64,000 bases of DNA, taken from contig JAUZNX010000002.1 of NCBI GenBank assembly GCA_030706745.1, forward strand, positions 434,001 through 498,000. The letters run 5' to 3'. Below, piece by piece: positions 1-64,000 of this stretch. The stretch is from Bacteroidota bacterium (GTDB taxonomy: Bacteria > Bacteroidota > Ignavibacteria > Palsa-1295). The notes below the pieces were generated by a model that was given only the letters and a program-made list of their open reading frames with translations, was not told where the DNA came from and searched no databases. The position numbers were made by a program, and so were the translations under genes. Each line of letters starts with the position of its first letter. Position 1 is the first letter of the stretch.

Positions 1-1066
1 GTCTGGTACACGTAATGCCTTGCTGGAAAAGGTAGAGATTCTACCCGATCCGGCTTATCCGACTGAAGTGAGTGCATTCCAATTCTCCGCATCGGTTGGA
101 GGTGGACAGACATTAAACCTGATCCCACCTGTGGTGCTCATTCCTGGTGAGCGGAAGACACTCCCGGTTGAATATCAGCCGAGCGATGTCCTGCCGAAGC
201 ATGCATTCGTTCGCTATACGTTCGATACGGCCGATAACCCAACGCCGGCTGGTATCTGGACCGATATGGAGCCATTACTTGGAACGGGCTTGCAGGAGCA
301 TACCGTAATAAGCGTGGCAGCGGATCCGACCAATCCGGTGGTGAAGTTTACCGGTCATGCGAACGACATCATTCAGGTGCCTCTGCACATCTTGAAGCCG
401 ATTCGCAGTGAGGCCGCCGTCGCAAAGATTGCTTTCGACGTGAGCTTTGAGCAGGATTTATTCGATCCGACCGGGGCTGGCGCCGCCATCGCAACCAACG
501 GATATCAGATCGTGAGTCAGACGGAGTCGGACGCGGGTGGCATCGCAACATGGCACATCGTTGTCCACCCTACTGCCAAGACTGCATTCGATAGTGCGGA
601 TGTGATTGGCAATTTATCGCTCAAGATCATGGTCGCGCGGGAAACGTCGAGCAACTTTGTGGCCTCGAACGTTGATTTCCAGGATGTCAACGGCACGAGC
701 CTCTGCTATGTGCTGCATCAAGAGATTCCCGGAGTGTTCACGCCGATTGATCTGTGCGGCAATCCAACAGAACGCACATTCCTGACGGTGGGCGCAGTCC
801 GGTTCTCGATTGGAGAGGCGCATCCGAATCCAGCGACGCATTCGGCGCAAGTCACATTGGATGTGCACCAGGACGGTACACCCATGACGGTCGAACTCTT
901 CAACGTCCTCGGCCAGAGTGTGCGGACCTTCACGACCGACCAACTCATGTCGGCCGGTACACGCGATCTCGATCTCGACCTGACTGGCCTTGCCGGCGGG
1001 AGTTACACCTTGCGTGTGACCGCACCTGAGCAAGTCCACTCGCAGATGATCCTGATCCAAAAGTAG
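1..1066 (+). CDS. C-terminal part of a T9SS-sorted secreted protein (5' end outside window)
   Basis: The frame is open to the left edge, so the gene starts upstream; the TTG near position 20 is only an internal codon. The first ~90 residues look like an Ig-like/ASH module. Residues ~110-230 (beginning IIQVPLHILKP, then AFDVSFEQDLFD) resemble a cohesin-like beta-sandwich. The last ~80 residues form a type A T9SS sorting domain, with HPNPATHSAQVTL, then VELFNVLGQSVRTF and LAGGSYTLRV. Such proteins cross the outer membrane through the Por system and are attached to or released from the cell surface. Substrate and role are unknown. The domain order resembles what can be seen of the gene at 61084-64000. 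Confidence 0.85.
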   Translation, partial: SGTRNALLEKVEILPDPAYPTEVSAFQFSASVGGGQTLNLIPPVVLIPGERKTLPVEYQPSDVLPKHAFVRYTFDTADNPTPAGIWTDMEPLLGTGLQEHTVISVAADPTNPVVKFTGHANDIIQVPLHILKPIRSEAAVAKIAFDVSFEQDLFDPTGAGAAIATNGYQIVSQTESDAGGIATWHIVVHPTAKTAFDSADVIGNLSLKIMVARETSSNFVASNVDFQDVNGTSLCYVLHQEIPGVFTPIDLCGNPTERTFLTVGAVRFSIGEAHPNPATHSAQVTLDVHQDGTPMTVELFNVLGQSVRTFTTDQLMSAGTRDLDLDLTGLAGGSYTLRVTAPEQVHSQMILIQK

Positions 1067-1090
1067 ACTGATTGATCCTCGCTTGCTTCC

Positions 1091-1120
1091 AAAGCCCCGG
1101 GTACCTCCGGGGCTTTTGGT
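1091..1120 (+). terminator. Rho-independent terminator after the T9SS gene
   Basis: Perfect 10-bp stem AAAGCCCCGG / CCGGGGCTTT with loop GTACCT, followed by TTGGTTTTATT. It lies 25 bases after the stop codon and separates the T9SS gene from the downstream clpB-like operon. Confidence 0.9.
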
Positions 1121-1205
1121 TTTATTGAATCAAACACATCTCATCGGTCATCTTCATCTCATTTGATGAACGACCCGCGGCTTCGTACTTGTTTACGGAG
1201 TTGCT

Positions 1206-2546
1206 ATGGCCTCACCAAATCACGCAACTGAATCCCGCCTGCGGGAAATTGACAAAGAACTCGCTGAATTGCAGGAGCAGCGGACGCAGCTCCGCTCGCA
1301 TTGGGAGCACGAAAAGAATCTGATCAAGGGGATCCGCTCGCAACGCGAGGAGATCGAGCAGCTCCGTCTGCAAGCCGAACAACTCGAGCGACAAGGCGAA
1401 CTTGCGCGAGTTGCGGAATTGCGATATGGCAGCATTCCAGCCACGGAAGCCGATCTTAAGAAAAAGCAGGACGAGCTTGAGCGGTTGCAGCGCGAAAAGC
1501 AGATGCTTAAGGAAGTCGTCGGTCCGGAAGACATCGCTGAGGTCGTTGCAAAATGGACCGGCATTCCTGTCTCCAAAATGCTCGAGAGCGAACGCGAGAA
1601 ATTACTGCGAATGGAAGACCGCCTGCACGACCGAATCGTCGGGCAGGACGAGGCAGTCACTGCCGTTTCCAATGCGATTCGGCGCTCGCGGGCGGGACTT
1701 CAGGATCGCAACAGGCCGATAGGCAGCTTCATCTTTTTGGGTTCGACTGGTGTCGGCAAGACGGAGTTGGCGCGCGCCCTTGCCGAATTTCTGTTCGATG
1801 ATGAGCACGCGATGGTCCGCATCGACATGTCGGAATATATGGAGAAGTTCTCGGTCTCCCGTCTGATCGGAGCGCCGCCGGGCTATGTCGGCTATGAAGA
1901 GGGTGGCCAGCTCACGGAGGCAGTGCGCCGCCGACCATACAGTGTGTTGCTCCTGGACGAGATCGAGAAGGCGCATCCTGATGTATTCAATATCCTGCTG
2001 CAAGTACTCGATGATGGACGTCTGACCGATTCGCAAGGCCGCACAGTCGATTTCAAGAATGCGATTGTGATCATGACATCGAATATCGGTTCGCAGTTGA
2101 TCACGAAGGAGATGACTCACCTCACAGATGAAAATCGCGATCGACTGCTGGCCGATCTGCGAACGAAATTGATGGGTGAGCTACGGAAGACTATTCGTCC
2201 GGAGTTTCTCAATCGCATCGATGATATTGTCATGTTCCAGCCGCTGACGCAGGCAGATATTCGCAGGATCGTGGATATTCAGATCACGCGTGTAGCCGAA
2301 ATGATGCAGAAGTCCGGAATCCACCTGGATGTGACCACCGATGCCCGCGACTGGCTTGCGCAGAGCGGGTTCGATCCCGCCTATGGAGCTCGGCCGCTTA
2401 AACGTGTGATTCAGCGAGCAGTGATCGATCCAATGGCCATGAAGATGCTATCCGGGGAATTCTTGCCAGGGGATTCTGTGCGCGTTGATCACACGGAATC
2501 CGGCCAGTACATCTTCGAAAAGGTGTCGAGCACCGAGGGAGCATGA
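1206..2546 (+). CDS. Half-length ClpB-like disaggregase: M-domain plus second AAA+ domain only
   Basis: A 446-residue protein matching only the second half of ClpB/Hsp104 (full length about 860). Residues ~10-100 are the coiled-coil M-domain (RLREIDKELAEL ... AELRYGSIP), and ~105-125 the linker motif VGPEDIAEVVAKWTGIPV. From ~140 follows the second AAA+ module: Walker A GSTGVGKT (179-186), pore loop GYVGY (226-230), Walker B LLLDE (248-252), sensor 1 TSN (291-293), arginine-finger region RPEFLNRID and C-terminal sensor 2 GARPLKR. The N-domain and first AAA+ domain are absent. The ATG has an ACGGAG Shine-Dalgarno 6-7 bases upstream, and a terminator plus a T9SS gene lie before it, so it is a free-standing gene rather than a cut-off full ClpB. 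All catalytic residues look intact. It overlaps the next gene by ATGA, indicating translational coupling. Activity as an unfoldase is inferred. Confidence 0.9.
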   Translation: MASPNHATESRLREIDKELAELQEQRTQLRSHWEHEKNLIKGIRSQREEIEQLRLQAEQLERQGELARVAELRYGSIPATEADLKKKQDELERLQREKQMLKEVVGPEDIAEVVAKWTGIPVSKMLESEREKLLRMEDRLHDRIVGQDEAVTAVSNAIRRSRAGLQDRNRPIGSFIFLGSTGVGKTELARALAEFLFDDEHAMVRIDMSEYMEKFSVSRLIGAPPGYVGYEEGGQLTEAVRRRPYSVLLLDEIEKAHPDVFNILLQVLDDGRLTDSQGRTVDFKNAIVIMTSNIGSQLITKEMTHLTDENRDRLLADLRTKLMGELRKTIRPEFLNRIDDIVMFQPLTQADIRRIVDIQITRVAEMMQKSGIHLDVTTDARDWLAQSGFDPAYGARPLKRVIQRAVIDPMAMKMLSGEFLPGDSVRVDHTESGQYIFEKVSSTEGA

Positions 2547-3403
2547 TCCACGAATTGTTCGAGATACATTCTCGAAAAGGAGAGAGGCTCCACGCTGACC
2601 TTCGATATTCTCATTTGACAGAGGCCAAAGAGCCCATCCTTGTTTTTCTCCATGGGTTCAAGGGCTTCAAGGATTGGGGACCTATTCCGATGATGATGGA
2701 GCGACTAGCCAAAGAAGGCTTTGTCACCATCAACTTCAATTTTTCCCACAATGGGGTCGGAGAAGATCCCTTTGCATTGACAGAACTGGACCGCTTCGCG
2801 CAAACGACATTCACCAGGGATCTCGAAGAAGTCCATGATGTGCTCGGCGCGATAACTTCCTCTGATATTCCAATCGATCCTGCTCGATTCGACCGCAATC
2901 GAATCGGCATCATCGGACATTCACGAGGCGCCGCGACCGCAATACTCGCCGCTTCCCAATTGGCGAGCCTTACGCCGGTTGTCGCTCTTGCTCCGGTTGC
3001 GACGTTCGAACGATGGACTGGGCGGCAGGCCGAAATCTGGAAAACGCAGGGCTATGTTGAAATCACAAATCAGCGGACTGGACAGGTCATGCGGCTGAAT
3101 CGTGGGCTGCTCGAGGATTACGAAGCGCATCGTGGGGAGCTCGATATTTTGAAGGCAGCACAAAAGCTTGCAGAACAGCACAAACCACTTCTCGTCATTG
3201 TCGGCTCAGAGGATTTAACTGCACCGATTGCGGAATCCGAGGCTATTGCCAACGCTGCGAAGAGTGACACGACGGAACTTGCCATCGTACCTCGAACCGG
3301 TCACACCTTTGGGACGGAACATCCTTTCGCCGGCATGACACCGGCATTCGAGAAGGTAATCGAGCTAACGAAAGAATTCTTTACCCGGCACCTCAAACAA
3401 TAA
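2543..3403 (+). CDS. Alpha/beta hydrolase (dienelactone hydrolase/peptidase-like)
   Basis: A 286-residue cytoplasmic alpha/beta hydrolase. The oxyanion strand is LVFLHGFKGFKDWG (~34-47), the nucleophile elbow GHSRG sits near 126-130, an acidic residue lies in the VGSEDLTAP segment (~222-230), and the catalytic His is in RTGHTFG (~256-262). There is no signal peptide. The start codon overlaps the stop of the ClpB-like gene (ATGA), so the two are probably co-translated; a shared role in protein quality control is only a guess from this coupling. The substrate cannot be told from sequence. Confidence 0.85.
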   Translation: MIHELFEIHSRKGERLHADLRYSHLTEAKEPILVFLHGFKGFKDWGPIPMMMERLAKEGFVTINFNFSHNGVGEDPFALTELDRFAQTTFTRDLEEVHDVLGAITSSDIPIDPARFDRNRIGIIGHSRGAATAILAASQLASLTPVVALAPVATFERWTGRQAEIWKTQGYVEITNQRTGQVMRLNRGLLEDYEAHRGELDILKAAQKLAEQHKPLLVIVGSEDLTAPIAESEAIANAAKSDTTELAIVPRTGHTFGTEHPFAGMTPAFEKVIELTKEFFTRHLKQ

Positions 3404-3439
3404 CGCCCGACGTTCCAGCGTGTACTGGAAGGTCGGGCG
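3404..3439. terminator. Bidirectional hairpin between convergent genes
   Basis: A 15-bp inverted repeat (CGCCCGACGTTCCAG and CTGGAAGGTCGGGCG, one mismatch) with a 6-base loop, starting right after the hydrolase stop codon and 19 bases from the end of the convergent minus-strand gene. No long T-run follows on either side, so a terminator role is inferred from position and stem strength. Confidence 0.7.
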
Positions 3440-3458
3440 CTATAATTCGTATTTGTTA

Positions 3459-6050
3459 CTACTCGATTGTAATTGGCTTGGTGACTGAAACTCCTCCGGC
3501 CGAAAGCAGAATGTAGTGCCGCCCTGCCGGCAAGCCAGCCAAGTCAATCTGCTTCTCATGTTCACCGCTAGTGGTGTATTCGTTAACAAGCACGCGCTCC
3601 TCACGACCAAGATTATCATACACCGCGACATGAGCCAGTGACTCATTTGCAAGCGAGTAACGAATCTTCGAGATCGAGGCCCCGGTCGTGACCGGATTTG
3701 GATAAACACTCTCGATCGACACGGGACTCGGTTGGCCGGCGGTCGCAACGCTGCTCTGACCGAATAGCGGTTTCAGATCGATAAAGAACATTCCGCGCCC
3801 GTAGGTGGTCGCGACTAAGTAATGTCCACGAACTTGCAGGGCGGTTACCATAACTCCTTGCGGAAGCCCGGTGATGAGCGGCACCCATGTGGAGTCTCGA
3901 TGGTCCATCGCAACGATGCCACCGTCGTGGCCCATGAAAATATCCCCTTGGGCATCGACCGCAACCGCTCGATAAAGCCCTGTTGGAAGCCCTGTTTGAG
4001 TCGGCTGTGTCCATGTCTGCCCATTATCCTGCGAAGTCCAGAGTGGCTTTCCCGTCGCGTTGGACGTTGTGAGGTAGACCATGGTCGGATCGCCGGGATC
4101 CGTGGTAATCCAGGTCGGGCGTCCGTTCAGCGCGGTCGTTGGCGATGTCATTTTGGCCCAGGTTGTTCCCTGGTCAGACGTCCAGTAGACATAGCTGCTG
4201 ACATTTCCAACATAGATATACGATGGATCGAGCTTTGCGACATGGGCAAAGGCCGGCGCGCCGACCTTCGTCGATGTGGTAATGCTGAGAATGTCGGTCG
4301 GCGAATTGGAGAAGCCATCCGTCGTAAGCCAAACCTTCGATCGTCCACACATTACCACGACATTCGGATCGGCTTCGCAGACATCGTAGAACATATATCC
4401 ACTCTGACGATCGTTCTGGATTGCCGAGCTACTCAGTACATTCGGGCTGAACCCGGCGCCACCGGTCGTGGACTTATAGATCACAGCTTGACCCGTGAAA
4501 TCGGGATAAGAAGCGTAGATGATTTGACCGTTCTGTTGGTCAATAAAACACCGGCCACCATCGCCACCCTGAATGAGAGGGCCGATCATATTGCCGGGAG
4601 TCCATTTCGTTGTACCGTTATCCTGCGCGCCGGCGATGAAGAATTGAATCTCACCTTTAGATTTAGTCGCATAGGCGTCACCACCGACTTGCTGGAAGGT
4701 ACCAAGGTTGGAATTCATATCCGAATGCCAGGCTTGCCCGTTTTCGGTCGGGGCACTATAGTAGATTCCTCCATCACTCAAAGTAAATGCTGTCCCATTA
4801 TGATAAGTGATGACATGAATATCTGCGTGGGTGTAATTCGTCTGTCCGGCATTGCCGTTCGAATTCGAGACCTTCTGCGGCGAGGCTCCGTTTTGATTGG
4901 AGTAGTAAACATCCAGACCGCCGAAGAGCACGTAATCTGGATTGACCGGACTGACCGCAAGCGCGTTTGCATACCACCCTTGCCCGGCTAAGTAGTTGCT
5001 AGCACCGGTATCGAGCAGCGTCGTTTCCCAATGGGCACCGGAGTCGCGAGAGAGTCCGATCTTGCCACCGGCTACGCCATTTAGTGCGATCCCGGAGCTG
5101 ACATACAAATAGAGATGATTGGCAGGGGTCATGCCAAGGACCATCAGGCCACCATTGCTAGCTGATGGGAAATTGACCAGCGCCGGCTTATACCAAGTCG
5201 CGCCGGAATCGGTCGACTTCATCAATTGCGAACCGGCAGCAGCGTACAACACGGCTGGATTCACCGGATCCATCACCAGGCTTGGCAAATTGCCATTCAG
5301 AGAAACGGCAGTAGCCCAGGTGATACCTGCATCGGTCGAGCGAAGGATGGAACTTGCTGCGGCCACGTACACAATATTCGTATTGATCGGGTTGATGAGA
5401 ATCGCATTGAAGTAACTCCCGAGGTTTTTCCCGACGTTCGTCCAATTCAATCCACCATCAATGGACTTCCAAATGCCGAAACCTGAAACCTGACCATTGC
5501 TCTGGCTATTCTGATCCAATCCCCCGAAGGCCTCACCGGTGGCGGCATAGATCGTACTCTGATTTTTGGGATCGATTGCAACGGCACTCGTCGCGAGCAC
5601 AGGCCATGAATCGCTCAGCGATTTCCAGGTGGCGCCATTATCATTCGATTTCCAGAGACCGCCGTTGGGAGAGCACACATAAATCCCTCCCGAGGAATCG
5701 AATCCGATATTGGCCAGACGACCACTGACCGTTCCTGTTTGCGAGATCCCGGCCGGCTGCCATGCAACATTCGCATTGGCTTTCAATGCGGCCTGGCCGA
5801 TCAGTGGGTTGGGCATCGCGCGAAGCTGCTGGATACCCTCATAACGAATCTGCTCGTAGTTTGGTAAGCTGTCCGGATTTTCAAAGCCGCGTAGCCACTT
5901 CAAGGCAGCCTCGTAGTTATCGTGCTCGAAATAACCGGATTGTACGGATTCTTCACTCGCTTGCTGTGCATGCGCTGGCTGTGAGCCCGATACGAACAGC
6001 ATGGAGCCCGCGAACACGGTGAGAATGACTGCGAAATAAGTTGATCTCAT
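3459..6050 (-). CDS. Secreted Asp-box (BNR/sortilin-like) repeat protein with T9SS sorting domain
   Basis: 863 residues with a signal peptide at 1-29 (MRSTYFAVILTVF ... AHAQ). The body carries many Asp-box repeats of type S-x-D-x-G-x-x-W (KSNDNGATW, KSIDGGLNW, RSTDAGITW, KSTDSGATW, WTSDQGTTW, TSQDNGQTW), the turn motifs of six- to ten-bladed beta-propellers such as sortilin/VPS10 and xyloglucanase-type proteins. The last ~80 residues are a T9SS sorting domain (VYPNPVTTGASISKIRY, VYDNLGREERVLVN, LAGLPAGRHYILL). It is a tandem paralogue of the next minus-strand gene at 6260-8857. No glycosidase catalytic residues could be assigned, so it may be a binding or adhesion propeller. Confidence 0.88.
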   Translation of the reverse strand: MRSTYFAVILTVFAGSMLFVSGSQPAHAQQASEESVQSGYFEHDNYEAALKWLRGFENPDSLPNYEQIRYEGIQQLRAMPNPLIGQAALKANANVAWQPAGISQTGTVSGRLANIGFDSSGGIYVCSPNGGLWKSNDNGATWKSLSDSWPVLATSAVAIDPKNQSTIYAATGEAFGGLDQNSQSNGQVSGFGIWKSIDGGLNWTNVGKNLGSYFNAILINPINTNIVYVAAASSILRSTDAGITWATAVSLNGNLPSLVMDPVNPAVLYAAAGSQLMKSTDSGATWYKPALVNFPSASNGGLMVLGMTPANHLYLYVSSGIALNGVAGGKIGLSRDSGAHWETTLLDTGASNYLAGQGWYANALAVSPVNPDYVLFGGLDVYYSNQNGASPQKVSNSNGNAGQTNYTHADIHVITYHNGTAFTLSDGGIYYSAPTENGQAWHSDMNSNLGTFQQVGGDAYATKSKGEIQFFIAGAQDNGTTKWTPGNMIGPLIQGGDGGRCFIDQQNGQIIYASYPDFTGQAVIYKSTTGGAGFSPNVLSSSAIQNDRQSGYMFYDVCEADPNVVVMCGRSKVWLTTDGFSNSPTDILSITTSTKVGAPAFAHVAKLDPSYIYVGNVSSYVYWTSDQGTTWAKMTSPTTALNGRPTWITTDPGDPTMVYLTTSNATGKPLWTSQDNGQTWTQPTQTGLPTGLYRAVAVDAQGDIFMGHDGGIVAMDHRDSTWVPLITGLPQGVMVTALQVRGHYLVATTYGRGMFFIDLKPLFGQSSVATAGQPSPVSIESVYPNPVTTGASISKIRYSLANESLAHVAVYDNLGREERVLVNEYTTSGEHEKQIDLAGLPAGRHYILLSAGGVSVTKPITIE

Positions 6051-6259
6051 GATACCAGACGCTCAGGATGTATGGAAATTGTCTTGCGAGAATTGTCGGC
6101 AATGCCACCATGCGTGGTGACAAGGGTTCACCGCTGATGGATCACTATCTGGAACACGGAATCACTTCCAGAGTTTCCTGGAAAAATGATTCTTAATCAC
6201 TCTTCATCGAAGCGGGCCAGCGTATTCATTTACGCTCCAAAATTGCAGATTCGATCGGC

Positions 6260-8857
6260 TTACTCAATCGTAACTGGCTTGGTCGAGGCTGTTCCGGCGG
6301 CGGTTAATACGATATAATGTTGGCCAGCCGGAAGGCCGCTCAGGTCAAGCGATTTCTCATGTTCTCCGCCAGTCGTCCACTCATTCGCCAGGATGCGTTC
6401 CTCACGGCCAAGATTGTCATAAATCGCAATCCGAGCTAGAGACGCGGTTCCCAACGTATAGTTAATCCGTGAGGTTGCGACACTCGATGTGGCCGGATTA
6501 GGATATACATTCTCGATCGAAACCCGGTTTGAAGTCGCGGACCCAGCAACATCGTTCGTAACGTTGTTCGGATTGAAGATTTGGTTAATGTCGATATAGT
6601 ACATCCCGCGACCATAAGTGGTGACGACCAAATAGTGTCCTCGGACCTGCATCGCGGTAACCATCGCCAAAGGCATTCCGGTTGTCAGAGGCACCCATAC
6701 GGAGTCCTTATGGTCCATTGCCACGACTCCACCATCATGGCCGAGAAAGATGTCACCTGCAGCGTCCACAGCAACGGTCCTGTAAAGTCCAACAGGCAAC
6801 CCCGTCTGAGTCGGTTGTTTCCATGTTAGCCCATTGTCTTGCGAAGTCCAAAGCGGCCTGCCCATTGAATTCGATGTTGTGAGATACGCGCTCGCCGCAT
6901 CGGTCGGAGAAGTTGTGATCCAGGTCGGACGTGAGCCAAGGGAAGTGGGGGTCGTCATCTTGGTCCAATCTGCACCCTGATCGGTTGAGCCATAGATCTG
7001 AGATGCACTCGTGCCAAGGTAGATCGTGGTTGGATCCGATTTCGATATGTGTGCATAGCTCGGATACCCGGATATCTTTTTGACGCCGCTCGATGTCGTA
7101 GCCCATGTGCTCGTAGTATCGATGCCCGAGCTGAAGGCGGTGGTTGTCAGCCACAACTTGCTACCACCACACATTACGACGACGTTCGGATCGGCATCGC
7201 AGACCGAGTAAATCATATACCCCATCTGAAGGTCCTGTTGGATTGCAAGACCATTCAGCACATTCCCGCTAAACGAACTACCGCCATTCATGGACTTGTA
7301 GATCACCGCTTCACCAAGGAAGTTCGGGTACGACGCATACAGGATATGTCCGGTTTGCTGGTCGATGAAACATCGGCCGCCATCGCCGCCCTGAATCATG
7401 GGTCCAGTCATTTTTCCAGCGGTCCACTTGGTCGTGCCATTATCTTGTGCACCGGCAATAAAGAACTTCGGCTCGCCAGTTGTCGGATCGCAGTAAGCAT
7501 CCCCTCCAATTTGCTGGAACGTACCAAGATTGGCGTTCATATTACCACTCCACGAAGAACCATCAGACTCGCTATGGTAAATACCACCATCGCTGAGAGC
7601 ATATAGAGAGCCGTGTCTGTACCCGAGGAAATGAATATCGGCGTGAGTATAGTGTCCGCCGCCAGCATTGCCCGTCCAATTCGTCAGTTGTTGCGGATTC
7701 GCGCCATTCTGGCTTGAGGAATAAACGTCGAGTCCACCGACGACGATGTAGTTCTTATCCGTAGGACTTGCCGCCAGAGCCAAATCGTACCAGCCCTGGG
7801 AGTTTGAAGCCAGACTGAAATTACTGGTGGAGATATGCCAGCTCGTACCACCGTTGGTCGAGTATCCAATGTATTCTCCCGGTCGGTGACTTGTTAGCAC
7901 ATAGAGATACTCGTGGTCGGCGGGAGTCATAGCAAGGACCATCAGGCCACCGCTGGCAGCTGTCGGAAATCCTGAAGAGACCGCCTTCCATGTTGCACCA
8001 GAATCGATTGACTTGAATAGCTGACTCCCCGCGCCAGCGTATAGAATAGAGGGGTCAACGGGATCGATGACGAGTGCACCAAAGACCGCACCGCCCGTGC
8101 TGAGATCTTGCACGTCGCTCCAGGTATGGCCCGAATCGGTCGAGCGCCACACCGAGGTGCTCATCACATATACTAGATTCGAATTCGCGGGATTTACGAT
8201 GATCTTGCTGAAATACCGTCCGAGCTTTGAGGGAATGAGAGTCCAGTTGTTTCCGCCGTCCATCGATTTATAAACTCCGACTCCGGAGGAGCCGGTGTTG
8301 CCCTGATAGACTGGATCAAAATAGCCGAATGGTTCGCCGGTGCCAGCATAGACGACATCGGGATTGTTCGGATCGACTGCGACGGCACTCGTAAATAGGG
8401 TGGACCACTGGTTATCGCTGAGCGATGCCCAATGAATACCTTGATCGACCGATTTCCAAAGTCCGCCCGAGGGTGATGCGAGGTAGATTTTGCCATCGCG
8501 ATCGACGTCCACATCAGCCTCGCGGCCGCTTACCGGTCCGCTCTGCGAGAGTCCTGCCGGCATCCATGCAGCACTTTGGCTCGCTTTCATTGCGGCGTGA
8601 TCGGCGATCATCGGATTTGGCATGGCGTGCAACTGCTGGATGCCCGTGTAGCGGACCCGCTCAAAATCCGGTAGGTGATCGGGATTCTGGTAATCCGAAA
8701 ACCATCGCATCATCGCGCTGTAATCGTCATGCTCGAAGTAGTGCGATTCCGCAGATTCCGTTTGCTCTTGCTGAGCGTAGGCCGTCCGCGAGCCAGACGC
8801 GATGATTGCGAAAAGTGAAACCGCAATAATGGTGACGACGAAATGCGATGATCTCAT
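6260..8857 (-). CDS. Secreted Asp-box repeat protein with T9SS sorting domain (paralogue of 3459-6050)
   Basis: 865 residues, signal peptide 1-28 (MRSSHFVVTIIAVSLFA ... AYAQ). It is colinear with its neighbour over the whole length: the shared pro-region motifs ESHYFEHDDY and RYTGIQQLHAMPNPMI, the same Asp-box order, the segment FFIAGAQDNGTTKWT, and the T9SS end (VYPNPATSSVATSRINY, IYDNLGREERILANE, LSGLPAGQHYIVL). The two copies, separated by ~210 bases, are a gene duplication. This copy lies upstream in the transcription direction and may be co-transcribed with the other, or each may have its own promoter; the ~210-base gap suggests the latter is possible. Confidence 0.88.
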   Translation of the reverse strand: MRSSHFVVTIIAVSLFAIIASGSRTAYAQQEQTESAESHYFEHDDYSAMMRWFSDYQNPDHLPDFERVRYTGIQQLHAMPNPMIADHAAMKASQSAAWMPAGLSQSGPVSGREADVDVDRDGKIYLASPSGGLWKSVDQGIHWASLSDNQWSTLFTSAVAVDPNNPDVVYAGTGEPFGYFDPVYQGNTGSSGVGVYKSMDGGNNWTLIPSKLGRYFSKIIVNPANSNLVYVMSTSVWRSTDSGHTWSDVQDLSTGGAVFGALVIDPVDPSILYAGAGSQLFKSIDSGATWKAVSSGFPTAASGGLMVLAMTPADHEYLYVLTSHRPGEYIGYSTNGGTSWHISTSNFSLASNSQGWYDLALAASPTDKNYIVVGGLDVYSSSQNGANPQQLTNWTGNAGGGHYTHADIHFLGYRHGSLYALSDGGIYHSESDGSSWSGNMNANLGTFQQIGGDAYCDPTTGEPKFFIAGAQDNGTTKWTAGKMTGPMIQGGDGGRCFIDQQTGHILYASYPNFLGEAVIYKSMNGGSSFSGNVLNGLAIQQDLQMGYMIYSVCDADPNVVVMCGGSKLWLTTTAFSSGIDTTSTWATTSSGVKKISGYPSYAHISKSDPTTIYLGTSASQIYGSTDQGADWTKMTTPTSLGSRPTWITTSPTDAASAYLTTSNSMGRPLWTSQDNGLTWKQPTQTGLPVGLYRTVAVDAAGDIFLGHDGGVVAMDHKDSVWVPLTTGMPLAMVTAMQVRGHYLVVTTYGRGMYYIDINQIFNPNNVTNDVAGSATSNRVSIENVYPNPATSSVATSRINYTLGTASLARIAIYDNLGREERILANEWTTGGEHEKSLDLSGLPAGQHYIVLTAAGTASTKPVTIE

Positions 8858-8993
8858 GTTAGCCGAAGCCTAAGAATGGTACCTCGAAGTGGCAGGGTGT
8901 ATTGCTTAACCCCGAATAGACTGCTTTGCCACAGGGTGTGGAATCCCCTGAACACAAGAACACGACCAGAGTTTCTATAAAGCTTGACTGTTA

Positions 8994-10805
8994 ATGAGTT
9001 CTAATCGCCGGACCAAAGCCCTCTCCAAAAATCAGAGGGTTTCACCAAGACCAAAAGTCGCAACCACTTCGCCCAAAACCCCACTTTGGCCACAATGGCA
9101 AGGAGTGACGATGTGGTTAGTAACATTGATCGCTGCCATTGCCGGCGGTTATGTTTGGTATTCCGTTAATGCCATCAACGGATCGAGTGGATTCCCGCTC
9201 GATGATAGCTGGATCCACCTTACATTTGCTCGAACCCTTGCGCAATCGGCTCACTTTTCATACGGCGCGCTGAATCCGGCGACGTCAGGTTCCACATCAC
9301 CGCTCTTCACATTCCTCGAAGCGATACTCTTTCTCGTCACCTCGAATGAGTTTGCGGTTGCGAAGCTGCTTTCCATTGCCGGACTTATCCTTGCGGTTTT
9401 CTTTCTATTCCGCGCCACTTCGGCGGCGCGACCAACTGCTGCATGGCTTCCATTGGCAGCCGCTGCATTGCTCGTCGTAAGCCCTCGATTTTTGCCAGCT
9501 TCTGTCTGGGGCATGGAAACGACGTTCGCCGGGGCATTCATCGCGGCAGCAGCGTATTTCTACGAAAAGCACTCCTGGCGAGCCCTTGGCATCACGCTCG
9601 GTCTTAGCATCTGGTGCCGCCCCGATCTCGCGTTGATATCCCTGGCGCTTGTGATCGACTACTTCTTCCTTCGCCGCGAATCCGTCAAGCCAGACTGGAA
9701 GCAGCTTCTCATACCAGCCATCGCTCTCGGTTTGGCCTATGTCGCATTCAACTTTGCGCTCAGCGGATCGATCCTGCCGAATACTTTTGGAGCGAAGCTC
9801 GCGTACTACAAAGCCCACCGCCCCGGCTTTTGGGGCGCCGCGGGGGGATTCTTCTCCACCCAAGGACAAGGCCTGACGATCGCGCTTGCCCTGATCGGAT
9901 TGCTCGCCGCAATTTTCTCGATTTTCAAAAAGCGAATCCTCACCCCGGTCTATCCATTTCTAATCGCAATCGGCTTCGTCGCGCTGTATGCCTGGAAGCT
10001 ACCGTATCTCTACCAGGACGGCCGCTATCTCGTCCCGGCATGCGTGGCGCTGGTCCTGGCGGCAGTGTTCGGCGCGAACGCTCTCGTCGAGTGGCTCGCG
10101 CGCGGTCGGTTTGTCTCGCTCGCGGCGATCCTCGTGCTGGTCGCTGCGTTCATCCAGTTCGTCAGCCTGACCGGCTCCGATTTCGTGGCTCATGAAGCAT
10201 CCGAGGAAGCCTACATCACCAACCTGCAGGTCGCGACTGCCAGGTGGTGTGCCACAAATCTGCCCAAGGATGCCGCCATTGCCACGCACGACATCGGCGC
10301 CATCGGCTTCTACTCAGGCCGCAAAACAGTCGATATGGTCGGTCTCGTCGATCCCGGCATCATCCCGCACATCGGCGATCCAGTCCAGACCATCCGCTTC
10401 CTGCGCAAGCGGGGCGCAAACTACGCCGCCTTGCTCGATAACTGGTTCGAGATCGTCAATGAGAATTCCGTCTTCGCCATCCGCCCGCCCGAAAGCGAGC
10501 ACATGCTGATCTATCCCTTGCACGACTCGACCCGTATGAGCGGCGAGACCGTCCTTTCGATCCACAAATTCCTGAAGCAGGCCATCGCAACCCAAAATAC
10601 CGATGGACTCGATCAGGCGATGGCCGAAGCCACGCGCCTTGAACCGAACAACCCGATGACCTATACGCTGGCCGGCGAGCTGCTGCTCGAACTCCACCGG
10701 CTGCCTGAGTCGCAGAGGATGTTCGAAACGGCCCTCTCATACTTCCCGAACTCCGATATGGCTCGGAATGACCTCCATTTCATCACCGTCATGGGGAAAA
10801 GGTAG
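8994..10805 (+). CDS. GT-C type polytopic membrane glycosyltransferase with TPR-like tail
   Basis: 603 residues. A Lys/Arg-rich N-terminus (1-30) precedes a first membrane segment (~38-60). Immediately after it comes FPLDDSWIHLTFA with the acidic pair D70-D71, the position of the catalytic acidic residue in GT-C enzymes (ArnT/PMT fold, dolichol- or undecaprenyl-phosphate sugar donors). About ten further hydrophobic segments follow to ~390, then a soluble region with ATHDIGAIGFYSGRKTVDMVGL, and finally a TPR-like helical pair (AEATRLEPNNPMTYTLAGELLLELHRLPESQRMFETALSYFP, described in parts). Likely role: transfer of a sugar to an envelope glycan or protein. The start ATG has no clear Shine-Dalgarno. 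Donor and acceptor are unknown. Confidence 0.75.
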   Translation: MSSNRRTKALSKNQRVSPRPKVATTSPKTPLWPQWQGVTMWLVTLIAAIAGGYVWYSVNAINGSSGFPLDDSWIHLTFARTLAQSAHFSYGALNPATSGSTSPLFTFLEAILFLVTSNEFAVAKLLSIAGLILAVFFLFRATSAARPTAAWLPLAAAALLVVSPRFLPASVWGMETTFAGAFIAAAAYFYEKHSWRALGITLGLSIWCRPDLALISLALVIDYFFLRRESVKPDWKQLLIPAIALGLAYVAFNFALSGSILPNTFGAKLAYYKAHRPGFWGAAGGFFSTQGQGLTIALALIGLLAAIFSIFKKRILTPVYPFLIAIGFVALYAWKLPYLYQDGRYLVPACVALVLAAVFGANALVEWLARGRFVSLAAILVLVAAFIQFVSLTGSDFVAHEASEEAYITNLQVATARWCATNLPKDAAIATHDIGAIGFYSGRKTVDMVGLVDPGIIPHIGDPVQTIRFLRKRGANYAALLDNWFEIVNENSVFAIRPPESEHMLIYPLHDSTRMSGETVLSIHKFLKQAIATQNTDGLDQAMAEATRLEPNNPMTYTLAGELLLELHRLPESQRMFETALSYFPNSDMARNDLHFITVMGKR

Positions 10806-10860
10806 AGGAACCGACAGGCCCCCAATTTCGCCGCTTGCCTCCTGAAATAGGTGCTCGAAG

Positions 10861-10877
10861 TTAAAGTAATACTTTAA
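10861..10877. repeat. 17-bp AT-rich palindrome
   Basis: Arms TTAAAGTA and TACTTTAA around a single A, in the gap between the GT-C gene and the minus-strand T9SS gene. It is symmetric enough to be an operator, but no target promoter is evident and it may be chance. The rest of the 10806-11044 gap shows no gene I can support. Confidence 0.3.
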
Positions 10878-11044
10878 TTCTCTCTTTTGAATTGTCATTT
10901 AATGAACTCCCAGCCCGCACTCGAAATTGAATTCTCCATTCTTTTTCAATGAGCAATTGGTGCCCCTGAAGGCAGAAGCAATATACGTCAGCGAAACCGC
11001 GAGTGCAAGAAAAATCTTTGTGCGGCAGAAGAATTCATGGGAAG

Positions 11045-12211
11045 TTACTCCCGGACCAGCTTCCGCAGCACGCTTCCTTTCGCTGTCTCGATACGCAGGA
11101 AGTAGGTCCCCGACGGCAACTGCGAAAGATCGAGGGAGTAGAATTCCCCCGCCTTTTCAAGGCGGGGGTAGGGGGTGGTTGACCCACCCGCTTCGAACAC
11201 ATTCACACCCAGCACATTCAGCACACTCACGTGCTCGATTGCAGTACTTCCAGCAAAAATCGTAACCAGCCCGGTCGCGGGATTCGGATAGATCGAAAGC
11301 GTGTCGCGCGGCTGTGGGATTGCTTGCACCGCGCTCTTGGGCGTGTCCACCATCTCGGAGATCCGACGCTTGGCCGTGTAATTATCGACCCCGCTTCGCG
11401 CATTGACAAAGAGCAAAGTATCGAAGACACCCAGGGCATTCACGATATGGTAATTCCCAAGCCCGTCATTGACGGCGCGCCAGTGCAGGCCTGAATCCAC
11501 CGAGACGAAGACCCCGCTATCAGTCCCGGCAAAGAGATTCGAGCCGCTCGCCGCAAGTTGCGTGACGCTCCGGCGTGGCAAGTCGATCTCTGTCCAATGC
11601 GTACCGGAATCGGTGGACTTCACAATTGGACCGTTCGCGCCAAATGTGAGCGTGCCGAGGAAGGCAAAACTATTGATCGTCGCAATCGGTGAAGATATCT
11701 TCGCCCAGGTTCCGCCGTTATCGATTGATCGCCAGATGTTACTACTTGTGCTTGCAAAAACGCAAGATCCTGTTGCAGCAAACATGGTGACCGACCCAGG
11801 ACCAGGAACCGCTTGCCAATTATCGCCACTATCGCCGGAACGATACGTTGTGCCACCCGTGCATGCAAAGAGATACACTCCATTCGTCCCTAATGTACAT
11901 CCCCGCGAAAGCCGAGTCCATGTCGAACCATTATCTGGCGTGCGATAATCATATTGCGTGTGTACAAAAAAATATCGCCCCAGCGATGCGAACGAGGTGA
12001 CACCACCCTGGGTAAAATCAATACCGGTGTCTGCATAGCCATACCCATGGGCTACCGTATAACGATAAACATGATCGGCCGAGCCAATAAAGAGCAAGGA
12101 ATCGTGGACTCCGAACGCCTCAACCTGAGCACCGAGAGCGATGCCGACCCACTGTGCCCTGCAGGGCGATGCGATCAATAGTATCCAGAAGAAGAAAATA
12201 ATCCGTTTCAT
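11045..12211 (-). CDS. Secreted Asp-box repeat protein with T9SS sorting domain
   Basis: 388 residues from the ATG at 12211, preceded by AAGAAGGAG six bases upstream; a longer frame to 12268 exists but would bury the signal peptide MKRIIFFFWILLIASPCRAQ. Asp-box repeats (RSGDSGDNW, RSIDNGGTW, KSTDSGTHW, VSVDSGLHW) suggest one beta-propeller. The C-terminus is a T9SS sorting domain (SIYPNPATGLVTIF, VSVLNVLGVNVFEAGG, LSQLPSGTYFLRI). In the middle of that domain, residues TTPYPRLEKAG are encoded by a copy of a GC-rich palindromic repeat (11146-11180), an apparent in-frame insertion. It is the last gene of a minus-strand run with 12225-14300 (13-base gap). Confidence 0.85.
   Translation of the reverse strand: MKRIIFFFWILLIASPCRAQWVGIALGAQVEAFGVHDSLLFIGSADHVYRYTVAHGYGYADTGIDFTQGGVTSFASLGRYFFVHTQYDYRTPDNGSTWTRLSRGCTLGTNGVYLFACTGGTTYRSGDSGDNWQAVPGPGSVTMFAATGSCVFASTSSNIWRSIDNGGTWAKISSPIATINSFAFLGTLTFGANGPIVKSTDSGTHWTEIDLPRRSVTQLAASGSNLFAGTDSGVFVSVDSGLHWRAVNDGLGNYHIVNALGVFDTLLFVNARSGVDNYTAKRRISEMVDTPKSAVQAIPQPRDTLSIYPNPATGLVTIFAGSTAIEHVSVLNVLGVNVFEAGGSTTPYPRLEKAGEFYSLDLSQLPSGTYFLRIETAKGSVLRKLVRE
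11146..11180. repeat. GC-rich palindromic repeat element, copy 1 (inside a coding region)
   Basis: Arms CCCCCGCCTT and AAGGCGGGGG around TTC, followed by TAGGGGGTGGTT. The same 35-base unit, differing by two T/C changes, recurs at 42447-42481 between genes. Here it lies within the T9SS sorting domain of the 11045-12211 gene and keeps the frame open. Confidence 0.85.
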
Positions 12212-12224
12212 TTGGTGCTCCTTC

Positions 12225-14300
12225 TTAACGGGGTGGAAAATTAGAGACCTGCACGTCTGGCGGCACATCCCAAATGCGAACGTAATCCACTAAGTGATGA
12301 GCAGCAGGCTTTCCACCCACATCCCTGAAGCCCGGCCAGATGGGTGTTGTTCTTGCCGCCGCATGCTCGAAGTACGCGCGTTGGGTCGCAAGGATCGAAT
12401 AGTCCAGATCGAATTGCGCGATGCGTAGGTCCAGCGGCGAGCGCTCGACGAGCAGACCGGACCGTCTGTAACTCGGCGGAATCAGCCGGTCAGGGAGCCG
12501 TGCCATGACATTGCTATCCATCATGTACCGCATTTCGTGCGGCAGGATCTCCACGCCAAAGGTGTGATACGTATAGCCTCCCGTGCTATCGCCCAGGTCG
12601 AACGGCATCGCCGGAAGGTTGTACCCTTGTTCCGCGACGGAGTACTGATATCGCTCCTTGAAACTATGGAGGTCCGAAGGCGCCATTGTATCGTCCAAAT
12701 AGATCAACCCACTATCATGCGGATTGTTGAGGTTATACTCCCAATGGCAATTGAAGTTCTTTGTCGGAAAAGGAGTGATTGTTGTATCGATTACTAAAGT
12801 AATTTTTGTAGGCTGATAGTCCTTCGAGAACCGGAATGTATCCGTCCCGCTGACGCGATAGGGCGCGGAGAATTTGCGCCACTTGCCATTGAACGTATCG
12901 ACTCTCCATGTGATCGAGTCCGTCGTGTTGCCCTCGTACCGGGCATAGTAAAAGGTGACTGAATCGGTCGTATCATTTTTGAGCGCGGCGGGCCAGCCCA
13001 TGTAACCCACGGTGAGCGGGTCCATCCGGATCGTGTCGTGAAAATGCAACGAGTCCCAGTCCAGCGTGACCTCGTAGGGGAAGTTATCGATAAAGAGCCA
13101 ATGCGGACTGTTGGTCAGCGACCACTGGGCGTCGTGGCTCACGAAGATGATGCTGTCCCGCCCGTTCCACGCGCGATGGAACATACCCTTGAACGGCCCA
13201 TACCGCTGGCTCTTGAGAAGCGTTGGAAACAATTGCTTGTAACCCGCGTCCGGGCCGCAAGACTCATTGATATCCACCTCGAAGGCGGAGGCAGGCCAGT
13301 TATTCGTATGGTGCAGGATATGTGGGATTTTCTCCCGGATTTCAAACTTGCCATACGGCGCGTGCTGATACGCTGGCACCAGGGGCAGCGAGTCCCGTGT
13401 GAGATACGGCCAGGGGCACGCGCGAACGATCGCCGTGGAAAAGGTGGCCTGATGCGGCACCGTATCCCTTCGATCGATCTTCCCTTTGCACGAATCGAAA
13501 TCGCTCCCGCTCATATTCGGGCATTGGCAGCTATCCTCGCGCATGATGATGTCGAGGGCATGACCGTCCGTGGCTTCGCTGTCGAGCCAGATCGTCACGT
13601 TCGTGTCCGTCGAGCATTCCGGCATCCGGCCGTAGCCGTCGCTCGAGCCGTTGGTAATGTGCCATTTTGCGCGGTTGAGCGTTGTGAAGTCATCGGTAAA
13701 CACCGTGTCGCCCCAGCGTGGCTCGATATAGGCGTGGAAGTGCGCGCCCGGCTTGACATGGAAGCCGTTCTTCAGCTTGATGGTCCCGCTTGCCCGAAAG
13801 TCCACGTCCTCGTTTTTGCTTACGATGACGGGACCTGTCGGGGGATGATAAATTTCCGTATCGGGAGGATACCCGTCCAGCCCAGGATAGATTGTCGTAT
13901 CCGTCGGCGCGACGTTACTGCCCGCGATAATATCGGAGTGTCGGTTCGGTAGCGATCGGTCCCACTTATCGCGCGCGGTAAAATACCGTTGCCAGTGCGC
14001 ATCGATGCCAAGCGAGTCGCCGCCATACGGCGCCCAGTTTTGCAGTCGGATGCCGTGCGGTCGCGGATCGTACCCGGGCCAGATCTCCACCGCGCCGTTC
14101 GAATCAACCAGCACCTGGGACTCGCTCGAAAGGGCCTCCCGCGTGTCCGTCCTTGCCGGTGTGTCTAACGGATTGTAATATACATCCGTGTTCTGCAGGT
14201 AGATCGTCATCGGCTGCTGCGTGTTATACGGATTGATCGTGTCCTGACCGAACGCTGCAAGCGGCCAGGAGAGCAGCAGACAGTAGAGGAGACGCTTCAT
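12225..14300 (-). CDS. Secreted GH16-like (laminarinase/xyloglucanase fold) protein with a large insertion
   Basis: 691 residues, signal peptide MKRLLYCLLLSWPLAAFGQ. Residues ~170-192 (SGTIKLKNGFHVKPGAHFHA) match the short stack motif that Bacteroidota surface proteins often carry. From ~200 it resembles glycoside hydrolase family 16: DDFTTLNRAKWHI at the start, YGKFEIREKIP (316-326), the catalytic signature E-V-D-I-N-E (341-346; nucleophile, assisting Asp and acid/base in GH16), YHTFGVEILPHEMRYMMD (578-595) and the closing VDYVRIWDVP (~671-680). Between the catalytic motif and YHTFGVE lie about 230 residues where typical enzymes have a few dozen. There is no T9SS domain. It sits 3 bases downstream of the tail-fibre-like gene. 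Inferred role: beta-glucan or galactan hydrolysis. Confidence 0.75.
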   Translation of the reverse strand: MKRLLYCLLLSWPLAAFGQDTINPYNTQQPMTIYLQNTDVYYNPLDTPARTDTREALSSESQVLVDSNGAVEIWPGYDPRPHGIRLQNWAPYGGDSLGIDAHWQRYFTARDKWDRSLPNRHSDIIAGSNVAPTDTTIYPGLDGYPPDTEIYHPPTGPVIVSKNEDVDFRASGTIKLKNGFHVKPGAHFHAYIEPRWGDTVFTDDFTTLNRAKWHITNGSSDGYGRMPECSTDTNVTIWLDSEATDGHALDIIMREDSCQCPNMSGSDFDSCKGKIDRRDTVPHQATFSTAIVRACPWPYLTRDSLPLVPAYQHAPYGKFEIREKIPHILHHTNNWPASAFEVDINESCGPDAGYKQLFPTLLKSQRYGPFKGMFHRAWNGRDSIIFVSHDAQWSLTNSPHWLFIDNFPYEVTLDWDSLHFHDTIRMDPLTVGYMGWPAALKNDTTDSVTFYYARYEGNTTDSITWRVDTFNGKWRKFSAPYRVSGTDTFRFSKDYQPTKITLVIDTTITPFPTKNFNCHWEYNLNNPHDSGLIYLDDTMAPSDLHSFKERYQYSVAEQGYNLPAMPFDLGDSTGGYTYHTFGVEILPHEMRYMMDSNVMARLPDRLIPPSYRRSGLLVERSPLDLRIAQFDLDYSILATQRAYFEHAAARTTPIWPGFRDVGGKPAAHHLVDYVRIWDVPPDVQVSNFPPR

Positions 14301-14303
14301 CGC

Positions 14304-15722
14304 TCATTTCCCTCCCTTCTTCAAATCCTGAATGTCGCGTTTCAGTGCCTCCACTTGTTTATTGAGTTCGACGATATAGAGCGCCATCTCCTCGACCTGC
14401 TTCGTGATCGCCGCTTCGGTTCTGCCAAGCGGTACCCCGGTGCTCATCGCGTAGGCCGAGGGAATGGCCGGCAGGTGGTGGTTCGTCTCGATATAGCGCG
14501 CGAAGTCATCGAGTGGCCGTAGGGGGTACCCGGAATCGAACACGTAGTCCGGCCAGTCGGTACTCACAAACGCTTCCTTGAAGAGCGCGGGGCCACCGAC
14601 GGCCAGCATCCATGTCTTGCCATCGCCGATGTCCGGATACACGCTGGCGAAATCGGTAAAGTTGGGCCACCTGTCCGTCGTATCCGTCCCGATGTACATT
14701 GGCGTGTGCATATAGCAGAGGCCATTGATATTCCGCACGCTATCCGTGCTAAAATACGCGCCGGGCCGAAAGATGTCGAACAGGTGATGGGATTGGTCGG
14801 AATCGCTCTCTTAGCTCCACATCTGGAGCCCATTGCCCGTGACCTCCATCGTGAGACTATGCGTGAAGTCATCGATCCCGCGCGTTACGTCATAGGGGAA
14901 GCAACTGAGATCGATGTTACCACCCGCATTCTCTGAAAACGAAACCGCCGAACTGGACATGGGCTCAGACCGGTGAAAACGGTTCGAGCCGGGATTGGTA
15001 TGGTCAACCCAGCGATTGTAGGCGACATATCGCCAGTCGCCCGGAAATAGTGCGCCGCCCCCGCCATCGATTGGCATATTCTCATACCGGTTTCCTCCAT
15101 AAATGGTCAGCCCGGGATTTGGATATGTGTTGCCCGGATATGGCATGATGCCACCGCCGAGTTGCAGCTGGTCCACCGGGATGGAATCTTTAGGAATATT
15201 GATTCCAACGTTGCCATTGGGACGTATAATCATCCGTTCAATATCATGCTCAGGCGGTTTGGGTGTAACATGAATAGTGGTGTCCCCTGCCGTCGCAAGC
15301 CGAATGGAACCGCCAGTCTGACCAGCAGAAGCGCCCGCCGCCCAGAAGTTCGTGATGATCACATCCCCCTTGCTGTGCTCTTGTAGGACCATGTCCTGAC
15401 CCTTCGAAAGTGACGAATATGTGGTAAGTGAAGGTGGCGGCATCAAGCCAATTATTCCAAATGTATCTGATGCCGTCGATGCTCCATTTGAAAACCGCAG
15501 GATCGCCGGCAAGGTCGGCGTGCCAGCTGCCGGATCGTAGTGGAGTTGCAGGGATTCAATTGGTAGCACCCCAGGTGGGCTGAGTTGCGTTCCGATCCCA
15601 ACGGGTGGATTGATCGGCCATAGTTGTGTGCCGGTTGAATTGCTTACGGCCTGCGAAACTGCTCGTCCGCTGATGGTGATCATCCCTAGTACCAGCACTA
15701 AAAAAACACTCCAACGTCTCAT
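14304..15722 (-). pseudogene. Tail-fibre-like surface protein interrupted by one in-frame TAA
   Basis: The first part (15722-14814, 303 residues) has a strong AGGAGG Shine-Dalgarno, a signal peptide MRRWSVFLVLVLGMITISG, and repeated fibre-like motifs including RPNGNVGINIPKDS. It ends ...NGLQMWS then TAA at 14811-14813. The same frame continues with no other stop for 168 codons and encodes the expected C-terminus of this family: DWPDYVFDSGYPLRPLDDF, ETNHHLPAIPSA, then the coiled coil TEAAITKQVEEMALYIVELN to 14304. So this is one gene of 472 codons with a single premature stop. It may be a real nonsense mutation, a sequencing or assembly error, or read-through. A GTG at 14738 could restart the C-terminal 144 residues. 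Family members are surface or phage-tail-like fibre proteins of uncertain function. Confidence 0.8.
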
Positions 15723-15854
15723 CTTGAACCTCCTGGTTTTGATAACAACTTCGAGAATTAGGGTTTGTTACATAGAGACGAAAATACGACGAAAACCCAG
15801 AGGCTATCTTAATTTCGATAATGCAAAAACTCAGATTGCCGATAGTTTCGAAGC

Positions 15855-16079
15855 GTGAGCCTCCAAACGATCGTCGCAAGCAATGTCCGGGGATTTCGAA
15901 TAAAGCGGAATATGACCCAAGAGGAGTTGGCGATCAAATCGAAAATGAGTCCGAATTTTTTAGCTTGTTTTGAGCGTGGAGAGACAGGACTTGCCCTCGC
16001 CAGACTCGAAAAAAATGCAAAAACACTGAAAGTGCTGCCGCACGTCCTCTTGATTCCAGAAAGCTATAAGCAGCCCTGA
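15855..16079 (+). CDS. Small XRE-family helix-turn-helix regulator
   Basis: 74 residues from a GTG start, divergent from the fibre-like gene with a 132-base AT-rich gap between. It is a single Cro/CI-type HTH domain: residues ~7-60 with NVRGFRIKRNMTQEELAIKS (helices 1-2) and MSPNFLACFERGETGLALARL (recognition helix and helix 4). There is no extra effector domain. It could control the divergent surface operon or itself. No clear Shine-Dalgarno is seen. Confidence 0.8.
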   Translation: MSLQTIVASNVRGFRIKRNMTQEELAIKSKMSPNFLACFERGETGLALARLEKNAKTLKVLPHVLLIPESYKQP

Positions 16080-16177
16080 AATAGTCTGGCCCGGCCATGA
16101 AATATCCGAACGCTCCGGGCTGTTTCGGCGTTTGTGGCCCGCTACTTCATGCGAAATGTGGGGTGCAAGGCTAAAAT

Positions 16178-16381
16178 ATGGCGAAACAACAAAGTTTTGG
16201 AGATAAGGTAAAGAAGCACTCGGTCGAGAAGATCGAGTTCGTGCCGCAGCTTGGCAAAACCGCGAAGCTTACGCCCGTTCGGCTTATTGGCGTGTCCAAG
16301 AGCGCAACAGGCTACCGGTTTGAAGACCGTATCGCCCGTCTGGCCGAGCCAGAAGGCGGCGGAGAAGCGATTATCATTTAA
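16178..16381 (+). CDS. Small basic protein of unknown function
   Basis: 67 residues, MAKQQSFGDKVKKHSVEKIE ... ATGYRFEDRIARLAEPEGGGE. The protein is basic at the N-terminus, with a short beta-rich middle (FVPQLGKTAKLTPVRLIGVSKS). I do not recognise the family. Its size and place just before rpsR and rpmB recall the small ribosome-neighbour proteins of Bacteroidota (for example the DUF4295 type next to L28/L33), but there is no clear motif match. The stop codon directly abuts a heptad repeat array. Confidence 0.6.
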   Translation: MAKQQSFGDKVKKHSVEKIEFVPQLGKTAKLTPVRLIGVSKSATGYRFEDRIARLAEPEGGGEAIII

Positions 16382-16441
16382 GTGCTGAGTGCTTAGTACT
16401 GAGTTTTTATCATACTCAGAACTTAGCACTTGGGACTCGGC
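16380..16441. repeat. Heptad repeat array with inverted arms
   Basis: A 7-bp-period sequence (units like TGAGTGC, TTAGTAC). Arms GAGTGCTTAGTACTGAGT (16387-16404) and ACTCAGAACTTAGCACTT (16414-16431) pair at 15 of 18 positions around a T-rich loop. It begins at the stop codon of the small protein and ends right at the ATG (16442) of the BtuF-like gene. It may act as terminator and leader at once. Confidence 0.8.
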
Positions 16442-17359
16442 ATGCGCATCGTCAGTCTTCTTCCCAGCGCGACAGAGATCTGTTACGCGGTGGGGCTGGA
16501 GAATCAACTTGTTGGGGTGACTCACGAGTGCGATTATCCGGAGCGGGCAACCAAGAAGCTGCACGTGACGAAATCGCGAGCTCACAACGGGCTTTCGAGC
16601 AGCGAGATCGACACATTAGTTCGTTCACAACTTGACGAAACGGGTTCTCTCTACGAGCTTAACTTCGATATGTTAAGCGCGCTGGAGCCGGACCTGATCC
16701 TGACGCAACGGCTTTGCACGGTGTGCGCGGTATCGATCGACCAGGTTCGAGAGATGGCCGAGCGGCTGCCGAAAAAGCCGCATGTCGAGAACCTTGAACC
16801 GAGGACGCTCGATGAAGTGCTGGAGACCATTCGGCGCGTTGCAGTCCTGGGGGACTCTGCGCATCATGGACCGGTGCTACGGGATTTGCGGACCAGGATC
16901 GAGCATGTGAAGCGGGCAGTCAAAAGACTGTCGAAGCCGAAAGTGCTCGTGCTCGAGTGGGTCGATCCACCGTTCGCTTCGGGGCATTGGATTCCGGAGC
17001 TTGTGGAGATCGCCGGTGGCGAGAACACCGTGGCATTCAAGCATGCACCATCACGGGAAGTCACGTGGGACCAGGTGGTTGCGGCGCGGGCCGAGATCAT
17101 CATCATTGCCGAGTGCGGCTTTGATGTCCAGCGGCAAAAGCAGGACATAAAGATTTTTTGGGAGAAGATTCGCGCGGCCGAACACGGCTTTGATGTAATG
17201 CCGGAAGTGTGGGTTTGCGATGGATCTCAGTATTTTTCGCGGCCGGGTCCGCGTCTTGTTGATACGCTCGAGTTGCTCGCAGGCATTATTCACCGTGAGG
17301 TGCGCAGTGAGTTTCTCGGAAAGTATCAGTTGGAAAAAGATTTTGAAAGTATAACTTAG
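16442..17359 (+). CDS. BtuF-like cobalamin/metal-chelate binding protein without signal peptide
   Basis: 305 residues from the ATG at 16442; a TTG at 16430 is in frame but lies inside the repeat. The fold is that of periplasmic helical-backbone metal receptors (BtuF, class III binding proteins): MRIVSLLPSATEICYAVGL at the start, VTHECDYPERA, LEPDLILTQRLCTVCAVS (~73-90), LVLEWVDPPFASGHWIPELVEIAGG (in parts, ~170-195), and a C-terminal helix. There is no signal peptide or lipobox, and no btuCD genes are nearby, so it would be cytoplasmic. Such orphan versions occur widely; their role in corrinoid binding is assumed from family membership. The Cys pair in CTVC is typical of this soluble subgroup. 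Confidence 0.8.
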   Translation: MRIVSLLPSATEICYAVGLENQLVGVTHECDYPERATKKLHVTKSRAHNGLSSSEIDTLVRSQLDETGSLYELNFDMLSALEPDLILTQRLCTVCAVSIDQVREMAERLPKKPHVENLEPRTLDEVLETIRRVAVLGDSAHHGPVLRDLRTRIEHVKRAVKRLSKPKVLVLEWVDPPFASGHWIPELVEIAGGENTVAFKHAPSREVTWDQVVAARAEIIIIAECGFDVQRQKQDIKIFWEKIRAAEHGFDVMPEVWVCDGSQYFSRPGPRLVDTLELLAGIIHREVRSEFLGKYQLEKDFESIT

Positions 17360-17369
17360 AATTAGTAGC

Positions 17370-17708
17370 ATGGCACAGCAACGATCGACCAGCAGCACAC
17401 CCGGCTCACGTCCGGGACAAGGTGGCTCGCGCGACTCGCGCGGAGGCGCAGGCGGACAATATGGCCGGAACCAGCAGAACCGCCGCGACCCGCTTAAAAA
17501 GAAACCGGATCCACTCAAAGTCCGCGACATCACGTATCTCGATTATCGCGATACCCGACTGCTCGAGCGGTTCTTGAACGATCGTGGCAAGCTGTTGCCG
17601 AACCGGATCACTGGTGTCAGTGCAGCCGGCCAGCGCAAAGTCGAAGCGGCTGTTAAGCACGCCCGGCATTTGGCGCTGCTTCCGTTCGTGGCCGAAGGAA
17701 TGAAATAA
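17370..17708 (+). CDS. rpsR: 30S ribosomal protein S18
   Basis: 112 residues. The conserved S18 core spans ~45-110: ITYLDYRDTRLLERFLNDRGKL, LPNRITGVSAAGQRKVEAAV and KHARHLALLPF. It is preceded by a 40-residue Ser/Gly/Arg/Gln-rich, probably disordered N-terminal extension, longer than in E. coli S18 (75 residues). It lies 10 bases after the BtuF-like gene and 24 bases before rpmB; the usual rpsF-ssb-rpsR-rplI order is not present here. Confidence 0.95.
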   Translation: MAQQRSTSSTPGSRPGQGGSRDSRGGAGGQYGRNQQNRRDPLKKKPDPLKVRDITYLDYRDTRLLERFLNDRGKLLPNRITGVSAAGQRKVEAAVKHARHLALLPFVAEGMK

Positions 17709-17732
17709 TCAACGTTACAAGAGAATACGATC

Positions 17733-17948
17733 ATGGCACGAGTCTGTGAACTGACCGGAGTGAAGCCGGTTTCTGGAAATCATGTTTCGCATGCGGTCAA
17801 TCGCAGCAAAAAGCGCATTCTACCAAACCTTCAGACTAAACGAGTTTGGGATGCGGAAACCGGTAAGTTCGTTACCATCAAGGCAACCGCCCGCGCGTTT
17901 CGCACGCTGGATAAGAAGGGCCTCCGGGCCATGCGGGCAAAGGTATAG
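17733..17948 (+). CDS. rpmB: 50S ribosomal protein L28
   Basis: 71 residues, MARVCELTGVKPVSGNHVSH, then AVNRSKKRILPNLQTKRVW and an Arg/Lys-rich end (FRTLDKKGLRAMRAKV). This is the full L28 length. Only one Cys (C5) remains, so it is a zinc-free form. Upstream TTACAAGAG serves as a weak ribosome site. It probably forms one operon with rpsR. Confidence 0.95.
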   Translation: MARVCELTGVKPVSGNHVSHAVNRSKKRILPNLQTKRVWDAETGKFVTIKATARAFRTLDKKGLRAMRAKV

Positions 17949-17962
17949 TTGGCAGTGATTCT

Positions 17963-17991
17963 ATAGATTCTATAGAATTTATAGAATCTAT
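17963..17991. repeat. AT-rich palindrome after rpmB
   Basis: Perfect 12-bp arms ATAGATTCTATA and TATAGAATCTAT around GAATT, made of a 9-bp period unit (ATTCTATAG). It lies between the rpmB stop and the TTG start of the first GT9 gene. It could be a terminator-like hairpin or an operator; no T-run follows. Confidence 0.6.
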
Positions 17992-18002
17992 CGTGAATCC
18001 AC

Positions 18003-19103
18003 TTGCCAAACCCACTTCTTAAGCCGGTCGAACTTGCGATTCGAAGGGCGTTCCTTCGCGGACTTGGCTTGCTCGGCAAGGCACGCCGCCATACCGCTGC
18101 TCTCGCGCCGGAGCATCTTGTTGCACGACTGGGTCCCGAACCATCCATCTTGTTGCTCCGTCAGGATCGCCTTGGCGATCTTTTGATGTCCTCATTTTTT
18201 CTTGTCGCGCTGCGCACTCGATTCCCCGGGGCACACATCGCAATCGTTCTCGGAAAGAATAATGCTGCCGGATTTCCGTTGTTACCAGCCAACTGCGAGG
18301 CGTTTGTCTATTCAAAGCGATTCTTGCAGGATATGAGAATGCTGCGGACTATCCGCAAACGGAATTTTGATCTCATGATCGATCTGACCGATAAAGCGTC
18401 TGTCACCTCCTCGATCTTTCTTGCACTCTCCGGCGCGAAGATTCGGCTTGGTGTTGCCAAAGAGAACTCGGTCGTCTATGACCTCACGGTTCCACAATTT
18501 GCGGCGCGGTCCCGTCATATCACCGAGCGCGTGGCCGAAATGCTGAGACCCCTCGGCATCGATCCCGAAACCGTCGATCGAAGTCCACGGCTCAATGTTC
18601 GCGCCAACCATACGCCGGGACGTGTTGGAATGAATGTCTCTTCTCGTACTGCGGACCGGTCAGCACCACCCGCTGCCATGGCCGAGATTGCGCGTGGGAT
18701 CCTCAGCGAGGGCGTCACAGAAGTTCTTGTCTTTTCCGCACCAAACGATCGCGAGCGCGGTCGCAAGACAGTCCGGCTTGCGAATGATCCTCACATCCGG
18801 GAAGCGCCGTATGTCAAGGAATTCACAGACCTCGCGGAGCAAATTGCTTCGTGCGAATATTTAGTCAGCGTGGATACGTCCGTCACGCAAATTGCTTCGG
18901 CAGCGAAAGTGCCAATGGTCCTTCTCTTCAATGCAGAGATCGACCAATTTCCCTGGACACCGATCGGCGTTCCATTCGAGATTCATCGTCAGCGCCCGAA
19001 TCTGGAGTCTCTTGAACCACAGCCGGTGCTTGCGCTGTTCAAAAAATTGATGGTCCAAAGCGCCACGTCAATAGTCGCCCAACCGAAGATCGCCAACTCA
19101 TGA
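18003..19103 (+). CDS. Glycosyltransferase family 9 (heptosyltransferase-like)
   Basis: 366 residues from a TTG start; a stop codon lies 7 bases upstream in frame, so no earlier start is possible. The GT9 fold is shown by ILLLRQDRLGDLLMSSFFLV (~40-60, the D-x-x-GD nucleotide-sugar region), FDLMIDLTDKASVTS (~112-127) and the C-terminal donor-site segment YLVSVDTSVTQIASAAKVPMV (in parts, ~288-310). Family members add heptose or related sugars to the lipopolysaccharide core at the inner face of the membrane. It overlaps the ABC exporter gene by ATGA. Two more GT9 genes follow in this locus. Confidence 0.85.
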   Translation: MPNPLLKPVELAIRRAFLRGLGLLGKARRHTAALAPEHLVARLGPEPSILLLRQDRLGDLLMSSFFLVALRTRFPGAHIAIVLGKNNAAGFPLLPANCEAFVYSKRFLQDMRMLRTIRKRNFDLMIDLTDKASVTSSIFLALSGAKIRLGVAKENSVVYDLTVPQFAARSRHITERVAEMLRPLGIDPETVDRSPRLNVRANHTPGRVGMNVSSRTADRSAPPAAMAEIARGILSEGVTEVLVFSAPNDRERGRKTVRLANDPHIREAPYVKEFTDLAEQIASCEYLVSVDTSVTQIASAAKVPMVLLFNAEIDQFPWTPIGVPFEIHRQRPNLESLEPQPVLALFKKLMVQSATSIVAQPKIANS

Positions 19104-20968
19104 TATTTCGAACATATCGACGTCTATTGCCGCTCGCACGTCCCTACCGGACGAAGATGATCATATCATCTATCTTCAACATCCTGGGCAACCTGATGGG
19201 AAGCGTGAGCCTTTTGGCGTTGCTTCCCATTGTTTCAGTGGTCATTGGCGAATCGCAAACCTTGCCGAGCATCGGTGGGGGAATGGGCAATCGAATCATC
19301 TATCGCTTCAGCCAGATTTTTCTCGTTTCCAATCCCGATCACACGTTCGATGCCGTCGCCTCCCTGTTCCGAATCTGTCTCTTCGTGTTTGTCACGAGCG
19401 CGCTGAAGAATGTCTTCTCGTATCTGAGCGGATACATCATGGCTATCGTGGAGAACGGCATGGCCCGAAGCCTGCGCGATTCAGTGTTCGAGAAGCTTTC
19501 AACGCTATCGTTGGACTATTATTACGACCGCAAGTCCGGCCATCTTCTTAGCCGCCTGACCAACGATGTTGCGCAGGTCAATTCGGTACTCACGACGAGT
19601 ATCATGACGATGGTGGGTCAGCCGGTCAGCATCATCACGATTCTCGGAACGATGCTCGTCATCAATGCTCGCATGACCCTGCTTTCGCTGGCGATTGGTG
19701 CGTTGAGCATGTATCTCGTCCGGCTGTTTCGTGGTATGATCAAAGGGATGGCGCACCGCCTTCAGAATCTCCAAGGCGACATACTGAGTGTTGCCCAGGA
19801 AATGATATCTGGTGTAAAGGTTGTCAAGTCCTTCGGGATGGAGCGCTATGAAGTGCGCCGCTTCAAGGCGGAGACCGAGAAGCATTTCAACGGAAGTCGC
19901 CGGCTTGCGCGTATACGGGGGATTGGCAGTCCGATCAATGAGATGCTTGCTACGCTCGGATTCATCGGAATTCTCTGGTTCGGCGGCCATGAAGTATTTG
20001 CGAAGACAATGCCCGGCGGGGGACTTATCTTCTTCCTCGGTGCGCTGATTCAGCTCATGCAGCCGATCAAGAACCTGAGCGAACTGAGTACCCGGCTCTA
20101 TGAGGGTTCGGCTTCTGCCGAAAATCTCTTCGCGATCCTGGATGCCGAGCCAAGTGTTAAGCCGGGGACGGTCATTGCGCCAAAGTCGATTGTCGAGCCG
20201 ATTCATTTTGAGAACGTCTCGTTTCAGTACCGCGCGACGACGGAGAACGCGATCGATGGCATCGATCTCGAAATATTCCCGAATGAAATTCTTGCATTGG
20301 TCGGTCCAAGTGGCGCTGGTAAGACGACGTTCGTCGATCTCCTGGTTCGCTTTTACGATCCCACGTCGGGACGAATTACGCTCGGTGGCCGCGACCTTCG
20401 TGATTATGAGTTAGAAAGTCTGCGTAAGCTATTCGGTATCGTGACGCAGGAGACGTTGCTCTTTCACGATTCGATTAAGAACAATATCTTTTACGGAAAT
20501 CGTGATGCATCCGAGCAGATGGTGCATGATGCGGCACGAGCGGCCAATGCGCATGAGTTTATCATGCAATTACCGGATGGTTACAACACGATGGTCGGCG
20601 ATCGAGGCGTCCGGCTCTCCGGCGGCCAGCGGCAGCGCATTGCAATTGCCCGCGCGCTTCTGAAAGATCCGCCAATCCTGATTTTTGACGAAGCAACGAG
20701 CGCGCTCGATACCGAGAACGAAATGCTCGTGCAAGAAGCTATCCAGAATTTGTTGCATCATCGGACTGCGGTTGTTATTGCGCATCGTCTCTCGACGATC
20801 CAACAGGCCGATCGCATTGTGGTTATGGATAAGGGCGGAATCGTGGAGATAGGCAATCACGAGAAACTTCTTGCAAACGAGGGTGGGTTGTATCGGCGGT
20901 TGTATACAATGCAGTCGCGCGCCGCGACGGATTCTCCAGTGTCTCTGTCTTCTCTTAAGGATCAATAA
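19100..20968 (+). CDS. MsbA-like ABC exporter (fused membrane and ATPase domains)
   Basis: 622 residues. The membrane domain spans ~15-325 with six segments and the coupling-helix motif YYDRKSGHLLSRLTNDV (~151-167). The ATPase domain from ~365 has Walker A GPSGAGKTT (402-410), Q-loop VTQE (448-451), signature LSGGQ (506-510), Walker B ILIFDE (526-531) and H-loop VIAHRLST. This is the half-transporter architecture of MsbA/lipid A flippases and related exporters. Position between GT9 genes supports a lipid-linked glycan or lipid A-core substrate. It is translationally coupled to the GT9 gene before it. Confidence 0.9.
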   Translation: MIFRTYRRLLPLARPYRTKMIISSIFNILGNLMGSVSLLALLPIVSVVIGESQTLPSIGGGMGNRIIYRFSQIFLVSNPDHTFDAVASLFRICLFVFVTSALKNVFSYLSGYIMAIVENGMARSLRDSVFEKLSTLSLDYYYDRKSGHLLSRLTNDVAQVNSVLTTSIMTMVGQPVSIITILGTMLVINARMTLLSLAIGALSMYLVRLFRGMIKGMAHRLQNLQGDILSVAQEMISGVKVVKSFGMERYEVRRFKAETEKHFNGSRRLARIRGIGSPINEMLATLGFIGILWFGGHEVFAKTMPGGGLIFFLGALIQLMQPIKNLSELSTRLYEGSASAENLFAILDAEPSVKPGTVIAPKSIVEPIHFENVSFQYRATTENAIDGIDLEIFPNEILALVGPSGAGKTTFVDLLVRFYDPTSGRITLGGRDLRDYELESLRKLFGIVTQETLLFHDSIKNNIFYGNRDASEQMVHDAARAANAHEFIMQLPDGYNTMVGDRGVRLSGGQRQRIAIARALLKDPPILIFDEATSALDTENEMLVQEAIQNLLHHRTAVVIAHRLSTIQQADRIVVMDKGGIVEIGNHEKLLANEGGLYRRLYTMQSRAATDSPVSLSSLKDQ

Positions 20969-20990
20969 ATACTACGATCGAAAGACTATT

Positions 20991-21866
20991 ATGCCGGCTC
21001 AGAATCGTCCCGACGCCACATCCAAGTTAATCCAGTTGTTGACCCCCTATCACGTCCCCCAGTTGGAGATGGACCGTTGGGGCCCAGGCCGAGATGGTGG
21101 ATATGTCGTGCCAGTCCAACTCTTGCGGAAGACAACACTTCTCGTAACAGGAGGCGTATGCGATGATGTCCAGTTTGAAGAGGTCATGGCACGAGAGAAC
21201 CCCGGTGTGCGCATTGGACTGTTCGATCATACGATTACGAAGATCCCATCCCATACGCCCGCGACTGCTGTGTGGCATAAAATGGGGTTGGGGTCAGCGG
21301 ATGGTTGTATCCCGCTGGAATCTGCGGTCACCTTATGTGGCGGAGACGACACGGAACGCCTCGTTGTCAAGCTTGATATCGAGAATGCGGAGTGGGACGT
21401 GATTGAGAATACGCCCGCCGATTTCTGGCGAAGAGTGGACGTATTTATCATTGAAATTCACGGGCTTGGGGATTCGGAGAAATATGCTGAGTACAATCGT
21501 ATCCTTGATAAATTGAACCAGCATTTACTTCTCGTACATGTACATGGGAATAATTTCAGCAGGCCCATCCGCTTGAAATCCGAAGGAGTTGAAATCCCGG
21601 TCACGATGGAAGCAACGTACATCAATCGGTCGCTCATTCCAGAGGGAATGTTCCCGAAAGCCTGGCGGTCATCTGGGCCGACCAAACACGACCGGAAGAA
21701 CAATGAGACCCTGCCGGACATCCGGTTGAACTACTGGATGGTATTTATGGAGCCATTCACGCGTCAATGGGTGCGCGCGGTTACAATGCTGTACCCCTGG
21801 CGTTTGAAAAAGAACATTGGCTTGAACTGGACGTTGCTGGGTCGTCGTTTTGGCCGCAGCAATTGA
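20991..21866 (+). CDS. FkbM-like methyltransferase
   Basis: 291 residues from the ATG at 20991; a frame open back to 20871 would overlap the exporter and is not needed. SAM-dependent methyltransferase of FkbM type: early GGYVVP (~33-38), LLVTGGVCDDVQFEEVM in place of the usual nucleotide-binding strand, and the hallmark VVKLDIENAEWDVIENTP followed by VFIIEIHGL (~120-155). C-terminal half is less conserved. In a glycan locus such enzymes methylate sugar hydroxyls; that substrate is inferred. It lies 22 bases after the exporter. Confidence 0.75.
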   Translation: MPAQNRPDATSKLIQLLTPYHVPQLEMDRWGPGRDGGYVVPVQLLRKTTLLVTGGVCDDVQFEEVMARENPGVRIGLFDHTITKIPSHTPATAVWHKMGLGSADGCIPLESAVTLCGGDDTERLVVKLDIENAEWDVIENTPADFWRRVDVFIIEIHGLGDSEKYAEYNRILDKLNQHLLLVHVHGNNFSRPIRLKSEGVEIPVTMEATYINRSLIPEGMFPKAWRSSGPTKHDRKNNETLPDIRLNYWMVFMEPFTRQWVRAVTMLYPWRLKKNIGLNWTLLGRRFGRSN

Positions 21867-21959
21867 GCCCATTGTTATGTCAGCCAGGACAAATATTTGG
21901 AACGATGGTATCCATTTCCAGTTTATCGAATCGCCGCAGTGTTTTTGTAATCCTGTTCC

Positions 21960-23477
21960 ATGAGCAACCCTCGCGTTTCATCAGGTCAGCCATCCACTCC
22001 ATTAGAAGCATCGGTTGAAATCAAGCCGGTTGACCAGGAAGCTGAGCCGAACGCCAGCGAAATGGAGATCGGCCCACGGATCCTAACCGAACGTGACAGA
22101 CGGTACATAGATCGGTATACCGTACGTACCCGGCGCGGAGTTGACAAGCATACCGAGAACCTCCCGTTGAACGTCCGCATTCGGCGTGGCATTGAGAGCG
22201 TGAATCGCAGACTTGTTTACAAGATTCTTGAACGGACATTTCACAATCCACCCATCACGAAGCGGATTCCAATCGAGAAAGCCCGTGGCATCTTTATCGT
22301 GCCCATTGGTCCCGCGATCGGAGATATGGTCGTGGCATTACCTCTATTTCATGCGATCCGACGGCGCAATCCCTCGTGCCGGATCGGTACGCTCATATCG
22401 GAGCGCAGCAAAGGACTCGTCTATTCCGATCCTGCGATCACGCATACCTATCATTTTCGGAATAAGGACGATGTTCGCCACTATCCGGAAATTGCGCGCG
22501 CGAGACACGACGGATTTGATGTGGTGATCAATATGAACCTGAACCGCATGTCGGAATTTGGACTCATCTCCAATTTTATCTCGCCAAAGGGATTCAAGGT
22601 TGCATCTTCGCACGCCCGCAACGATTTGTATCGTATCATCTATAATCATCTGCTTCCGTACGATCGGAATTCGATGCACCTCTCGCAGTTGGGTCTGGAG
22701 ATGCTTGGAGCGGCCGTCGAACTTGGTACTCCGGCCAAGCAGTGGGAGAGCGCGCCGCGGCTTGCCATTCCCGAGCATATTCGTGGCCGCATCCAGGGGG
22801 CGATCTCGAAGGAATTGTCACAGTTGGATGCTGACTGGTATATCCATTTCAATCCGCAGGCGCGAAATCCATCGCGGGAGTGGGGCCTCGACAATGCATT
22901 TGAATTCGCTCGCAAATTCTCGGAGCGGTATGAGCGCGGAGCAATCTTTTTCACGGCATCGCCGGTCCAACGTCCAGCGGTAGAGGAACACATTCGGCGG
23001 CTTGGGCTTTCGCGAGTCTGCTTCTTTCCTACGTCATACGATTTGCTCGAGCTCTCGCTTGTTTCAGAATATTCGCGTCTCATCGTGACACCAGATACGT
23101 CGGCCATCCACTTCGGCACCCTCTCAGGCAAGCCGACGCTGGTACTCTGGTCGGACCCGGAATTCCTGCCGATGGAATGGCTTCCGCTGCAAGTGCCTTC
23201 GATCAATCTTGCTCCTGAACGGCGAGGGATGCCGGTACCGACCATCCCGGTTGAGACCGTCTGGCAAGCCGCACAAAAGTTATTGGATGGTGCCTGGACG
23301 CAGACCGCTACTACCTATGGGCTTGAACCTGAAGCCGACCCACTGTATCAGGCCTCGACGGGCTCGGAATCGCTATCGAGTCTCATTGCGCGCTCCGCGG
23401 TCCCCCGAGTCTTTACAAAAGATGGAATATCCGTACCCTTGAGTTCTCCCACAATCGCGCCGCATGTCATTCTTTAG
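21960..23477 (+). CDS. Glycosyltransferase family 9, long form
   Basis: 505 residues. An N-terminal ~85-residue extension rich in charged residues precedes the GT9 core: GIFIVPIGPAIGDMVVALPLF (~108-128, in parts), FDVVINMNLNRMSEFGLIS (~180-198), WYIHFNPQARNPSREWG (~290-306, first half of the donor site) and IVTPDTSAIHFGTLSGKPTL (~375-394). A C-terminal extension of ~60 residues has no recognised domain. Probably adds core or O-chain sugars. The end overlaps the next GT9 gene by 14 bases. The 93 bases before it hold no other gene. Confidence 0.85.
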   Translation: MSNPRVSSGQPSTPLEASVEIKPVDQEAEPNASEMEIGPRILTERDRRYIDRYTVRTRRGVDKHTENLPLNVRIRRGIESVNRRLVYKILERTFHNPPITKRIPIEKARGIFIVPIGPAIGDMVVALPLFHAIRRRNPSCRIGTLISERSKGLVYSDPAITHTYHFRNKDDVRHYPEIARARHDGFDVVINMNLNRMSEFGLISNFISPKGFKVASSHARNDLYRIIYNHLLPYDRNSMHLSQLGLEMLGAAVELGTPAKQWESAPRLAIPEHIRGRIQGAISKELSQLDADWYIHFNPQARNPSREWGLDNAFEFARKFSERYERGAIFFTASPVQRPAVEEHIRRLGLSRVCFFPTSYDLLELSLVSEYSRLIVTPDTSAIHFGTLSGKPTLVLWSDPEFLPMEWLPLQVPSINLAPERRGMPVPTIPVETVWQAAQKLLDGAWTQTATTYGLEPEADPLYQASTGSESLSSLIARSAVPRVFTKDGISVPLSSPTIAPHVIL

Positions 23478-24639
23478 CCGTCTCGCCGATGCCAGGGCGC
23501 GGCGAAGATCCTCAGCCACTTTCGATTCGCGAGGTCGCCGTGTTGTACGTGCCATTGAGCGTCGGATACGATTCTTGCTCTCGTCACCGCTCGGTGTGCT
23601 TCTGCACCCGAGAGAAGTTAGGAGGCCGGTTCCGCTCGATCAGGTCAACCGCGTGCTTATTCTGCGCTACGATGCGCTTGGCGATGCCGTGCTCTCCTCG
23701 GCCGTCTGGCACGCTCTCAAAAAATATGCGCCGCACATTCGAATCGGAGTTGTCGGCAGCCGCCGGAACCGCACGCTACTCCAGGCCGATCCTGCCATCG
23801 ACGATGTGTTCGTGTTCTCGAAAGCGCTCACATGGCATGTTATCCCTGACCTGTTTCGAGCACGACGTGCCGCGAAATGGGATATGGTGCTGAATATTTC
23901 CTTCCACGATAAAACGCGCGCGGCAATTTATTCGCGCATCGTCGCACCGCACGCGATTACCGTGACGGCTGTATGGGATCATCGGGAGAAGTATGAGCGC
24001 CTGTATTCTATTGTTGGGCAGCGTCCGGCAAACACACCTATCGTTCTCCAATGGCTCGCAATTCTGAAGGATGCCTTCGGACTAGAACTGACCCAGGAAG
24101 ATACGTTGCCAACAATTTTTGCCGATCCCGGTATCGAGCGAAGCTTTGCGCCAGAAATCGATGCGATAACAAACCGGGCAGGAAAGAAGGAATATGTCAT
24201 CATCAATACGGATGCGGCCCAATCATTTCGAGAGTGGGGCTTGCCACATGCGCTCGAGCTCTCACAGGAAATTCGGTCGCGATGGCCCGAACTGCATATC
24301 TTCTGGACTAGCGCGCCCCTGCATAGCGGTACCGTCCAATCATTTCTGAAATCCAATCAGTCGGAGGGCATCGCCTACTTGCTGACGCCTTCGGTCCATC
24401 ACTTGCTGGTCGCGATCAAAGGAGCCAGGGTCGTGCTTTCGCCGGATACATCGGTCGTCCATATCGCAGCCGCCTACCGGAAACCGACCGTCGGACTCTA
24501 TGTCGAGCATAAGGAATATCCAATTCGCGGTACAATCTCGCGCATGGTGTTCGCACCCGATCACACTACAGCCGCTTCGATCCCTGTCGAACCGGTTCTC
24601 ACCGCGTTGGGCGAAGTCATGCAAGAAAGCACCCGCTAA
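23464..24639 (+). CDS. Glycosyltransferase family 9
   Basis: 391 residues. The core is shown by VLILRYDALGDAVLSSAVWH (~62-81), WDMVLNISFHDKTRAAIYS (~140-158), VIINTDAAQSFREWGLPHAL (~243-262) and VLSPDTSVVHIAAAYRKPTV (~323-342). It starts inside the preceding GT9 gene (14-base overlap) and ends with a 4-base overlap against the convergent GT4 gene. Three GT9 enzymes in one locus suggests stepwise heptosyl- or similar transfer, but the specific sugars cannot be read from sequence. Confidence 0.85.
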   Translation: MSFFSRLADARARRRSSATFDSRGRRVVRAIERRIRFLLSSPLGVLLHPREVRRPVPLDQVNRVLILRYDALGDAVLSSAVWHALKKYAPHIRIGVVGSRRNRTLLQADPAIDDVFVFSKALTWHVIPDLFRARRAAKWDMVLNISFHDKTRAAIYSRIVAPHAITVTAVWDHREKYERLYSIVGQRPANTPIVLQWLAILKDAFGLELTQEDTLPTIFADPGIERSFAPEIDAITNRAGKKEYVIINTDAAQSFREWGLPHALELSQEIRSRWPELHIFWTSAPLHSGTVQSFLKSNQSEGIAYLLTPSVHHLLVAIKGARVVLSPDTSVVHIAAAYRKPTVGLYVEHKEYPIRGTISRMVFAPDHTTAASIPVEPVLTALGEVMQESTR

Positions 24640-25823
24640 TTTAGCGCGACTTTCTTTGGCTCGATGATGGGCAATCCATCTGGCGTGAGTCTGACAGGTT
24701 TAATACGTGTCCGCCGCGCGATCGCCAAGGAATACACTCGATCCAACGCATCGAGCGAGCGGTCCATCGAGTGTTCTTGATGGACCCACTTGAAGCCTGC
24801 CTCGCCATGGATCACCATTAGTGAAGGATCGAGTACATAGCGTTCCACCGCGTTTGCGATTGATTCCGGGCTGCGCGGGTGGACTAGCAATCCGCGTTCG
24901 TTTGCCCCGATTTGCTCCGGAGTCCCTTCACTGTCCGTTCCGATGACAGGAAGCGACATTGCCATTGCATCGAGGACTGAGAGCGAATACATTTCGTTGT
25001 AACTTGCGAGTACCAAGCAATCGAGTGCGTTGAGATAGGGAACAGGGTCCGTAGTCCATGGAAGAATTGTCAGGCGCTCGCGGATCCCTGGCCGCTGCTG
25101 AAATTCTACGAGCGAAGCGTTGTAGTCTTCGCAATTCGTCTCGTTGCGGGCGCCGATGATGAAGTACTTCACGCGGTCACGCACTTTGGGGTTGAGACAC
25201 GAGAGCGATTCGGCGAATTCCCGTACACCTTTGGCGGGTTCAATTCGACCGATCATGCCGAAGGCAACCTCATGATCGGCAATTCCGAGCTTCACGCGCA
25301 TCGCATCCCTGCTAGCCGCCGATCGAACGAAGCGGTCGAGATGTCGGCCATATCGTACGACTTGTAGCCTATCCGAAGGGACTGGAAGATATCGCGCAAG
25401 TTGCCGGTTCGCCGAGAGACTCGATGAGATGATGGCATCGACTCGAGAATAAATAGCGAAATGGTGCGGATCACGCTTGCGCGCCGGGACCATGTAGGTC
25501 GAGTGAACGTGCGGAATCCGCGTGCCGTACAATGCAAAACTCGCGGCCCAAACGTCGAATCGCGTGTGTGAGTGGACCAGCGCGCCTTCCTTGCGAGCCA
25601 AACGACGGATCATGCTAATATCCGCAGGGCTAAAGTGGGATTGCCGCATGGCATCGAAGATTCGGATGCCCGATGCCTGTAATTCGTGGTGGATCAAGGA
25701 CCCAGGAAGCGCATACGCTGCGACGTCTCGGCCACTCGCCGCTTGCGCGCGGATCAAAGAAGAAACGTACAGTTCAAGGCCACCTCGTGCGTCCGAGGTG
25801 ATCACATGTAAAACAGGTCGCAT
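24636..25823 (-). CDS. Glycosyltransferase family 4 (GT-B)
   Basis: 395 residues. The N-terminal Rossmann half begins PVLHVITSDARGGLELYVSS, with the glycine-rich acceptor loop. The C-terminal donor half has FGMIGRIEPAKGVREFAES (~198-216) and the E-x7-E motif region NEMYSLSVLDAMAMSLPVIG (~276-295), then SEGTPEQIGANERGLLV. Retaining GT4 enzymes add mannose, GlcNAc and other sugars to lipid-linked glycans. It is convergent with the GT9 operon (4-base overlap), so it is a separate transcript; antisense overlap at the 3' ends is possible. Confidence 0.88.
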   Translation of the reverse strand: MRPVLHVITSDARGGLELYVSSLIRAQAASGRDVAAYALPGSLIHHELQASGIRIFDAMRQSHFSPADISMIRRLARKEGALVHSHTRFDVWAASFALYGTRIPHVHSTYMVPARKRDPHHFAIYSRVDAIISSSLSANRQLARYLPVPSDRLQVVRYGRHLDRFVRSAASRDAMRVKLGIADHEVAFGMIGRIEPAKGVREFAESLSCLNPKVRDRVKYFIIGARNETNCEDYNASLVEFQQRPGIRERLTILPWTTDPVPYLNALDCLVLASYNEMYSLSVLDAMAMSLPVIGTDSEGTPEQIGANERGLLVHPRSPESIANAVERYVLDPSLMVIHGEAGFKWVHQEHSMDRSLDALDRVYSLAIARRTRIKPVRLTPDGLPIIEPKKVALN

Positions 25824-26027
25824 AGGAAGAAGTCAGGTTAGCGGAAAAACTCACGCGTGGTTGCGTGCGTTCCGAGCCGCGAGTTTTAACACCGGAATCT
25901 ATCTTTAATGAAGGCACGAATCTGCAGTAAGGAGCATCGTAGTATCTCAGGCAATATGCCATCCAACTCGGTCAAATCAGTTGCTCGACAAACTTGCGGG
26001 CTCAAAGATGAAATTAGGACTTCATTA

Positions 26028-26783
26028 TTAGATCGCTCCTGCCACCAGCTTCAGGCCCGCGAGCACGAGCACGCTGGCCAGTGCATATTGTAATGTGTGA
26101 GGGCGGGATTTGGTTGCGCCGAAATACGAGCCGAGCAGCGCGCCCGCAAGTCCGGCGAGCAGGAAATAGAGAAACAGCGCATCGCCGAGAGAGAAGATTG
26201 TATTGGCATGCCCCGCGAGTCCGGCCAGCGAATTGAGCACAATGAATGCACTGGCCATGGCCGCGCTGCCTTTGATGTCAGTGATACCAAGGAATAGCAG
26301 GATTGGACTCAAAAATATTCCTCCGCCGATTCCAATCATGCCCGAGACGAAGCCGAGGATCAGACCAATTGGGAGAGCGATGGGGTAGTAATGCTGAACG
26401 ATGAACGATGAGCGATGACTCGGACTCTTTGGAAGGACCAGCCGCCCCGCCGCCGCAAGGAGCGCAACACCAAGAATGATCTCGAAGACTGGTTGAGAGA
26501 CTCTCAACATTCCACCAATATAGGATGCTGGAATCGAGGTAATGACGAACGGCAGGAGCTTTCGAATCTCGAATGCACCGGGTCGCCGGTAATTGAGGAA
26601 GGCGATCCCAGCCACAAGCACATTGAGTGTAAGCACGATCGGCACAAATTGCCTCGCGCTGAATCCCATCAGCGAGATAACGGCGAGATACCCGGAGGCA
26701 CCGCCATGGCCCACGCTCGAGTAAAGTACGGCGACAAGAAAGATGAGCGGCAGGACGAGCAGGAGTTGCTGCGGGTTCGGCAT
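26028..26783 (-). CDS. TauE/SafE-family (TSUP) membrane transporter
   Basis: 251 residues with about eight hydrophobic segments and the duplicated TSUP pattern: VLYSSVGHGGASGYLAVISL (~19-38) in the first half and GLILGFVSGMIGIGGGIFLSPIL (in parts, ~139-160) in the second. The family exports sulfite, sulfoacetate or related organosulfur anions. The linker loop between the halves (residues ~121-133, SHRSSFIVQHYY) is encoded by a heptad repeat array (26396-26423). It lies 6 bases after moeA in the minus-strand Moco run, so a sulfur- or oxyanion-related role is plausible. Confidence 0.85.
   Translation of the reverse strand: MPNPQQLLLVLPLIFLVAVLYSSVGHGGASGYLAVISLMGFSARQFVPIVLTLNVLVAGIAFLNYRRPGAFEIRKLLPFVITSIPASYIGGMLRVSQPVFEIILGVALLAAAGRLVLPKSPSHRSSFIVQHYYPIALPIGLILGFVSGMIGIGGGIFLSPILLFLGITDIKGSAAMASAFIVLNSLAGLAGHANTIFSLGDALFLYFLLAGLAGALLGSYFGATKSRPHTLQYALASVLVLAGLKLVAGAI
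26396..26423. repeat. Heptad repeat array inside the TauE-like coding region
   Basis: Four 7-bp units GAACGAT, GAACGAT, GAGCGAT, GACTCGG in a row, keeping the minus-strand frame open and encoding the central cytoplasmic loop of the transporter. Confidence 0.7.
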
Positions 26784-26789
26784 GCGATT

Positions 26790-28010
26790 TCAGTATGTTC
26801 CCCACTGAATTGGAATGACATCGACTTCGCTGCCAGCATCTAGTCTATCACGAGCGGCAGGGAAGACGACGAGGCAATCGGCTTTGGCCATGCTGGTCGT
26901 CATGTGAGACTCGCGACTCTCGAGAAGAACAATTCGCGGAAATTCGCCGGTCGTGTATTCTCGACAAGCCCGTACGAATTCCAGTCTTGAATCGGATTTC
27001 GTGAGCCGGGTAGCAAGAATTCCACGCACACTTCTATGCGTATTATGGTGCCCCATCATCTGGAGGATTGCAGGTCGTACGAAAAGTTGGTACGTCACCA
27101 TCACCGAAACCGGATTGCCCGGAAGTCCGAAGATATATTTGGTTTTGCCGGCCCGTCGCGCAGTGCCGAAGTAAATCGGCTTTCCGGGTTTCATGCTCAC
27201 TCGCCAGAAGATTTCCCGCACGCCATTCGACGTGCAAGCTTCTCTGACATAATCCCGCTCGCCAACGGACACGCCGCCGCTCACGATTACAATATCCGAT
27301 CGTTCGAGCGCCGTACGAATTGCCCGCGTGGTGCTTGCCAGATGATCGGCAACATGGTGCATGCGGATACTGGTAATGCCGAGTGCCTGCAAGGCGCCTT
27401 GAAGCGCGATCGAGTTCGAATCCCAGATCTCGCCGTGCTGAAGTGATGAACCGGGTGTGCGCAACTCATTGCCGGTGGTAATGATCGATACAATTGGACG
27501 TGCATAGACTTTGACTCGCGCATAGCCGGACGCGGCTAGTGTTTGTGCAACTGCGGGCGTGATGATCGTGTCTGATTCGAAAAGCTTCTCACCGCGATGC
27601 AATTCTCCTCCACGCGGACGAATATGGAGGCCGGGTGCGGGGTGTTTGTGAAACACGGCCTTATCACCCTGAATAGTAACGTCCTCCTGCATCACAATCG
27701 CATGTGCTCCCCGTGGTACAGGGGCGCCGGTAAAAATGCGTAGCGTGCGGCCATGCTTCAAAGCCTCGCGAGACGTTGTTCCGGCCTCGAGAATTCCGGA
27801 TACAGGAAGCGTCGGAAGTCCGCCTGCAAAATCATCAAGAGAGACGGCATAACCATCCACCGCCGAGACATCGAACCGAGGGCTGTCTGATTTTGCCGTG
27901 ACGCTTTTCGCGAGTGCGAGCCCGAGCGATTCCAGCAGTGGCAAATCGATGATCCGGCCGGGCTTCACGCACTCCGCGAGCAATCGCTGCGCTTCCTCTA
28001 ACGGTATCAT
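26790..28010 (-). CDS. moeA: Molybdopterin molybdenumtransferase MoeA
   Basis: 406 residues with all MoeA domains: N-terminal EEAQRLLAECVKPG, the early SPRFDVSAVDGYAV segment (~42-55), FTGAPVPRGAHAIVMQED (~92-109), and the MogA-like domain IVSIITTGNEL (~168-178) and DIVIVSGGVSVGERDYV (~233-249), followed by KPGKPIYFG, FGLPGNPVSVMV (~293-304) and a C-terminal barrel domain. MoeA inserts molybdate into adenylated molybdopterin. The start overlaps the end of the moaC-moaB gene by ATGA. Confidence 0.95.
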   Translation of the reverse strand: MIPLEEAQRLLAECVKPGRIIDLPLLESLGLALAKSVTAKSDSPRFDVSAVDGYAVSLDDFAGGLPTLPVSGILEAGTTSREALKHGRTLRIFTGAPVPRGAHAIVMQEDVTIQGDKAVFHKHPAPGLHIRPRGGELHRGEKLFESDTIITPAVAQTLAASGYARVKVYARPIVSIITTGNELRTPGSSLQHGEIWDSNSIALQGALQALGITSIRMHHVADHLASTTRAIRTALERSDIVIVSGGVSVGERDYVREACTSNGVREIFWRVSMKPGKPIYFGTARRAGKTKYIFGLPGNPVSVMVTYQLFVRPAILQMMGHHNTHRSVRGILATRLTKSDSRLEFVRACREYTTGEFPRIVLLESRESHMTTSMAKADCLVVFPAARDRLDAGSEVDVIPIQWGTY

Positions 28011-28951
28011 CGAGCTTCAGCGATGCTTCGGGATGTTGCTTCAATGTGATCTCCGCCACGGATCACGGTACATGCATGGAGTAAGGCGGGCAGAACAGCT
28101 GCAAGTGATTCGATCGCACCTCGTTCGGAGCCGGGCAGATTCACAATAACCGTGCGGCCCCGCTGCCCGACTATCGCGCGCGAGAGAGCTGCATGGGGGG
28201 TGCGCTCCGAGCCATAGCTGCGCATCAATTCGGCAAGACCGGGGATTTCGCGGTCAATGATCTGTCGCGTCGCCTCTGGCGTCACATCGCGTGGCCCAAG
28301 GCCCGTGCCGCCTGTTGTGAGCACAATGTCTAACCCTAGGCCGTCTGCATACGAGCGGAGCTTCTGGGCGATCGATAAGGTCTCATCCGGCAATACTGTA
28401 ATATCTTCAACATGGATGCCTTTCGAGCGGAGGCTGCCCGCAATCGCCTCGCCGGCGGTATCCCGCTTCGATCCGGCGGAAACGGTATCGGAAAGAACGA
28501 GAACTGCGGCCCGCAATGGGGGGCTGAACTGCTCCTTGAAATCCGACTTACCGCCCGACTTAAAATCCAATCGGACATTGTGAATCGCCAGATCTTCGTC
28601 GATCATTTTGAGCATGTCGTAGAGCGTGAGTGCTGCGACCATGACAGCCGTCATCGCTTCCATCTCGACGCCGGTTTTCCAGACGGCTTTTACTTCTGCC
28701 TGCACTTGAATCGAATCCTCAAGCACCGTGAACTCGATACCGACATAATCCAGGGGCAGTGGGTGGCAGTATGGGATAATGAGTTGGGTATTCTTTGCCG
28801 CTTGCGTTGCGGCGACGCGTGCGACCATGAGCGGATCGCCCTTCGGGACGCGGCCATCACGGATTGTCAAGATGGTATCAGGGTGCATCGTCACGAGTGC
28901 CGAAGCGCGTGCAGTTCGGAGCGTGGGGGACTTATGGGACGTGTCAATCAT
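28007..28951 (-). CDS. Fused MoaC-MoaB/MogA protein (cyclic pyranopterin synthase + molybdopterin adenylyltransferase)
   Basis: About 314 residues from the ATG at 28951; a TTG at 28972 overlapping moaA is an alternative start. The N-terminal MoaC domain (~1-150) has DGRVPKGDPLMVARVAATQA, PYCHPLPL and KTGVEMEAMTAV with KMIDEDLAIHNVRL. It turns 3',8-cyclo-GTP into cPMP. The C-terminal MoaB/MogA domain (~160-310) has AVLVLSDTVSAGSKRDTAG, VLTTGGTGLGPRDVTPEAT and NLPGSERGA; it adenylates molybdopterin before MoeA acts. This MoaCB fusion is known in several phyla. It brings an early and a late Moco step together, coupled to moeA and following moaA. Confidence 0.93.
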   Translation of the reverse strand: MIDTSHKSPTLRTARASALVTMHPDTILTIRDGRVPKGDPLMVARVAATQAAKNTQLIIPYCHPLPLDYVGIEFTVLEDSIQVQAEVKAVWKTGVEMEAMTAVMVAALTLYDMLKMIDEDLAIHNVRLDFKSGGKSDFKEQFSPPLRAAVLVLSDTVSAGSKRDTAGEAIAGSLRSKGIHVEDITVLPDETLSIAQKLRSYADGLGLDIVLTTGGTGLGPRDVTPEATRQIIDREIPGLAELMRSYGSERTPHAALSRAIVGQRGRTVIVNLPGSERGAIESLAAVLPALLHACTVIRGGDHIEATSRSIAEAR

Positions 28952-28961
28952 TGTGAGTCTC

Positions 28962-29984
28962 TCAGCCTCCAATGGAAATCATTTCGCGTGTGTTCAACTG
29001 AACGAGTTCTTGCGCCGATGGATGCTCCAACCATTTACTCTGCAATGCTGCATTGACCGCCGAGGCAATCGCTGCAGAATTCGCCCCACTTTGCAGCATC
29101 TTGCGCAGATTGAGTCCATCCTGACCGAACAAACACGTGCGAAGCATTCCGTCGGCAGTCAGCCGAAGCCGGCCGCACTCGGCACATGATGGATCAGAAA
29201 CGGTTGTGATAAATCCAATACGAAACCCGGCAGATCGAACATCGAATGATCGTGCTGGTCCTGACCTGCCCGGTGCCGGCGCTGCTGCTTCGAGTACATA
29301 CTCGCTTTGAATCTGCGAAAGCATTTCGCTCCACGGAACACATTGAGCCTCGACCCAGGCATTGCCGGGAAACGGCATATACTCGATAAATCGTACTTCG
29401 AGCGCTGGTCCACCCGCACTCAGGTCCGCCAACTCTTTACCAAACCGGACAAAGTCAAGCAGTTCGTCATCATTGATTCCGCGCATAACGACCATGTTCA
29501 ATTTCACCGAACGAAAACTGCGTCCATTCGAGCGAAACTTGACTGCGGCGTGGATCGCTTGCTGAACTTCCTCGCTCGAATCGCGGCCGGTGATGGTATG
29601 AAATCGCTCGGCGCGAAGCGTATCGAGACTGATATTCAACTGATGAACGCCATGACTCCAAAGCATTGGCAGGTGCTCTTCGAGCAACATCCCATTCGTT
29701 GAAAGCGCTAGCTCCGGCGATCCCTCAATGCGTGCAAGCTGCTCAAACAGCGTATTGACGCCGTGTCGAACAAGTGGTTCGCCGCCGGTGATTCGGATCT
29801 TTCGCACGCCGATCTGAACGAAGATCTCTGCAAGAGATGCTATTTCCGAAAGCGTGAGTAATTCTGCATGTGGACCCAGTGGAAGGCCCTCCTCCGGCAT
29901 GCAATACGTGCAACGAAAATTGCATCTGTCGGTGATGGCAATTCGCAAATAGTCGTGGACGCGGCCGTATTGGTCGATAAGCAT
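28962..29984 (-). CDS. moaA: GTP 3',8-cyclase MoaA (radical SAM)
   Basis: 340 residues. The N-terminal radical-SAM cluster motif is CNFRCTYC (C21, C25, C28), followed by GGEPLVRHG (~65-73). The C-terminal GTP-binding cluster has C267, C270 and C284 (SCAECGRLRL ... MLRTC). It ends with the conserved double glycine (ISIGG) needed for activity. It starts Moco synthesis from GTP and feeds the MoaC domain encoded next. It is the first gene of the minus-strand run moaA - moaCB - moeA - tauE-like, divergent from moaD-moaE. Confidence 0.95.
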   Translation of the reverse strand: MLIDQYGRVHDYLRIAITDRCNFRCTYCMPEEGLPLGPHAELLTLSEIASLAEIFVQIGVRKIRITGGEPLVRHGVNTLFEQLARIEGSPELALSTNGMLLEEHLPMLWSHGVHQLNISLDTLRAERFHTITGRDSSEEVQQAIHAAVKFRSNGRSFRSVKLNMVVMRGINDDELLDFVRFGKELADLSAGGPALEVRFIEYMPFPGNAWVEAQCVPWSEMLSQIQSEYVLEAAAPAPGRSGPARSFDVRSAGFRIGFITTVSDPSCAECGRLRLTADGMLRTCLFGQDGLNLRKMLQSGANSAAIASAVNAALQSKWLEHPSAQELVQLNTREMISIGG

Positions 29985-30014
29985 AGGTCGAGCAAAATGA
30001 CCAACATGGCCCAG

Positions 30015-30056
30015 GAATGAATAATTGAGAATTTAGAATGAAGATTTTGGAGTTTC
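30015..30056. repeat. Degenerate heptad array between moaA and moaD
   Basis: Period-7 units GAATGAA, TAATTGA, GAATTTA, GAATGAA, GATTTTG, GAGTTTC. It lies in the 105-base divergent promoter region. Confidence 0.6.
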
Positions 30057-30089
30057 CAGCAGAGACGATTCCAGTAGCAGACCACACCC

Positions 30090-30335
30090 GTGACCATCGA
30101 CGTTCATTTTTACTCCATTTCCAGAGATATCGCCGGACAGCCCGCGCGGCAAATCGCCGTGCCCGAAGGTTCGACCCTCGCCGATGCGCTCGATGTCTTG
30201 TTTCGGGAAGTCCCGGCCCTCGCCGATATTCGAGGCGCCTGCCTCTATGCCGTCGGCACCAGCTACGCCACGATGAAGAGAGCGCTGGCCGCCGGCGAAG
30301 TCATTTCCATCATTCCACCCATGCAAGGCGGATGA
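30090..30335 (+). CDS. moaD: Molybdopterin synthase sulfur carrier subunit MoaD
   Basis: 81 residues from a GTG start. Ubiquitin-like fold: IDVHFYSISRDIAGQPA, a middle GSTLADALDVLFREVPAL, and the C-terminal IIPPMQGG whose terminal Gly-Gly is adenylated and thiocarboxylated. It hands sulfur to cPMP in complex with MoaE, encoded 53 bases downstream. No ATG alternative fits the family length. Confidence 0.93.
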   Translation: MTIDVHFYSISRDIAGQPARQIAVPEGSTLADALDVLFREVPALADIRGACLYAVGTSYATMKRALAAGEVISIIPPMQGG

Positions 30336-30388
30336 GCGGAGTCCCGGCTTTGCGCAAGAACAACTATCTATCAGAGAATTGAAGCGTG

Positions 30389-30766
30389 ATGACCAAACCC
30401 TATATTGATGTCGTCGAGCGGGCGATCGAACCGCCGAGCACGGTAACCCAAGCCGGCGCGGTGGTCGAGTTTTCCGGAGTCGTACGCGATTCCGAGGACG
30501 CCATCAGAATTGAGGGGATCGAATACGAAGCATTTCGGGACATGGCCATTGCGGAATTGCATCGAATCGCTATCGAACTCATGGAAAAATACGACCTCCT
30601 GGAATTGGTCTGCATTCATCGCGTCGGATTTGTGCCCAAGCACCAGGCCGCAGTGTACGTGCGCACCGCAGCCACCCACCGCAACGAGGCCTACCGCGCC
30701 AACATCGAGTGCATCGACCAACTCAAACGACGCGTGCCCATCTGGAAACACCCGCGACTGCAATGA
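30389..30766 (+). CDS. moaE: Molybdopterin synthase catalytic subunit MoaE
   Basis: 125 residues from ATG 30389 (a GTG directly before it, 30386, is equally possible). MoaE signature: GAVVEFSGVVRD (~23-34), GIEYEAFRDMAIAEL (~42-56), VCIHRVGFVPKHQAAVYV (~74-91) and the active-site segment ATHRNEAYRANIECIDQLKR with VPIWK (~94-121). It forms the MoaD2E2 complex that inserts the dithiolene sulfurs. Its stop codon TGA is part of the first heptad of the array 30762-30817. Confidence 0.95.
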   Translation: MTKPYIDVVERAIEPPSTVTQAGAVVEFSGVVRDSEDAIRIEGIEYEAFRDMAIAELHRIAIELMEKYDLLELVCIHRVGFVPKHQAAVYVRTAATHRNEAYRANIECIDQLKRRVPIWKHPRLQ

Positions 30767-30857
30767 CGAAGGATGAACGACGAATGATGAATGACGAATG
30801 ACGAATGACGAATGACGAAGGGGCGCCGATTCATATTTCATACTTCATATTTCATAT
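30762..30857. repeat. Two heptad repeat arrays between convergent moaE and tRNA-Leu
   Basis: Array one, 30762-30817, is eight exact-length 7-bp units: AATGACG, AAGGATG, AACGACG, AATGATG, then AATGACG four times. The first unit contains the moaE stop. Array two, 30830-30857, is four units TTCATAT, TTCATAC, TTCATAT, TTCATAT and a T-run. The second is roughly complementary to the first (ATGAA core), so the pair could fold. It ends 11 bases from the 3' end of the minus-strand tRNA. Confidence 0.9.
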
Positions 30858-30868
30858 TTTCCCAACCG

Positions 30869-30951
30869 TGCCCTCGCCCGGACTCGAACCGGGACGGCCT
30901 TGCGACCAACAGATTTTAAGTCTGTTGCGGCTACCATTACGCCACGAGGGC
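30869..30951 (-). tRNA. tRNA-Leu (anticodon TAA)
   Basis: Read on the minus strand: acceptor arm GCCCTCG / CGAGGGC (7 bp), D-arm with AATGGTAG, anticodon stem CAGA/TCTG with loop CTTAAAA giving anticodon TAA, a long class II variable arm (TTGGTCGCAAGGCCG) as expected for Leu, and T-arm CCCGG TTCGAGT CCGGG. The discriminator base is A; CCA is not encoded. It reads UUA/UUG codons. Confidence 0.95.
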
Positions 30952-31072
30952 GGCACGGCGCTACTGCGCGCTCCGACTGGTAAACGCAGAGCCGCACAGC
31001 AACCATGATCGGCCCTCTAACGTTGCCACGACATCTTTTGTCTTTCCCTTCTTCCATGAGATCGGTTCTCCC

Positions 31073-31954
31073 ATGAGATCGGCAATGATCTTCGGTAGCT
31101 GCATCGCGCTCCTCATCCTGACCGATGCGCGGAATGCCTATTCCCAGGTCTTTGCGCCCGATGCACCGATGGCACCACGCGCCCTCGCACTCGCCGGGAG
31201 CAATATCGCCGATGCGACCGACCCCACTGATCTGAACCCTGCCAGCTCTACCGACACCGATTCCCGATGCGCAGCCGGTTTCCTACCCGCGCCGAACAAT
31301 CTTGAACGCAGCTGGACCGCCATGGCCAGTGGACGATGGATGCCGGTCGCCCGCGATGCCATTGCCGCAGACTTCTCTCGGTTTCAGTATCAGGATGTCT
31401 TTGCCCGGCAGCAAGTTGGGCTGACCCTCTCTCATATGTTCCCTATTGGCGCACGAGACACCGGAACTTCCGAAAATGAATCCAGGGCTGCACGCAGGGC
31501 CAGTGCGGGTCTGCGACTGCGATATTCAGACTTGAGCTTTGGCCAGAATTACCTTCCGATTTCCGAGCTTTCCGCCGACGCCGGAGCGACGTTCGATATT
31601 ACACCCGATCTTCGAGGTGCGGCAGTGGTGTCGCATCTCGTGAGCTTGTACAAGAATCAGGATGTCGAAACTCAACCGCGGACAGGCTATCTCGCACTGA
31701 CATATCATTCGAGCGAAGAACTCACGCTCCATGTGGCCGTGAAGTCGCCGGAAGGAGAAACCACTTCGGTCCTGGCGGGTATCGAATATCTCCTCAACCG
31801 ATATCTTACATTCCGGATCGGAACCGAGACCGCGACCGGTGTCATTGGTGGCGGTATTGGGTTACACTATTCCTCCATGCAATTCGATTTCGCAATCATG
31901 CGGCATCCCGATCTTGGAAGCACATTTGGCTTCGGTATCATCTGCGGACAGTGA
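31073..31954 (+). CDS. Predicted outer-membrane beta-barrel protein (PorV/PorQ-like style)
   Basis: 293 residues with a signal peptide (~1-24, ending NAYSQ). Mature start VFAPDAPMAPRALALAGSNIADATDPTDLNPAS is typical of Bacteroidota barrels of the UPF0164/PorV/PorQ kind, where 'GG/GN.A....A...NPA' opens the barrel. The rest is alternating amphipathic strands, ending on GSTFGFGIICG. PorV shuttles T9SS cargo at the outer membrane, but this is a general resemblance and no specific assignment is made. It overlaps the next gene by GTGA and so is translationally coupled to it. Confidence 0.65.
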   Translation: MRSAMIFGSCIALLILTDARNAYSQVFAPDAPMAPRALALAGSNIADATDPTDLNPASSTDTDSRCAAGFLPAPNNLERSWTAMASGRWMPVARDAIAADFSRFQYQDVFARQQVGLTLSHMFPIGARDTGTSENESRAARRASAGLRLRYSDLSFGQNYLPISELSADAGATFDITPDLRGAAVVSHLVSLYKNQDVETQPRTGYLALTYHSSEELTLHVAVKSPEGETTSVLAGIEYLLNRYLTFRIGTETATGVIGGGIGLHYSSMQFDFAIMRHPDLGSTFGFGIICGQ

Positions 31955-33957
31955 CTTGGTTCTCCAGGAGATCTTCGAAGATCTCAACCGGTTGTTTTTT
32001 CTTCGCGCTTATTTCGTTACCGGCGTGGCAAGTCTGCGCACAATCGAAACTCCTCCCCGAAGCGCGCGATAGCGGGCAGACGGCGGCGGAGGCCGCTCAA
32101 ATCCTCGGTCAGCCCGGTGGATCCGAGTTCGATCCCGAAGAAATCTTAGAATATCTCGACGATCCGCCAACGTCCGGTAGCGGAATTCAGGCAATCCATA
32201 ACGAGCCTGATATGACTTGGCCAAAAGCCCTGCGACGACAAAGAGCGAACGCGAAGTATAGTATACCGCAGTCTGCATCGGACTCGGTCATGCATTGCTC
32301 TCTCCGATCACGTGCAGAGAGTTCGATCGCACCAGAATCTGAGCAAGGATTTCAAAGTGGTGTGTATCTCGGCTCGCCTGATGATTTCTATACGCGGGCC
32401 GGCATTCGTACAAGCGCCGTGAATGCCGCCCTCATGCAGCGCAAGAAAGCATGGGAGCCCAAGTTCACGGACCGGCTTGGTGGCTTCGCTGAACTCCGCC
32501 AAGCCATTCCAATCTCCAATTCAATTCGGGTGGAGCGGCTCGTGGCGGGGGATTATGCTCTTGCCTTTGGCACCGGCCTTCTCTTTGGTGGTGGTGCCAG
32601 CGGAAGCAGGAGCAGCGCAGCAGCCTCCTCGGCGGAACCGCGAGCGTTTGGTGTTCGCGGAACCCTCGGCACCGATCCGAGTCATGCCCTCCGTGGTGCT
32701 GCCGCACAATTTGCGATTGGATCGCCTGGATCGATGACGACTCGTCTTCTTCTCTTCGGATCGAATCGGCAAATTGATTCACGTGTATCGAGTGATACAA
32801 TTCAAACCATTTATACAAGCACAAACCACCGCACGATAGACGAACTCGCTCTTAAGAACACTTCATCGCTACAGTTGAGCGGCATTCGTGCAAGTGTGTC
32901 CACCACCGATACCGAGGCATTCTATATTTCCGCGGGGCTCACTGCATTCGATGCGCGATATGACCATCCCTATAATGGAACCCCGAGCATTCCCTTTGTT
33001 GGTCGCGCCGTCGATGCACTCGGCTCAGACATTCTGGCTGTCGCGAAGACCTGGTCAAGCCATATCGAAGCAGCACTTACAGCCAATGATACGAGCAAGG
33101 CACTTCTGCTTTCGGCATCCGGCATTCTTCAGCCATCAACTACAACGGCGATCTCTGTGCTGTACTATCATCTGCCGTACGGAAGTGTCTCACCGTTTGG
33201 CGAGATCTCTGGCACAAGCACGTTAGCGCTTTCAAATGCCGATGTTTTGTATACTGGCATCGAGTTTGCGATCATCCCCGGTCTGCTTCGAGTCTCATCG
33301 TATGCTGAGATTTCATCCGCACTATTGCCGGTCTCGGACATTTTTGGGCGGCGTCGAAGCGATTATCAATGCGCGGCATATTTGAGATTGCCAACGAGTA
33401 GGTTCGATGCCGCTTTCATCGTTCGGCGTGTTAACCGTTCAGCAGTTTCCTCGACAGTTCTCGATTCTGATCTATCCAGGCTTGCAACGTCCTCTGGCAG
33501 TGCGACGAATATCCGATTCGAGGCCGCCTACGCAGCAACGGCGGCCATTACCTTAACGGCACGATACGAGCATGTTGGAGTAGTGAGTCCCGTGGCGTCA
33601 GGCAATTCCACACATGCTGAGAGCGGCTGGCTTGGTCGCGCTGAAGTTGTGATGCACTCACTGAGCGGAAAATTCAAACTCGCACTGAGCGCCGCGCGGT
33701 TCGGGACGGACTCGTATGCTTCCGCTTTATACATCTACGAAACGAGGACACCCGGTACTGGAGGCGTCCTACTCCTGGATGGTCGGGGTTACCGGATTTC
33801 CGGACGGTCAACGTTGACTACGTGGCGGTCCATTGACATATCTGTGGAAGCAGGGGAGACGCTGTACGATGGAGTCCGTATACTGGGGAGCGGCCTCGCA
33901 TCGTATGCGGGCCGCTCTTCCGGAGACATTACCTGCCAGCTCGATCTGGCTTTCTAA
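31951..33957 (+). CDS. Large predicted outer-membrane protein, function unknown
   Basis: 668 residues from a GTG start that overlaps the previous stop codon. A signal peptide is likely (FFFALISLPAWQVCAQ, ~17-32). The mature N-terminus has an acidic segment EFDPEEILEYLDDPP (~60-74) that resembles the leader of a Bacteroidota helix-hairpin-helix/outer-membrane family, but no helix-hairpin-helix repeats follow. The remainder is rich in amphipathic strands with aromatic belts, consistent with a big barrel, ending in DITCQLDLAF with a terminal Phe as in many barrel proteins. The coupling suggests it works with the barrel protein encoded just before. Confidence 0.6.
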   Translation: MTWFSRRSSKISTGCFFFALISLPAWQVCAQSKLLPEARDSGQTAAEAAQILGQPGGSEFDPEEILEYLDDPPTSGSGIQAIHNEPDMTWPKALRRQRANAKYSIPQSASDSVMHCSLRSRAESSIAPESEQGFQSGVYLGSPDDFYTRAGIRTSAVNAALMQRKKAWEPKFTDRLGGFAELRQAIPISNSIRVERLVAGDYALAFGTGLLFGGGASGSRSSAAASSAEPRAFGVRGTLGTDPSHALRGAAAQFAIGSPGSMTTRLLLFGSNRQIDSRVSSDTIQTIYTSTNHRTIDELALKNTSSLQLSGIRASVSTTDTEAFYISAGLTAFDARYDHPYNGTPSIPFVGRAVDALGSDILAVAKTWSSHIEAALTANDTSKALLLSASGILQPSTTTAISVLYYHLPYGSVSPFGEISGTSTLALSNADVLYTGIEFAIIPGLLRVSSYAEISSALLPVSDIFGRRRSDYQCAAYLRLPTSRFDAAFIVRRVNRSAVSSTVLDSDLSRLATSSGSATNIRFEAAYAATAAITLTARYEHVGVVSPVASGNSTHAESGWLGRAEVVMHSLSGKFKLALSAARFGTDSYASALYIYETRTPGTGGVLLLDGRGYRISGRSTLTTWRSIDISVEAGETLYDGVRILGSGLASYAGRSSGDITCQLDLAF

Positions 33958-33967
33958 CTCTGCTGGC

Positions 33968-34573
33968 TTATTTTTCAGCGACGAGTGGCGCGAGCTCCTT
34001 TTCGATGACAGGCCTCTGCCTCATGCCAATAAAGGTGGAGCGAATGACGCCCTTGCGGTCGATAAAGTAGGTGACCGGGATAGAACTCATTTCGCCGTAG
34101 CTTGCGACGACCTTCCCGGCGGCGTCCGGCAGCAAAATGGGATAGGAGAACCCATGCGAGGCGACCCACGGCTTGACCTTCGGAAGTCCTTCATCATCGA
34201 GCGCGATGCCGAGGAACTGGACGCCCTGGGGCGCGAGCTGCTTTTGGAGTTCGATGAAATCGGGAATCTCCTTGCGGCACGGCGGGCACCAGGTTGCCCA
34301 AAAGTTGAGCACGACAACTTTTCCGCGATAATCGGAAAGATGATGGACGTTTCCATCAAGATCTTTCAGTTCGAAGTCAGGTGCGGGCCTCGGGGCCTGC
34401 GCGGCAGTATCCATGGTCTCGGCGGCGTCTCGTGTCGCGGCGTCTCGTGTTGCCGCTCGGGCGGAATCCGGCAGCAGGTCTTGCGAGGAGCTGAGTTTGT
34501 AGACCGCGAAGGAGGCGGCAAGCGCCAGGCCGACCACGATAGGAACAAAGAGTGCTGAGCGTCGAGATGCCAT
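33968..34573 (-). CDS. TlpA/ResA-like membrane-anchored thiol-disulfide oxidoreductase
   Basis: 201 residues. An N-terminal membrane anchor (~8-25) precedes a linker with a doubled AATRD unit (from a 15-bp tandem duplication). Then comes the thioredoxin domain: PDFELKDLDGNVHHLSDYRGK (in parts, ~65-85), VVLNFWATWCPPCRKE with the active site WCPPC (~95-99), and the cis-Pro region SSIPVTYFIDRKG (~165-177). It faces the periplasm and probably reduces disulfides, for instance in cytochrome c maturation. It stands alone, convergent with the barrel operon. Confidence 0.9.
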   Translation of the reverse strand: MASRRSALFVPIVVGLALAASFAVYKLSSSQDLLPDSARAATRDAATRDAAETMDTAAQAPRPAPDFELKDLDGNVHHLSDYRGKVVVLNFWATWCPPCRKEIPDFIELQKQLAPQGVQFLGIALDDEGLPKVKPWVASHGFSYPILLPDAAGKVVASYGEMSSIPVTYFIDRKGVIRSTFIGMRQRPVIEKELAPLVAEK

Positions 34574-34861
34574 AAAAGAAGTTCAAAAATGAAATATGCC
34601 GAGCGCCATCGCTGGCAACAACCGTGACAATCGGTATAATATAGGAACGGAAGAGATAATTCCACAGGGACTCGTGCCAGGCGGACGGGGATTGACTGAG
34701 AATCGCTGGCCCGCCACGGGTGTGATTGGCTGTCTGCTGCTGGAGCGGCCCAGAACGCACTTTAGGCCTTTTGGCTTTGTTCGCAGGTGCCGTGTGTATG
34801 AGAAATCTGTCACTCGGTCACCATTCAGACCATCTTCAAAACCAACCAGAACCGATCAGTC

Positions 34862-35290
34862 ATGCCTTGTCGTCCGAATCGCCGTTCGCGATCACTCACG
34901 ATCTCTTTTTCCGCACTCTCCTTTGTACCCCTATTGCTGCTGCTCTGCTCGTGTGGCAGTACACAGCAGCCGTATCACGGCTTTCCGGATCAGAGCTCGC
35001 TCGATACGAAGGACGCGTATGTCATCCGTGAATCGGTCGGCGGCGCACTCGATCCGACGAGACTGGCACAAGATGGGCAGGCCTACGCGCATCACAACAT
35101 TGCATACAATCAGATCGAGGAAGGATACTACCGCTGGGGCCAGCAGCTTTACGGGCTTGGCTACCGCGATGGCTATTATGTCCGCGATCTCGCGCCGCGC
35201 GCCTTTAAGCACGAGTTACTTGACACCTACGATCATGCGATCGCAACGGGATTTGAGGATGCCAGCAAACAATCCACTCCCGCAAACTAA
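34862..35290 (+). CDS. Small putative lipoprotein, unknown function
   Basis: 142 residues. Basic start MPCRPNRRSRS, hydrophobic segment FSALSFVPLLLLLCSC with a lipobox-like LCSC (~28-32). Mature part is hydrophilic and Tyr/Gly-rich (YNQIEEGYYRWGQQLYGLGYRDGYY), with no known domain. The stop overlaps the start of the TPR gene (TAATG). The 288-base gap upstream (34574-34861) shows only AT-rich stretches and no supported gene. Confidence 0.55.
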   Translation: MPCRPNRRSRSLTISFSALSFVPLLLLLCSCGSTQQPYHGFPDQSSLDTKDAYVIRESVGGALDPTRLAQDGQAYAHHNIAYNQIEEGYYRWGQQLYGLGYRDGYYVRDLAPRAFKHELLDTYDHAIATGFEDASKQSTPAN

Positions 35291-37188
35291 TGACGAACTT
35301 GGTTGAACCCATGGCCTCCACAGCATTTCAGACGATTCTCTCCTTTGGTAAAGACCGCCCATCGCACGGAAGCAGCGGCATTCAATCGTTTCTCGCGATA
35401 TCCAGCGGGCCTGAGGGCACGGGTTCGACGAAGCGATTTGGAATTGCATTGACCTCGGAAGGTGAAGCGGTAAATCACACTTACGATCAGGCATCCAAGC
35501 TTGCGGAGTCCGAAGGGATCGAGGACCGCGATGTCCAGGCGCTTTTGGGCGAGGTGGAGTCCAAGTGGCCGTCGCATCCCGGGATTGTCGAGAACGCGAT
35601 CAATCAGGCGATCGAGGATAATGCAACCGGCCCGGCCGTGGACATTTGCGAGCGCGCGCTCGCGGATTGGGCACGCGGTTTTACGGCAAGCGGAATCGCT
35701 ACCGAGAGTCAGGTCCTTCCCGGGACGACTGGCTCCCAATTGTTCGTGCAACTGCTGGCCAATTACGAATTTGCGCTCGAACGAGCCGGCAAGTTGGATG
35801 AGGCGCTAAGTGTTGCGCTTCTGACGCGAGAAATTGAACCGGCCGATCCGGAGCATTTGCTATCCTCCATCGTATCGCTCGAGATCCGTCGTGGCAACGC
35901 GATGGCGGCGATCGTTGCATTGGAATCGGTAACCGAGTCGCTTTCCCCGTACGTTCTGTACGGTCGTGCGTTGGCTTACTTCGCTCTCGGCCAGCATGAG
36001 AACGCAACTGGCGCCCTCCATACAGCTTTGCGGCACTGGCCGCAGGTTGCCGAGGCACTCACCCGTGAGTGGAAAGGCGGCACGCCCATGCCCAAGCCGG
36101 GCGAGGCCGTCAGCGAGCTGCAGGTCCTTTTCGGATATTATGAAGTGTTCGGATCGTCGTGGCAATCGGTTGCCGGCGCCATCGATTGGCTCCGCACCGA
36201 AGCCGCCATGGCCGCACGCGCCGGGACACGGCCGCAGCGATATATCGGACTGACACGGTCAGGGCTTCGTGCCGATGCTCAAGGTAACATTATTGTTGAC
36301 GAGCAAAAACAGCAGAGTCCGGAGGAGCGAGCCAAAGAGCAAGCTGAGTTAATCCGCAAGGCGCAAGTCATAGGCAGTGATGAGTTCGTGCGCTTTCTCG
36401 AAGTCACGCCGAACACCTATGTCTATGACTTGACCGAGCGCGGTAAAGAGTTGGAGGAGGCCCATACGGAGCTGTACCGTCAAGATATGAAGGTCGCCGC
36501 GCGCATCGTAGCAATTCACAAGCTACTCACGGAGTGGCCGGGCCATGCGAATGCGGCAATTGCACTCGCGCGATATTACGGACAAAAGGAACATTTCGAC
36601 AAAGCTGTTGAAGTGCTGGAGCCGGCAATTTTCGATCTGCAGAAATTCTGGGCAGACGATCTTGTTGGCAAGGGTCGAATTACGTCGGATTGGTCTGGCA
36701 ACAAACCACTTCTTACAGCTTATGCCTACATGATTCTCGATCTTGCAGAATCGAGCGATCATGCAACGGCCAAAGCCTACGCTGCCGATTACCTGCAGTT
36801 CAATCCTGCCGACAACATGGGCGTGCGGCAGAAGGCGATCGAGCTTGCGATTAGCGATAACGAGTATCCAGATGCCTTACGCCTCATCAATGAGGCCGGC
36901 GATCCGATTAGCGCACACAATCTGTTTGGCCGAGCGCTCATTGGCTTTGCGATCAAGGCCAACGATGCGGAGGCGGCGCTGAAGAATGCGGTCGAGAGCC
37001 GGCCACTTGTTTGGCGTGAGATGAACCAGGACAAACACAGGATGCCCCATCGCTACAATCCAAGCTTCGTCGAGTATTTCTCACCCGAAGAAGCATACAA
37101 CTACCAGCAAGTCTGGTCAGGACTTTGGATGAAGAAATACGGCGCGCTGGCGTGGCTGAAAAAAGAGGGCAGGAAGTATGTGAAGTAA
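35290..37188 (+). CDS. Tetratricopeptide-type repeat protein
   Basis: 632 residues, no signal peptide or membrane segment. Helical-repeat motifs run through much of the chain, for example LLANYEFALERAGKLDEALSVALLTREIEP (in parts, ~157-187), YVLYGRALAYFALGQHENATGALHTAL (~219-245), ANAAIALARYYGQKEHFDKAVEVL (~417-440) and AISDNEYPDALRLINEAGDP (~519-538). TPR repeats are protein-binding scaffolds; the partner is unknown. The start overlaps the lipoprotein stop, and the Trp/Tyr-rich end (VWSGLWMKKYGALAWLKKEG) is distinctive. Confidence 0.7.
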   Translation: MTNLVEPMASTAFQTILSFGKDRPSHGSSGIQSFLAISSGPEGTGSTKRFGIALTSEGEAVNHTYDQASKLAESEGIEDRDVQALLGEVESKWPSHPGIVENAINQAIEDNATGPAVDICERALADWARGFTASGIATESQVLPGTTGSQLFVQLLANYEFALERAGKLDEALSVALLTREIEPADPEHLLSSIVSLEIRRGNAMAAIVALESVTESLSPYVLYGRALAYFALGQHENATGALHTALRHWPQVAEALTREWKGGTPMPKPGEAVSELQVLFGYYEVFGSSWQSVAGAIDWLRTEAAMAARAGTRPQRYIGLTRSGLRADAQGNIIVDEQKQQSPEERAKEQAELIRKAQVIGSDEFVRFLEVTPNTYVYDLTERGKELEEAHTELYRQDMKVAARIVAIHKLLTEWPGHANAAIALARYYGQKEHFDKAVEVLEPAIFDLQKFWADDLVGKGRITSDWSGNKPLLTAYAYMILDLAESSDHATAKAYAADYLQFNPADNMGVRQKAIELAISDNEYPDALRLINEAGDPISAHNLFGRALIGFAIKANDAEAALKNAVESRPLVWREMNQDKHRMPHRYNPSFVEYFSPEEAYNYQQVWSGLWMKKYGALAWLKKEGRKYVK

Positions 37189-37200
37189 CCCGTATAGTCT

Positions 37201-38262
37201 ATGAATCTATCAATATTCCGCGCAATAATCGCAATAGCTGCTGTTTTTCAGCTTGCTTCTTGCAAGAGCGATTCCACATCGACTGGCGGTAGCACGCAAC
37301 CGGCTGCAAACGGAGCAAACGGGGTGGTGCGCCAAGCGATTTACGTTGGCAACACGCTTTTTGTCGCTGGCGATTTTGATTCGATTGGCGGGGTTTGGAT
37401 TCGAGGTGTCGGCATGTGGGATGGCGCCAAGTGGGCGAACGTCGGTTCGCCGCTACCGGTGTTCACCAGATCCTCGATTGATGCGTTAACAACCGACAGC
37501 ACGAACCTCTATGTGGCGGGCCAGTTCGGCTCGACGATCGGAAGCGAGAATCTAAGTATGATTGCCCGGTGGGATGGTTCGCAGTGGCATCACATGGACA
37601 ATTCGGTGTTCACCTTTGGAGGCAGCAACTATCCTCGTGCTTTGACTTTCGACGATGGCATTCTGAATGCGTACAATGGCGTCGGCACGATCGAACAGTA
37701 CGATGGAAAAGTCTGGACGGCATCCACAATATATGCAGTGAATCCGTTTCTATCTATGATAGCGTCCGGTGGCCGCCTCTATGCTGTGATGGGATACAAC
37801 GAGACCAATCCATATCTTTGGGTGTCCGATAGCCACAATTGGGCGAAGCAGGGCGGAGCGTTCGGGACATCCTCGCCAGATGGTCCCGGCGTTCAAATCG
37901 TCGCGCGGGGGACCGATGTCTTTGCCGCCGGTGATTTCGGTCAGATCGGATCAACAGTTCTTAGTAGCTACGGCATCGCACATTGGAATGGCTCGCAATG
38001 GTCGAGCGTCGGTATGCTGACTGGCACTGTAAAGGCGACCGCCATTGCAATGGATCAAACTGGCGTGGTCTATGTCGCGCAACCCGGCAAGCTCCTAAAG
38101 TACGATGGCACGTCGTGGTCACAGGTCGCAACAACTGCTGGTGGCTTTGGCAATCAGGGCCTCATTCACACAATTGCCATCTCGAGCGGCCACATCGCTA
38201 TCGGCGGGGAATTCACGTCGGTCAATGGTGCGACAGCCAATTACGTGGCGATTCTGCAATAA
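37201..38262 (+). CDS. Lipoprotein with Kelch/galactose-oxidase-like repeats
   Basis: 353 residues. Signal peptide with lipobox ending LASC (C21), then KSDSTSTGGS. The body has repeated W/Y-D/N-G-x-x-W blades: MWDGAKWANVG, RWDGSQWHHMD, YDGKVWTAS, WNGSQWSSVG, YDGTSWSQV, each preceded by 'LFVAGDF' or 'FAAGDFGQIG' motifs. This indicates a beta-propeller displayed on the outer membrane. It starts 12 bases after the TPR gene and ends 2 bases from the convergent prfB. Confidence 0.7.
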   Translation: MNLSIFRAIIAIAAVFQLASCKSDSTSTGGSTQPAANGANGVVRQAIYVGNTLFVAGDFDSIGGVWIRGVGMWDGAKWANVGSPLPVFTRSSIDALTTDSTNLYVAGQFGSTIGSENLSMIARWDGSQWHHMDNSVFTFGGSNYPRALTFDDGILNAYNGVGTIEQYDGKVWTASTIYAVNPFLSMIASGGRLYAVMGYNETNPYLWVSDSHNWAKQGGAFGTSSPDGPGVQIVARGTDVFAAGDFGQIGSTVLSSYGIAHWNGSQWSSVGMLTGTVKATAIAMDQTGVVYVAQPGKLLKYDGTSWSQVATTAGGFGNQGLIHTIAISSGHIAIGGEFTSVNGATANYVAILQ

Positions 38263-38264
38263 GA

Positions 38265-39420
38265 TTATAGTTCCTCGTCCGCCGTCTCCGTCACCTTCAG
38301 CTTGCCGGCCTCAAATAGGAGGTACGACTTCATAAACTCCGTGATGTCGCCATCCATGACGGCTTGCACGTCGGTCTTCGCGACTTTCGTCCGGTGATCT
38401 TTGACCATGGTGTAGGGCTGGAAGACATAGGAGCGAATCTGCGAGCCCCAGGTAATCTTCTTCTTTGTCCCTTCAATTGCTGTCAGGCGAGCTTCTTCCA
38501 ACTCGCGGATGATCGCAGCGATACGTGACTTCAGCATCTTCATCGCCCGCTCGCCGTTCTGTAGCTGTGAGCGCTCTTCCTGACAAGCGGCGATGACCGT
38601 ATGTGGATTGCCTTCGGTATCGGTGTACTTGTATGTCAGCCGCACAGCTGTCTCTACTTTATTGACGTTCTGCCCACCCTTGCCACCTGCGCGGTAGGTA
38701 TCGCGCTGGAGCAGCGATGGATTGAGGACTATTTCTGTGTTGTCCTCCTCGATCACCGGATAAGCATAGACGCTTGCGAAGCTCGTGTGACGCCGGGCGT
38801 TCGCATCATACGGCGAAATGCGGACAAGACGATGCACGCCGTTTTCCGTCTTGAGATAACCGAACGCATTCTCGCCCTCGATCTGGAGGGTTGCACTCTT
38901 GATGCCAGCGGTTTCGCCAGCTAACTCGTCAAGCATGCGGACTTTATAGCCTTGCCGCTCGGCCCAGCGCGTGTACATCCGCTCGAGCATCTCCGCCCAG
39001 TCGCAGGCTTCAGTGCCGCCCTGGCCGGCGTTGATGGTGATGATCGCGTCCTTGTGATCGTCCGGCTTGCTGAGCATCAGCGCGATTTCCTGCGCGGTGA
39101 AATCATCGCTGAGTTGCTGGAATTCCTGGGCAACCTGCTCTGCCATGGATTCATCCTCGCGGGCCATCTGCGCGAGTTCATCCGCATCGGCCACGCGGGC
39201 TTTCAGCTTTTCGTAGTCGTCGCGTTCTTTCTTAAGGCGGGATAGCTCCTGCATGGTCCGCTGGGCGCGCTTGGGATCGGACCAAAATTCCGTGGAGCCG
39301 GATTCTACTTCGAGGGCATCGATTCGCTTCTGCTTTTTAGCGAGGTCAAAGAGAGTCGCCGAGCTCCGCCAGGCGGCCCCGCAATTCGGCGATATGGGTA
39401 GGTGTGATTTCTGTTGTCAT
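38265..39420 (-). CDS. prfB: Peptide chain release factor 2, with programmed +1 frameshift
   Basis: The gene begins at ATG 39420 and reads 24 codons (MTTEITPTHIAELRGRLAEL ending GDSL) to CTT TGA C, where TGA is at 39346-39348. A +1 shift then continues in the second frame from GAC at 39347 (DLAKKQKRIDALEVES) to 38265: about 384 residues in all. The slippery CTT-TGA-C is identical to that of E. coli prfB; a strong internal Shine-Dalgarno right before it is not evident. The GGQ peptidyl-tRNA hydrolysis motif is at GGKGGQNVNKVETAV. The stop-codon recognition tripeptide, normally SPF, is SPY here (RISPYDANARRHTSF). RF2 releases at UAA/UGA, so the frameshift is its autoregulation. Confidence 0.95.
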
Positions 39421-39456
39421 GAGGGGCAAACAACACAGCGCCTTCGGCTAAAGTGC

Positions 39457-40239
39457 TTACTTCGTCAGTATCTCTCCGCCGCCCCTGCGTACCACCACTG
39501 TGTGTTCAAAGTGCGCGCTGGGCTTGCCATCGGCGGTCAGCACCGTCCACTTGTCCTTGCCGGTCTTCACGCGGGCTGTGCCCATGTTGATCATCGGCTC
39601 GATGGCAAGCGTCATGCCCTCGGCGAGCTCTAAATTCGGGAAGCCTTCGCTGGCTTTGGGGACGTAATTCGGAACTTGTGGGTCTTCGTGCAGATGCCGC
39701 CCAATGCCATGGCCTACCAACTCACGGACGACGCCGTAGCCATGCGCTTCGCAATAATCCTGCACGGCCTGCGCAATATCGAAAAGTCTTCCGCCTGTGC
39801 GGGCCATCGCGACACCAAGCATGAGGGACTCGCGGGTGACATCCATCAGCTTTTGCACTTCGGGTTTGATTACACCGACGGCAAAAGTCCATGCGCCATC
39901 ACCGAACCAGCCATCTTTTTCGACGCCGACATCGAAGGAGACAATATCACCTTCTTTGAGGGGATGCTTGGTGGGAAATCCATGCACGACGGCATCATTG
40001 ACAGAAACGCAAGCAGCATACGGGAATGTCTGCCGACCAACTTTGTAGCCTTTGAATGCAGGTACTCCGCCTTGCAGGCGGATAAAGTCATCGGCGGCAA
40101 GCTCCAATTCGAATGTGGTAATGCCGGGACGAATCAGCTTCTCAATGTGATTCAGGCATTCCGCAACGATATGTGACGAGTCTCGCATCTTGGCGATCTC
40201 GTTCTCATTCTTGATCAGGCGAGTGGCGTGACGGAACAC
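39457..40239 (-). CDS. map: Methionine aminopeptidase, type I
   Basis: 260 residues from a GTG start that is not certain (the family starts within a few residues of IKNENEIAKMRDSS). Metal-binding residues are in FDVGVEKDGWFGDGAW (~98-113), GHGIGRHLHEDPQVPNY (~172-188), AIEPMINMG (~211-219) and the FEHTVVV end (~243-249). The enzyme trims the initiator Met from nascent proteins. The order rplO-secY-map is the common one for this region, but infA, rpmJ and adk do not follow. Confidence 0.95.
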   Translation of the reverse strand: MFRHATRLIKNENEIAKMRDSSHIVAECLNHIEKLIRPGITTFELELAADDFIRLQGGVPAFKGYKVGRQTFPYAACVSVNDAVVHGFPTKHPLKEGDIVSFDVGVEKDGWFGDGAWTFAVGVIKPEVQKLMDVTRESLMLGVAMARTGGRLFDIAQAVQDYCEAHGYGVVRELVGHGIGRHLHEDPQVPNYVPKASEGFPNLELAEGMTLAIEPMINMGTARVKTGKDKWTVLTADGKPSAHFEHTVVVRRGGGEILTK

Positions 40240-40257
40240 TGGATTGAACCTGGATTG

Positions 40258-40395
40258 CGCGGATTCAGGGGGATTACGCGGACGATTTATTGGATTTAGT
40301 AAAGGCCGTTGTGGTAGATTCAGAAACGTTAGAATCTTGAAGGATTACGCGAAAGAAATCCAAATAATCGTCCGCGTAATCCCCCTGAATCCGCG
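40258..40395. repeat. 40-bp inverted repeat between map and secY
   Basis: Left arm 40258-40297 and right arm 40356-40395 are complementary at 38 of 40 positions, with a 58-base spacer. The left arm contains GGATTCAGGGGGATTACGCG; the right arm the complement CGCGTAATCCCCCTGAATCC. The left side also has repeated GGATT-start units from 40240 on (GGATTGAACC, GGATTGCGC). No ORF or known element is inside. The stem would be very stable in RNA. Confidence 0.95.
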
Positions 40396-40406
40396 AAATC
40401 GTGGTT

Positions 40407-41738
40407 CTAGTATCCACCCACGCCTACGCGTCCCTTGATCTTCCCAGCCTTCATCAGGCCTTCATAGTTACGCATCGTGAGGTGCGATTCTACCTGCTGA
40501 AGCGTATCGAGTGCAACGCCGACCATGATGAGCAAGCTCGTGCCGCCAAAGAACTGCGCGAAATCACTCGTTACGCCAAGATAGCTTACGAATGCCGGCA
40601 GGATGGCCACGATCGCAAGGAAGATCGCACCCGGAAGCGTGATGTGCGTAAGGATGTTATCGATGTAATCCGATGTATGCTTGCCAGGACGCACGCCTGG
40701 GATGAATCCGCCTTGCTTCTTCATCGTATCTGCCACGTCGCGTGGATTGAACGCGATGGCCGTATAGAAATACGTGAAGAAGACGATCATGATCGCGAAG
40801 ACAATCGAATAGCCCATGGAGCGATAGCTGAAGAAGTTATTCAGGAAATCGCCAAAGCTTGTGTTCGGAAAGAACTGGGCGACGGTCGTCGGAATAAACA
40901 GAATGGACTGCGCAAAGATAATCGGCATAACACCGGCGGTGTTAATGCGCATTGGGATATGTTGCGTTACGCCGCCATAGACCTTGCGTCCGATTACCCG
41001 CTTTGCGTATTGCACCGGAATCTTGCGAATCCCTTGGGTCATTAGTACGACGAACGTCACGATTGCAATGAAGAAGGCCCAGAGCACCAACTCGACGATG
41101 ATGTTGTGCTGGTTCGTCGCGACCATCTGTACTTCCGTCAGGATCGCGTTCGGGAATCGAGCGACAATGCCGATGAAAATGATGAGCGAGATTCCATTGC
41201 CAATGCCGCGCTCAGTAATCTGTTCGCCGATCCACATCATCAACATACATCCCGCCGTCAGGCAGATGACCGTCGTGATGGTAAAGAAGAACGGATTGAT
41301 GCCGGCTGCAACAACACCCGACTGCTTCGACAGATAGACTGCCATACCGGATGCCTGACCGATCGAAACGAGCACCGTGCCCAAGCGCGTGAGCTGCGTG
41401 ATCTTCTTGCGGCCATCTTCGCCTTCTTTTTGCAGTTTCTGGAAGTACGGGACAACCGCTCCCAAAAGCTGAATAATGATTGAGGACGAGATGTAGGGCA
41501 TAATGCCCAAACCGAAGATTGCAGCGTTCTTGAACGCGCCGCCCACAAACAGATCGTACAACCCGAAGAGCGAGTTGCTCGATGATGTAGCCTTATCGAG
41601 TGCGTGGAAATCGACGCCCGGCAGCGTGATATGCGCGCCAAGACGAACTGCCATCAGGCAGAAGATCGTGAAGAGGATTCGGTCCTTCAGCTCCTCGATC
41701 TTGAAAATATTGCGGAAACTATCTGTTAACCTGCTCAT
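40407..41738 (-). CDS. secY: Protein translocase subunit SecY
   Basis: 443 residues with ten hydrophobic segments. SecY motifs: N-terminal IEELKDRILFTIFCLMAVRL with the plug region following (GVDFHALDK), FGLGIMPYISSSIIIQLL (~74-91), KKITQLTRLGTV (~110-121), GITERG-like loop (EQITERGIGNGISLIIF, ~179-195), NTAGVMPIIFAQSIL (~269-283) and the cytoplasmic loop FIPGVRPGKHT (~348-358). It is the core of the Sec channel. Its start (41738) lies 7 bases from the heptad array that also carries the rplO stop codon. Confidence 0.97.
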   Translation of the reverse strand: MSRLTDSFRNIFKIEELKDRILFTIFCLMAVRLGAHITLPGVDFHALDKATSSSNSLFGLYDLFVGGAFKNAAIFGLGIMPYISSSIIIQLLGAVVPYFQKLQKEGEDGRKKITQLTRLGTVLVSIGQASGMAVYLSKQSGVVAAGINPFFFTITTVICLTAGCMLMMWIGEQITERGIGNGISLIIFIGIVARFPNAILTEVQMVATNQHNIIVELVLWAFFIAIVTFVVLMTQGIRKIPVQYAKRVIGRKVYGGVTQHIPMRINTAGVMPIIFAQSILFIPTTVAQFFPNTSFGDFLNNFFSYRSMGYSIVFAIMIVFFTYFYTAIAFNPRDVADTMKKQGGFIPGVRPGKHTSDYIDNILTHITLPGAIFLAIVAILPAFVSYLGVTSDFAQFFGGTSLLIMVGVALDTLQQVESHLTMRNYEGLMKAGKIKGRVGVGGY

Positions 41739-41744
41739 AGTAGT

Positions 41745-41833
41745 GGATGAGTAACGAGGAATGAGTAACGAGCGTAGGACCTCGCCTCATCCACACGTCA
41801 CTCGTTACTCGTTACGCGTTACTCTTTACTGAC
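41745..41833. repeat. Heptad repeat array with inverted arms between rplO and secY
   Basis: Left arm 41745-41772: GGATGAG, TAACGAG, GAATGAG, TAACGAG. Right arm 41799-41833: CACTCGT, TACTCGT, TACGCGT, TACTCTT, TACTGAC. The arms are mutually complementary. The rplO stop (41812-41814) and the last codons of L15 lie in the right arm. It can fold in the intercistronic mRNA just before the secY start. Confidence 0.9.
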
Positions 41834-42297
41834 GTTGCGAGAAGTTGTTCGGCCGTGCCGCCGGCTTTCTCGATCTTCTCAATGGCGCTCTTCGAGATTT
41901 TGTGCGCCTGGACATTGAGCTTTTGGGAAAGCTCTCCATTGCCGAGGATCTTGACCGGCATGCCCTGACGATTAATCAGTCCTGCTTCCCAGAGAGTATC
42001 TGGAGTGATCGTCTGGCCCTGCGGCAGACGGCCATTTGCGATGCACATCTCGAGCGCATCGACATTCAGGATCTGGTATTCCGTGCGGAATGGAGAGTGG
42101 AAGCCGAATTTCGGCAGGCGGCGCGCCAGAGGCATTTGTCCGCCTTCGAAGCCGGCGCGGTACTTATTACCTGAGCGCGAACCGGCGCCATTGGAGCCGC
42201 GAGTAGAGGTCTTGCCGTGTCCGGAGCCTTCGCCACGGCCTACGCGCTTACGATTCTTGTTCGCACCCACTGCGGGGCGAGGATTACTGATTCCCAT
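41812..42297 (-). CDS. rplO: 50S ribosomal protein L15
   Basis: 161 residues: the L15 N-terminus KRVGRGEGSGHGKTSTRGSNG (in parts, ~17-37), GFEGGQMPLARRLPKFGFHSP (~49-69), a middle with VDALEMC, and the C-terminal VKILGNGELSQKLNVQAHKIS (~114-134). The final residues S-V-K-S-N-A come from the heptad array. It is the first gene of the minus-strand group; the usual upstream rpsE-rpmD are not adjacent, so the spc operon is split here. Confidence 0.96.
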   Translation of the reverse strand: MGISNPRPAVGANKNRKRVGRGEGSGHGKTSTRGSNGAGSRSGNKYRAGFEGGQMPLARRLPKFGFHSPFRTEYQILNVDALEMCIANGRLPQGQTITPDTLWEAGLINRQGMPVKILGNGELSQKLNVQAHKISKSAIEKIEKAGGTAEQLLATSVKSNA

Positions 42298-42324
42298 TGT
42301 CGTCGTTTATTTGTGACTAAATAC

Positions 42325-42365
42325 GCATGATCGCTCATGCTTTTCGCGGAGTTTTCGTTCTCCGC
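42325..42365 (-). promoter_or_regulatory. Possible leader hairpins upstream of rplO
   Basis: Two small stems lie in the leader: GCATGA / TCATGC (42325-42340) and GCGGAG / CTCCGC (42346-42365). They are 28-68 bases before the rplO start. Such a spot fits ribosomal-protein leader control, but no known motif is recognised. Confidence 0.3.
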
Positions 42366-42446
42366 TCGCATTTTTCCGCAGGATTTCACCTGAGGAGAGG
42401 CTGATAACAGCAGAGAAGGGGGTTTGTTCCGGGCTTAGATGAAGAA

Positions 42447-42481
42447 CCCCCGCCTTTTCAAGGCGGGGGCAGGGGGTGGCT
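42447..42481. repeat. GC-rich palindromic repeat element, copy 2 (intergenic)
   Basis: Same unit as 11146-11180: arms CCCCCGCCTT / AAGGCGGGGG around TTC, then CAGGGGGTGGCT. Its edge overlaps the stop codon of the minus-strand SnoaL-like gene (42480-42482), so it may also serve as that gene's terminator stem. Confidence 0.85.
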
Positions 42482-42896
42482 AGGCCGTTGTAGCGAACGG
42501 CGAGTTGGCTTCCTTAAAGAATTCCTGCATGGCCTCGGCTTCACCAGGAATCTGGACTTCACGGATGTCAACGATCAGTCCGTCCTCGAACCGGAGCACC
42601 TGATCGAATCGGCTCTCATGCCATAGCTCGCCAATCCGTACCTGGTCTTTGAAATGGACTCTACACGATGAGCCATCCAGCGGTTCAATCTCGGATGACG
42701 GAATTGCTTCATCGAACATCTTCTTCGTAAACTCATATAGGTGTCGGTAGATGTTCGCGATGTTCTTTCGGCCCGAGTAATTTCCTTCCCAGTAGTGGTA
42801 CTGGCATTCCTCGGCCAAAAGTTCAGCCGCCTCGTCGAAACGAGTCTGGTCGATCAGGGTTGCGAATTGCTGCGAGAGGGTTAGCATTGGAGACAT
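42480..42896 (-). CDS. SnoaL-like/NTF2-fold small protein
   Basis: 138 residues: an N-terminal helix (SQQFATLIDQTRFDEAAELL), then CQYHYWEGNYSGRKNIANIYRHLYEF (in parts), a curved sheet with SCRVHFKDQVRIGELWHESRFDQVLRFEDGLIVDIREVQIPGE (in parts). This is the cone-shaped NTF2/SnoaL fold used by small isomerases, cyclases and binding proteins. No catalytic residues can be assigned. Its stop codon is at the edge of the palindromic repeat. Confidence 0.7.
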   Translation of the reverse strand: MSPMLTLSQQFATLIDQTRFDEAAELLAEECQYHYWEGNYSGRKNIANIYRHLYEFTKKMFDEAIPSSEIEPLDGSSCRVHFKDQVRIGELWHESRFDQVLRFEDGLIVDIREVQIPGEAEAMQEFFKEANSPFATTA

Positions 42897-42959
42897 TGGT
42901 TAATAACGAAAGTGATAGACGCCAGCAACTAACTTCGAGCGGGGGATGAGAATTCCGGG

Positions 42960-43823
42960 TTAGCGACGCAGGTGAAAGCGGATGAGGCGATAGTTGACGG
43001 GGCACGGCCCTTCCGCTATCCATCTGACTACGAAAGCGATTGCTGGAGCATACTCGACGTATGTTGCAAATTCGCCGCTACCCGACCCGCCGAAGCGATT
43101 TCTGAAATCATAACTGTCATAGGTTGACACCATCTCGGTCGACAATACTGCTTCATTCAGAATGAAGGTTGTGGTGTCCGAAATGAACTGCTCAAAGTTC
43201 TCGGAACAATGCAAGTAGGGGGTATCTACTGCTTTGCCCTCCGAGTATGGTATTCGTGATATAAATGGCAGACGCATGGTGTAGCGACACGGTCCACAAT
43301 CCCCGACGATCCAGTCCCCACCCTCCTCGCCTCTTACGTCAAATCCACCCATCAAGGTCAAGGGAAGGGCCGAAACCCATACACTGTCCAATCTCCCTCC
43401 AGTGTCCGCAAACACATACGAATCCCCCACATGCCGCTCAAATGGCGACGTCCCACCCGTGAGAGAAACCATCGCCACCGTGTCATTCCCCGCGAGGAGC
43501 AGCAGGCTTCCCGCGTGGTTTGCGATCGATTGAGGCTGATACCGGATGTTAAGCGAGACAGTCGAATCCTGCTTGCGGATAGAGAGCGGTGAGTTCAATA
43601 GCGTGAAATCCGAATCAGACAACGCAACCGATGTGATCGAATCGAGACGATTGAGATGGAGCGCGTAGGCTGTATCTGCCTCTCGCCAGAGCGGTACGGT
43701 GCCAAAGTCGATTGTTGCAGATACTGGCCGCAACACTTGCGGCGTTTGCATCACGGACACGCTCTGCGAGCACGCACAGAGCGCGAGCACGGCAACGAGG
43801 ACGAATGTTGATTTGCTACTCAT
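42960..43823 (-). CDS. Putative lipoprotein with an ASH/Ig-like module
   Basis: 287 residues from the ATG at 43823, which has GGAGG 6 bases upstream; the frame is open to 43901 but that extension lacks a ribosome site. Signal peptide MSSKSTFVLVAVLALCACSQ with lipobox LCAC. Residues ~30-120 (VSATIDFGTVPLWREADTAYALHL, in parts) resemble the ASPM/SPD2/Hydin-type beta-sandwich used as a surface or periplasmic spacer. The C-terminal half has several Cys (CGPCRYT, HCSEN, PCPVNY) and no recognised domain. Confidence 0.6.
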   Translation of the reverse strand: MSSKSTFVLVAVLALCACSQSVSVMQTPQVLRPVSATIDFGTVPLWREADTAYALHLNRLDSITSVALSDSDFTLLNSPLSIRKQDSTVSLNIRYQPQSIANHAGSLLLLAGNDTVAMVSLTGGTSPFERHVGDSYVFADTGGRLDSVWVSALPLTLMGGFDVRGEEGGDWIVGDCGPCRYTMRLPFISRIPYSEGKAVDTPYLHCSENFEQFISDTTTFILNEAVLSTEMVSTYDSYDFRNRFGGSGSGEFATYVEYAPAIAFVVRWIAEGPCPVNYRLIRFHLRR

Positions 43824-44066
43824 GAGAGCCTCCACGCATGAAAGAGAATGCGGCGGGCTATGAATCCCGAGGGATCGGGAATTGACCTGACTGCTGCTCA
43901 TTTCTGTTGGTCAATCATAGTAATCGATGAAATCACGATTGCATAGGTCTGGCCCATATCTTGTCCCTATTCTCGAGTGGCTACGTAAGGGGACATTCGG
44001 CGACACACGATGAGACGTACTTCATCCGCATCTCATCGCCGGAAGGAAGAAGGGACCGAAAGGGAT

Positions 44067-44609
44067 ATGAAACAAGTAAAGTGGGTAATAGTGGTGGTGG
44101 CATTGATCGCTGTGGGAGCAGGAACAGGCAATGCGCAGTATTTTCAATCGAAACCGGAACACGCGGTTCGTCAAGTGTTGAAGGCAAGCGGACGCGATTC
44201 CGTGATCGTCGACCGATATACACCATTTAATTTACCGGCAGTCAATGATACCATGGAGCTCTTTTATCATGAACCGTTGCCGGACTCGATCATGCCGAAA
44301 AGTGCCGTCGTTCTTGGGCGGGTAATGCTGCAATTCGAGTATGCGGAGGATATTGCCCCAGCACTCGAAAAATATGCGAGATCGTTGGGTGCCGACTGGG
44401 TCGTATCCTTCCAGGAACCGCGCGCCGTACTGACCGCAGAGCATTGGAAAGTCTATCGCTCCACAGCAACGCTGTTGCGGGTGCTCGATCCGGAATTTGT
44501 CAATCAATCCGAACTCGAATACTCCTACTACGAAGAACGACCGTTCAATTCCTTCGCCGATATTTCGGACTTCTATCAGGCATACGGCAGGGGGCTCGCA
44601 AAGCACTGA
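44067..44609 (+). CDS. Small secreted protein, unknown function
   Basis: 180 residues from ATG 44067, upstream AAAGGGAT; the open frame starting at 44010 is longer but the signal peptide MKQVKWVIVVVALIAVGAGT begins here. Mature part QYFQSKPEHAVRQVLKASG, with a middle MELFYHEPLPDSIMPKSAVVLGRVMLQ and a basic-acidic segment ALEKYARSLGADWVVSFQEP. No known family. A strong terminator follows. Confidence 0.6.
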   Translation: MKQVKWVIVVVALIAVGAGTGNAQYFQSKPEHAVRQVLKASGRDSVIVDRYTPFNLPAVNDTMELFYHEPLPDSIMPKSAVVLGRVMLQFEYAEDIAPALEKYARSLGADWVVSFQEPRAVLTAEHWKVYRSTATLLRVLDPEFVNQSELEYSYYEERPFNSFADISDFYQAYGRGLAKH

Positions 44610-44663
44610 AGAATGAGCGTCTGCTAATTTTAGCGAACCAATTTGACGGGCGACAACTTTTAG

Positions 44664-44696
44664 ATCTCCCATCGCACGGTGCGATGGGAGATTTTT
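44664..44696 (+). terminator. Rho-independent terminator
   Basis: Perfect 13-bp stem ATCTCCCATCGCA / TGCGATGGGAGAT around CGG, followed by TTTT. It lies 55 bases after the stop at 44609 and just before the next gene's start. Confidence 0.92.
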
Positions 44697-44703
44697 AAGA
44701 GTT

Positions 44704-45936
44704 ATGCAAGGCAAGCCCCGTCGCCGAGTTTCACTCTGCTTCGCTACGTTCGGCATTTTGCTAAGCCTCATGCTTGGCACAATGGCTACTGCGCACGCGC
44801 AAGCACTTTCCGCTTCGTCTCAGGACGCCTCCACTGAGCAACTCTATCCGAAACGCAGTGTCCGGCCCGCCGGCGACTCGCCGACGTTTACGGTTACGAT
44901 TACGACATCCGACACGATCGATGTGAGCGATGGATCTCCCACCAAGTTTTTGGGACTGATCCGCAATACGAATATCACGGCGGACACGATCAAATTCAAT
45001 CGGATGCAGTCCTTGCCATGTGGATGGACATCGAGTGTCTGTTTTGGGGAAAATTGTTATTCTCCCGGTACCGATAGCGCCTGGTACGTATTCCCTTCGG
45101 ACACGACAATGCTGCTCACTCTCGATATCAATCCTGGATACAGTCCAATTCCGGTTAACCCGATTATCTATTTGACCCTCACCGCCCTGACCGGCGATCG
45201 AGCTGATACGATCCAACTTCCATTTTATATTACCTACGTTCCACAGGATTCGTTAAGCTTCCAAATGACAGCAGTGAACTTTTCGCAGTCATTTCAGGGC
45301 TCTGGCAAACATCCCATGCGTGCGAATATACAGAATCTCAGTTGTTCGCCAAATACTATTAATGTTTCGACACAACAGATCCTGCCACTTGGCTGGAGCT
45401 CGAAGATTTGTATCAATGGCGATAATTGTGCAAGCGACACGACGACCATTTCCTTTCCTTTTGCCGGCGCAGGAGATCTCAACGCATCTCAAGACATATT
45501 GCTCTGGGCTACCGTCCCGCCATCCTTTTCTAAGACAGACTCAGCAGTCTTCCTTGTCCACGTTCATCCAAGCGGAGCAAGTATAGCGGATTCGGGTACG
45601 TACCGCTTCTCGATGATCGTAAACCCGACACTTGGTATCCCCGATGGCGATGCGGAGCCTCGCGCTGGGATCGTTGTTGTCAATGCGTGGCCAAATCCAT
45701 TGCTGGCGACATCAAAGCTAAACCTCGAGATCATGACCGACCGTAGCGGCCCTGCCGAAGCGCATGTTTATGACATCGGCGGAGTTGAAAAGGCAACGGT
45801 CGAGGTCGGTGAGCTTTCGGTTGGAAGTAACCGTGTACTTCTCTCCGGATTTGCTGTCCCATCGGGCGAATATATCGTCCGAATCCAGCAGGATGGAGCT
45901 TCTTCCGAACCGATTCGGATCAGGTTTATCAAGTAA
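44704..45936 (+). CDS. Secreted T9SS protein with repeated LPxGW cysteine modules
   Basis: 410 residues, signal peptide ~1-33 (ending ATAHAQ). Two internal repeats of an Ig-like module: LPCGWTSSVCFGENCYSP (~101-118) and LPLGWSSKICINGDNCASD (~223-241), each followed by a strand such as SDTTMLLTLDINPG or DLNASQDILLWATV. The C-terminus is a T9SS sorting domain (VNAWPNPLLATSKLNLEI, VYDIGGVEKATVEV, VPSGEYIVRI). Cysteine pairs suggest disulfides outside the cell. Function unknown. Confidence 0.8.
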   Translation: MQGKPRRRVSLCFATFGILLSLMLGTMATAHAQALSASSQDASTEQLYPKRSVRPAGDSPTFTVTITTSDTIDVSDGSPTKFLGLIRNTNITADTIKFNRMQSLPCGWTSSVCFGENCYSPGTDSAWYVFPSDTTMLLTLDINPGYSPIPVNPIIYLTLTALTGDRADTIQLPFYITYVPQDSLSFQMTAVNFSQSFQGSGKHPMRANIQNLSCSPNTINVSTQQILPLGWSSKICINGDNCASDTTTISFPFAGAGDLNASQDILLWATVPPSFSKTDSAVFLVHVHPSGASIADSGTYRFSMIVNPTLGIPDGDAEPRAGIVVVNAWPNPLLATSKLNLEIMTDRSGPAEAHVYDIGGVEKATVEVGELSVGSNRVLLSGFAVPSGEYIVRIQQDGASSEPIRIRFIK

Positions 45937-46349
45937 GTTTAGTCCCATCGAGTATGGTTTGCCCTTCCAGTGGTGGGCTGAGTGCTATTTTAGTTTCTGA
46001 ATTAAGGTGAGCCACAATTGGGATTTTGCCCAAGTTGTCCACCGATATTTATAGTCATATCCTACAAATCATTTCGCAGAAGGCCAAACTCGGCAACTTC
46101 TGGGAACCCGCGAAAGACACTGAAATTGAAGGGATTAAGGGATTGAGCGAAGTTATGCACTTATTAGCATTCGTTTACACACCGACCTGTTGGCAATATT
46201 GGCTTTATCAACGAATTTATCTACATTGTGTGGGACAAACTATGATGAAGTGATTGGCACCCTTTATTATCGCGTAGCACCGCCAATTGATCATGTGGAA
46301 AATCACCGGAGGCCTTGCGTACCATGGCTGGCGTAACACTCGAAATGTT
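45937..46349. other. AT-richer gene-free gap
   Basis: 413 bases without a gene that I can support. Base composition is visibly richer in A and T than the neighbours. Short open frames (for example one from a TTG at 46026, PKLSTDIYSHILQIISQKAKLG) have no ribosome site and no recognisable product. It may hold remnants of an older gene or only untranslated ends. Confidence 0.5.
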
Positions 46350-47096
46350 CTAAGCCGTGTCCTGCATTGTTCTGTCAATGAAATTCTCGATTGCCCTATT
46401 GACAGCTTCACGCCGAGCGAAGTTGATGAGATGCTTTGCTCCCAAGATAATCAGCAGATCCTCATTATCATTCGAATTTGCCGTTGGACAAGTTATGATT
46501 TGATCGCACTCACCGTGAATTCGGAGAATGGGAATTGTGAATGGACGAGATGAAGGAATGTCCGAGCGTTCGAGGCGCCAGTGCGCGACTGCGTGATACG
46601 CTGCACGAAATAGATTGCGTGAGAAATCTTTATACATCACCATACAACTATCGAGATCTCGCTCGGGGACTTCCGAATTGCGTCGCATAAACTTTCTGAT
46701 GACAGGAGTTGCAAGTGTGAATGCGATAAGTGGAATATGGCGAACGAAGTGCAAACCAAAGTATCGAACGATCGGACGAAGTTCGCCTCCGCTCACCAGT
46801 CCTCCGATCAAGATCACTCCGTTCGGCTGAAATGTCGGTGCCAACTCAAGTGCGATTGCTGAACCGAATGAGTATCCGGCGAGGAAGAGTGGCTGTGTGT
46901 TATCAATCAGCCGTCCGCCAATGAGATGTTCGCCGAACCGTCGCGCATATTCCGGAAGGGTTTCGGCTGGCTTCATCTCGATCAGGTCCGGCGTGATAAG
47001 ATCGAACGGGAGATCCTTCTGGGGATATGCCATCCGATGATCTCCACCAAGACCCGGAATGAGGACGATTTGAATTTTCCGAGCTTCCGCCATCAC
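46350..47096 (-). CDS. Alpha/beta hydrolase
   Basis: 248 residues: IQIVLIPGLGGDHRMAYP (~8-25, oxyanion region), the nucleophile elbow AGYSFGSAIA (~73-82) and late acid/His candidates in HGECDQII (~198-205) and GAKHLIN (~220-226). There is no signal peptide. Base composition is lower in G and C than the surroundings. The function (esterase, thioesterase or lipase-like) cannot be fixed. Confidence 0.8.
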   Translation of the reverse strand: MMAEARKIQIVLIPGLGGDHRMAYPQKDLPFDLITPDLIEMKPAETLPEYARRFGEHLIGGRLIDNTQPLFLAGYSFGSAIALELAPTFQPNGVILIGGLVSGGELRPIVRYFGLHFVRHIPLIAFTLATPVIRKFMRRNSEVPERDLDSCMVMYKDFSRNLFRAAYHAVAHWRLERSDIPSSRPFTIPILRIHGECDQIITCPTANSNDNEDLLIILGAKHLINFARREAVNRAIENFIDRTMQDTA

Positions 47097-47298
47097 GATC
47101 TTGTTACCTTTTGCATGTTTGTTAGTCTTCTATCTGTGAGGCTAACGCTCAAGACGGGTGTAACAAATTCAAATAAGATGGATTGTTTACACTAACCGAT
47201 TCTTGTAGCATTGTTTGCGGCCATGCGATTCCTGCCGTTTTAAAATTATAGTGTCACTTTTTCGTAGTTTCGTATCCAGTACCCTCAACTCAATCAGT

Positions 47299-50200
47299 AT
47301 GCTGAACCGTGTTAGTCTTTTACTTTTGGTCATTTGGGGAGTTCTGGCAACCTCGGTCGTCATTCATGCACAAATTCTCGGGCAACAGTCGCTCTCGCAA
47401 TCATCGTATGTGATCGATAAGGACGGCGGACTCTGGTCCTGGGGCTGGAATGCGACCGGTCAGCTCGGAATCGGCTCGACCGCGAATCAGAACGCGCCGG
47501 TTTTAGTCCCAACGCCACCTGGCGTTTCGCAGTGGACTTCCATTGCCGGCGGCGCCCGGCATGCGCTCGCGGTCGCAGACAGCACGAAGCTGTATGCCTG
47601 GGGCTTCAATGGTGACGGCGAGCTTGGAAACGGCTCTATGAGTCAAGCCTCGAGTCCGGTCTTAATACCGAATCCATCAGGTGTCACTGCTTGGAGGTGG
47701 GTCTCAGCCGGACAAGACCATTCCATGGCGCTTGCAACAAACGGACAACTTTACGCCTGGGGCGCGAATGCTTTTGGGCAGCTTGGCACTGGAGACCATG
47801 TATCATATACGAAGCCGCACCTTGTTGCTATTCCGGAAGGCGAGACCGGATGGGCCGCCATGGCGGCTGGTGACCAATATACCCTCGCAATTACCAAGAC
47901 TGGTGCAACATATTCCGTTGGGATCGATTCGACGGGAGTCTGGCGACGGCTACCATACAACTGTATGACGAATGGCCCACTGCCATTTCTTGCTGCCGGT
48001 GGAAAGAATGAGATCGACTTGATCTACGCTTCCAACGGTTCAAATTCCAGCGTGCCCACCGTCGGCGTCGCCGCGGGAGCAAGCCATTCCTCATATCTCA
48101 GCGAAAGTAGTCATTTGATTTGCGGGGGAGACAATCATTTCGGACAACTCGGGTCTCCGGGCGATAGTCTTGCTTTTGTGCAAGTTGACCCGCCGGTTGG
48201 CTCCCGGCAGTGGGTGGCGGTCGCAGCAGGACTCAATCACTCCATGGCGATTGCCTCGGATGGTTGGCTTTATTCGTGGGGTGCGAATAATTACGGAGAA
48301 TTGGGGCGAGGGAGTCTTCCGAAGGATGCCCTTCCCGGACGCGTTCTCAGCGTTTGCGATTCGTTGACTATGAAGGCAACCCTAACAGGGCCGGACACGT
48401 GGCCCGGAGGCCCGTTCGATATTAATCTAACGGACACCAATTTGTCAATCGGTCAGACTCTCTCCAATACCTCGGCCTTCCTTTGCTATGGCTCGGCGAT
48501 TCGATCGAATGGAAGTTCGCAAATCCAGCAGATCGCCCCCGCGCTTATTCCGCCGGGGCAATCCGGGACCGCAACGTGGCAAATGAATTCCGATTCCGCA
48601 CGGGGTAACGACAATACTCTTTACTACTATGCTTACATTCGGGCATCGGGATCGGCGCCGCTTATTGTGGGACATGGAATAAACATACCCGCGAAATCAT
48701 GGGGACTAATCCGTGGGTCCGTCCACGATTCGCTTACGGGTTTACCACTTGCGGGTGTCATCGTCATGATCCAGCATACAGCGAAGGCGGGAAAGTATGC
48801 GTTGCGCACCGTGACCGACACACTGCGCACCGCAGCAGACGGGACGTTCCTTGATTGGGCGCAGTATTTTGGGGAAATGTTGCCATTCCCGTATACAAAC
48901 GATGCAGTTTTGACATTCAGAATTGAGAATTACTTTACCGCGTCAGTGACGCTCGCAATGACTGCTGATACACTTTCGCCATCAGTCGGGCTCATGCCTA
49001 CTCCGGTAGTCGCGAAAATCGAGGCGGCACCGACGCTCGCGCAAGCTCCTGCGATCTTCGACAAATTATTTTGGGTCGAAAATACCACTATCTTTGGTAT
49101 TGCGGGAAAGATCATCTATCGCTCGGATGATGCGGGATTATCCTGGCGTTCGTTTGCTTCGCCGGTTGGATGGCCATTGCACGATCTCTTCTTTCGCAAC
49201 CGGCTCGAGGGATGGGTCGTCGGCGGTGCAGGTACGATCCTTCACACGATCGATGGTGGAGTATCATGGACTAAAGTCTCGGGTGCCGGGAATTTCGATT
49301 TATATGGAGTCTGTGGGGTTGGCCAACATTTGTGGATCGTTGGCGACGGTGGTGTGATTCTCCATTATCGCGCGGGTATCCTTACGAACGAAACCTCTGC
49401 TCGAATGTCACAGAGGATCAATAACGTGTATTTTCTGGACTCAATGAACGGTAGTGCGTGCGCACAGACAGGGATCATTGCACAGTACGATTCAAACAAT
49501 GGATGGCACTCGACCGGCGGTGGCCCATACGATCTTCTTCAAACGGGTTCGTGTACACCTGGGTATGTCATCGCTGCCGGGACAAATGGACGTGTTCTTG
49601 CCATAGATTCATCCCATTCGCATGTGCCGATTGTCTCCCAACTTGGGACAGCGTCCTTTCGCAGTTTGCAGCTTCTAACGCCAGAGTTTGGGTATGCACT
49701 CGGCGATAGTGGACTTGGCTACGCGACATACGATCGAGGTGACACGTGGGTCCCAATGAGCGGAGTCTCTGGCAACCTCACATCATTCAGCATGTTTGGG
49801 GTGCATGGCCTGGCATATCGCGGTACATCGCCGCTTGCACTCAGTGTCACTCCATATTCCGGAACAGCAATTGTCCACGGGCGAGTGACGGCCGGAGATC
49901 ACATGACTGCTGTTTCCGGTGCGCTCATCACGCTCATCGATGCTGATTCCGTTACACACACGGCCTATTCAAATGAGACCGGTAATTATGTTATTCTGGG
50001 ACTTCCACCAGGACGGATCGCGCTCCGATGCGTAGCCGGTGATAGCATTGGGACATTCATAGATAGCGCGAAGGATGCAGCGATTGCGAATGCGACTGTG
50101 ACGATTGACTTCACGCGGCAAAAATCGACCAGAGGGGTGACAGGAATTGCCCCGATCGCAAACTTCTCGCTCTCCTTTGTTCCTAATCCAGTCGTAGAGA

Positions 50201-50418
50201 AGGCAACGTTCGGTTTCAATCTTGCTGCTCCAAGTGCAGTTCGTATTTCTCTATTCGACATGCTGGGACGCGAGGTAGCCCTGCCGTTGAATGGGTTTGA
50301 ATCGGCGGGTGAACACGCGCTCGCGCTCGATGCGCGCGAACTTCCCGCCGGCAGTTATTTCATCCGCATTGTGACTTCCGATGGTTCGGCGACGATGCCC
50401 ATTGTCGTTTCACGATAG
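47299..50418 (+). CDS. Secreted RCC1-repeat protein with T9SS sorting domain
   Basis: 1,039 residues from ATG 47299, the start of signal peptide MLNRVSLLLLVIWGVLATSV (the frame is open from 47215 but the longer start has no purpose). An RCC1-type seven-blade propeller spans ~20-370: LWSWGWNATGQLGIGS, LYAWGFNGDGELGNGS, LYAWGANAFGQLGTGD, LYSWGANNYGELGRG. A middle part has Ig-like strands, then an Asp-box type second propeller (RSDDAGLSWRSF, GAGTILHTIDGGVSW, YATYDRGDTW), then a carboxypeptidase regulatory-like domain (VSGALITLIDADS ... GNYVILGLPPG), and the sorting domain (FVPNPVVEKATFGFN, LFDMLGREVALPL, LPAGSYFIRI). It has a tandem paralogue downstream. Confidence 0.88.
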   Translation: MLNRVSLLLLVIWGVLATSVVIHAQILGQQSLSQSSYVIDKDGGLWSWGWNATGQLGIGSTANQNAPVLVPTPPGVSQWTSIAGGARHALAVADSTKLYAWGFNGDGELGNGSMSQASSPVLIPNPSGVTAWRWVSAGQDHSMALATNGQLYAWGANAFGQLGTGDHVSYTKPHLVAIPEGETGWAAMAAGDQYTLAITKTGATYSVGIDSTGVWRRLPYNCMTNGPLPFLAAGGKNEIDLIYASNGSNSSVPTVGVAAGASHSSYLSESSHLICGGDNHFGQLGSPGDSLAFVQVDPPVGSRQWVAVAAGLNHSMAIASDGWLYSWGANNYGELGRGSLPKDALPGRVLSVCDSLTMKATLTGPDTWPGGPFDINLTDTNLSIGQTLSNTSAFLCYGSAIRSNGSSQIQQIAPALIPPGQSGTATWQMNSDSARGNDNTLYYYAYIRASGSAPLIVGHGINIPAKSWGLIRGSVHDSLTGLPLAGVIVMIQHTAKAGKYALRTVTDTLRTAADGTFLDWAQYFGEMLPFPYTNDAVLTFRIENYFTASVTLAMTADTLSPSVGLMPTPVVAKIEAAPTLAQAPAIFDKLFWVENTTIFGIAGKIIYRSDDAGLSWRSFASPVGWPLHDLFFRNRLEGWVVGGAGTILHTIDGGVSWTKVSGAGNFDLYGVCGVGQHLWIVGDGGVILHYRAGILTNETSARMSQRINNVYFLDSMNGSACAQTGIIAQYDSNNGWHSTGGGPYDLLQTGSCTPGYVIAAGTNGRVLAIDSSHSHVPIVSQLGTASFRSLQLLTPEFGYALGDSGLGYATYDRGDTWVPMSGVSGNLTSFSMFGVHGLAYRGTSPLALSVTPYSGTAIVHGRVTAGDHMTAVSGALITLIDADSVTHTAYSNETGNYVILGLPPGRIALRCVAGDSIGTFIDSAKDAAIANATVTIDFTRQKSTRGVTGIAPIANFSLSFVPNPVVEKATFGFNLAAPSAVRISLFDMLGREVALPLNGFESAGEHALALDARELPAGSYFIRIVTSDGSATMPIVVSR

Positions 50419-50435
50419 CTGACACATCCTCTGCC

Positions 50436-53400
50436 ATGAAATTCAGCATTTGCTACATAGGTCTTGTCTTGGTTCTGCTTGCTCCGATTGCGCAGGATCA
50501 AGCCCGTGCCCAGTTTCTTGGGCAGCAATCACTGTCGCAATCATCGTATGTGATCGATAAGAACGGAAGGCTCTTTACATTCGGCTGGAATGCGTACGGT
50601 CAACTCGGCGTCGGTGATCGGACCGATCACTATACACCTGTCGAAGTCCCGATTCCGGCGGGGGCGTCACATTGGACGTTCGTTGCCGGTGGTGCTGAGC
50701 ATGCACTGGCGCTTGCGGATTCGGACAAGCTCTTCGCATGGGGCAGCAATCGATATGGGCAACTTGGCACCGGCACGCTGGGCGAAGTTGTGATTCCCAC
50801 TCGCGTGCAAAATCCACCCGGTGTGACCGCATGGAAATGGGTGACGGCCGGGCGCGATCACTCTCTGGCGCTGTCGAGCACAGGTCAACTCTATGCCTGG
50901 GGCAATAACGACGATGGACAGCTTGGTACCGGCAATCGGTATCTCTCGAAGACCCCAGTCCCCGTCCTTTCGGAAGGTGTGAATGTATGGACCCAGGTCG
51001 CGGCAGGCCCGGGATACACACTTGCGGTTGCGGCAAATGGCCTGATGTTTGGATGGGGGACCGATAGCATGGGGAATTGTCAATCGACCACGCCCAGGCG
51101 GGTGTCCAGTACGCTGCACCGTTTTGACTCTCCTTTGCTCGCTCTTAGCGGATCATACGAACGCCAATCCAGCGTGCTTGCCAGCGGACACTATGGAAAT
51201 GGTGCCGGCGAAGATCCTCTCAATCCTCCGCCTCCGCTTCAACCACAAATAGCGAGCGATGCCGATGGAGGATTTCATTCGCTCATTATCCAGGCAGATG
51301 GCATCCTCCGGAGTATTGGCGCTAATGAGCATGGTCAACTTGGCATCGGTGATACGCTGATTCACCTTCGTCCTCACCAAACGCCGATTGGATCGTATGT
51401 GACGCAGCCACAGGGTGTTACGCAATTTGTTGCCGTCTCGGCCGGCCTCTATCACTCACTTGCGCTCGGGAATGATGGCAATCTTTATGTTTGGGGCGAT
51501 AATCGGTTTGGAGAATTGGGCCTCGGTGCCGATAGTTTGCGACGAACATGGCCCGCGCGGCTCATGACAATCGGCGATTCTATTCGCATACGTGCCACTC
51601 TCACGAATCCCCTCAGCTATGAGGGAATACCAATTACGGCGACCCTGACGTGTACGAATATCGCAAGCGCCACACCATTGCGACCGACGGGTCTCATCGT
51701 TCCATGCACGGATGTTTCTATTCTGGATTCACTGCGGATGAAGGCGCTTGCTCCGGCCCCGCTTCCGCTCGGATTGACTGATACTGCCACCTGGATGTTG
51801 AAGGGAGTTCAGCATATCTATACAGGAAGTGAATATTATTTCGTTTACGTGCAGACGTCCGGCTCTGCACCATACTTCCTTGTGAATAACTTCAATGCCT
51901 TGCCACCGCCATTTGATGCGACGATCTCCGCTTATGTTGTGGATTCTCTAACCGGCTTGGGCTTGTCAGGTGGTATGTGTGTGGTCCCAGGCTTAGGCGC
52001 CTTCCCGCATGACATAGTCCCGATCGACAATAATGCGCGGTTCTCGGCTCATTTCACGGTATATAACCAATTTGGTTATTTAGCTTACATCGCGCGCGAG
52101 AATTACCGGTCCACATATTTCAGGATGATCCCCCCAGCGGATGGCGATACGATTCCGACGATCGAGATGGGGCCTGCACCGGTGCAGGGTCTTTTCTCGA
52201 ACATCTCAGAGATCGACCCCTCCAGCGGCATTACGAAGTTGTACTATCCCGATTCGCTCGTTGGGTTTGCGATCGGAAGGAATATCATCTGGCGGACGAC
52301 GGACAGCGGCGGACACTGGAATCCAATCTTTGTCGGCCCGAGTGATAAATATCTGAACGATATTCGATTTGCAAATCCTCTTGCAGGCATCGCGGTTGGA
52401 GAACTGGGCGAAATACTTGCGACAACAAATGGCGGAAAGACATGGACCGAGGAGAACGCCGGGATAACACAGACGCTCCGTGCCATTGCGTTTTCGCACC
52501 GTGATACCGCCTGGGCGATTGGCGACGGTGGCGTTGTGCTCAAGCGCAGTCTCGACTCCAGTGGGCATGCATTCTGGACCGCGCTGCCATCGCTCGGTAA
52601 TATGACATTGAATGCAATACATTTCTTCGATGCCATGCATGGCGCTATTGTGGGATTCGATTCCTATTTCCTGTACGATGGTTCGGCGTGGCAGTTATAC
52701 AATCCGCAATTCGTGACCGGCGATCTTCGGGCGGTTTATTACACGTCACCGGATCATCTTTTTGTCGGTGGAGTGCAGGGGATCATCGGGGATGTGTTTG
52801 GGACACTGCACACTCCGCAAATGACATTGAGCAAGCAGACCATTACGGGTCTCTATTTCCTCAATACTGACATTGGATTTGCCACTGGCGATAGCGCTCG
52901 CAGCTTCGTGACTTATGATGGCGGCCTGACTTGGGCGCCCCTTGAGGAAGTGAGTGGTAACGCCTCGTCGATTTCATTCTATGGCGTGAACGGCCATCTC
53001 CTCAATGGCAAGCAGCCTATGAATTTCACGGGCCAGGCAAATCCCATCGCTGGAATCGTGAAAGGACATGTTGTAACACACGACCACCAAACGGGCATCC
53101 GCGGTGCGATGGTCATTCGAACGCTCACGCGCTACTCCATTCCTAACTACACTTGGTGGATCGATACCGCATGGACGAACGAGTTGGGGAATTTCGTCTT
53201 CGCCGCAATCAAAGATACGGTGCACTACACGTATGTTCTGAACTACACCGATAGTGGCATGGCTAAGACGTTCGTGTGGCAGGATATCAGCGTACATAAG
53301 GGCGAGATCGTAACGCTTAGTTTTGCAGACTCAGAAGTTGTGGCTCCGCCACCTCCGCCGCCACCTCCACCGGCAAGTGCGGGACAATTCGATGCCGCGA

Positions 53401-53657
53401 GTGGGCTCACGCTTTGGGTTGAGGGTGTGGACGAGGGTGCACTTCATGTAGAGTACAATCTGCCGACAGAAGAAACTTCCGAACTCGCTGTCTTCGATCT
53501 CATGGGCCGAGAGCTCCAAGTGTTCGAGGGCCTGAGCCGCGGCGCCGGGCGGCATGATGCACTCATGCCGATTTCCGATATGGCCAACGGTGTTTACTAT
53601 CTGCGGTTGAGGACGCCGACTGGTGTCAAAACGATAGGCTTTACTCTAACAAAATAG
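50436..53657 (+). CDS. Secreted RCC1-repeat protein with T9SS sorting domain (paralogue of 47299-50418)
   Basis: 1,073 residues, signal peptide MKFSICYIGLVLVLLAPIAQ. Same order as its neighbour, down to the identical FLGQQSLSQSSYVIDK opening: RCC1 propeller (LFAWGSNRYGQLGTG, LYAWGNNDDGQLGTG, LYVWGDNRFGELGLG), Ig-like part, Asp-box propeller (WRTTDSGGHWNPI, ATTNGGKTWTEE, VTYDGGLTWAPL), CarboxypepD-like module, then a Pro-rich spacer (eight prolines, ~973-981) and a sorting domain (LAVFDLMGRELQVFEGL, MANGVYYLRL). It lies 17 bases after the first copy, so the pair is one transcription unit. Confidence 0.88.
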   Translation: MKFSICYIGLVLVLLAPIAQDQARAQFLGQQSLSQSSYVIDKNGRLFTFGWNAYGQLGVGDRTDHYTPVEVPIPAGASHWTFVAGGAEHALALADSDKLFAWGSNRYGQLGTGTLGEVVIPTRVQNPPGVTAWKWVTAGRDHSLALSSTGQLYAWGNNDDGQLGTGNRYLSKTPVPVLSEGVNVWTQVAAGPGYTLAVAANGLMFGWGTDSMGNCQSTTPRRVSSTLHRFDSPLLALSGSYERQSSVLASGHYGNGAGEDPLNPPPPLQPQIASDADGGFHSLIIQADGILRSIGANEHGQLGIGDTLIHLRPHQTPIGSYVTQPQGVTQFVAVSAGLYHSLALGNDGNLYVWGDNRFGELGLGADSLRRTWPARLMTIGDSIRIRATLTNPLSYEGIPITATLTCTNIASATPLRPTGLIVPCTDVSILDSLRMKALAPAPLPLGLTDTATWMLKGVQHIYTGSEYYFVYVQTSGSAPYFLVNNFNALPPPFDATISAYVVDSLTGLGLSGGMCVVPGLGAFPHDIVPIDNNARFSAHFTVYNQFGYLAYIARENYRSTYFRMIPPADGDTIPTIEMGPAPVQGLFSNISEIDPSSGITKLYYPDSLVGFAIGRNIIWRTTDSGGHWNPIFVGPSDKYLNDIRFANPLAGIAVGELGEILATTNGGKTWTEENAGITQTLRAIAFSHRDTAWAIGDGGVVLKRSLDSSGHAFWTALPSLGNMTLNAIHFFDAMHGAIVGFDSYFLYDGSAWQLYNPQFVTGDLRAVYYTSPDHLFVGGVQGIIGDVFGTLHTPQMTLSKQTITGLYFLNTDIGFATGDSARSFVTYDGGLTWAPLEEVSGNASSISFYGVNGHLLNGKQPMNFTGQANPIAGIVKGHVVTHDHQTGIRGAMVIRTLTRYSIPNYTWWIDTAWTNELGNFVFAAIKDTVHYTYVLNYTDSGMAKTFVWQDISVHKGEIVTLSFADSEVVAPPPPPPPPPASAGQFDAASGLTLWVEGVDEGALHVEYNLPTEETSELAVFDLMGRELQVFEGLSRGAGRHDALMPISDMANGVYYLRLRTPTGVKTIGFTLTK

Positions 53658-53950
53658 CCTCGGCAGAAGATGAATTTTGGCTTCGGAAACCCGAACTAAT
53701 TCATGGAACTCGGCATTTGAAAAGTCTGAAATTCATAGTACCTTTTGGGTTCGTGTGTTTCGTGGATAGAAGGTATATGCATCTGGTTCGACCGATCGTT
53801 TGGCTGCGGCCCTCGTTGAAGCACGCTCTGCGCTGGCTGGCAGTCCTGTCATTCGTGAATCTCACTGCGCACCATTATTTCCGCATTCGCAAGGCCGTTG
53901 CTGGCGTAAGCTCGATCGGTAATTTTTCTTTTTTGTTTTCAACTTAGCAC

Positions 53951-54319
53951 ATGCGTATTTACATCGGAGGACTCCCGTACCAGACGGACGAAGCACAGCT
54001 CACACAAATTTTTGCAGCATACGGCGAGGTGACCAGCGCGAAGGTCATCACCGACCGAGACACCGGCCGCAGCAAGGGTTTTGGTTTTGTTGAAATGAAT
54101 GATAACGAGGCCGCAAAAAAGGCCATCGAAGAGCTGAACGAAGCCGAACTCGGCGGGCGGCAGATCACCGTCAACGAGGCGCGCCCCATGGAGCAGCGCG
54201 ATAATCGCGGCGGCGGTGGAGGACGCGGTGGCTTCGGCGGCGGACGCGGTGGCGGCGGCGGACGCGGTGGCGACCGTGGCGGGGATCGCGGCGGAGACCG
54301 CGGCGGACGTCGCTGGTAA
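53951..54319 (+). CDS. RRM-domain RNA-binding protein with Gly/Arg-rich tail
   Basis: 122 residues. One RRM at 1-80: RNP2 IYIGGL (3-8) and RNP1 KGFGFVEM (42-49), with VITDRDTGRS before it. The tail (~84-122) is RGG-rich (GGGGGRGGFGGGRGG, GDRGGDRGG). Same type as the cyanobacterial and Bacteroidota cold-inducible Rbp proteins that bind RNA and may affect structure at low temperature. A heptad-type hairpin terminator follows. The 293-base gap before it (53658-53950) shows no supported gene. Confidence 0.93.
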   Translation: MRIYIGGLPYQTDEAQLTQIFAAYGEVTSAKVITDRDTGRSKGFGFVEMNDNEAAKKAIEELNEAELGGRQITVNEARPMEQRDNRGGGGGRGGFGGGRGGGGGRGGDRGGDRGGDRGGRRW

Positions 54320-54340
54320 AACTGCAATCAACTTACGGGC

Positions 54341-54382
54341 AACGAGTAACGAGTGTTTCCCTCGTTACTCGTTCGCATTTTT
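54341..54382 (+). terminator. Heptad-repeat hairpin terminator after the RRM gene
   Basis: Perfect 13-bp arms AACGAGTAACGAG and CTCGTTACTCGTT around TGTTTCC, followed a few bases later by TTTTT (54378-54382). The arms carry the same heptad (GAGTAAC) as the array between rplO and secY at 41745-41833. Confidence 0.85.
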
Positions 54383-54428
54383 AACGATCTATTTTGCTGC
54401 GTATCCTCTCGTTGCTCGCTATCCGATC

Positions 54429-54824
54429 ATGATTAAAGATATCCTTGGCGTCACCATCTATGTCGATGACTTTGAGCGTGTGCGCGATTTTTACGCGCAT
54501 ACACTTGGTCTCGAACAATCATCAGACGCGGGCCTGGCGGAGGATGGAGTGTCACCAAACGCCTGCTTCTTTCGTATCGCGGATAATTCGCAAGCTGTGT
54601 ATCTGGAAGGTGGACACACACGCCGCGACGCCAATCCGGATGAGAACGGACTCTCGTTCATGTTTGTGGTCGATTCGGCACATGCGACACACGCTCGCTT
54701 GACGGAGGCAGGCGTGAGATTCATACACGATGCGCCGCAGGATCTTGGTCAGGGTAATTACTGGTTTCGCTTTTACGATCCTGCCGGCAATATCGTCGAG
54801 ATTGTATCGACCTCGGAGGAGTGA
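54429..54824 (+). CDS. VOC-superfamily (glyoxalase/bleomycin resistance-like) protein
   Basis: 131 residues: DILGVTIYVDDFERVRDFYAHTLGL (in parts, ~4-27), the central NACFFRIADNSQAVYLEGG, then LSFMFVVDSAHATHARLTEAGVRF (in parts, ~76-99), and WFRFYDPAGNIVEIVS (~114-129) with the metal-ligand Glu. The two beta-alpha-beta-beta-beta halves of the VOC fold are complete. The start is the ATG that follows the heptad hairpin; substrate is unknown. Confidence 0.85.
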   Translation: MIKDILGVTIYVDDFERVRDFYAHTLGLEQSSDAGLAEDGVSPNACFFRIADNSQAVYLEGGHTRRDANPDENGLSFMFVVDSAHATHARLTEAGVRFIHDAPQDLGQGNYWFRFYDPAGNIVEIVSTSEE

Positions 54825-54912
54825 TCCATGCAGGGTGGCGAATGGTCACGAAATGATGACATTCGCGATTGCTGCGAAATGATTCGGCGCATTGAGTGCG
54901 TTAGAATCCTCG

Positions 54913-55845
54913 ATGAGTACTTCTCTACTTCGAGGAACAGGCATACATGGCCCGCGATGGAACCGCACCACTACATTAGCGGTCGCAAGCCTGCTTCTCG
55001 CCGTTGCCGTCTCCTCTTGCCGTGATATTGGCTTCCACGAGTTGGACGTATCCGCCAAGAGCCGTGCTTCGGCTCAGATGGCGCGCGATGTCATGAGCGA
55101 TTTGCAGCATGGTCTGCATGTATTCTACGAGCAGAAGCACCACTTTCCAGCTACGACGGAAGCTCATCTTTACGACTCCATCCGAAATGACATGAGCCCG
55201 GCGCTCGATCCGATTCATCTCTACCGCAATGATAATGGCAAGGGCTATTTCATTGCAGTTGGCTCCCGGGCGGGACGGATCGTGTATCGCTACCCTCCGA
55301 CGATTGGCGCGGGCGACTACACCCTCTATTGGGTTGGCCCGAATGGCGTTGATGAAGAAGGCGAAGGCGACGATGTCGATGCCTGGCAGGGAGTTGACAC
55401 GGCACGACATTTCGAGCGGCAGCGACTGGCCGATCTCGAAGCGGACCACGATCCGGAACGGCTTTTGCTGGTGCGAACAGGGCCCGATCTCTTTCGCGAT
55501 TCGGTCCGGTTCACAATCCTCCGGCACGATACGGTTTTCTATCAGGATGCCTGGCCGCTCACGGCGTATTTTCAGTTGCGGCCAGAACTGACGGACGAGG
55601 TCCGTCGGCGAATGGTGCGTGCCGAGCTCGATCAGTTTCTTGCACCGGGCGCGTTCGTACATACGGATTCGCTGGAGAATCGGGGCTGGTCCAAATGGGC
55701 CGAGGTGAATCCAAAGTCGGCGGAGCTTGCGGAGCTTCAAAATGCCGACGAATTGATGTTCAACTATTATGCAGGGGACCGGGGATCGAAGGGGATTGCA
55801 TGGCTGAAGTCGAAGAAGAAATTTGTCGTCGTATGGAAGAATTGA
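54913..55845 (+). CDS. Putative lipoprotein with a repeat-family C-terminal domain
   Basis: 310 residues from ATG 54913. Signal peptide with lipobox-like VSSC (~34-37). The C-terminal part (~200-310) contains VRFTILRHDTVFYQDAWPLTAYF, LENRGWSKWA, LMFNYYAGDRGSKGIAWL and a final KKKFVVVWKN. This end is shared with the next gene. An N-terminal part (~45-150) resembles a pseudopilin-like segment (MSDLQHGLHVFYEQKHHFPATTEAHLYDS, in parts). Unknown function. The TGA stop overlaps a heptad array. Confidence 0.6.
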   Translation: MSTSLLRGTGIHGPRWNRTTTLAVASLLLAVAVSSCRDIGFHELDVSAKSRASAQMARDVMSDLQHGLHVFYEQKHHFPATTEAHLYDSIRNDMSPALDPIHLYRNDNGKGYFIAVGSRAGRIVYRYPPTIGAGDYTLYWVGPNGVDEEGEGDDVDAWQGVDTARHFERQRLADLEADHDPERLLLVRTGPDLFRDSVRFTILRHDTVFYQDAWPLTAYFQLRPELTDEVRRRMVRAELDQFLAPGAFVHTDSLENRGWSKWAEVNPKSAELAELQNADELMFNYYAGDRGSKGIAWLKSKKKFVVVWKN

Positions 55846-55906
55846 GAACGGAGAATGGAGAGTGGATGATGGATAGCCGAGCGCGTAGAATGAAGAACGG
55901 AGACTT
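55844..55906. repeat. Degenerate heptad array spanning a gene junction
   Basis: Nine 7-bp units: GAGAACG, GAGAATG, GAGAGTG, GATGATG, GATAGCC, GAGCGCG, TAGAATG, AAGAACG, GAGACTT. The TGA stop of the upstream gene ends one base into it and an ATG used as a start (55890) lies in the seventh unit. Confidence 0.8.
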
Positions 55907-56594
55907 CTTCCGCTCAATCTTCAATATTCACTGTCCGCTGTTGCTGGTCGCCTTGTTTCTGACACTTCATATTTTGTCTTTTCCAGTAACGGCTATTGCC
56001 CAGCACCCTGAAAAGGGTCCGGGGGCGGGAATCGCCGTGGATTCCTTACACGTCGTTGAGCGAAGTACCGATTCCCTTCTAAAGACGGATTCCGTTCGAT
56101 TTGCGATCATGGCCCAGGAACAGCGTGAACTCGCAAGCCGCAAGCAAGTGGCTTCACAACGAGAGATCGATCTTACCAATGATGGAAAACCGGAGGTCCT
56201 TCGGCTTACAGGCTATCCGGCGAAGGACATCGATCAAACCAAGCTGACTTTTACCATTAAGTCAGGAGGCAAACTCCTCTGGGAAGACCATTGGACCGCA
56301 GGTGGATATTTTGACACTATCGATCACCTCACCGATTCTGTTAAGCTTCGGCGTATGCGGCAAATTGTTACGATTGCATTTGCGAACGAGAATTTCTTAG
56401 TCATCGACTCGGCGGATTTTGCCGATTTGTTTAAGCATGTGTCACAAGCCGATCTCGATCCGAACTCTGAAGAAGCCCACGAGCTGTTTCGCGAACCGCG
56501 TGTCATGTTCAGTGTCTTTCACAGTCGCGATTACTGGTATGGCCTCGTGTGGGACCCGAAGTTGAAGAAATTTCTGAGAGTGTGGCGCAACTAA
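55890..56594 (+). CDS. Putative envelope protein, paralogue of the upstream lipoprotein
   Basis: 234 residues from ATG 55890 (in-frame ATGs at 55866/55869 are alternatives). Hydrophobic start FFRSIFNIHCPLLLVALFLT and a signal-peptide-like end AIAQ. The main part matches the previous gene: KLTFTIKSGGKLLWEDHWTAGGYFD, LVIDSADFADLF, VMFSVFHSRDYWYGLVWDP and the final KKFLRVWRN. So the two form a tandem pair from an old duplication. The start of the coding region lies inside a heptad array, which makes the exact N-terminus uncertain. Confidence 0.6.
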   Translation: MKNGDFFRSIFNIHCPLLLVALFLTLHILSFPVTAIAQHPEKGPGAGIAVDSLHVVERSTDSLLKTDSVRFAIMAQEQRELASRKQVASQREIDLTNDGKPEVLRLTGYPAKDIDQTKLTFTIKSGGKLLWEDHWTAGGYFDTIDHLTDSVKLRRMRQIVTIAFANENFLVIDSADFADLFKHVSQADLDPNSEEAHELFREPRVMFSVFHSRDYWYGLVWDPKLKKFLRVWRN

Positions 56595-56645
56595 GGCTGA
56601 ACATGCTTCTTGTGAGAAGCTCTTAAAGCTTGTTACCTGACACAA

Positions 56646-58298
56646 TCAACGGGGAGCGGAATATAGCTTGAGCGTGTCAAGTCCCTGTTCGATCAGTCGA
56701 TCGAGTGATGCATCGTAGTTGCGTCCATCATCGTAGAAGAACCCGAGCATGGTGTCGCGTGCGCCACCGATCGAGTCGAGGACATGCGGAAGCAGCGAAC
56801 GTCCGGGTTCGAACGGAGTGCCGACAGGGCTCGACCGAAGAATCACAAAGTCGATCTTATTTGCTCGCAATTTGCTAACGGCATCCTCCGCAGTGGGTGG
56901 AGGCTGGAACATATCGAGTGTGAGAATCTGATGCGTCGTGTCCATGAGTGCGAAATTGAGTCCGGCGACATCGACAAGAATGCGACTCTTCGGTGGTGCC
57001 TCTTCCAATAGGCGCCTAATGGCAGCGGATTGATCCCGAACGACCGCTGCGCCAAAGGCCGTAGCGGGAATGGCATGACTTGCCTGCATCCCAATTCCAG
57101 CGACGAGCACCGCTATGGCTCCGCTACTTCCGAACCATCGTGCCGTGTGAACTTCCGCGAAAAGCTCCAGCACAATCGCGCCGCATGCAATCACGAGCGG
57201 AGTGATATGAAACAAGTAATAGGGGCGGCTCCCCTGAAACAGGCACCAACCGATGATACAAAAAACAGTGGCGAGCATGGCGAAGGTCTGTGCGGGCGCC
57301 ATCGCGAGTCTCAATTGCCTGCCATGCCGGCGCATTCTCCATTGCCAGACCATGTACGAGATCGCAAGTATGATGGCCACTGCGGCAAGGAGCAGCACAC
57401 CCGGGGCATCACCGGCGAAAAGATTGTAGCGTTCGATCAGGTTCGAGATCTGGACGTTGCGTGAGAATGGGCGTGCAATTGGAATCTGTTGCAGTACGAA
57501 TGAGAAGCTTCCCATGCTGCCACCACGCCCGAACAGAGAGAACTCTCCAGCACCGAGCCAATAGGCAAGCGAGAGTGTCGTGGCTGCTGAAAGAACGCCA
57601 AGCAGCCATGAGGACAGAATTCGCCGATCCCGCCACAACTTTACGCTCAGGATAAACGCAAGTGTTGCTCCTGCCGGAAGCGTCAGCATGTGCCGCGAAA
57701 AAATGAGCAAGCCAATCGCTGTGAAGCCAGTCCAAAATGCGCGGCGAGTGTTCATTTGCGTTTCGGATTGCCGGGCAAGAAAATAAACATAGCCGAGGAG
57801 CACGAGGCCCGTCAGGAGATCGTATCGAGCACAATGCGTAGCCCATGCAAAACCCTGGGAGATTGTCAGGAGTGCGACTGCGCAGGCGGCGATGACGGGA
57901 CGTGTTTCCAGCCGCCGAAGAATCAGGAAAAGACTTAGGATGAGAATCAGTCCCAGAATCGCGGTTACTGTTCTGCCGATGGCAGCAAAGTCGTGGGCCG
58001 GGAAAAATACATGGCCGGTGACGCCATAGATCAACGCATTCACCCACATACTGCCTGCGAGCACGCCATCGGTTCTTGTCGCATTGCCGAAGTGCTCCGG
58101 ATATGCCATCACGCCATGCGCGGCCTGATTGCCGAATTCTCGCATCAGCCACGTTTCGTCCCCGCCCCAGCGGACCGAGTCCGCCACAGGCACAACATAC
58201 AGCGATCGGAGCTGGAGCACATAAATGGCCAGCGACGCTGCCAGGATCAAGTAGGCAATCGCAGAGTCGCGTTTTGCGCGTCGGATGGAAAGATTCAT
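56646..58298 (-). CDS. GT-C type polytopic membrane glycosyltransferase
   Basis: 550 residues with about ten to twelve hydrophobic segments. After the first (~15-30) comes VADSVRWGGDETWLMREFG, with the acidic D-E pair near 47-48 at the GT-C catalytic loop position. C-terminal soluble part has KSRILVDVAGLNFALMD and ILRSSPVGTP. Same broad class as the 8994-10805 gene, but not a close paralogue. Lipid-phosphate sugar donor and acceptor cannot be told from sequence. It is followed by no close minus-strand gene. Confidence 0.7.
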   Translation of the reverse strand: MNLSIRRAKRDSAIAYLILAASLAIYVLQLRSLYVVPVADSVRWGGDETWLMREFGNQAAHGVMAYPEHFGNATRTDGVLAGSMWVNALIYGVTGHVFFPAHDFAAIGRTVTAILGLILILSLFLILRRLETRPVIAACAVALLTISQGFAWATHCARYDLLTGLVLLGYVYFLARQSETQMNTRRAFWTGFTAIGLLIFSRHMLTLPAGATLAFILSVKLWRDRRILSSWLLGVLSAATTLSLAYWLGAGEFSLFGRGGSMGSFSFVLQQIPIARPFSRNVQISNLIERYNLFAGDAPGVLLLAAVAIILAISYMVWQWRMRRHGRQLRLAMAPAQTFAMLATVFCIIGWCLFQGSRPYYLFHITPLVIACGAIVLELFAEVHTARWFGSSGAIAVLVAGIGMQASHAIPATAFGAAVVRDQSAAIRRLLEEAPPKSRILVDVAGLNFALMDTTHQILTLDMFQPPPTAEDAVSKLRANKIDFVILRSSPVGTPFEPGRSLLPHVLDSIGGARDTMLGFFYDDGRNYDASLDRLIEQGLDTLKLYSAPR

Positions 58299-58319
58299 TC
58301 AATGCGAAAATACAACAAT

Positions 58320-58347
58320 CAGTAGTGGATAGTTGACAGTCGATCGT
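58320..58347. repeat. Degenerate heptad array upstream of the acyltransferase
   Basis: Units CAGTAGT, GGATAGT, TGACAGT, CGATCGT, i.e. a 7-bp period with a common AGT/CGT end, between divergent genes and just before GGGAGG. Confidence 0.5.
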
Positions 58348-58366
58348 TTAGGGAGGGTAATTCCGA

Positions 58367-59572
58367 GTGCCTTCATTGTTATCAGGGAACAAGAGACGCT
58401 GCGAAGCTCTTAGCCCCGATACCCAATTCTTGACTGCCATCGACCATTATTCTCGATTCCGCGAAGCGAAGTATTTTTCTTCGCTCGATGGGCTACGCGC
58501 CATCAGCATTTTAGCAGTCATTTGGTATCATGTTCCGGAGTTGCGTCCGATTTGGAAAACAGGGTTTCTGGGTGTTCACCTCTTCTTTGTCATTAGCGGT
58601 TTCCTGATTACGACGCTTCTTCTGCGCGAAAAAGCTCAATACGGCAGAATCTCACTCCGCAATTTCTATTTACGGCGGACGCTCCGGATTTTCCCGGCGT
58701 ATTATCTTACACTGGGTCTCTTCTTTTTGTTATGCCTGAGCGTGCCGGAATTGCGCCGCGATGGACTCGGGACGTACCTGCATAATTTGCCATCATTTCT
58801 GACTTACACTTCAAATTGGTTTGTCAATCCCTGGGGTCCCGGTCGCGTGGTGTTCGTCCCGGCATGGTCGCTTGCGACCGAGGAGCAATTCTATCTATTC
58901 TGGCCGTGGATCGTGGCCTTTTCGAAAAAGCCACGGACACCAATTATCATCATGACCGCGCTCATTGTTCTCAACGAGATTATTAAGTGGCGCGTCGGCT
59001 ATTGGTTCTTCCTTGATGGTTACTCATTCCCGATCACTGCGCTGAATAGTATCTCGCCCGCGATTTGCATGGGATGCCTTCTGGCATTTGCCTTCGATCG
59101 TCGGCGCAGCTTTGAAGCTGCCTGGCGCGTGTTCGGTCAACGATGGAGCGCACCCGCGTTCGTTGGCCTCATGCTGCTGGCTTGTTCGATTCCCAACGAT
59201 AACAACCTGCATGTTTTCCGGATGTTTTACATTACACTTTCGATGGCATTCGCGCTCGCAGCGTGTGTCATTCGGCAGGACCACATGCTAAAACCATTGC
59301 TAGCGAATCGACCGATCCGTTATATCGGCTCGATCAGCTACGGCATGTATCTTTATCATGCGTTCGGACTGCACTTCGAGGATCGCTTCCTGGCGTTTAC
59401 GAAGCCCTGGCCATTACTCGAATTCCTCGCCGCAGCCGGATCGACCGTAATAATCGCCAGTATTAGCTTCTGGACGTACGAGCGATTCTTCCTGAAGTTG
59501 AAGGAGCGATTCACGAAGCATCGTGGAACCCAGCAGATCACTCCCGCTGCGGTGGCGATTGAACTTTCGTAG
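58367..59572 (+). CDS. Acyltransferase 3 family (OafA/YrhL-like) membrane protein
   Basis: 401 residues from GTG 58367 with GGGAGG about 10 bases upstream. Typical start FSSLDGLRAISILAVIWYHV (~37-56) including the conserved Arg and catalytic His (H55), then LGVHLFFVISGFLITTLLLRE (in parts) and RISLRNFYLRRTLRIFPAYYL, about ten membrane segments, and the C-terminal SISYGMYLYHAFGLH. Such enzymes O-acetylate or acylate sugars of O-antigen, peptidoglycan or capsule. Location between a GT-C enzyme and MltG suits an envelope role. Confidence 0.88.
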   Translation: MPSLLSGNKRRCEALSPDTQFLTAIDHYSRFREAKYFSSLDGLRAISILAVIWYHVPELRPIWKTGFLGVHLFFVISGFLITTLLLREKAQYGRISLRNFYLRRTLRIFPAYYLTLGLFFLLCLSVPELRRDGLGTYLHNLPSFLTYTSNWFVNPWGPGRVVFVPAWSLATEEQFYLFWPWIVAFSKKPRTPIIIMTALIVLNEIIKWRVGYWFFLDGYSFPITALNSISPAICMGCLLAFAFDRRRSFEAAWRVFGQRWSAPAFVGLMLLACSIPNDNNLHVFRMFYITLSMAFALAACVIRQDHMLKPLLANRPIRYIGSISYGMYLYHAFGLHFEDRFLAFTKPWPLLEFLAAAGSTVIIASISFWTYERFFLKLKERFTKHRGTQQITPAAVAIELS

Positions 59573-59579
59573 TTATGAC

Positions 59580-59834
59580 CTAAAGGTTTCTACGAGTACC
59601 GCGACGATTTCGCATCTGTCGGACTACTCGATGGAGCATCGTATCCATCCTTAGTAGAATCCCCAGGAAAGCTGCGACGAGCGCGATTGTGATATTGAGT
59701 TGCGAAGAAGCAAATCCAAACGAGAAATCGATCACGAGCAGGATGACAAGCAGGACCGCCGCAGCGATCATACTGGTCAGACGGAACAGGCGCCAGGTTC
59801 GTTCAGCGCCGCGCTCATGAGGAGTTGGAATCAC
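59580..59834 (-). CDS. Small two-helix membrane protein
   Basis: 84 residues, two hydrophobic segments (~22-36 and ~48-62) between a basic N-terminus and a very basic C-terminus (RVVRQMRNRRGTRRNL). Family not recognised. Its start overlaps the MltG stop by 4 bases, so it is co-translated with it. Confidence 0.5.
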   Translation of the reverse strand: MIPTPHERGAERTWRLFRLTSMIAAAVLLVILLVIDFSFGFASSQLNITIALVAAFLGILLRMDTMLHRVVRQMRNRRGTRRNL

Positions 59835-60904
59835 CTCTCTCGAACGCCAGATGCGATATTGTGTTCCTCTTTCTTAATATTCTGCAACTGGCCATCATAG
59901 GTCGCGCTGAAGAAATGCGTGCGGCTGCCATCGCGGCGGGCCACGAAAAACAAGTAATCTGTCTGCGCCGGATGGAGTGCAGCATAGATTGCATCGAAGC
60001 TTGGGTTGTTGATCGGGCCTGGCGGCAGACCGGTCTTCAAATATGTATTATATGGCGTTGGCTTTAGAATGTCGCGGTGGGTGATTGGTCTGTCGAGCTG
60101 CAGGCCATATTGCACGGTCGGGTCCGCCTGTAGCTTCATCCCTATCCGAAAGCGATTTTCATAGACTCCCGCGATAAGGTAACGCTCGGAGTCGTTCTTG
60201 GTCTCACCCTCCACGATCGATGCAATCTTCAGTGCGTCGTATGGAGTGAGCCCAAGTTGTGCAGCATTATCAAGTAAGGTGTCGGGTACGGCCTGATGAA
60301 AATGTGTGACAAGTGATTGAAGCAGCGTGCGCCCATTGAGTGGATAGTTCCACTTGTAGGTATCGGGATAGAGATAGCCTTCCGCTGTTTTGGCTTGGGC
60401 AGGTAGTCCGAGCCAATGAAGGTATGCTGTATCGCCAGCGGCTCGGATGAAATCGACGGTGTTCACTCCAAGACTCGCCGCCGCCGCATCCGCAACGTCC
60501 TTCAACCGGAAGCCTTCCGGTATTGAAAGCGCGAAGATGATTTGGTATTTCTGGCCGATGATGTCCTGCAGCAATTGATAATTGCTTAGCCCCCTATGAA
60601 TCTGGAATGTACCTCCATGAATGCCATGACCCGCGCGCATCAATTTGGCCGCGGCTCGGAATGTGATCTCGGAGCGGATAATACCTTGCGTCTTCAGTGA
60701 ATCGGCGATTTGCTTCATTGTGGCATTTGGCGGCACGATGAGCATGGTCTCCCGAGGGTGAGTCTCCTTTTCGGCATATTCCACCGGGTTGCGAAGGAAA
60801 AAGAGGCCATAGATGGACGTAATAAAGACCAGCGCCGGAATCGTGATCCACCAGAAGAAGCGCTTATGCGAAAGCGCGCGTAATCGATGATAATGGCGCG
60901 TCAT
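59831..60904 (-). CDS. mltG: Endolytic murein transglycosylase MltG
   Basis: 357 residues from ATG 60904; the frame is open to 61069 (55 more residues), but that extension is not typical for MltG. A membrane anchor at ~15-37, LysM-like part (VPPNATMKQIADSLKTQGII), then the YceG/MltG core: SIPEGFRLKDVADA, the catalytic segment IASIVEGETKND (Glu ~232), QADPTVQYGL, and the closing YNTYLKTGLPPGPINNPS. It cleaves nascent peptidoglycan strands to set their length. The downstream small membrane protein is coupled to it. Confidence 0.9.
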   Translation of the reverse strand: MTRHYHRLRALSHKRFFWWITIPALVFITSIYGLFFLRNPVEYAEKETHPRETMLIVPPNATMKQIADSLKTQGIIRSEITFRAAAKLMRAGHGIHGGTFQIHRGLSNYQLLQDIIGQKYQIIFALSIPEGFRLKDVADAAAASLGVNTVDFIRAAGDTAYLHWLGLPAQAKTAEGYLYPDTYKWNYPLNGRTLLQSLVTHFHQAVPDTLLDNAAQLGLTPYDALKIASIVEGETKNDSERYLIAGVYENRFRIGMKLQADPTVQYGLQLDRPITHRDILKPTPYNTYLKTGLPPGPINNPSFDAIYAALHPAQTDYLFFVARRDGSRTHFFSATYDGQLQNIKKEEHNIASGVRER

Positions 60905-61083
60905 GCTAAATAGCTTGTTCAAGCCCCGCGCCAAGACCCGATCAATATCGTGAAAGACAGATGAAAACCTGAAAATGGCAACCGTTGCGAAGGGCAAATC
61001 CTGCAAACGGCTGCTATTGCCGCGGGGATTCTTCAGAAGGAGACACGGTTGGTGAGTCAGAATTAACATTACAGCCGGTTTTT

Positions 61084-64000
61084 ATGCGGCGGTCAATTTT
61101 TCTCGCGTTCGTTCTGCAGTGCTTAGCTTCTCTTGTCGCGGTGAGTGCGATGGCGCAGTGGAGCGTCGTTGCGCCGAATATCGGCGGCCGGTGGGATTAT
61201 TCTCTTACCGCCGGAGGTATGCTGAAGAGCACCGGCGGCGCCATCTGGGCCGGCAATAAGACACTCAATGTAAGCACCGATCAAGGCCTGACCTGGTCCG
61301 GTGCGAATACACCGACATTGACCCCACTGGATGTCCTCGCCGACATTGATTTCTTCGATGCCCGATTTGGAGTGCTTGCGATTTTTGGATATGTCGGAGG
61401 TAACGCAAGCGGCCTATATCTTACGACGGACAGGGGCACCTCATGGTCGAAGATCTACACGGGTGGAGTCGTTGCCGTTACATTTGGTTCGACGGCGAAC
61501 GACATTATCGCAAATAGCTCCGGAGGAATCGTTTACACCCATGATGGCGGCATTACGTGGGGGACATCGCCAATCGGTAGTGTGAATCTGGCGAAGTGGA
61601 AAGGGTCGCTTTATACTCTGACGCAAATCGCCAATACCAACAGCGCCTGTCTTTCTGTCTCACATGATGATGGCACGAGCTGGACAAATATGCCGGGAAG
61701 TATCGCGCATTGGGATGCGTATTCTCTGGACTTCCTCGATTGTGCGAATCGGGTTGTGCTTCCGGATGAAGAATTCTTTGGGCTCGGGCCGCGATCGAGT
61801 ATCTTTATGTCGAATGACGGGGGTATTTCATGGAACGCAGCCTTTACCAATACGATGTTCCGTTTCTATATCGCGGGTTCGGTTGCGCATGCTACTCGCG
61901 CGATTTATTGTCCAACACTCTTTGATGGTGTGCTCCGGTCGGTCGATTTTGGTGCGACCTGGTCCCTGATTGGCGGTCCCAACTGCGGAGCGGATAGCCG
62001 TACTATCGTCGCGCTCGATGATAATACTGTGGTTGCCATGGATAGTGGCGGTTCGATCTGGCGGACGACCAATAGTGGGGGAAGTTGGGTCACTGCGAAT
62101 CAAGGGACGTGGCAGGCGGACTTCACAGATTCTATGCTGTTCAATAAGGATACACTATCGCATTGTGATAGTGCAGTCGCACGGTCGGATTATATTTTCG
62201 CTTCTGCTTGCGACGCATCGAGAATAACCAGTCAGGGGATTACGGGACCTGATGCTCAATATTTTCAGATTCTTTCGGGGCTGCCCTACGCTGTAACCGG
62301 AAAAGATTCGATCATCATCTCATTCCATGCCGATTCCGCTCGGGATTACCATGCGACGTTCGTTGCAACAGTCGGAGGCAGGACGATTACAGTCGCCCTG
62401 TCGGGGCATGGCCGCAACGAATCCCGGCAACTGTCATTTCAGCCAGGGTCACGCCTGGCATTCGATACGATCAGTCCCTGCTCACCGGCGGAGTGGAAGT
62501 CATTTCTAATGCTATCCAAATTCTGTTCGCCGTGGCGGATCGATTCCGCGAGAATCGGCGGCAAGGATGCGGCGTATTTCTCTCTCGGTGAGCTTGACTC
62601 TCTTTTGACCGGCCGTGATTCGCTCGCCATCTCGTTTCTGCCTGATACCAGCCGCACATATCACGCGACACTGGAACTGGTACTCGATGATGGTACGCGG
62701 AAGACTCTAACACTTTCGGGCGTTGGGCAAATGACTTCGGCAAGGATTTCTTCGCTGCCGGTTTCGCCGTTACTTTTTGATTCCGTCTCAGTGTGCGATG
62801 AGCCGTCAACTCGAACGATCACATTGAGCGATTCTGCTTGCCTGAAGCATTCTATTGCTCGCGCGCAGATTGTGGGTGCAGATTCACTGGTGTTCCGGCT
62901 TGATTCAGGGTTCGATGCCGGCAGCGGATTTCCTGATTCTGGTGTCGTTGAATTTACCGGCGATAGCCTGCGTGCATATTATGGCACGTTGCGCGTGACG
63001 CTTGATGATAGCAGTATATTCGATGTTGAATTAAATGGCAATGGCAAGCCCGTTCAACGCGCGCTTCGGATTGCCGGACTTCCTGTATTTCCCGATTCTC
63101 TCTCGCTTTGTGATAGTGAGCGCACGGCGTGGCTGGTGCTCCGCGATAGTTCGTGTACGCCATGGCCAGTTGTGAGCGAGTCGCTTACCGATTCGATTCA
63201 CTTCCAGATTATCCAACCTCTCAGAGCACAACTCACCGGCCTCGATTCGATCCTCATCTCATTCCATGCGGATACGTTGCTCGATTATCAGACTGTGTTA
63301 TCCGTCAACCTTGGCGATACTATATTGCGCCTACCAGTTGCCGCGTTCGGCAAGCGAATTCAGCGGCGCCTGAGCTTTGCTCCTTCGACACTCTTCAGCC
63401 ACGATACGGTCTCGATCTGTGGGCAGCCGGTCACGCAGCAAGTGGCCGTTCGCGATAGCTCGTGCCTTCCCTGGAGCGTGGCAAGCTATTCCTGGAGCGG
63501 TGCAGACAGTTCATACTATCACATCGAGTCACTCCTTCCAACGCCGCTCACCGGATTCGATACGTTGACCGTTCGGTTCATGCCCGATGCGGGCAGGGCA
63601 TATCCGGCTGAGTGTGATATTCAACTTAGCGATGGGACTCGCATCCCGATTCAGTTCGCTGGGGTGGGACGGGGCTATTCAACCGTCTCCCTGGCCAGTG
63701 CCGATCTCCGAGCCGATACCATTGGTGCGGATGTCTTTGTGCCGATCGTGCTCAATCATGTTGGCGCATTGCCGGCGATGGACTGTTATCTAACGTATGA
63801 TACATCGGTGCTGACATTCATGGGCACTGCGTCGCAGCCTGGCCATACGATGTTGTATCAGCAGATTGCGGGGCATCTTCGCGTTACGATTGATTCGACG
63901 CGAACCGAGAGCGATAATCTGATCGGATATCTGCGCTTTTCGTACTTCCTCGGCAAAGATTCCTGCACGACAATTTCGCTCGATTCGCTCTCGCTACCAC
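61084..64000 (+). CDS. Large secreted protein: Asp-box domain, tandem Ig-like repeats, cohesin-like domain (3' end outside window)
   Basis: Open for 972 codons from ATG 61084 to the right edge, no stop. Signal peptide MRRSIFLAFVLQCLASLVAV ... AMAQ. First ~340 residues are Asp-box repeats (STDQGLTWSG, TTDRGTSWSK, THDGGITWG, SNDGGISWN, TTNSGGSWV). Then about five repeats of ~100 residues with the pattern 'DSILISFHADxxxDYxA' and 'CxPWxV' (for example DSSCTPWPVVSESL and DSSCLPWSVASYSW), an ASH-like beta-sandwich. It ends in the window with VPIVLNHVGALPAMDCYLTY and TSVLTFMG, a cohesin-like domain. A T9SS domain probably follows outside, as in the 1-1066 gene. Confidence 0.85.
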   Translation, partial: MRRSIFLAFVLQCLASLVAVSAMAQWSVVAPNIGGRWDYSLTAGGMLKSTGGAIWAGNKTLNVSTDQGLTWSGANTPTLTPLDVLADIDFFDARFGVLAIFGYVGGNASGLYLTTDRGTSWSKIYTGGVVAVTFGSTANDIIANSSGGIVYTHDGGITWGTSPIGSVNLAKWKGSLYTLTQIANTNSACLSVSHDDGTSWTNMPGSIAHWDAYSLDFLDCANRVVLPDEEFFGLGPRSSIFMSNDGGISWNAAFTNTMFRFYIAGSVAHATRAIYCPTLFDGVLRSVDFGATWSLIGGPNCGADSRTIVALDDNTVVAMDSGGSIWRTTNSGGSWVTANQGTWQADFTDSMLFNKDTLSHCDSAVARSDYIFASACDASRITSQGITGPDAQYFQILSGLPYAVTGKDSIIISFHADSARDYHATFVATVGGRTITVALSGHGRNESRQLSFQPGSRLAFDTISPCSPAEWKSFLMLSKFCSPWRIDSARIGGKDAAYFSLGELDSLLTGRDSLAISFLPDTSRTYHATLELVLDDGTRKTLTLSGVGQMTSARISSLPVSPLLFDSVSVCDEPSTRTITLSDSACLKHSIARAQIVGADSLVFRLDSGFDAGSGFPDSGVVEFTGDSLRAYYGTLRVTLDDSSIFDVELNGNGKPVQRALRIAGLPVFPDSLSLCDSERTAWLVLRDSSCTPWPVVSESLTDSIHFQIIQPLRAQLTGLDSILISFHADTLLDYQTVLSVNLGDTILRLPVAAFGKRIQRRLSFAPSTLFSHDTVSICGQPVTQQVAVRDSSCLPWSVASYSWSGADSSYYHIESLLPTPLTGFDTLTVRFMPDAGRAYPAECDIQLSDGTRIPIQFAGVGRGYSTVSLASADLRADTIGADVFVPIVLNHVGALPAMDCYLTYDTSVLTFMGTASQPGHTMLYQQIAGHLRVTIDSTRTESDNLIGYLRFSYFLGKDSCTTISLDSLSLP

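Follow-up and report, generated by a model that had tools for sequence, protein, structure and literature searches.

Short convergent arrays of 7-bp units at gene edges: a multi-word family in a Bacteroidota genome and its congeners

Introduction

The gap between moaE and a tRNA-Leu gene in a Bacteroidota genome is filled by two tandem arrays of different 7-bp units, and this raises the question of how such arrays arise and why they adjoin genes so closely. The existence of heptamer repeats has been recognized for decades, and they are usually credited to polymerase slippage, which Mrazek is said to have proposed for heptanucleotides in general. Among long simple repeats they are the most frequent kind in many bacteria, as Mrazek (2007) is cited in PMC4679880.

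The window is the whole 64-kb stretch of DNA that was analyzed, and feature coordinates refer to it unless otherwise stated (Table 1). The genome containing it is designated G000, and the genomes compared with it are designated G001 to G006 (congeners) and G009. An arm is designated A when its purine-rich strand runs forward, and a convergent pair is an A arm followed by an A′ arm.

Table 1. Coordinates of genes and heptad arrays in the window
Feature	Position	Strand	Evidence
moaE (molybdopterin synthase catalytic subunit)	30386..30766	+	Pfam MoaE PF02391, E 2.7e-26; sequence
Arm A (array 1), eight 7-bp units	30762..30819	+	Tandem Repeats Finder, lag-7 scan, sequence
Interior between arms, 10 bases, GGGGCGCCGA	30820..30829		sequence
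Arm A′ (array 2), 30-mer AAATATGAAATATGAAGTATGAAATATGAA on the minus strand	30830..30859	-	Tandem Repeats Finder, exact-copy search
tRNA-Leu (taa), gene edge hugged by arm A′	30868..30951	-	ARAGORN; Rfam tRNA
Second convergent element (heptad GAGTAAC), which fills the gap between rplO and secY in the ribosomal operon	41741..41830	-	Tandem Repeats Finder, sequence
In-frame heptad array, word TGAACGA, in a TauE/SafE permease gene	26395..26418	-	Tandem Repeats Finder, sequence comparison

Two Arrays at moaE-tRNA-Leu

As had been predicted from the sequence, there are two whole-unit arrays at this place, and Tandem Repeats Finder assigned both a period of 7 with 0% indels. Arm A (8.3 copies, consensus AATGACG) consists of the units AATGACG, AAGGATG, AACGACG and AATGATG followed by AATGACG four times. 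The 3′ end of moaE reads CGA CTG CAA TGA, and this TGA lies within the first heptad of arm A, so that the repeat does supply the stop codon, as proposed. Arm A′ contains 4.3 copies of TTCATAT. Its distance from the tRNA gene, originally given as 11 bases, is 11 if whole units are counted and 8 if measured from the last periodic base. The two arrays are the top-scoring lag-7 segments of the window, with other lags far behind except for 14 and 21. The purine-rich strand of arm A reads away from moaE and that of arm A′ reads away from the tRNA-Leu gene. The best reading is that both arrays are arms of a single convergent heptamer element at the gene edges, a relationship that the original prediction overlooked.

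A change in unit number at the same locus, for which relatives were searched, was found in G001. Synteny is retained there (moaE is 66% identical over the matched part), and 14 TTCATAC units, compared with 4.3 units in the window, stand beside a short GGATGAA-type arm. The locus thus has the tandem 7-nt units beyond chance length, the dominance of period 7 and the whole-unit change between relatives that characterize a long simple sequence repeat. Growth might then have been purely local, occurring by slippage of whole units, and the strict 7-bp step without indels and the unit-number change in G001 speak for this. Judged from its sequence, array 1 would certainly have received a contribution from local slippage, because its four terminal AATGACG units are identical.

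Period 7 and Word Dialects

The original prediction had been made to depend on an excess of period 7 in the genome at large, and this excess is strong. In 800 kb of G000, 36 lag-7 segments reached a score of at least 11, versus none in a third-order Markov control and at most 9 for any real lag other than 7, 14 or 21. Period 7 also dominates in ∼1.1 Mb of G000 and 0.8 Mb of G004, largely in intergenic DNA. When the AATGACG 21-mer AATGACGAATGACGAATGACG was searched for with up to three mismatches, 158 matches were obtained genome-wide, versus 0 for the reversed pattern.

Several different heptad words were expected at gene ends, and such words are indeed found throughout the genome. De novo detection yielded 67 arms. 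These can be grouped into 12 word families, and eight of the families recur at several loci. Random local slippage is not expected to reuse the same few words at many loci in this way. Species carry word dialects: AATKACG triplets number 92, 66, 24, 15, 6, 0 and 0 in the seven genomes of the genus, whereas GGATGAR and GGATAGT dominate in G001, G006 and G009. These last two words are missing from G002 and G005, in which none of the tested heptad words was found. Among 63 syntenic gaps compared between G000 and G004, few contain arrays, and each of these arrays is present in one genome only. Note that the congeners are distant (the median protein identity to G004 is 60%).

Two weak heptad arrays also occur in the window, one with the word AGTGCTG (16381-16404), whose family is present elsewhere in the genome, and one with the word ATGGAGA (55833-55866).

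Block Copying and Word Switching

The 30-mer of arm A′, including its odd third unit, was found as an exact copy at 15 places in G000 and at 3 in G001. The odd unit is retained at all 15 places, and array 2 was therefore copied as a block. G003 has its own fixed version of the cassette, AAGTATGAATTATGAAGTATGAATTATGAA, which occurs seven times among the matches listed. A dispersed repeat of ∼230 bp with about 27 copies at 71-86% identity (L297-L323; for example, G000:C17:32380-32650) has a heptad slot. Between the homologous flanks of this repeat the slot holds either AATTACG/AATGACG arrays or the AAATATG cassette, depending on the copy, and words must therefore be exchangeable in one slot. Rfam matched nothing within the ∼230-bp repeat. 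Taken together, these comparisons of copies demonstrate block copying and word switching.

Near one copy of the ∼230-bp repeat there is a sub-threshold match to Acido-Lenti-1 RNA (L300, 1897-1952; 32.4 bits, the gathering threshold being 37). A second dispersed repeat with a heptad slot, bounded by GGGCACC (L332, L338, L339, L342, L345), is present in G000 and G003, with differing cassette versions.

Against slippage as the sole account, the fixed odd unit in the exact copies largely refutes it for array 2, and words common to many loci argue the same way. Convergent polarity and a change of word within homologous flanks are not predicted by it either. Growth by slippage alone thus seems unlikely, and the whole-unit slippage originally invoked stands only as one contributor.

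The rplO-secY Gap

The second convergent element of the window, which was likewise overlooked in the original prediction, contributes the final codons of rplO together with its stop codon. Heptad pairs occupy the same gap in four species with at least three words: GAGTAAC in G000, GGAATKA in G001, A/GAGTAAC in G004 and GGGTWTA in G006. In G003 the gap (L202) contains instead a GTAG-type, REPIN-like palindrome pair, and in G002 and G005 it contains neither a heptad pair nor a GTAG-type palindrome pair.

Paired arms could form a stem in RNA or DNA that is under selection as a terminator, an attenuator or a protection for mRNA. All four rplO-secY elements fold better than shuffled sequences (z -3.2, -6.9, -2.9 and -2.2) despite the change of words from species to species, and the element at C1:530653 also folds well (z -5.8). 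The moaE element, however, has a different word in each arm and for this reason does not fold (z +1.7), so that a stem is dispensable at moaE-tRNA-Leu. Elements also occur within co-directional operons, no class of gap is preferred (approximate counts), and two congeners do without the words altogether. Selection for a functional stem is accordingly not a likely explanation of the family. An intrinsic terminator was also considered and rejected: the same z value and lack of gap-class preference are not those of a stable GC-rich hairpin with a T-run. Loss of the SbcCD hairpin nuclease was rejected as a permissive cause. SbcD (TIGR00619) has no match in any of the seven congeners, with 13 of 14 control genomes matching, and it is missing from the array-free congeners too; its loss could be at most a background condition.

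The palindrome pair in G003 brings to mind REP/REPIN sequences or MITEs moved by a RAYT-type Y1 transposase. The heptad elements are similarly dispersed, intergenic and composed of paired inverted units, and the genus has Y1 transposase genes. But the heptad arms carry neither a GTAG tag nor a fixed stem-loop, as the unfolded moaE element illustrates, and the Y1 genes do not track with the arrays, numbering 6 each in the array-free G002 and G005 and 7 in G000. Interiors are unrelated between copies, and so are the flanks of paired cassettes, unlike in an ordinary MITE; no homologous interior between terminal inverted repeats was found. We consider mobilization of this kind quite unlikely. At L327 and L330, both in G003, the left and right cassette arms are exactly shared and the interiors and flanks are unrelated.

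Polarity and Gene-Edge Placement

Among the 117 AATGACG matches listed, which come from many phyla, an A′ arm follows within 250 nt downstream in 43 cases; in a single case (L072) it lies upstream and is made up of a mixture of GAACGAC and GAATGAC words. These multi-phylum loci were picked by the one word AATGACG and come mostly from metagenome bins, although an isolate, Shewanella gelidimarina ATCC 700752, is among the sources. De novo arms of G000 and G004 are convergent in 37 cases versus 2, where both arms of an element may count. The two exceptions have AGTCCT-type words of one family in which the purine-rich strand is ambiguous. The 30-mer cassette has a partner in 10 locus records, and the pair converges in every one of them, with one element counted twice (L328, L352).

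Elements hug the genes behind them. The gene behind the purine strand lies at a median distance of 9 nt and the gene ahead of it at 66 nt, and the hugged edges are stop-codon edges in 20 cases and start-codon edges in 15. These distances and the gap-class counts should be considered approximate due to the use of home-made gene calls, which took the wrong strand at moaE. Note also that the tRNA-Leu gene was absent from the gene list used for these distances, so that arm A′ was scored there against protein genes only.

Three units of a heptad with a stop codon in it suffice to close all three reading frames, and a convergent pair does so from either side, which might itself be the function of the elements. 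The purine strand closes all three frames in 39 of 62 arms, the other strand closes none in 38 of 62, and the moaE and rplO stop codons both lie within arrays. Permutation of the units, however, shows no closure beyond that given by composition (p = 0.16 per word family); start-codon edges are hugged nearly as often as stop-codon edges, and elements inside genes are read through in frame. A function in all-frame termination is very unlikely. The stop codons within words are largely a matter of composition, and the position of arrays at the stop codons of genes is a by-product of gene-edge hugging.

Convergent polarity is also what would result if both 3′ ends at a DNA break were extended with purine words, that is, if heptads were added from a template in a telomerase-like manner and the repaired breaks were left with convergent pairs. 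The species-specific word dialects would be consistent with such a templated process. Yet RVT_1 is absent from five array-bearing congeners and present in two array-free ones, and we consider templated addition extremely improbable.

Origin of the Elements

The arrays belong to a genuine family of convergent heptamer elements at gene edges that extends across the whole genome and uses several words; heptamer repeats as such were already known. Arms A and A′ are probably one such element, of a family dispersed in G000 and its congeners that would have spread as blocks and then undergone unit-by-unit turnover. In support of dispersed cassettes, neither the number of units nor even the word is constant among arrays that share an orthologous or paralogous slot. 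Short heptad blocks would spread by copying and may settle where sequence is unconstrained, in spacers or in the linkers of proteins. Once landed, the arrays would change in place by gain, loss and homogenization of whole units. No transposase or reverse transcriptase tracks with the arrays among the congeners.

More broadly, a general bacterial process might write heptad blocks at gene edges in many phyla, with the purine-rich strand facing away and the word replaceable in its slot, independently of G-quadruplexes, known transposases and reverse transcriptases. We regard so general a process as doubtful, if conceivable.

Relation to Known Heptad Repeats

The cyanobacterial STRR words are CCCCRAT, TTGGTCA and CAACAGT; neither these nor TAACTGA are among the 12 word families of the 67 arms. 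The TAACTGA repeats of Beggiatoaceae, Cyanobacteria and Bacteroidetes (PMC4679880) are also intergenic heptads with a patchy occurrence in distant lineages. They differ from the arrays described here in having one word, in forming 169 direct sets versus one inverted and in lying just before start codons.

The closest known case is that of the convergent GGGAATC pairs of Xanthomonas. The GGGAATC / GGGGAYT repeats of Xanthomonas and Nostoc (Rehm 2015, PMC4692102) were explained in a way that leaned on G-quadruplexes. They are likewise dispersed heptamer arrays, mostly of four units with fixed positions degenerate, and mostly occupy the same gene gaps in related species with varying length and sequence. 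Xanthomonas has 70-75 convergent pairs per genome, which lie near the ORF behind them, and the elements described here have this same arrangement. The words here, in contrast, are AAATATG, GAATGAC, GGATGAA and GAGTAAC rather than G-tracts. GAATGAC, AAATATG and GAGTAAC contain no GGG, and G-quadruplexes therefore cannot be the common cause. Further differences are the several words per genome, the word switch in one slot, the exact 30-nt cassettes and the occurrence of one word across many phyla.

The main text and legends for Geobacter metallireducens (PMC2700814) describe paired heptanucleotide "global regulator binding sites", with five tandem MTYCTGA units that switch strand and so form inverted pairs, and a family of four GGACCGG units within and between genes. 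The words are different, and polarity and slot turnover do not appear in that main text or those legends. REP/REPIN and Rickettsia palindromic elements (PMC3733652) resemble the present elements as small dispersed repeats that are intergenic and sometimes in frame within genes, but they are fixed, tagged stem-loops and not 7-bp tandem arrays. A literature search for AATGACG, AATTACG and GGATAGT as tandem pairs found no such repeats in the papers covered, the single text match being a fungal expression paper, and peptides encoded by arrays of these words were not found either.

What the genus adds is an architecture of the Xanthomonas type (short, convergent, gene-hugging, in the same slots) that is built from words without G-tracts and is accompanied by block copying and word switching, a combination that neither slippage nor G-quadruplexes cover. 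The rplO-secY gap, the moaE-tRNA-Leu gap and the ∼230-bp repeat are concrete loci for testing how bacterial heptads originate.

Arrays Inside Genes

Heptad arrays also add sequence to proteins in frame, which should be taken as a warning. The array in the TauE/SafE permease gene occupies a linker that is variable among relatives. At the in-frame element of a methyltransferase (L003), six congeners have an unrelated, shorter linker. Urocanase (L005) and a DNA polymerase III alpha frame (L006) each have an in-frame element at the N-terminus, and a further one is found in a terminase-like protein (L030), which was named by eye, Pfam giving only a weak AAA match.
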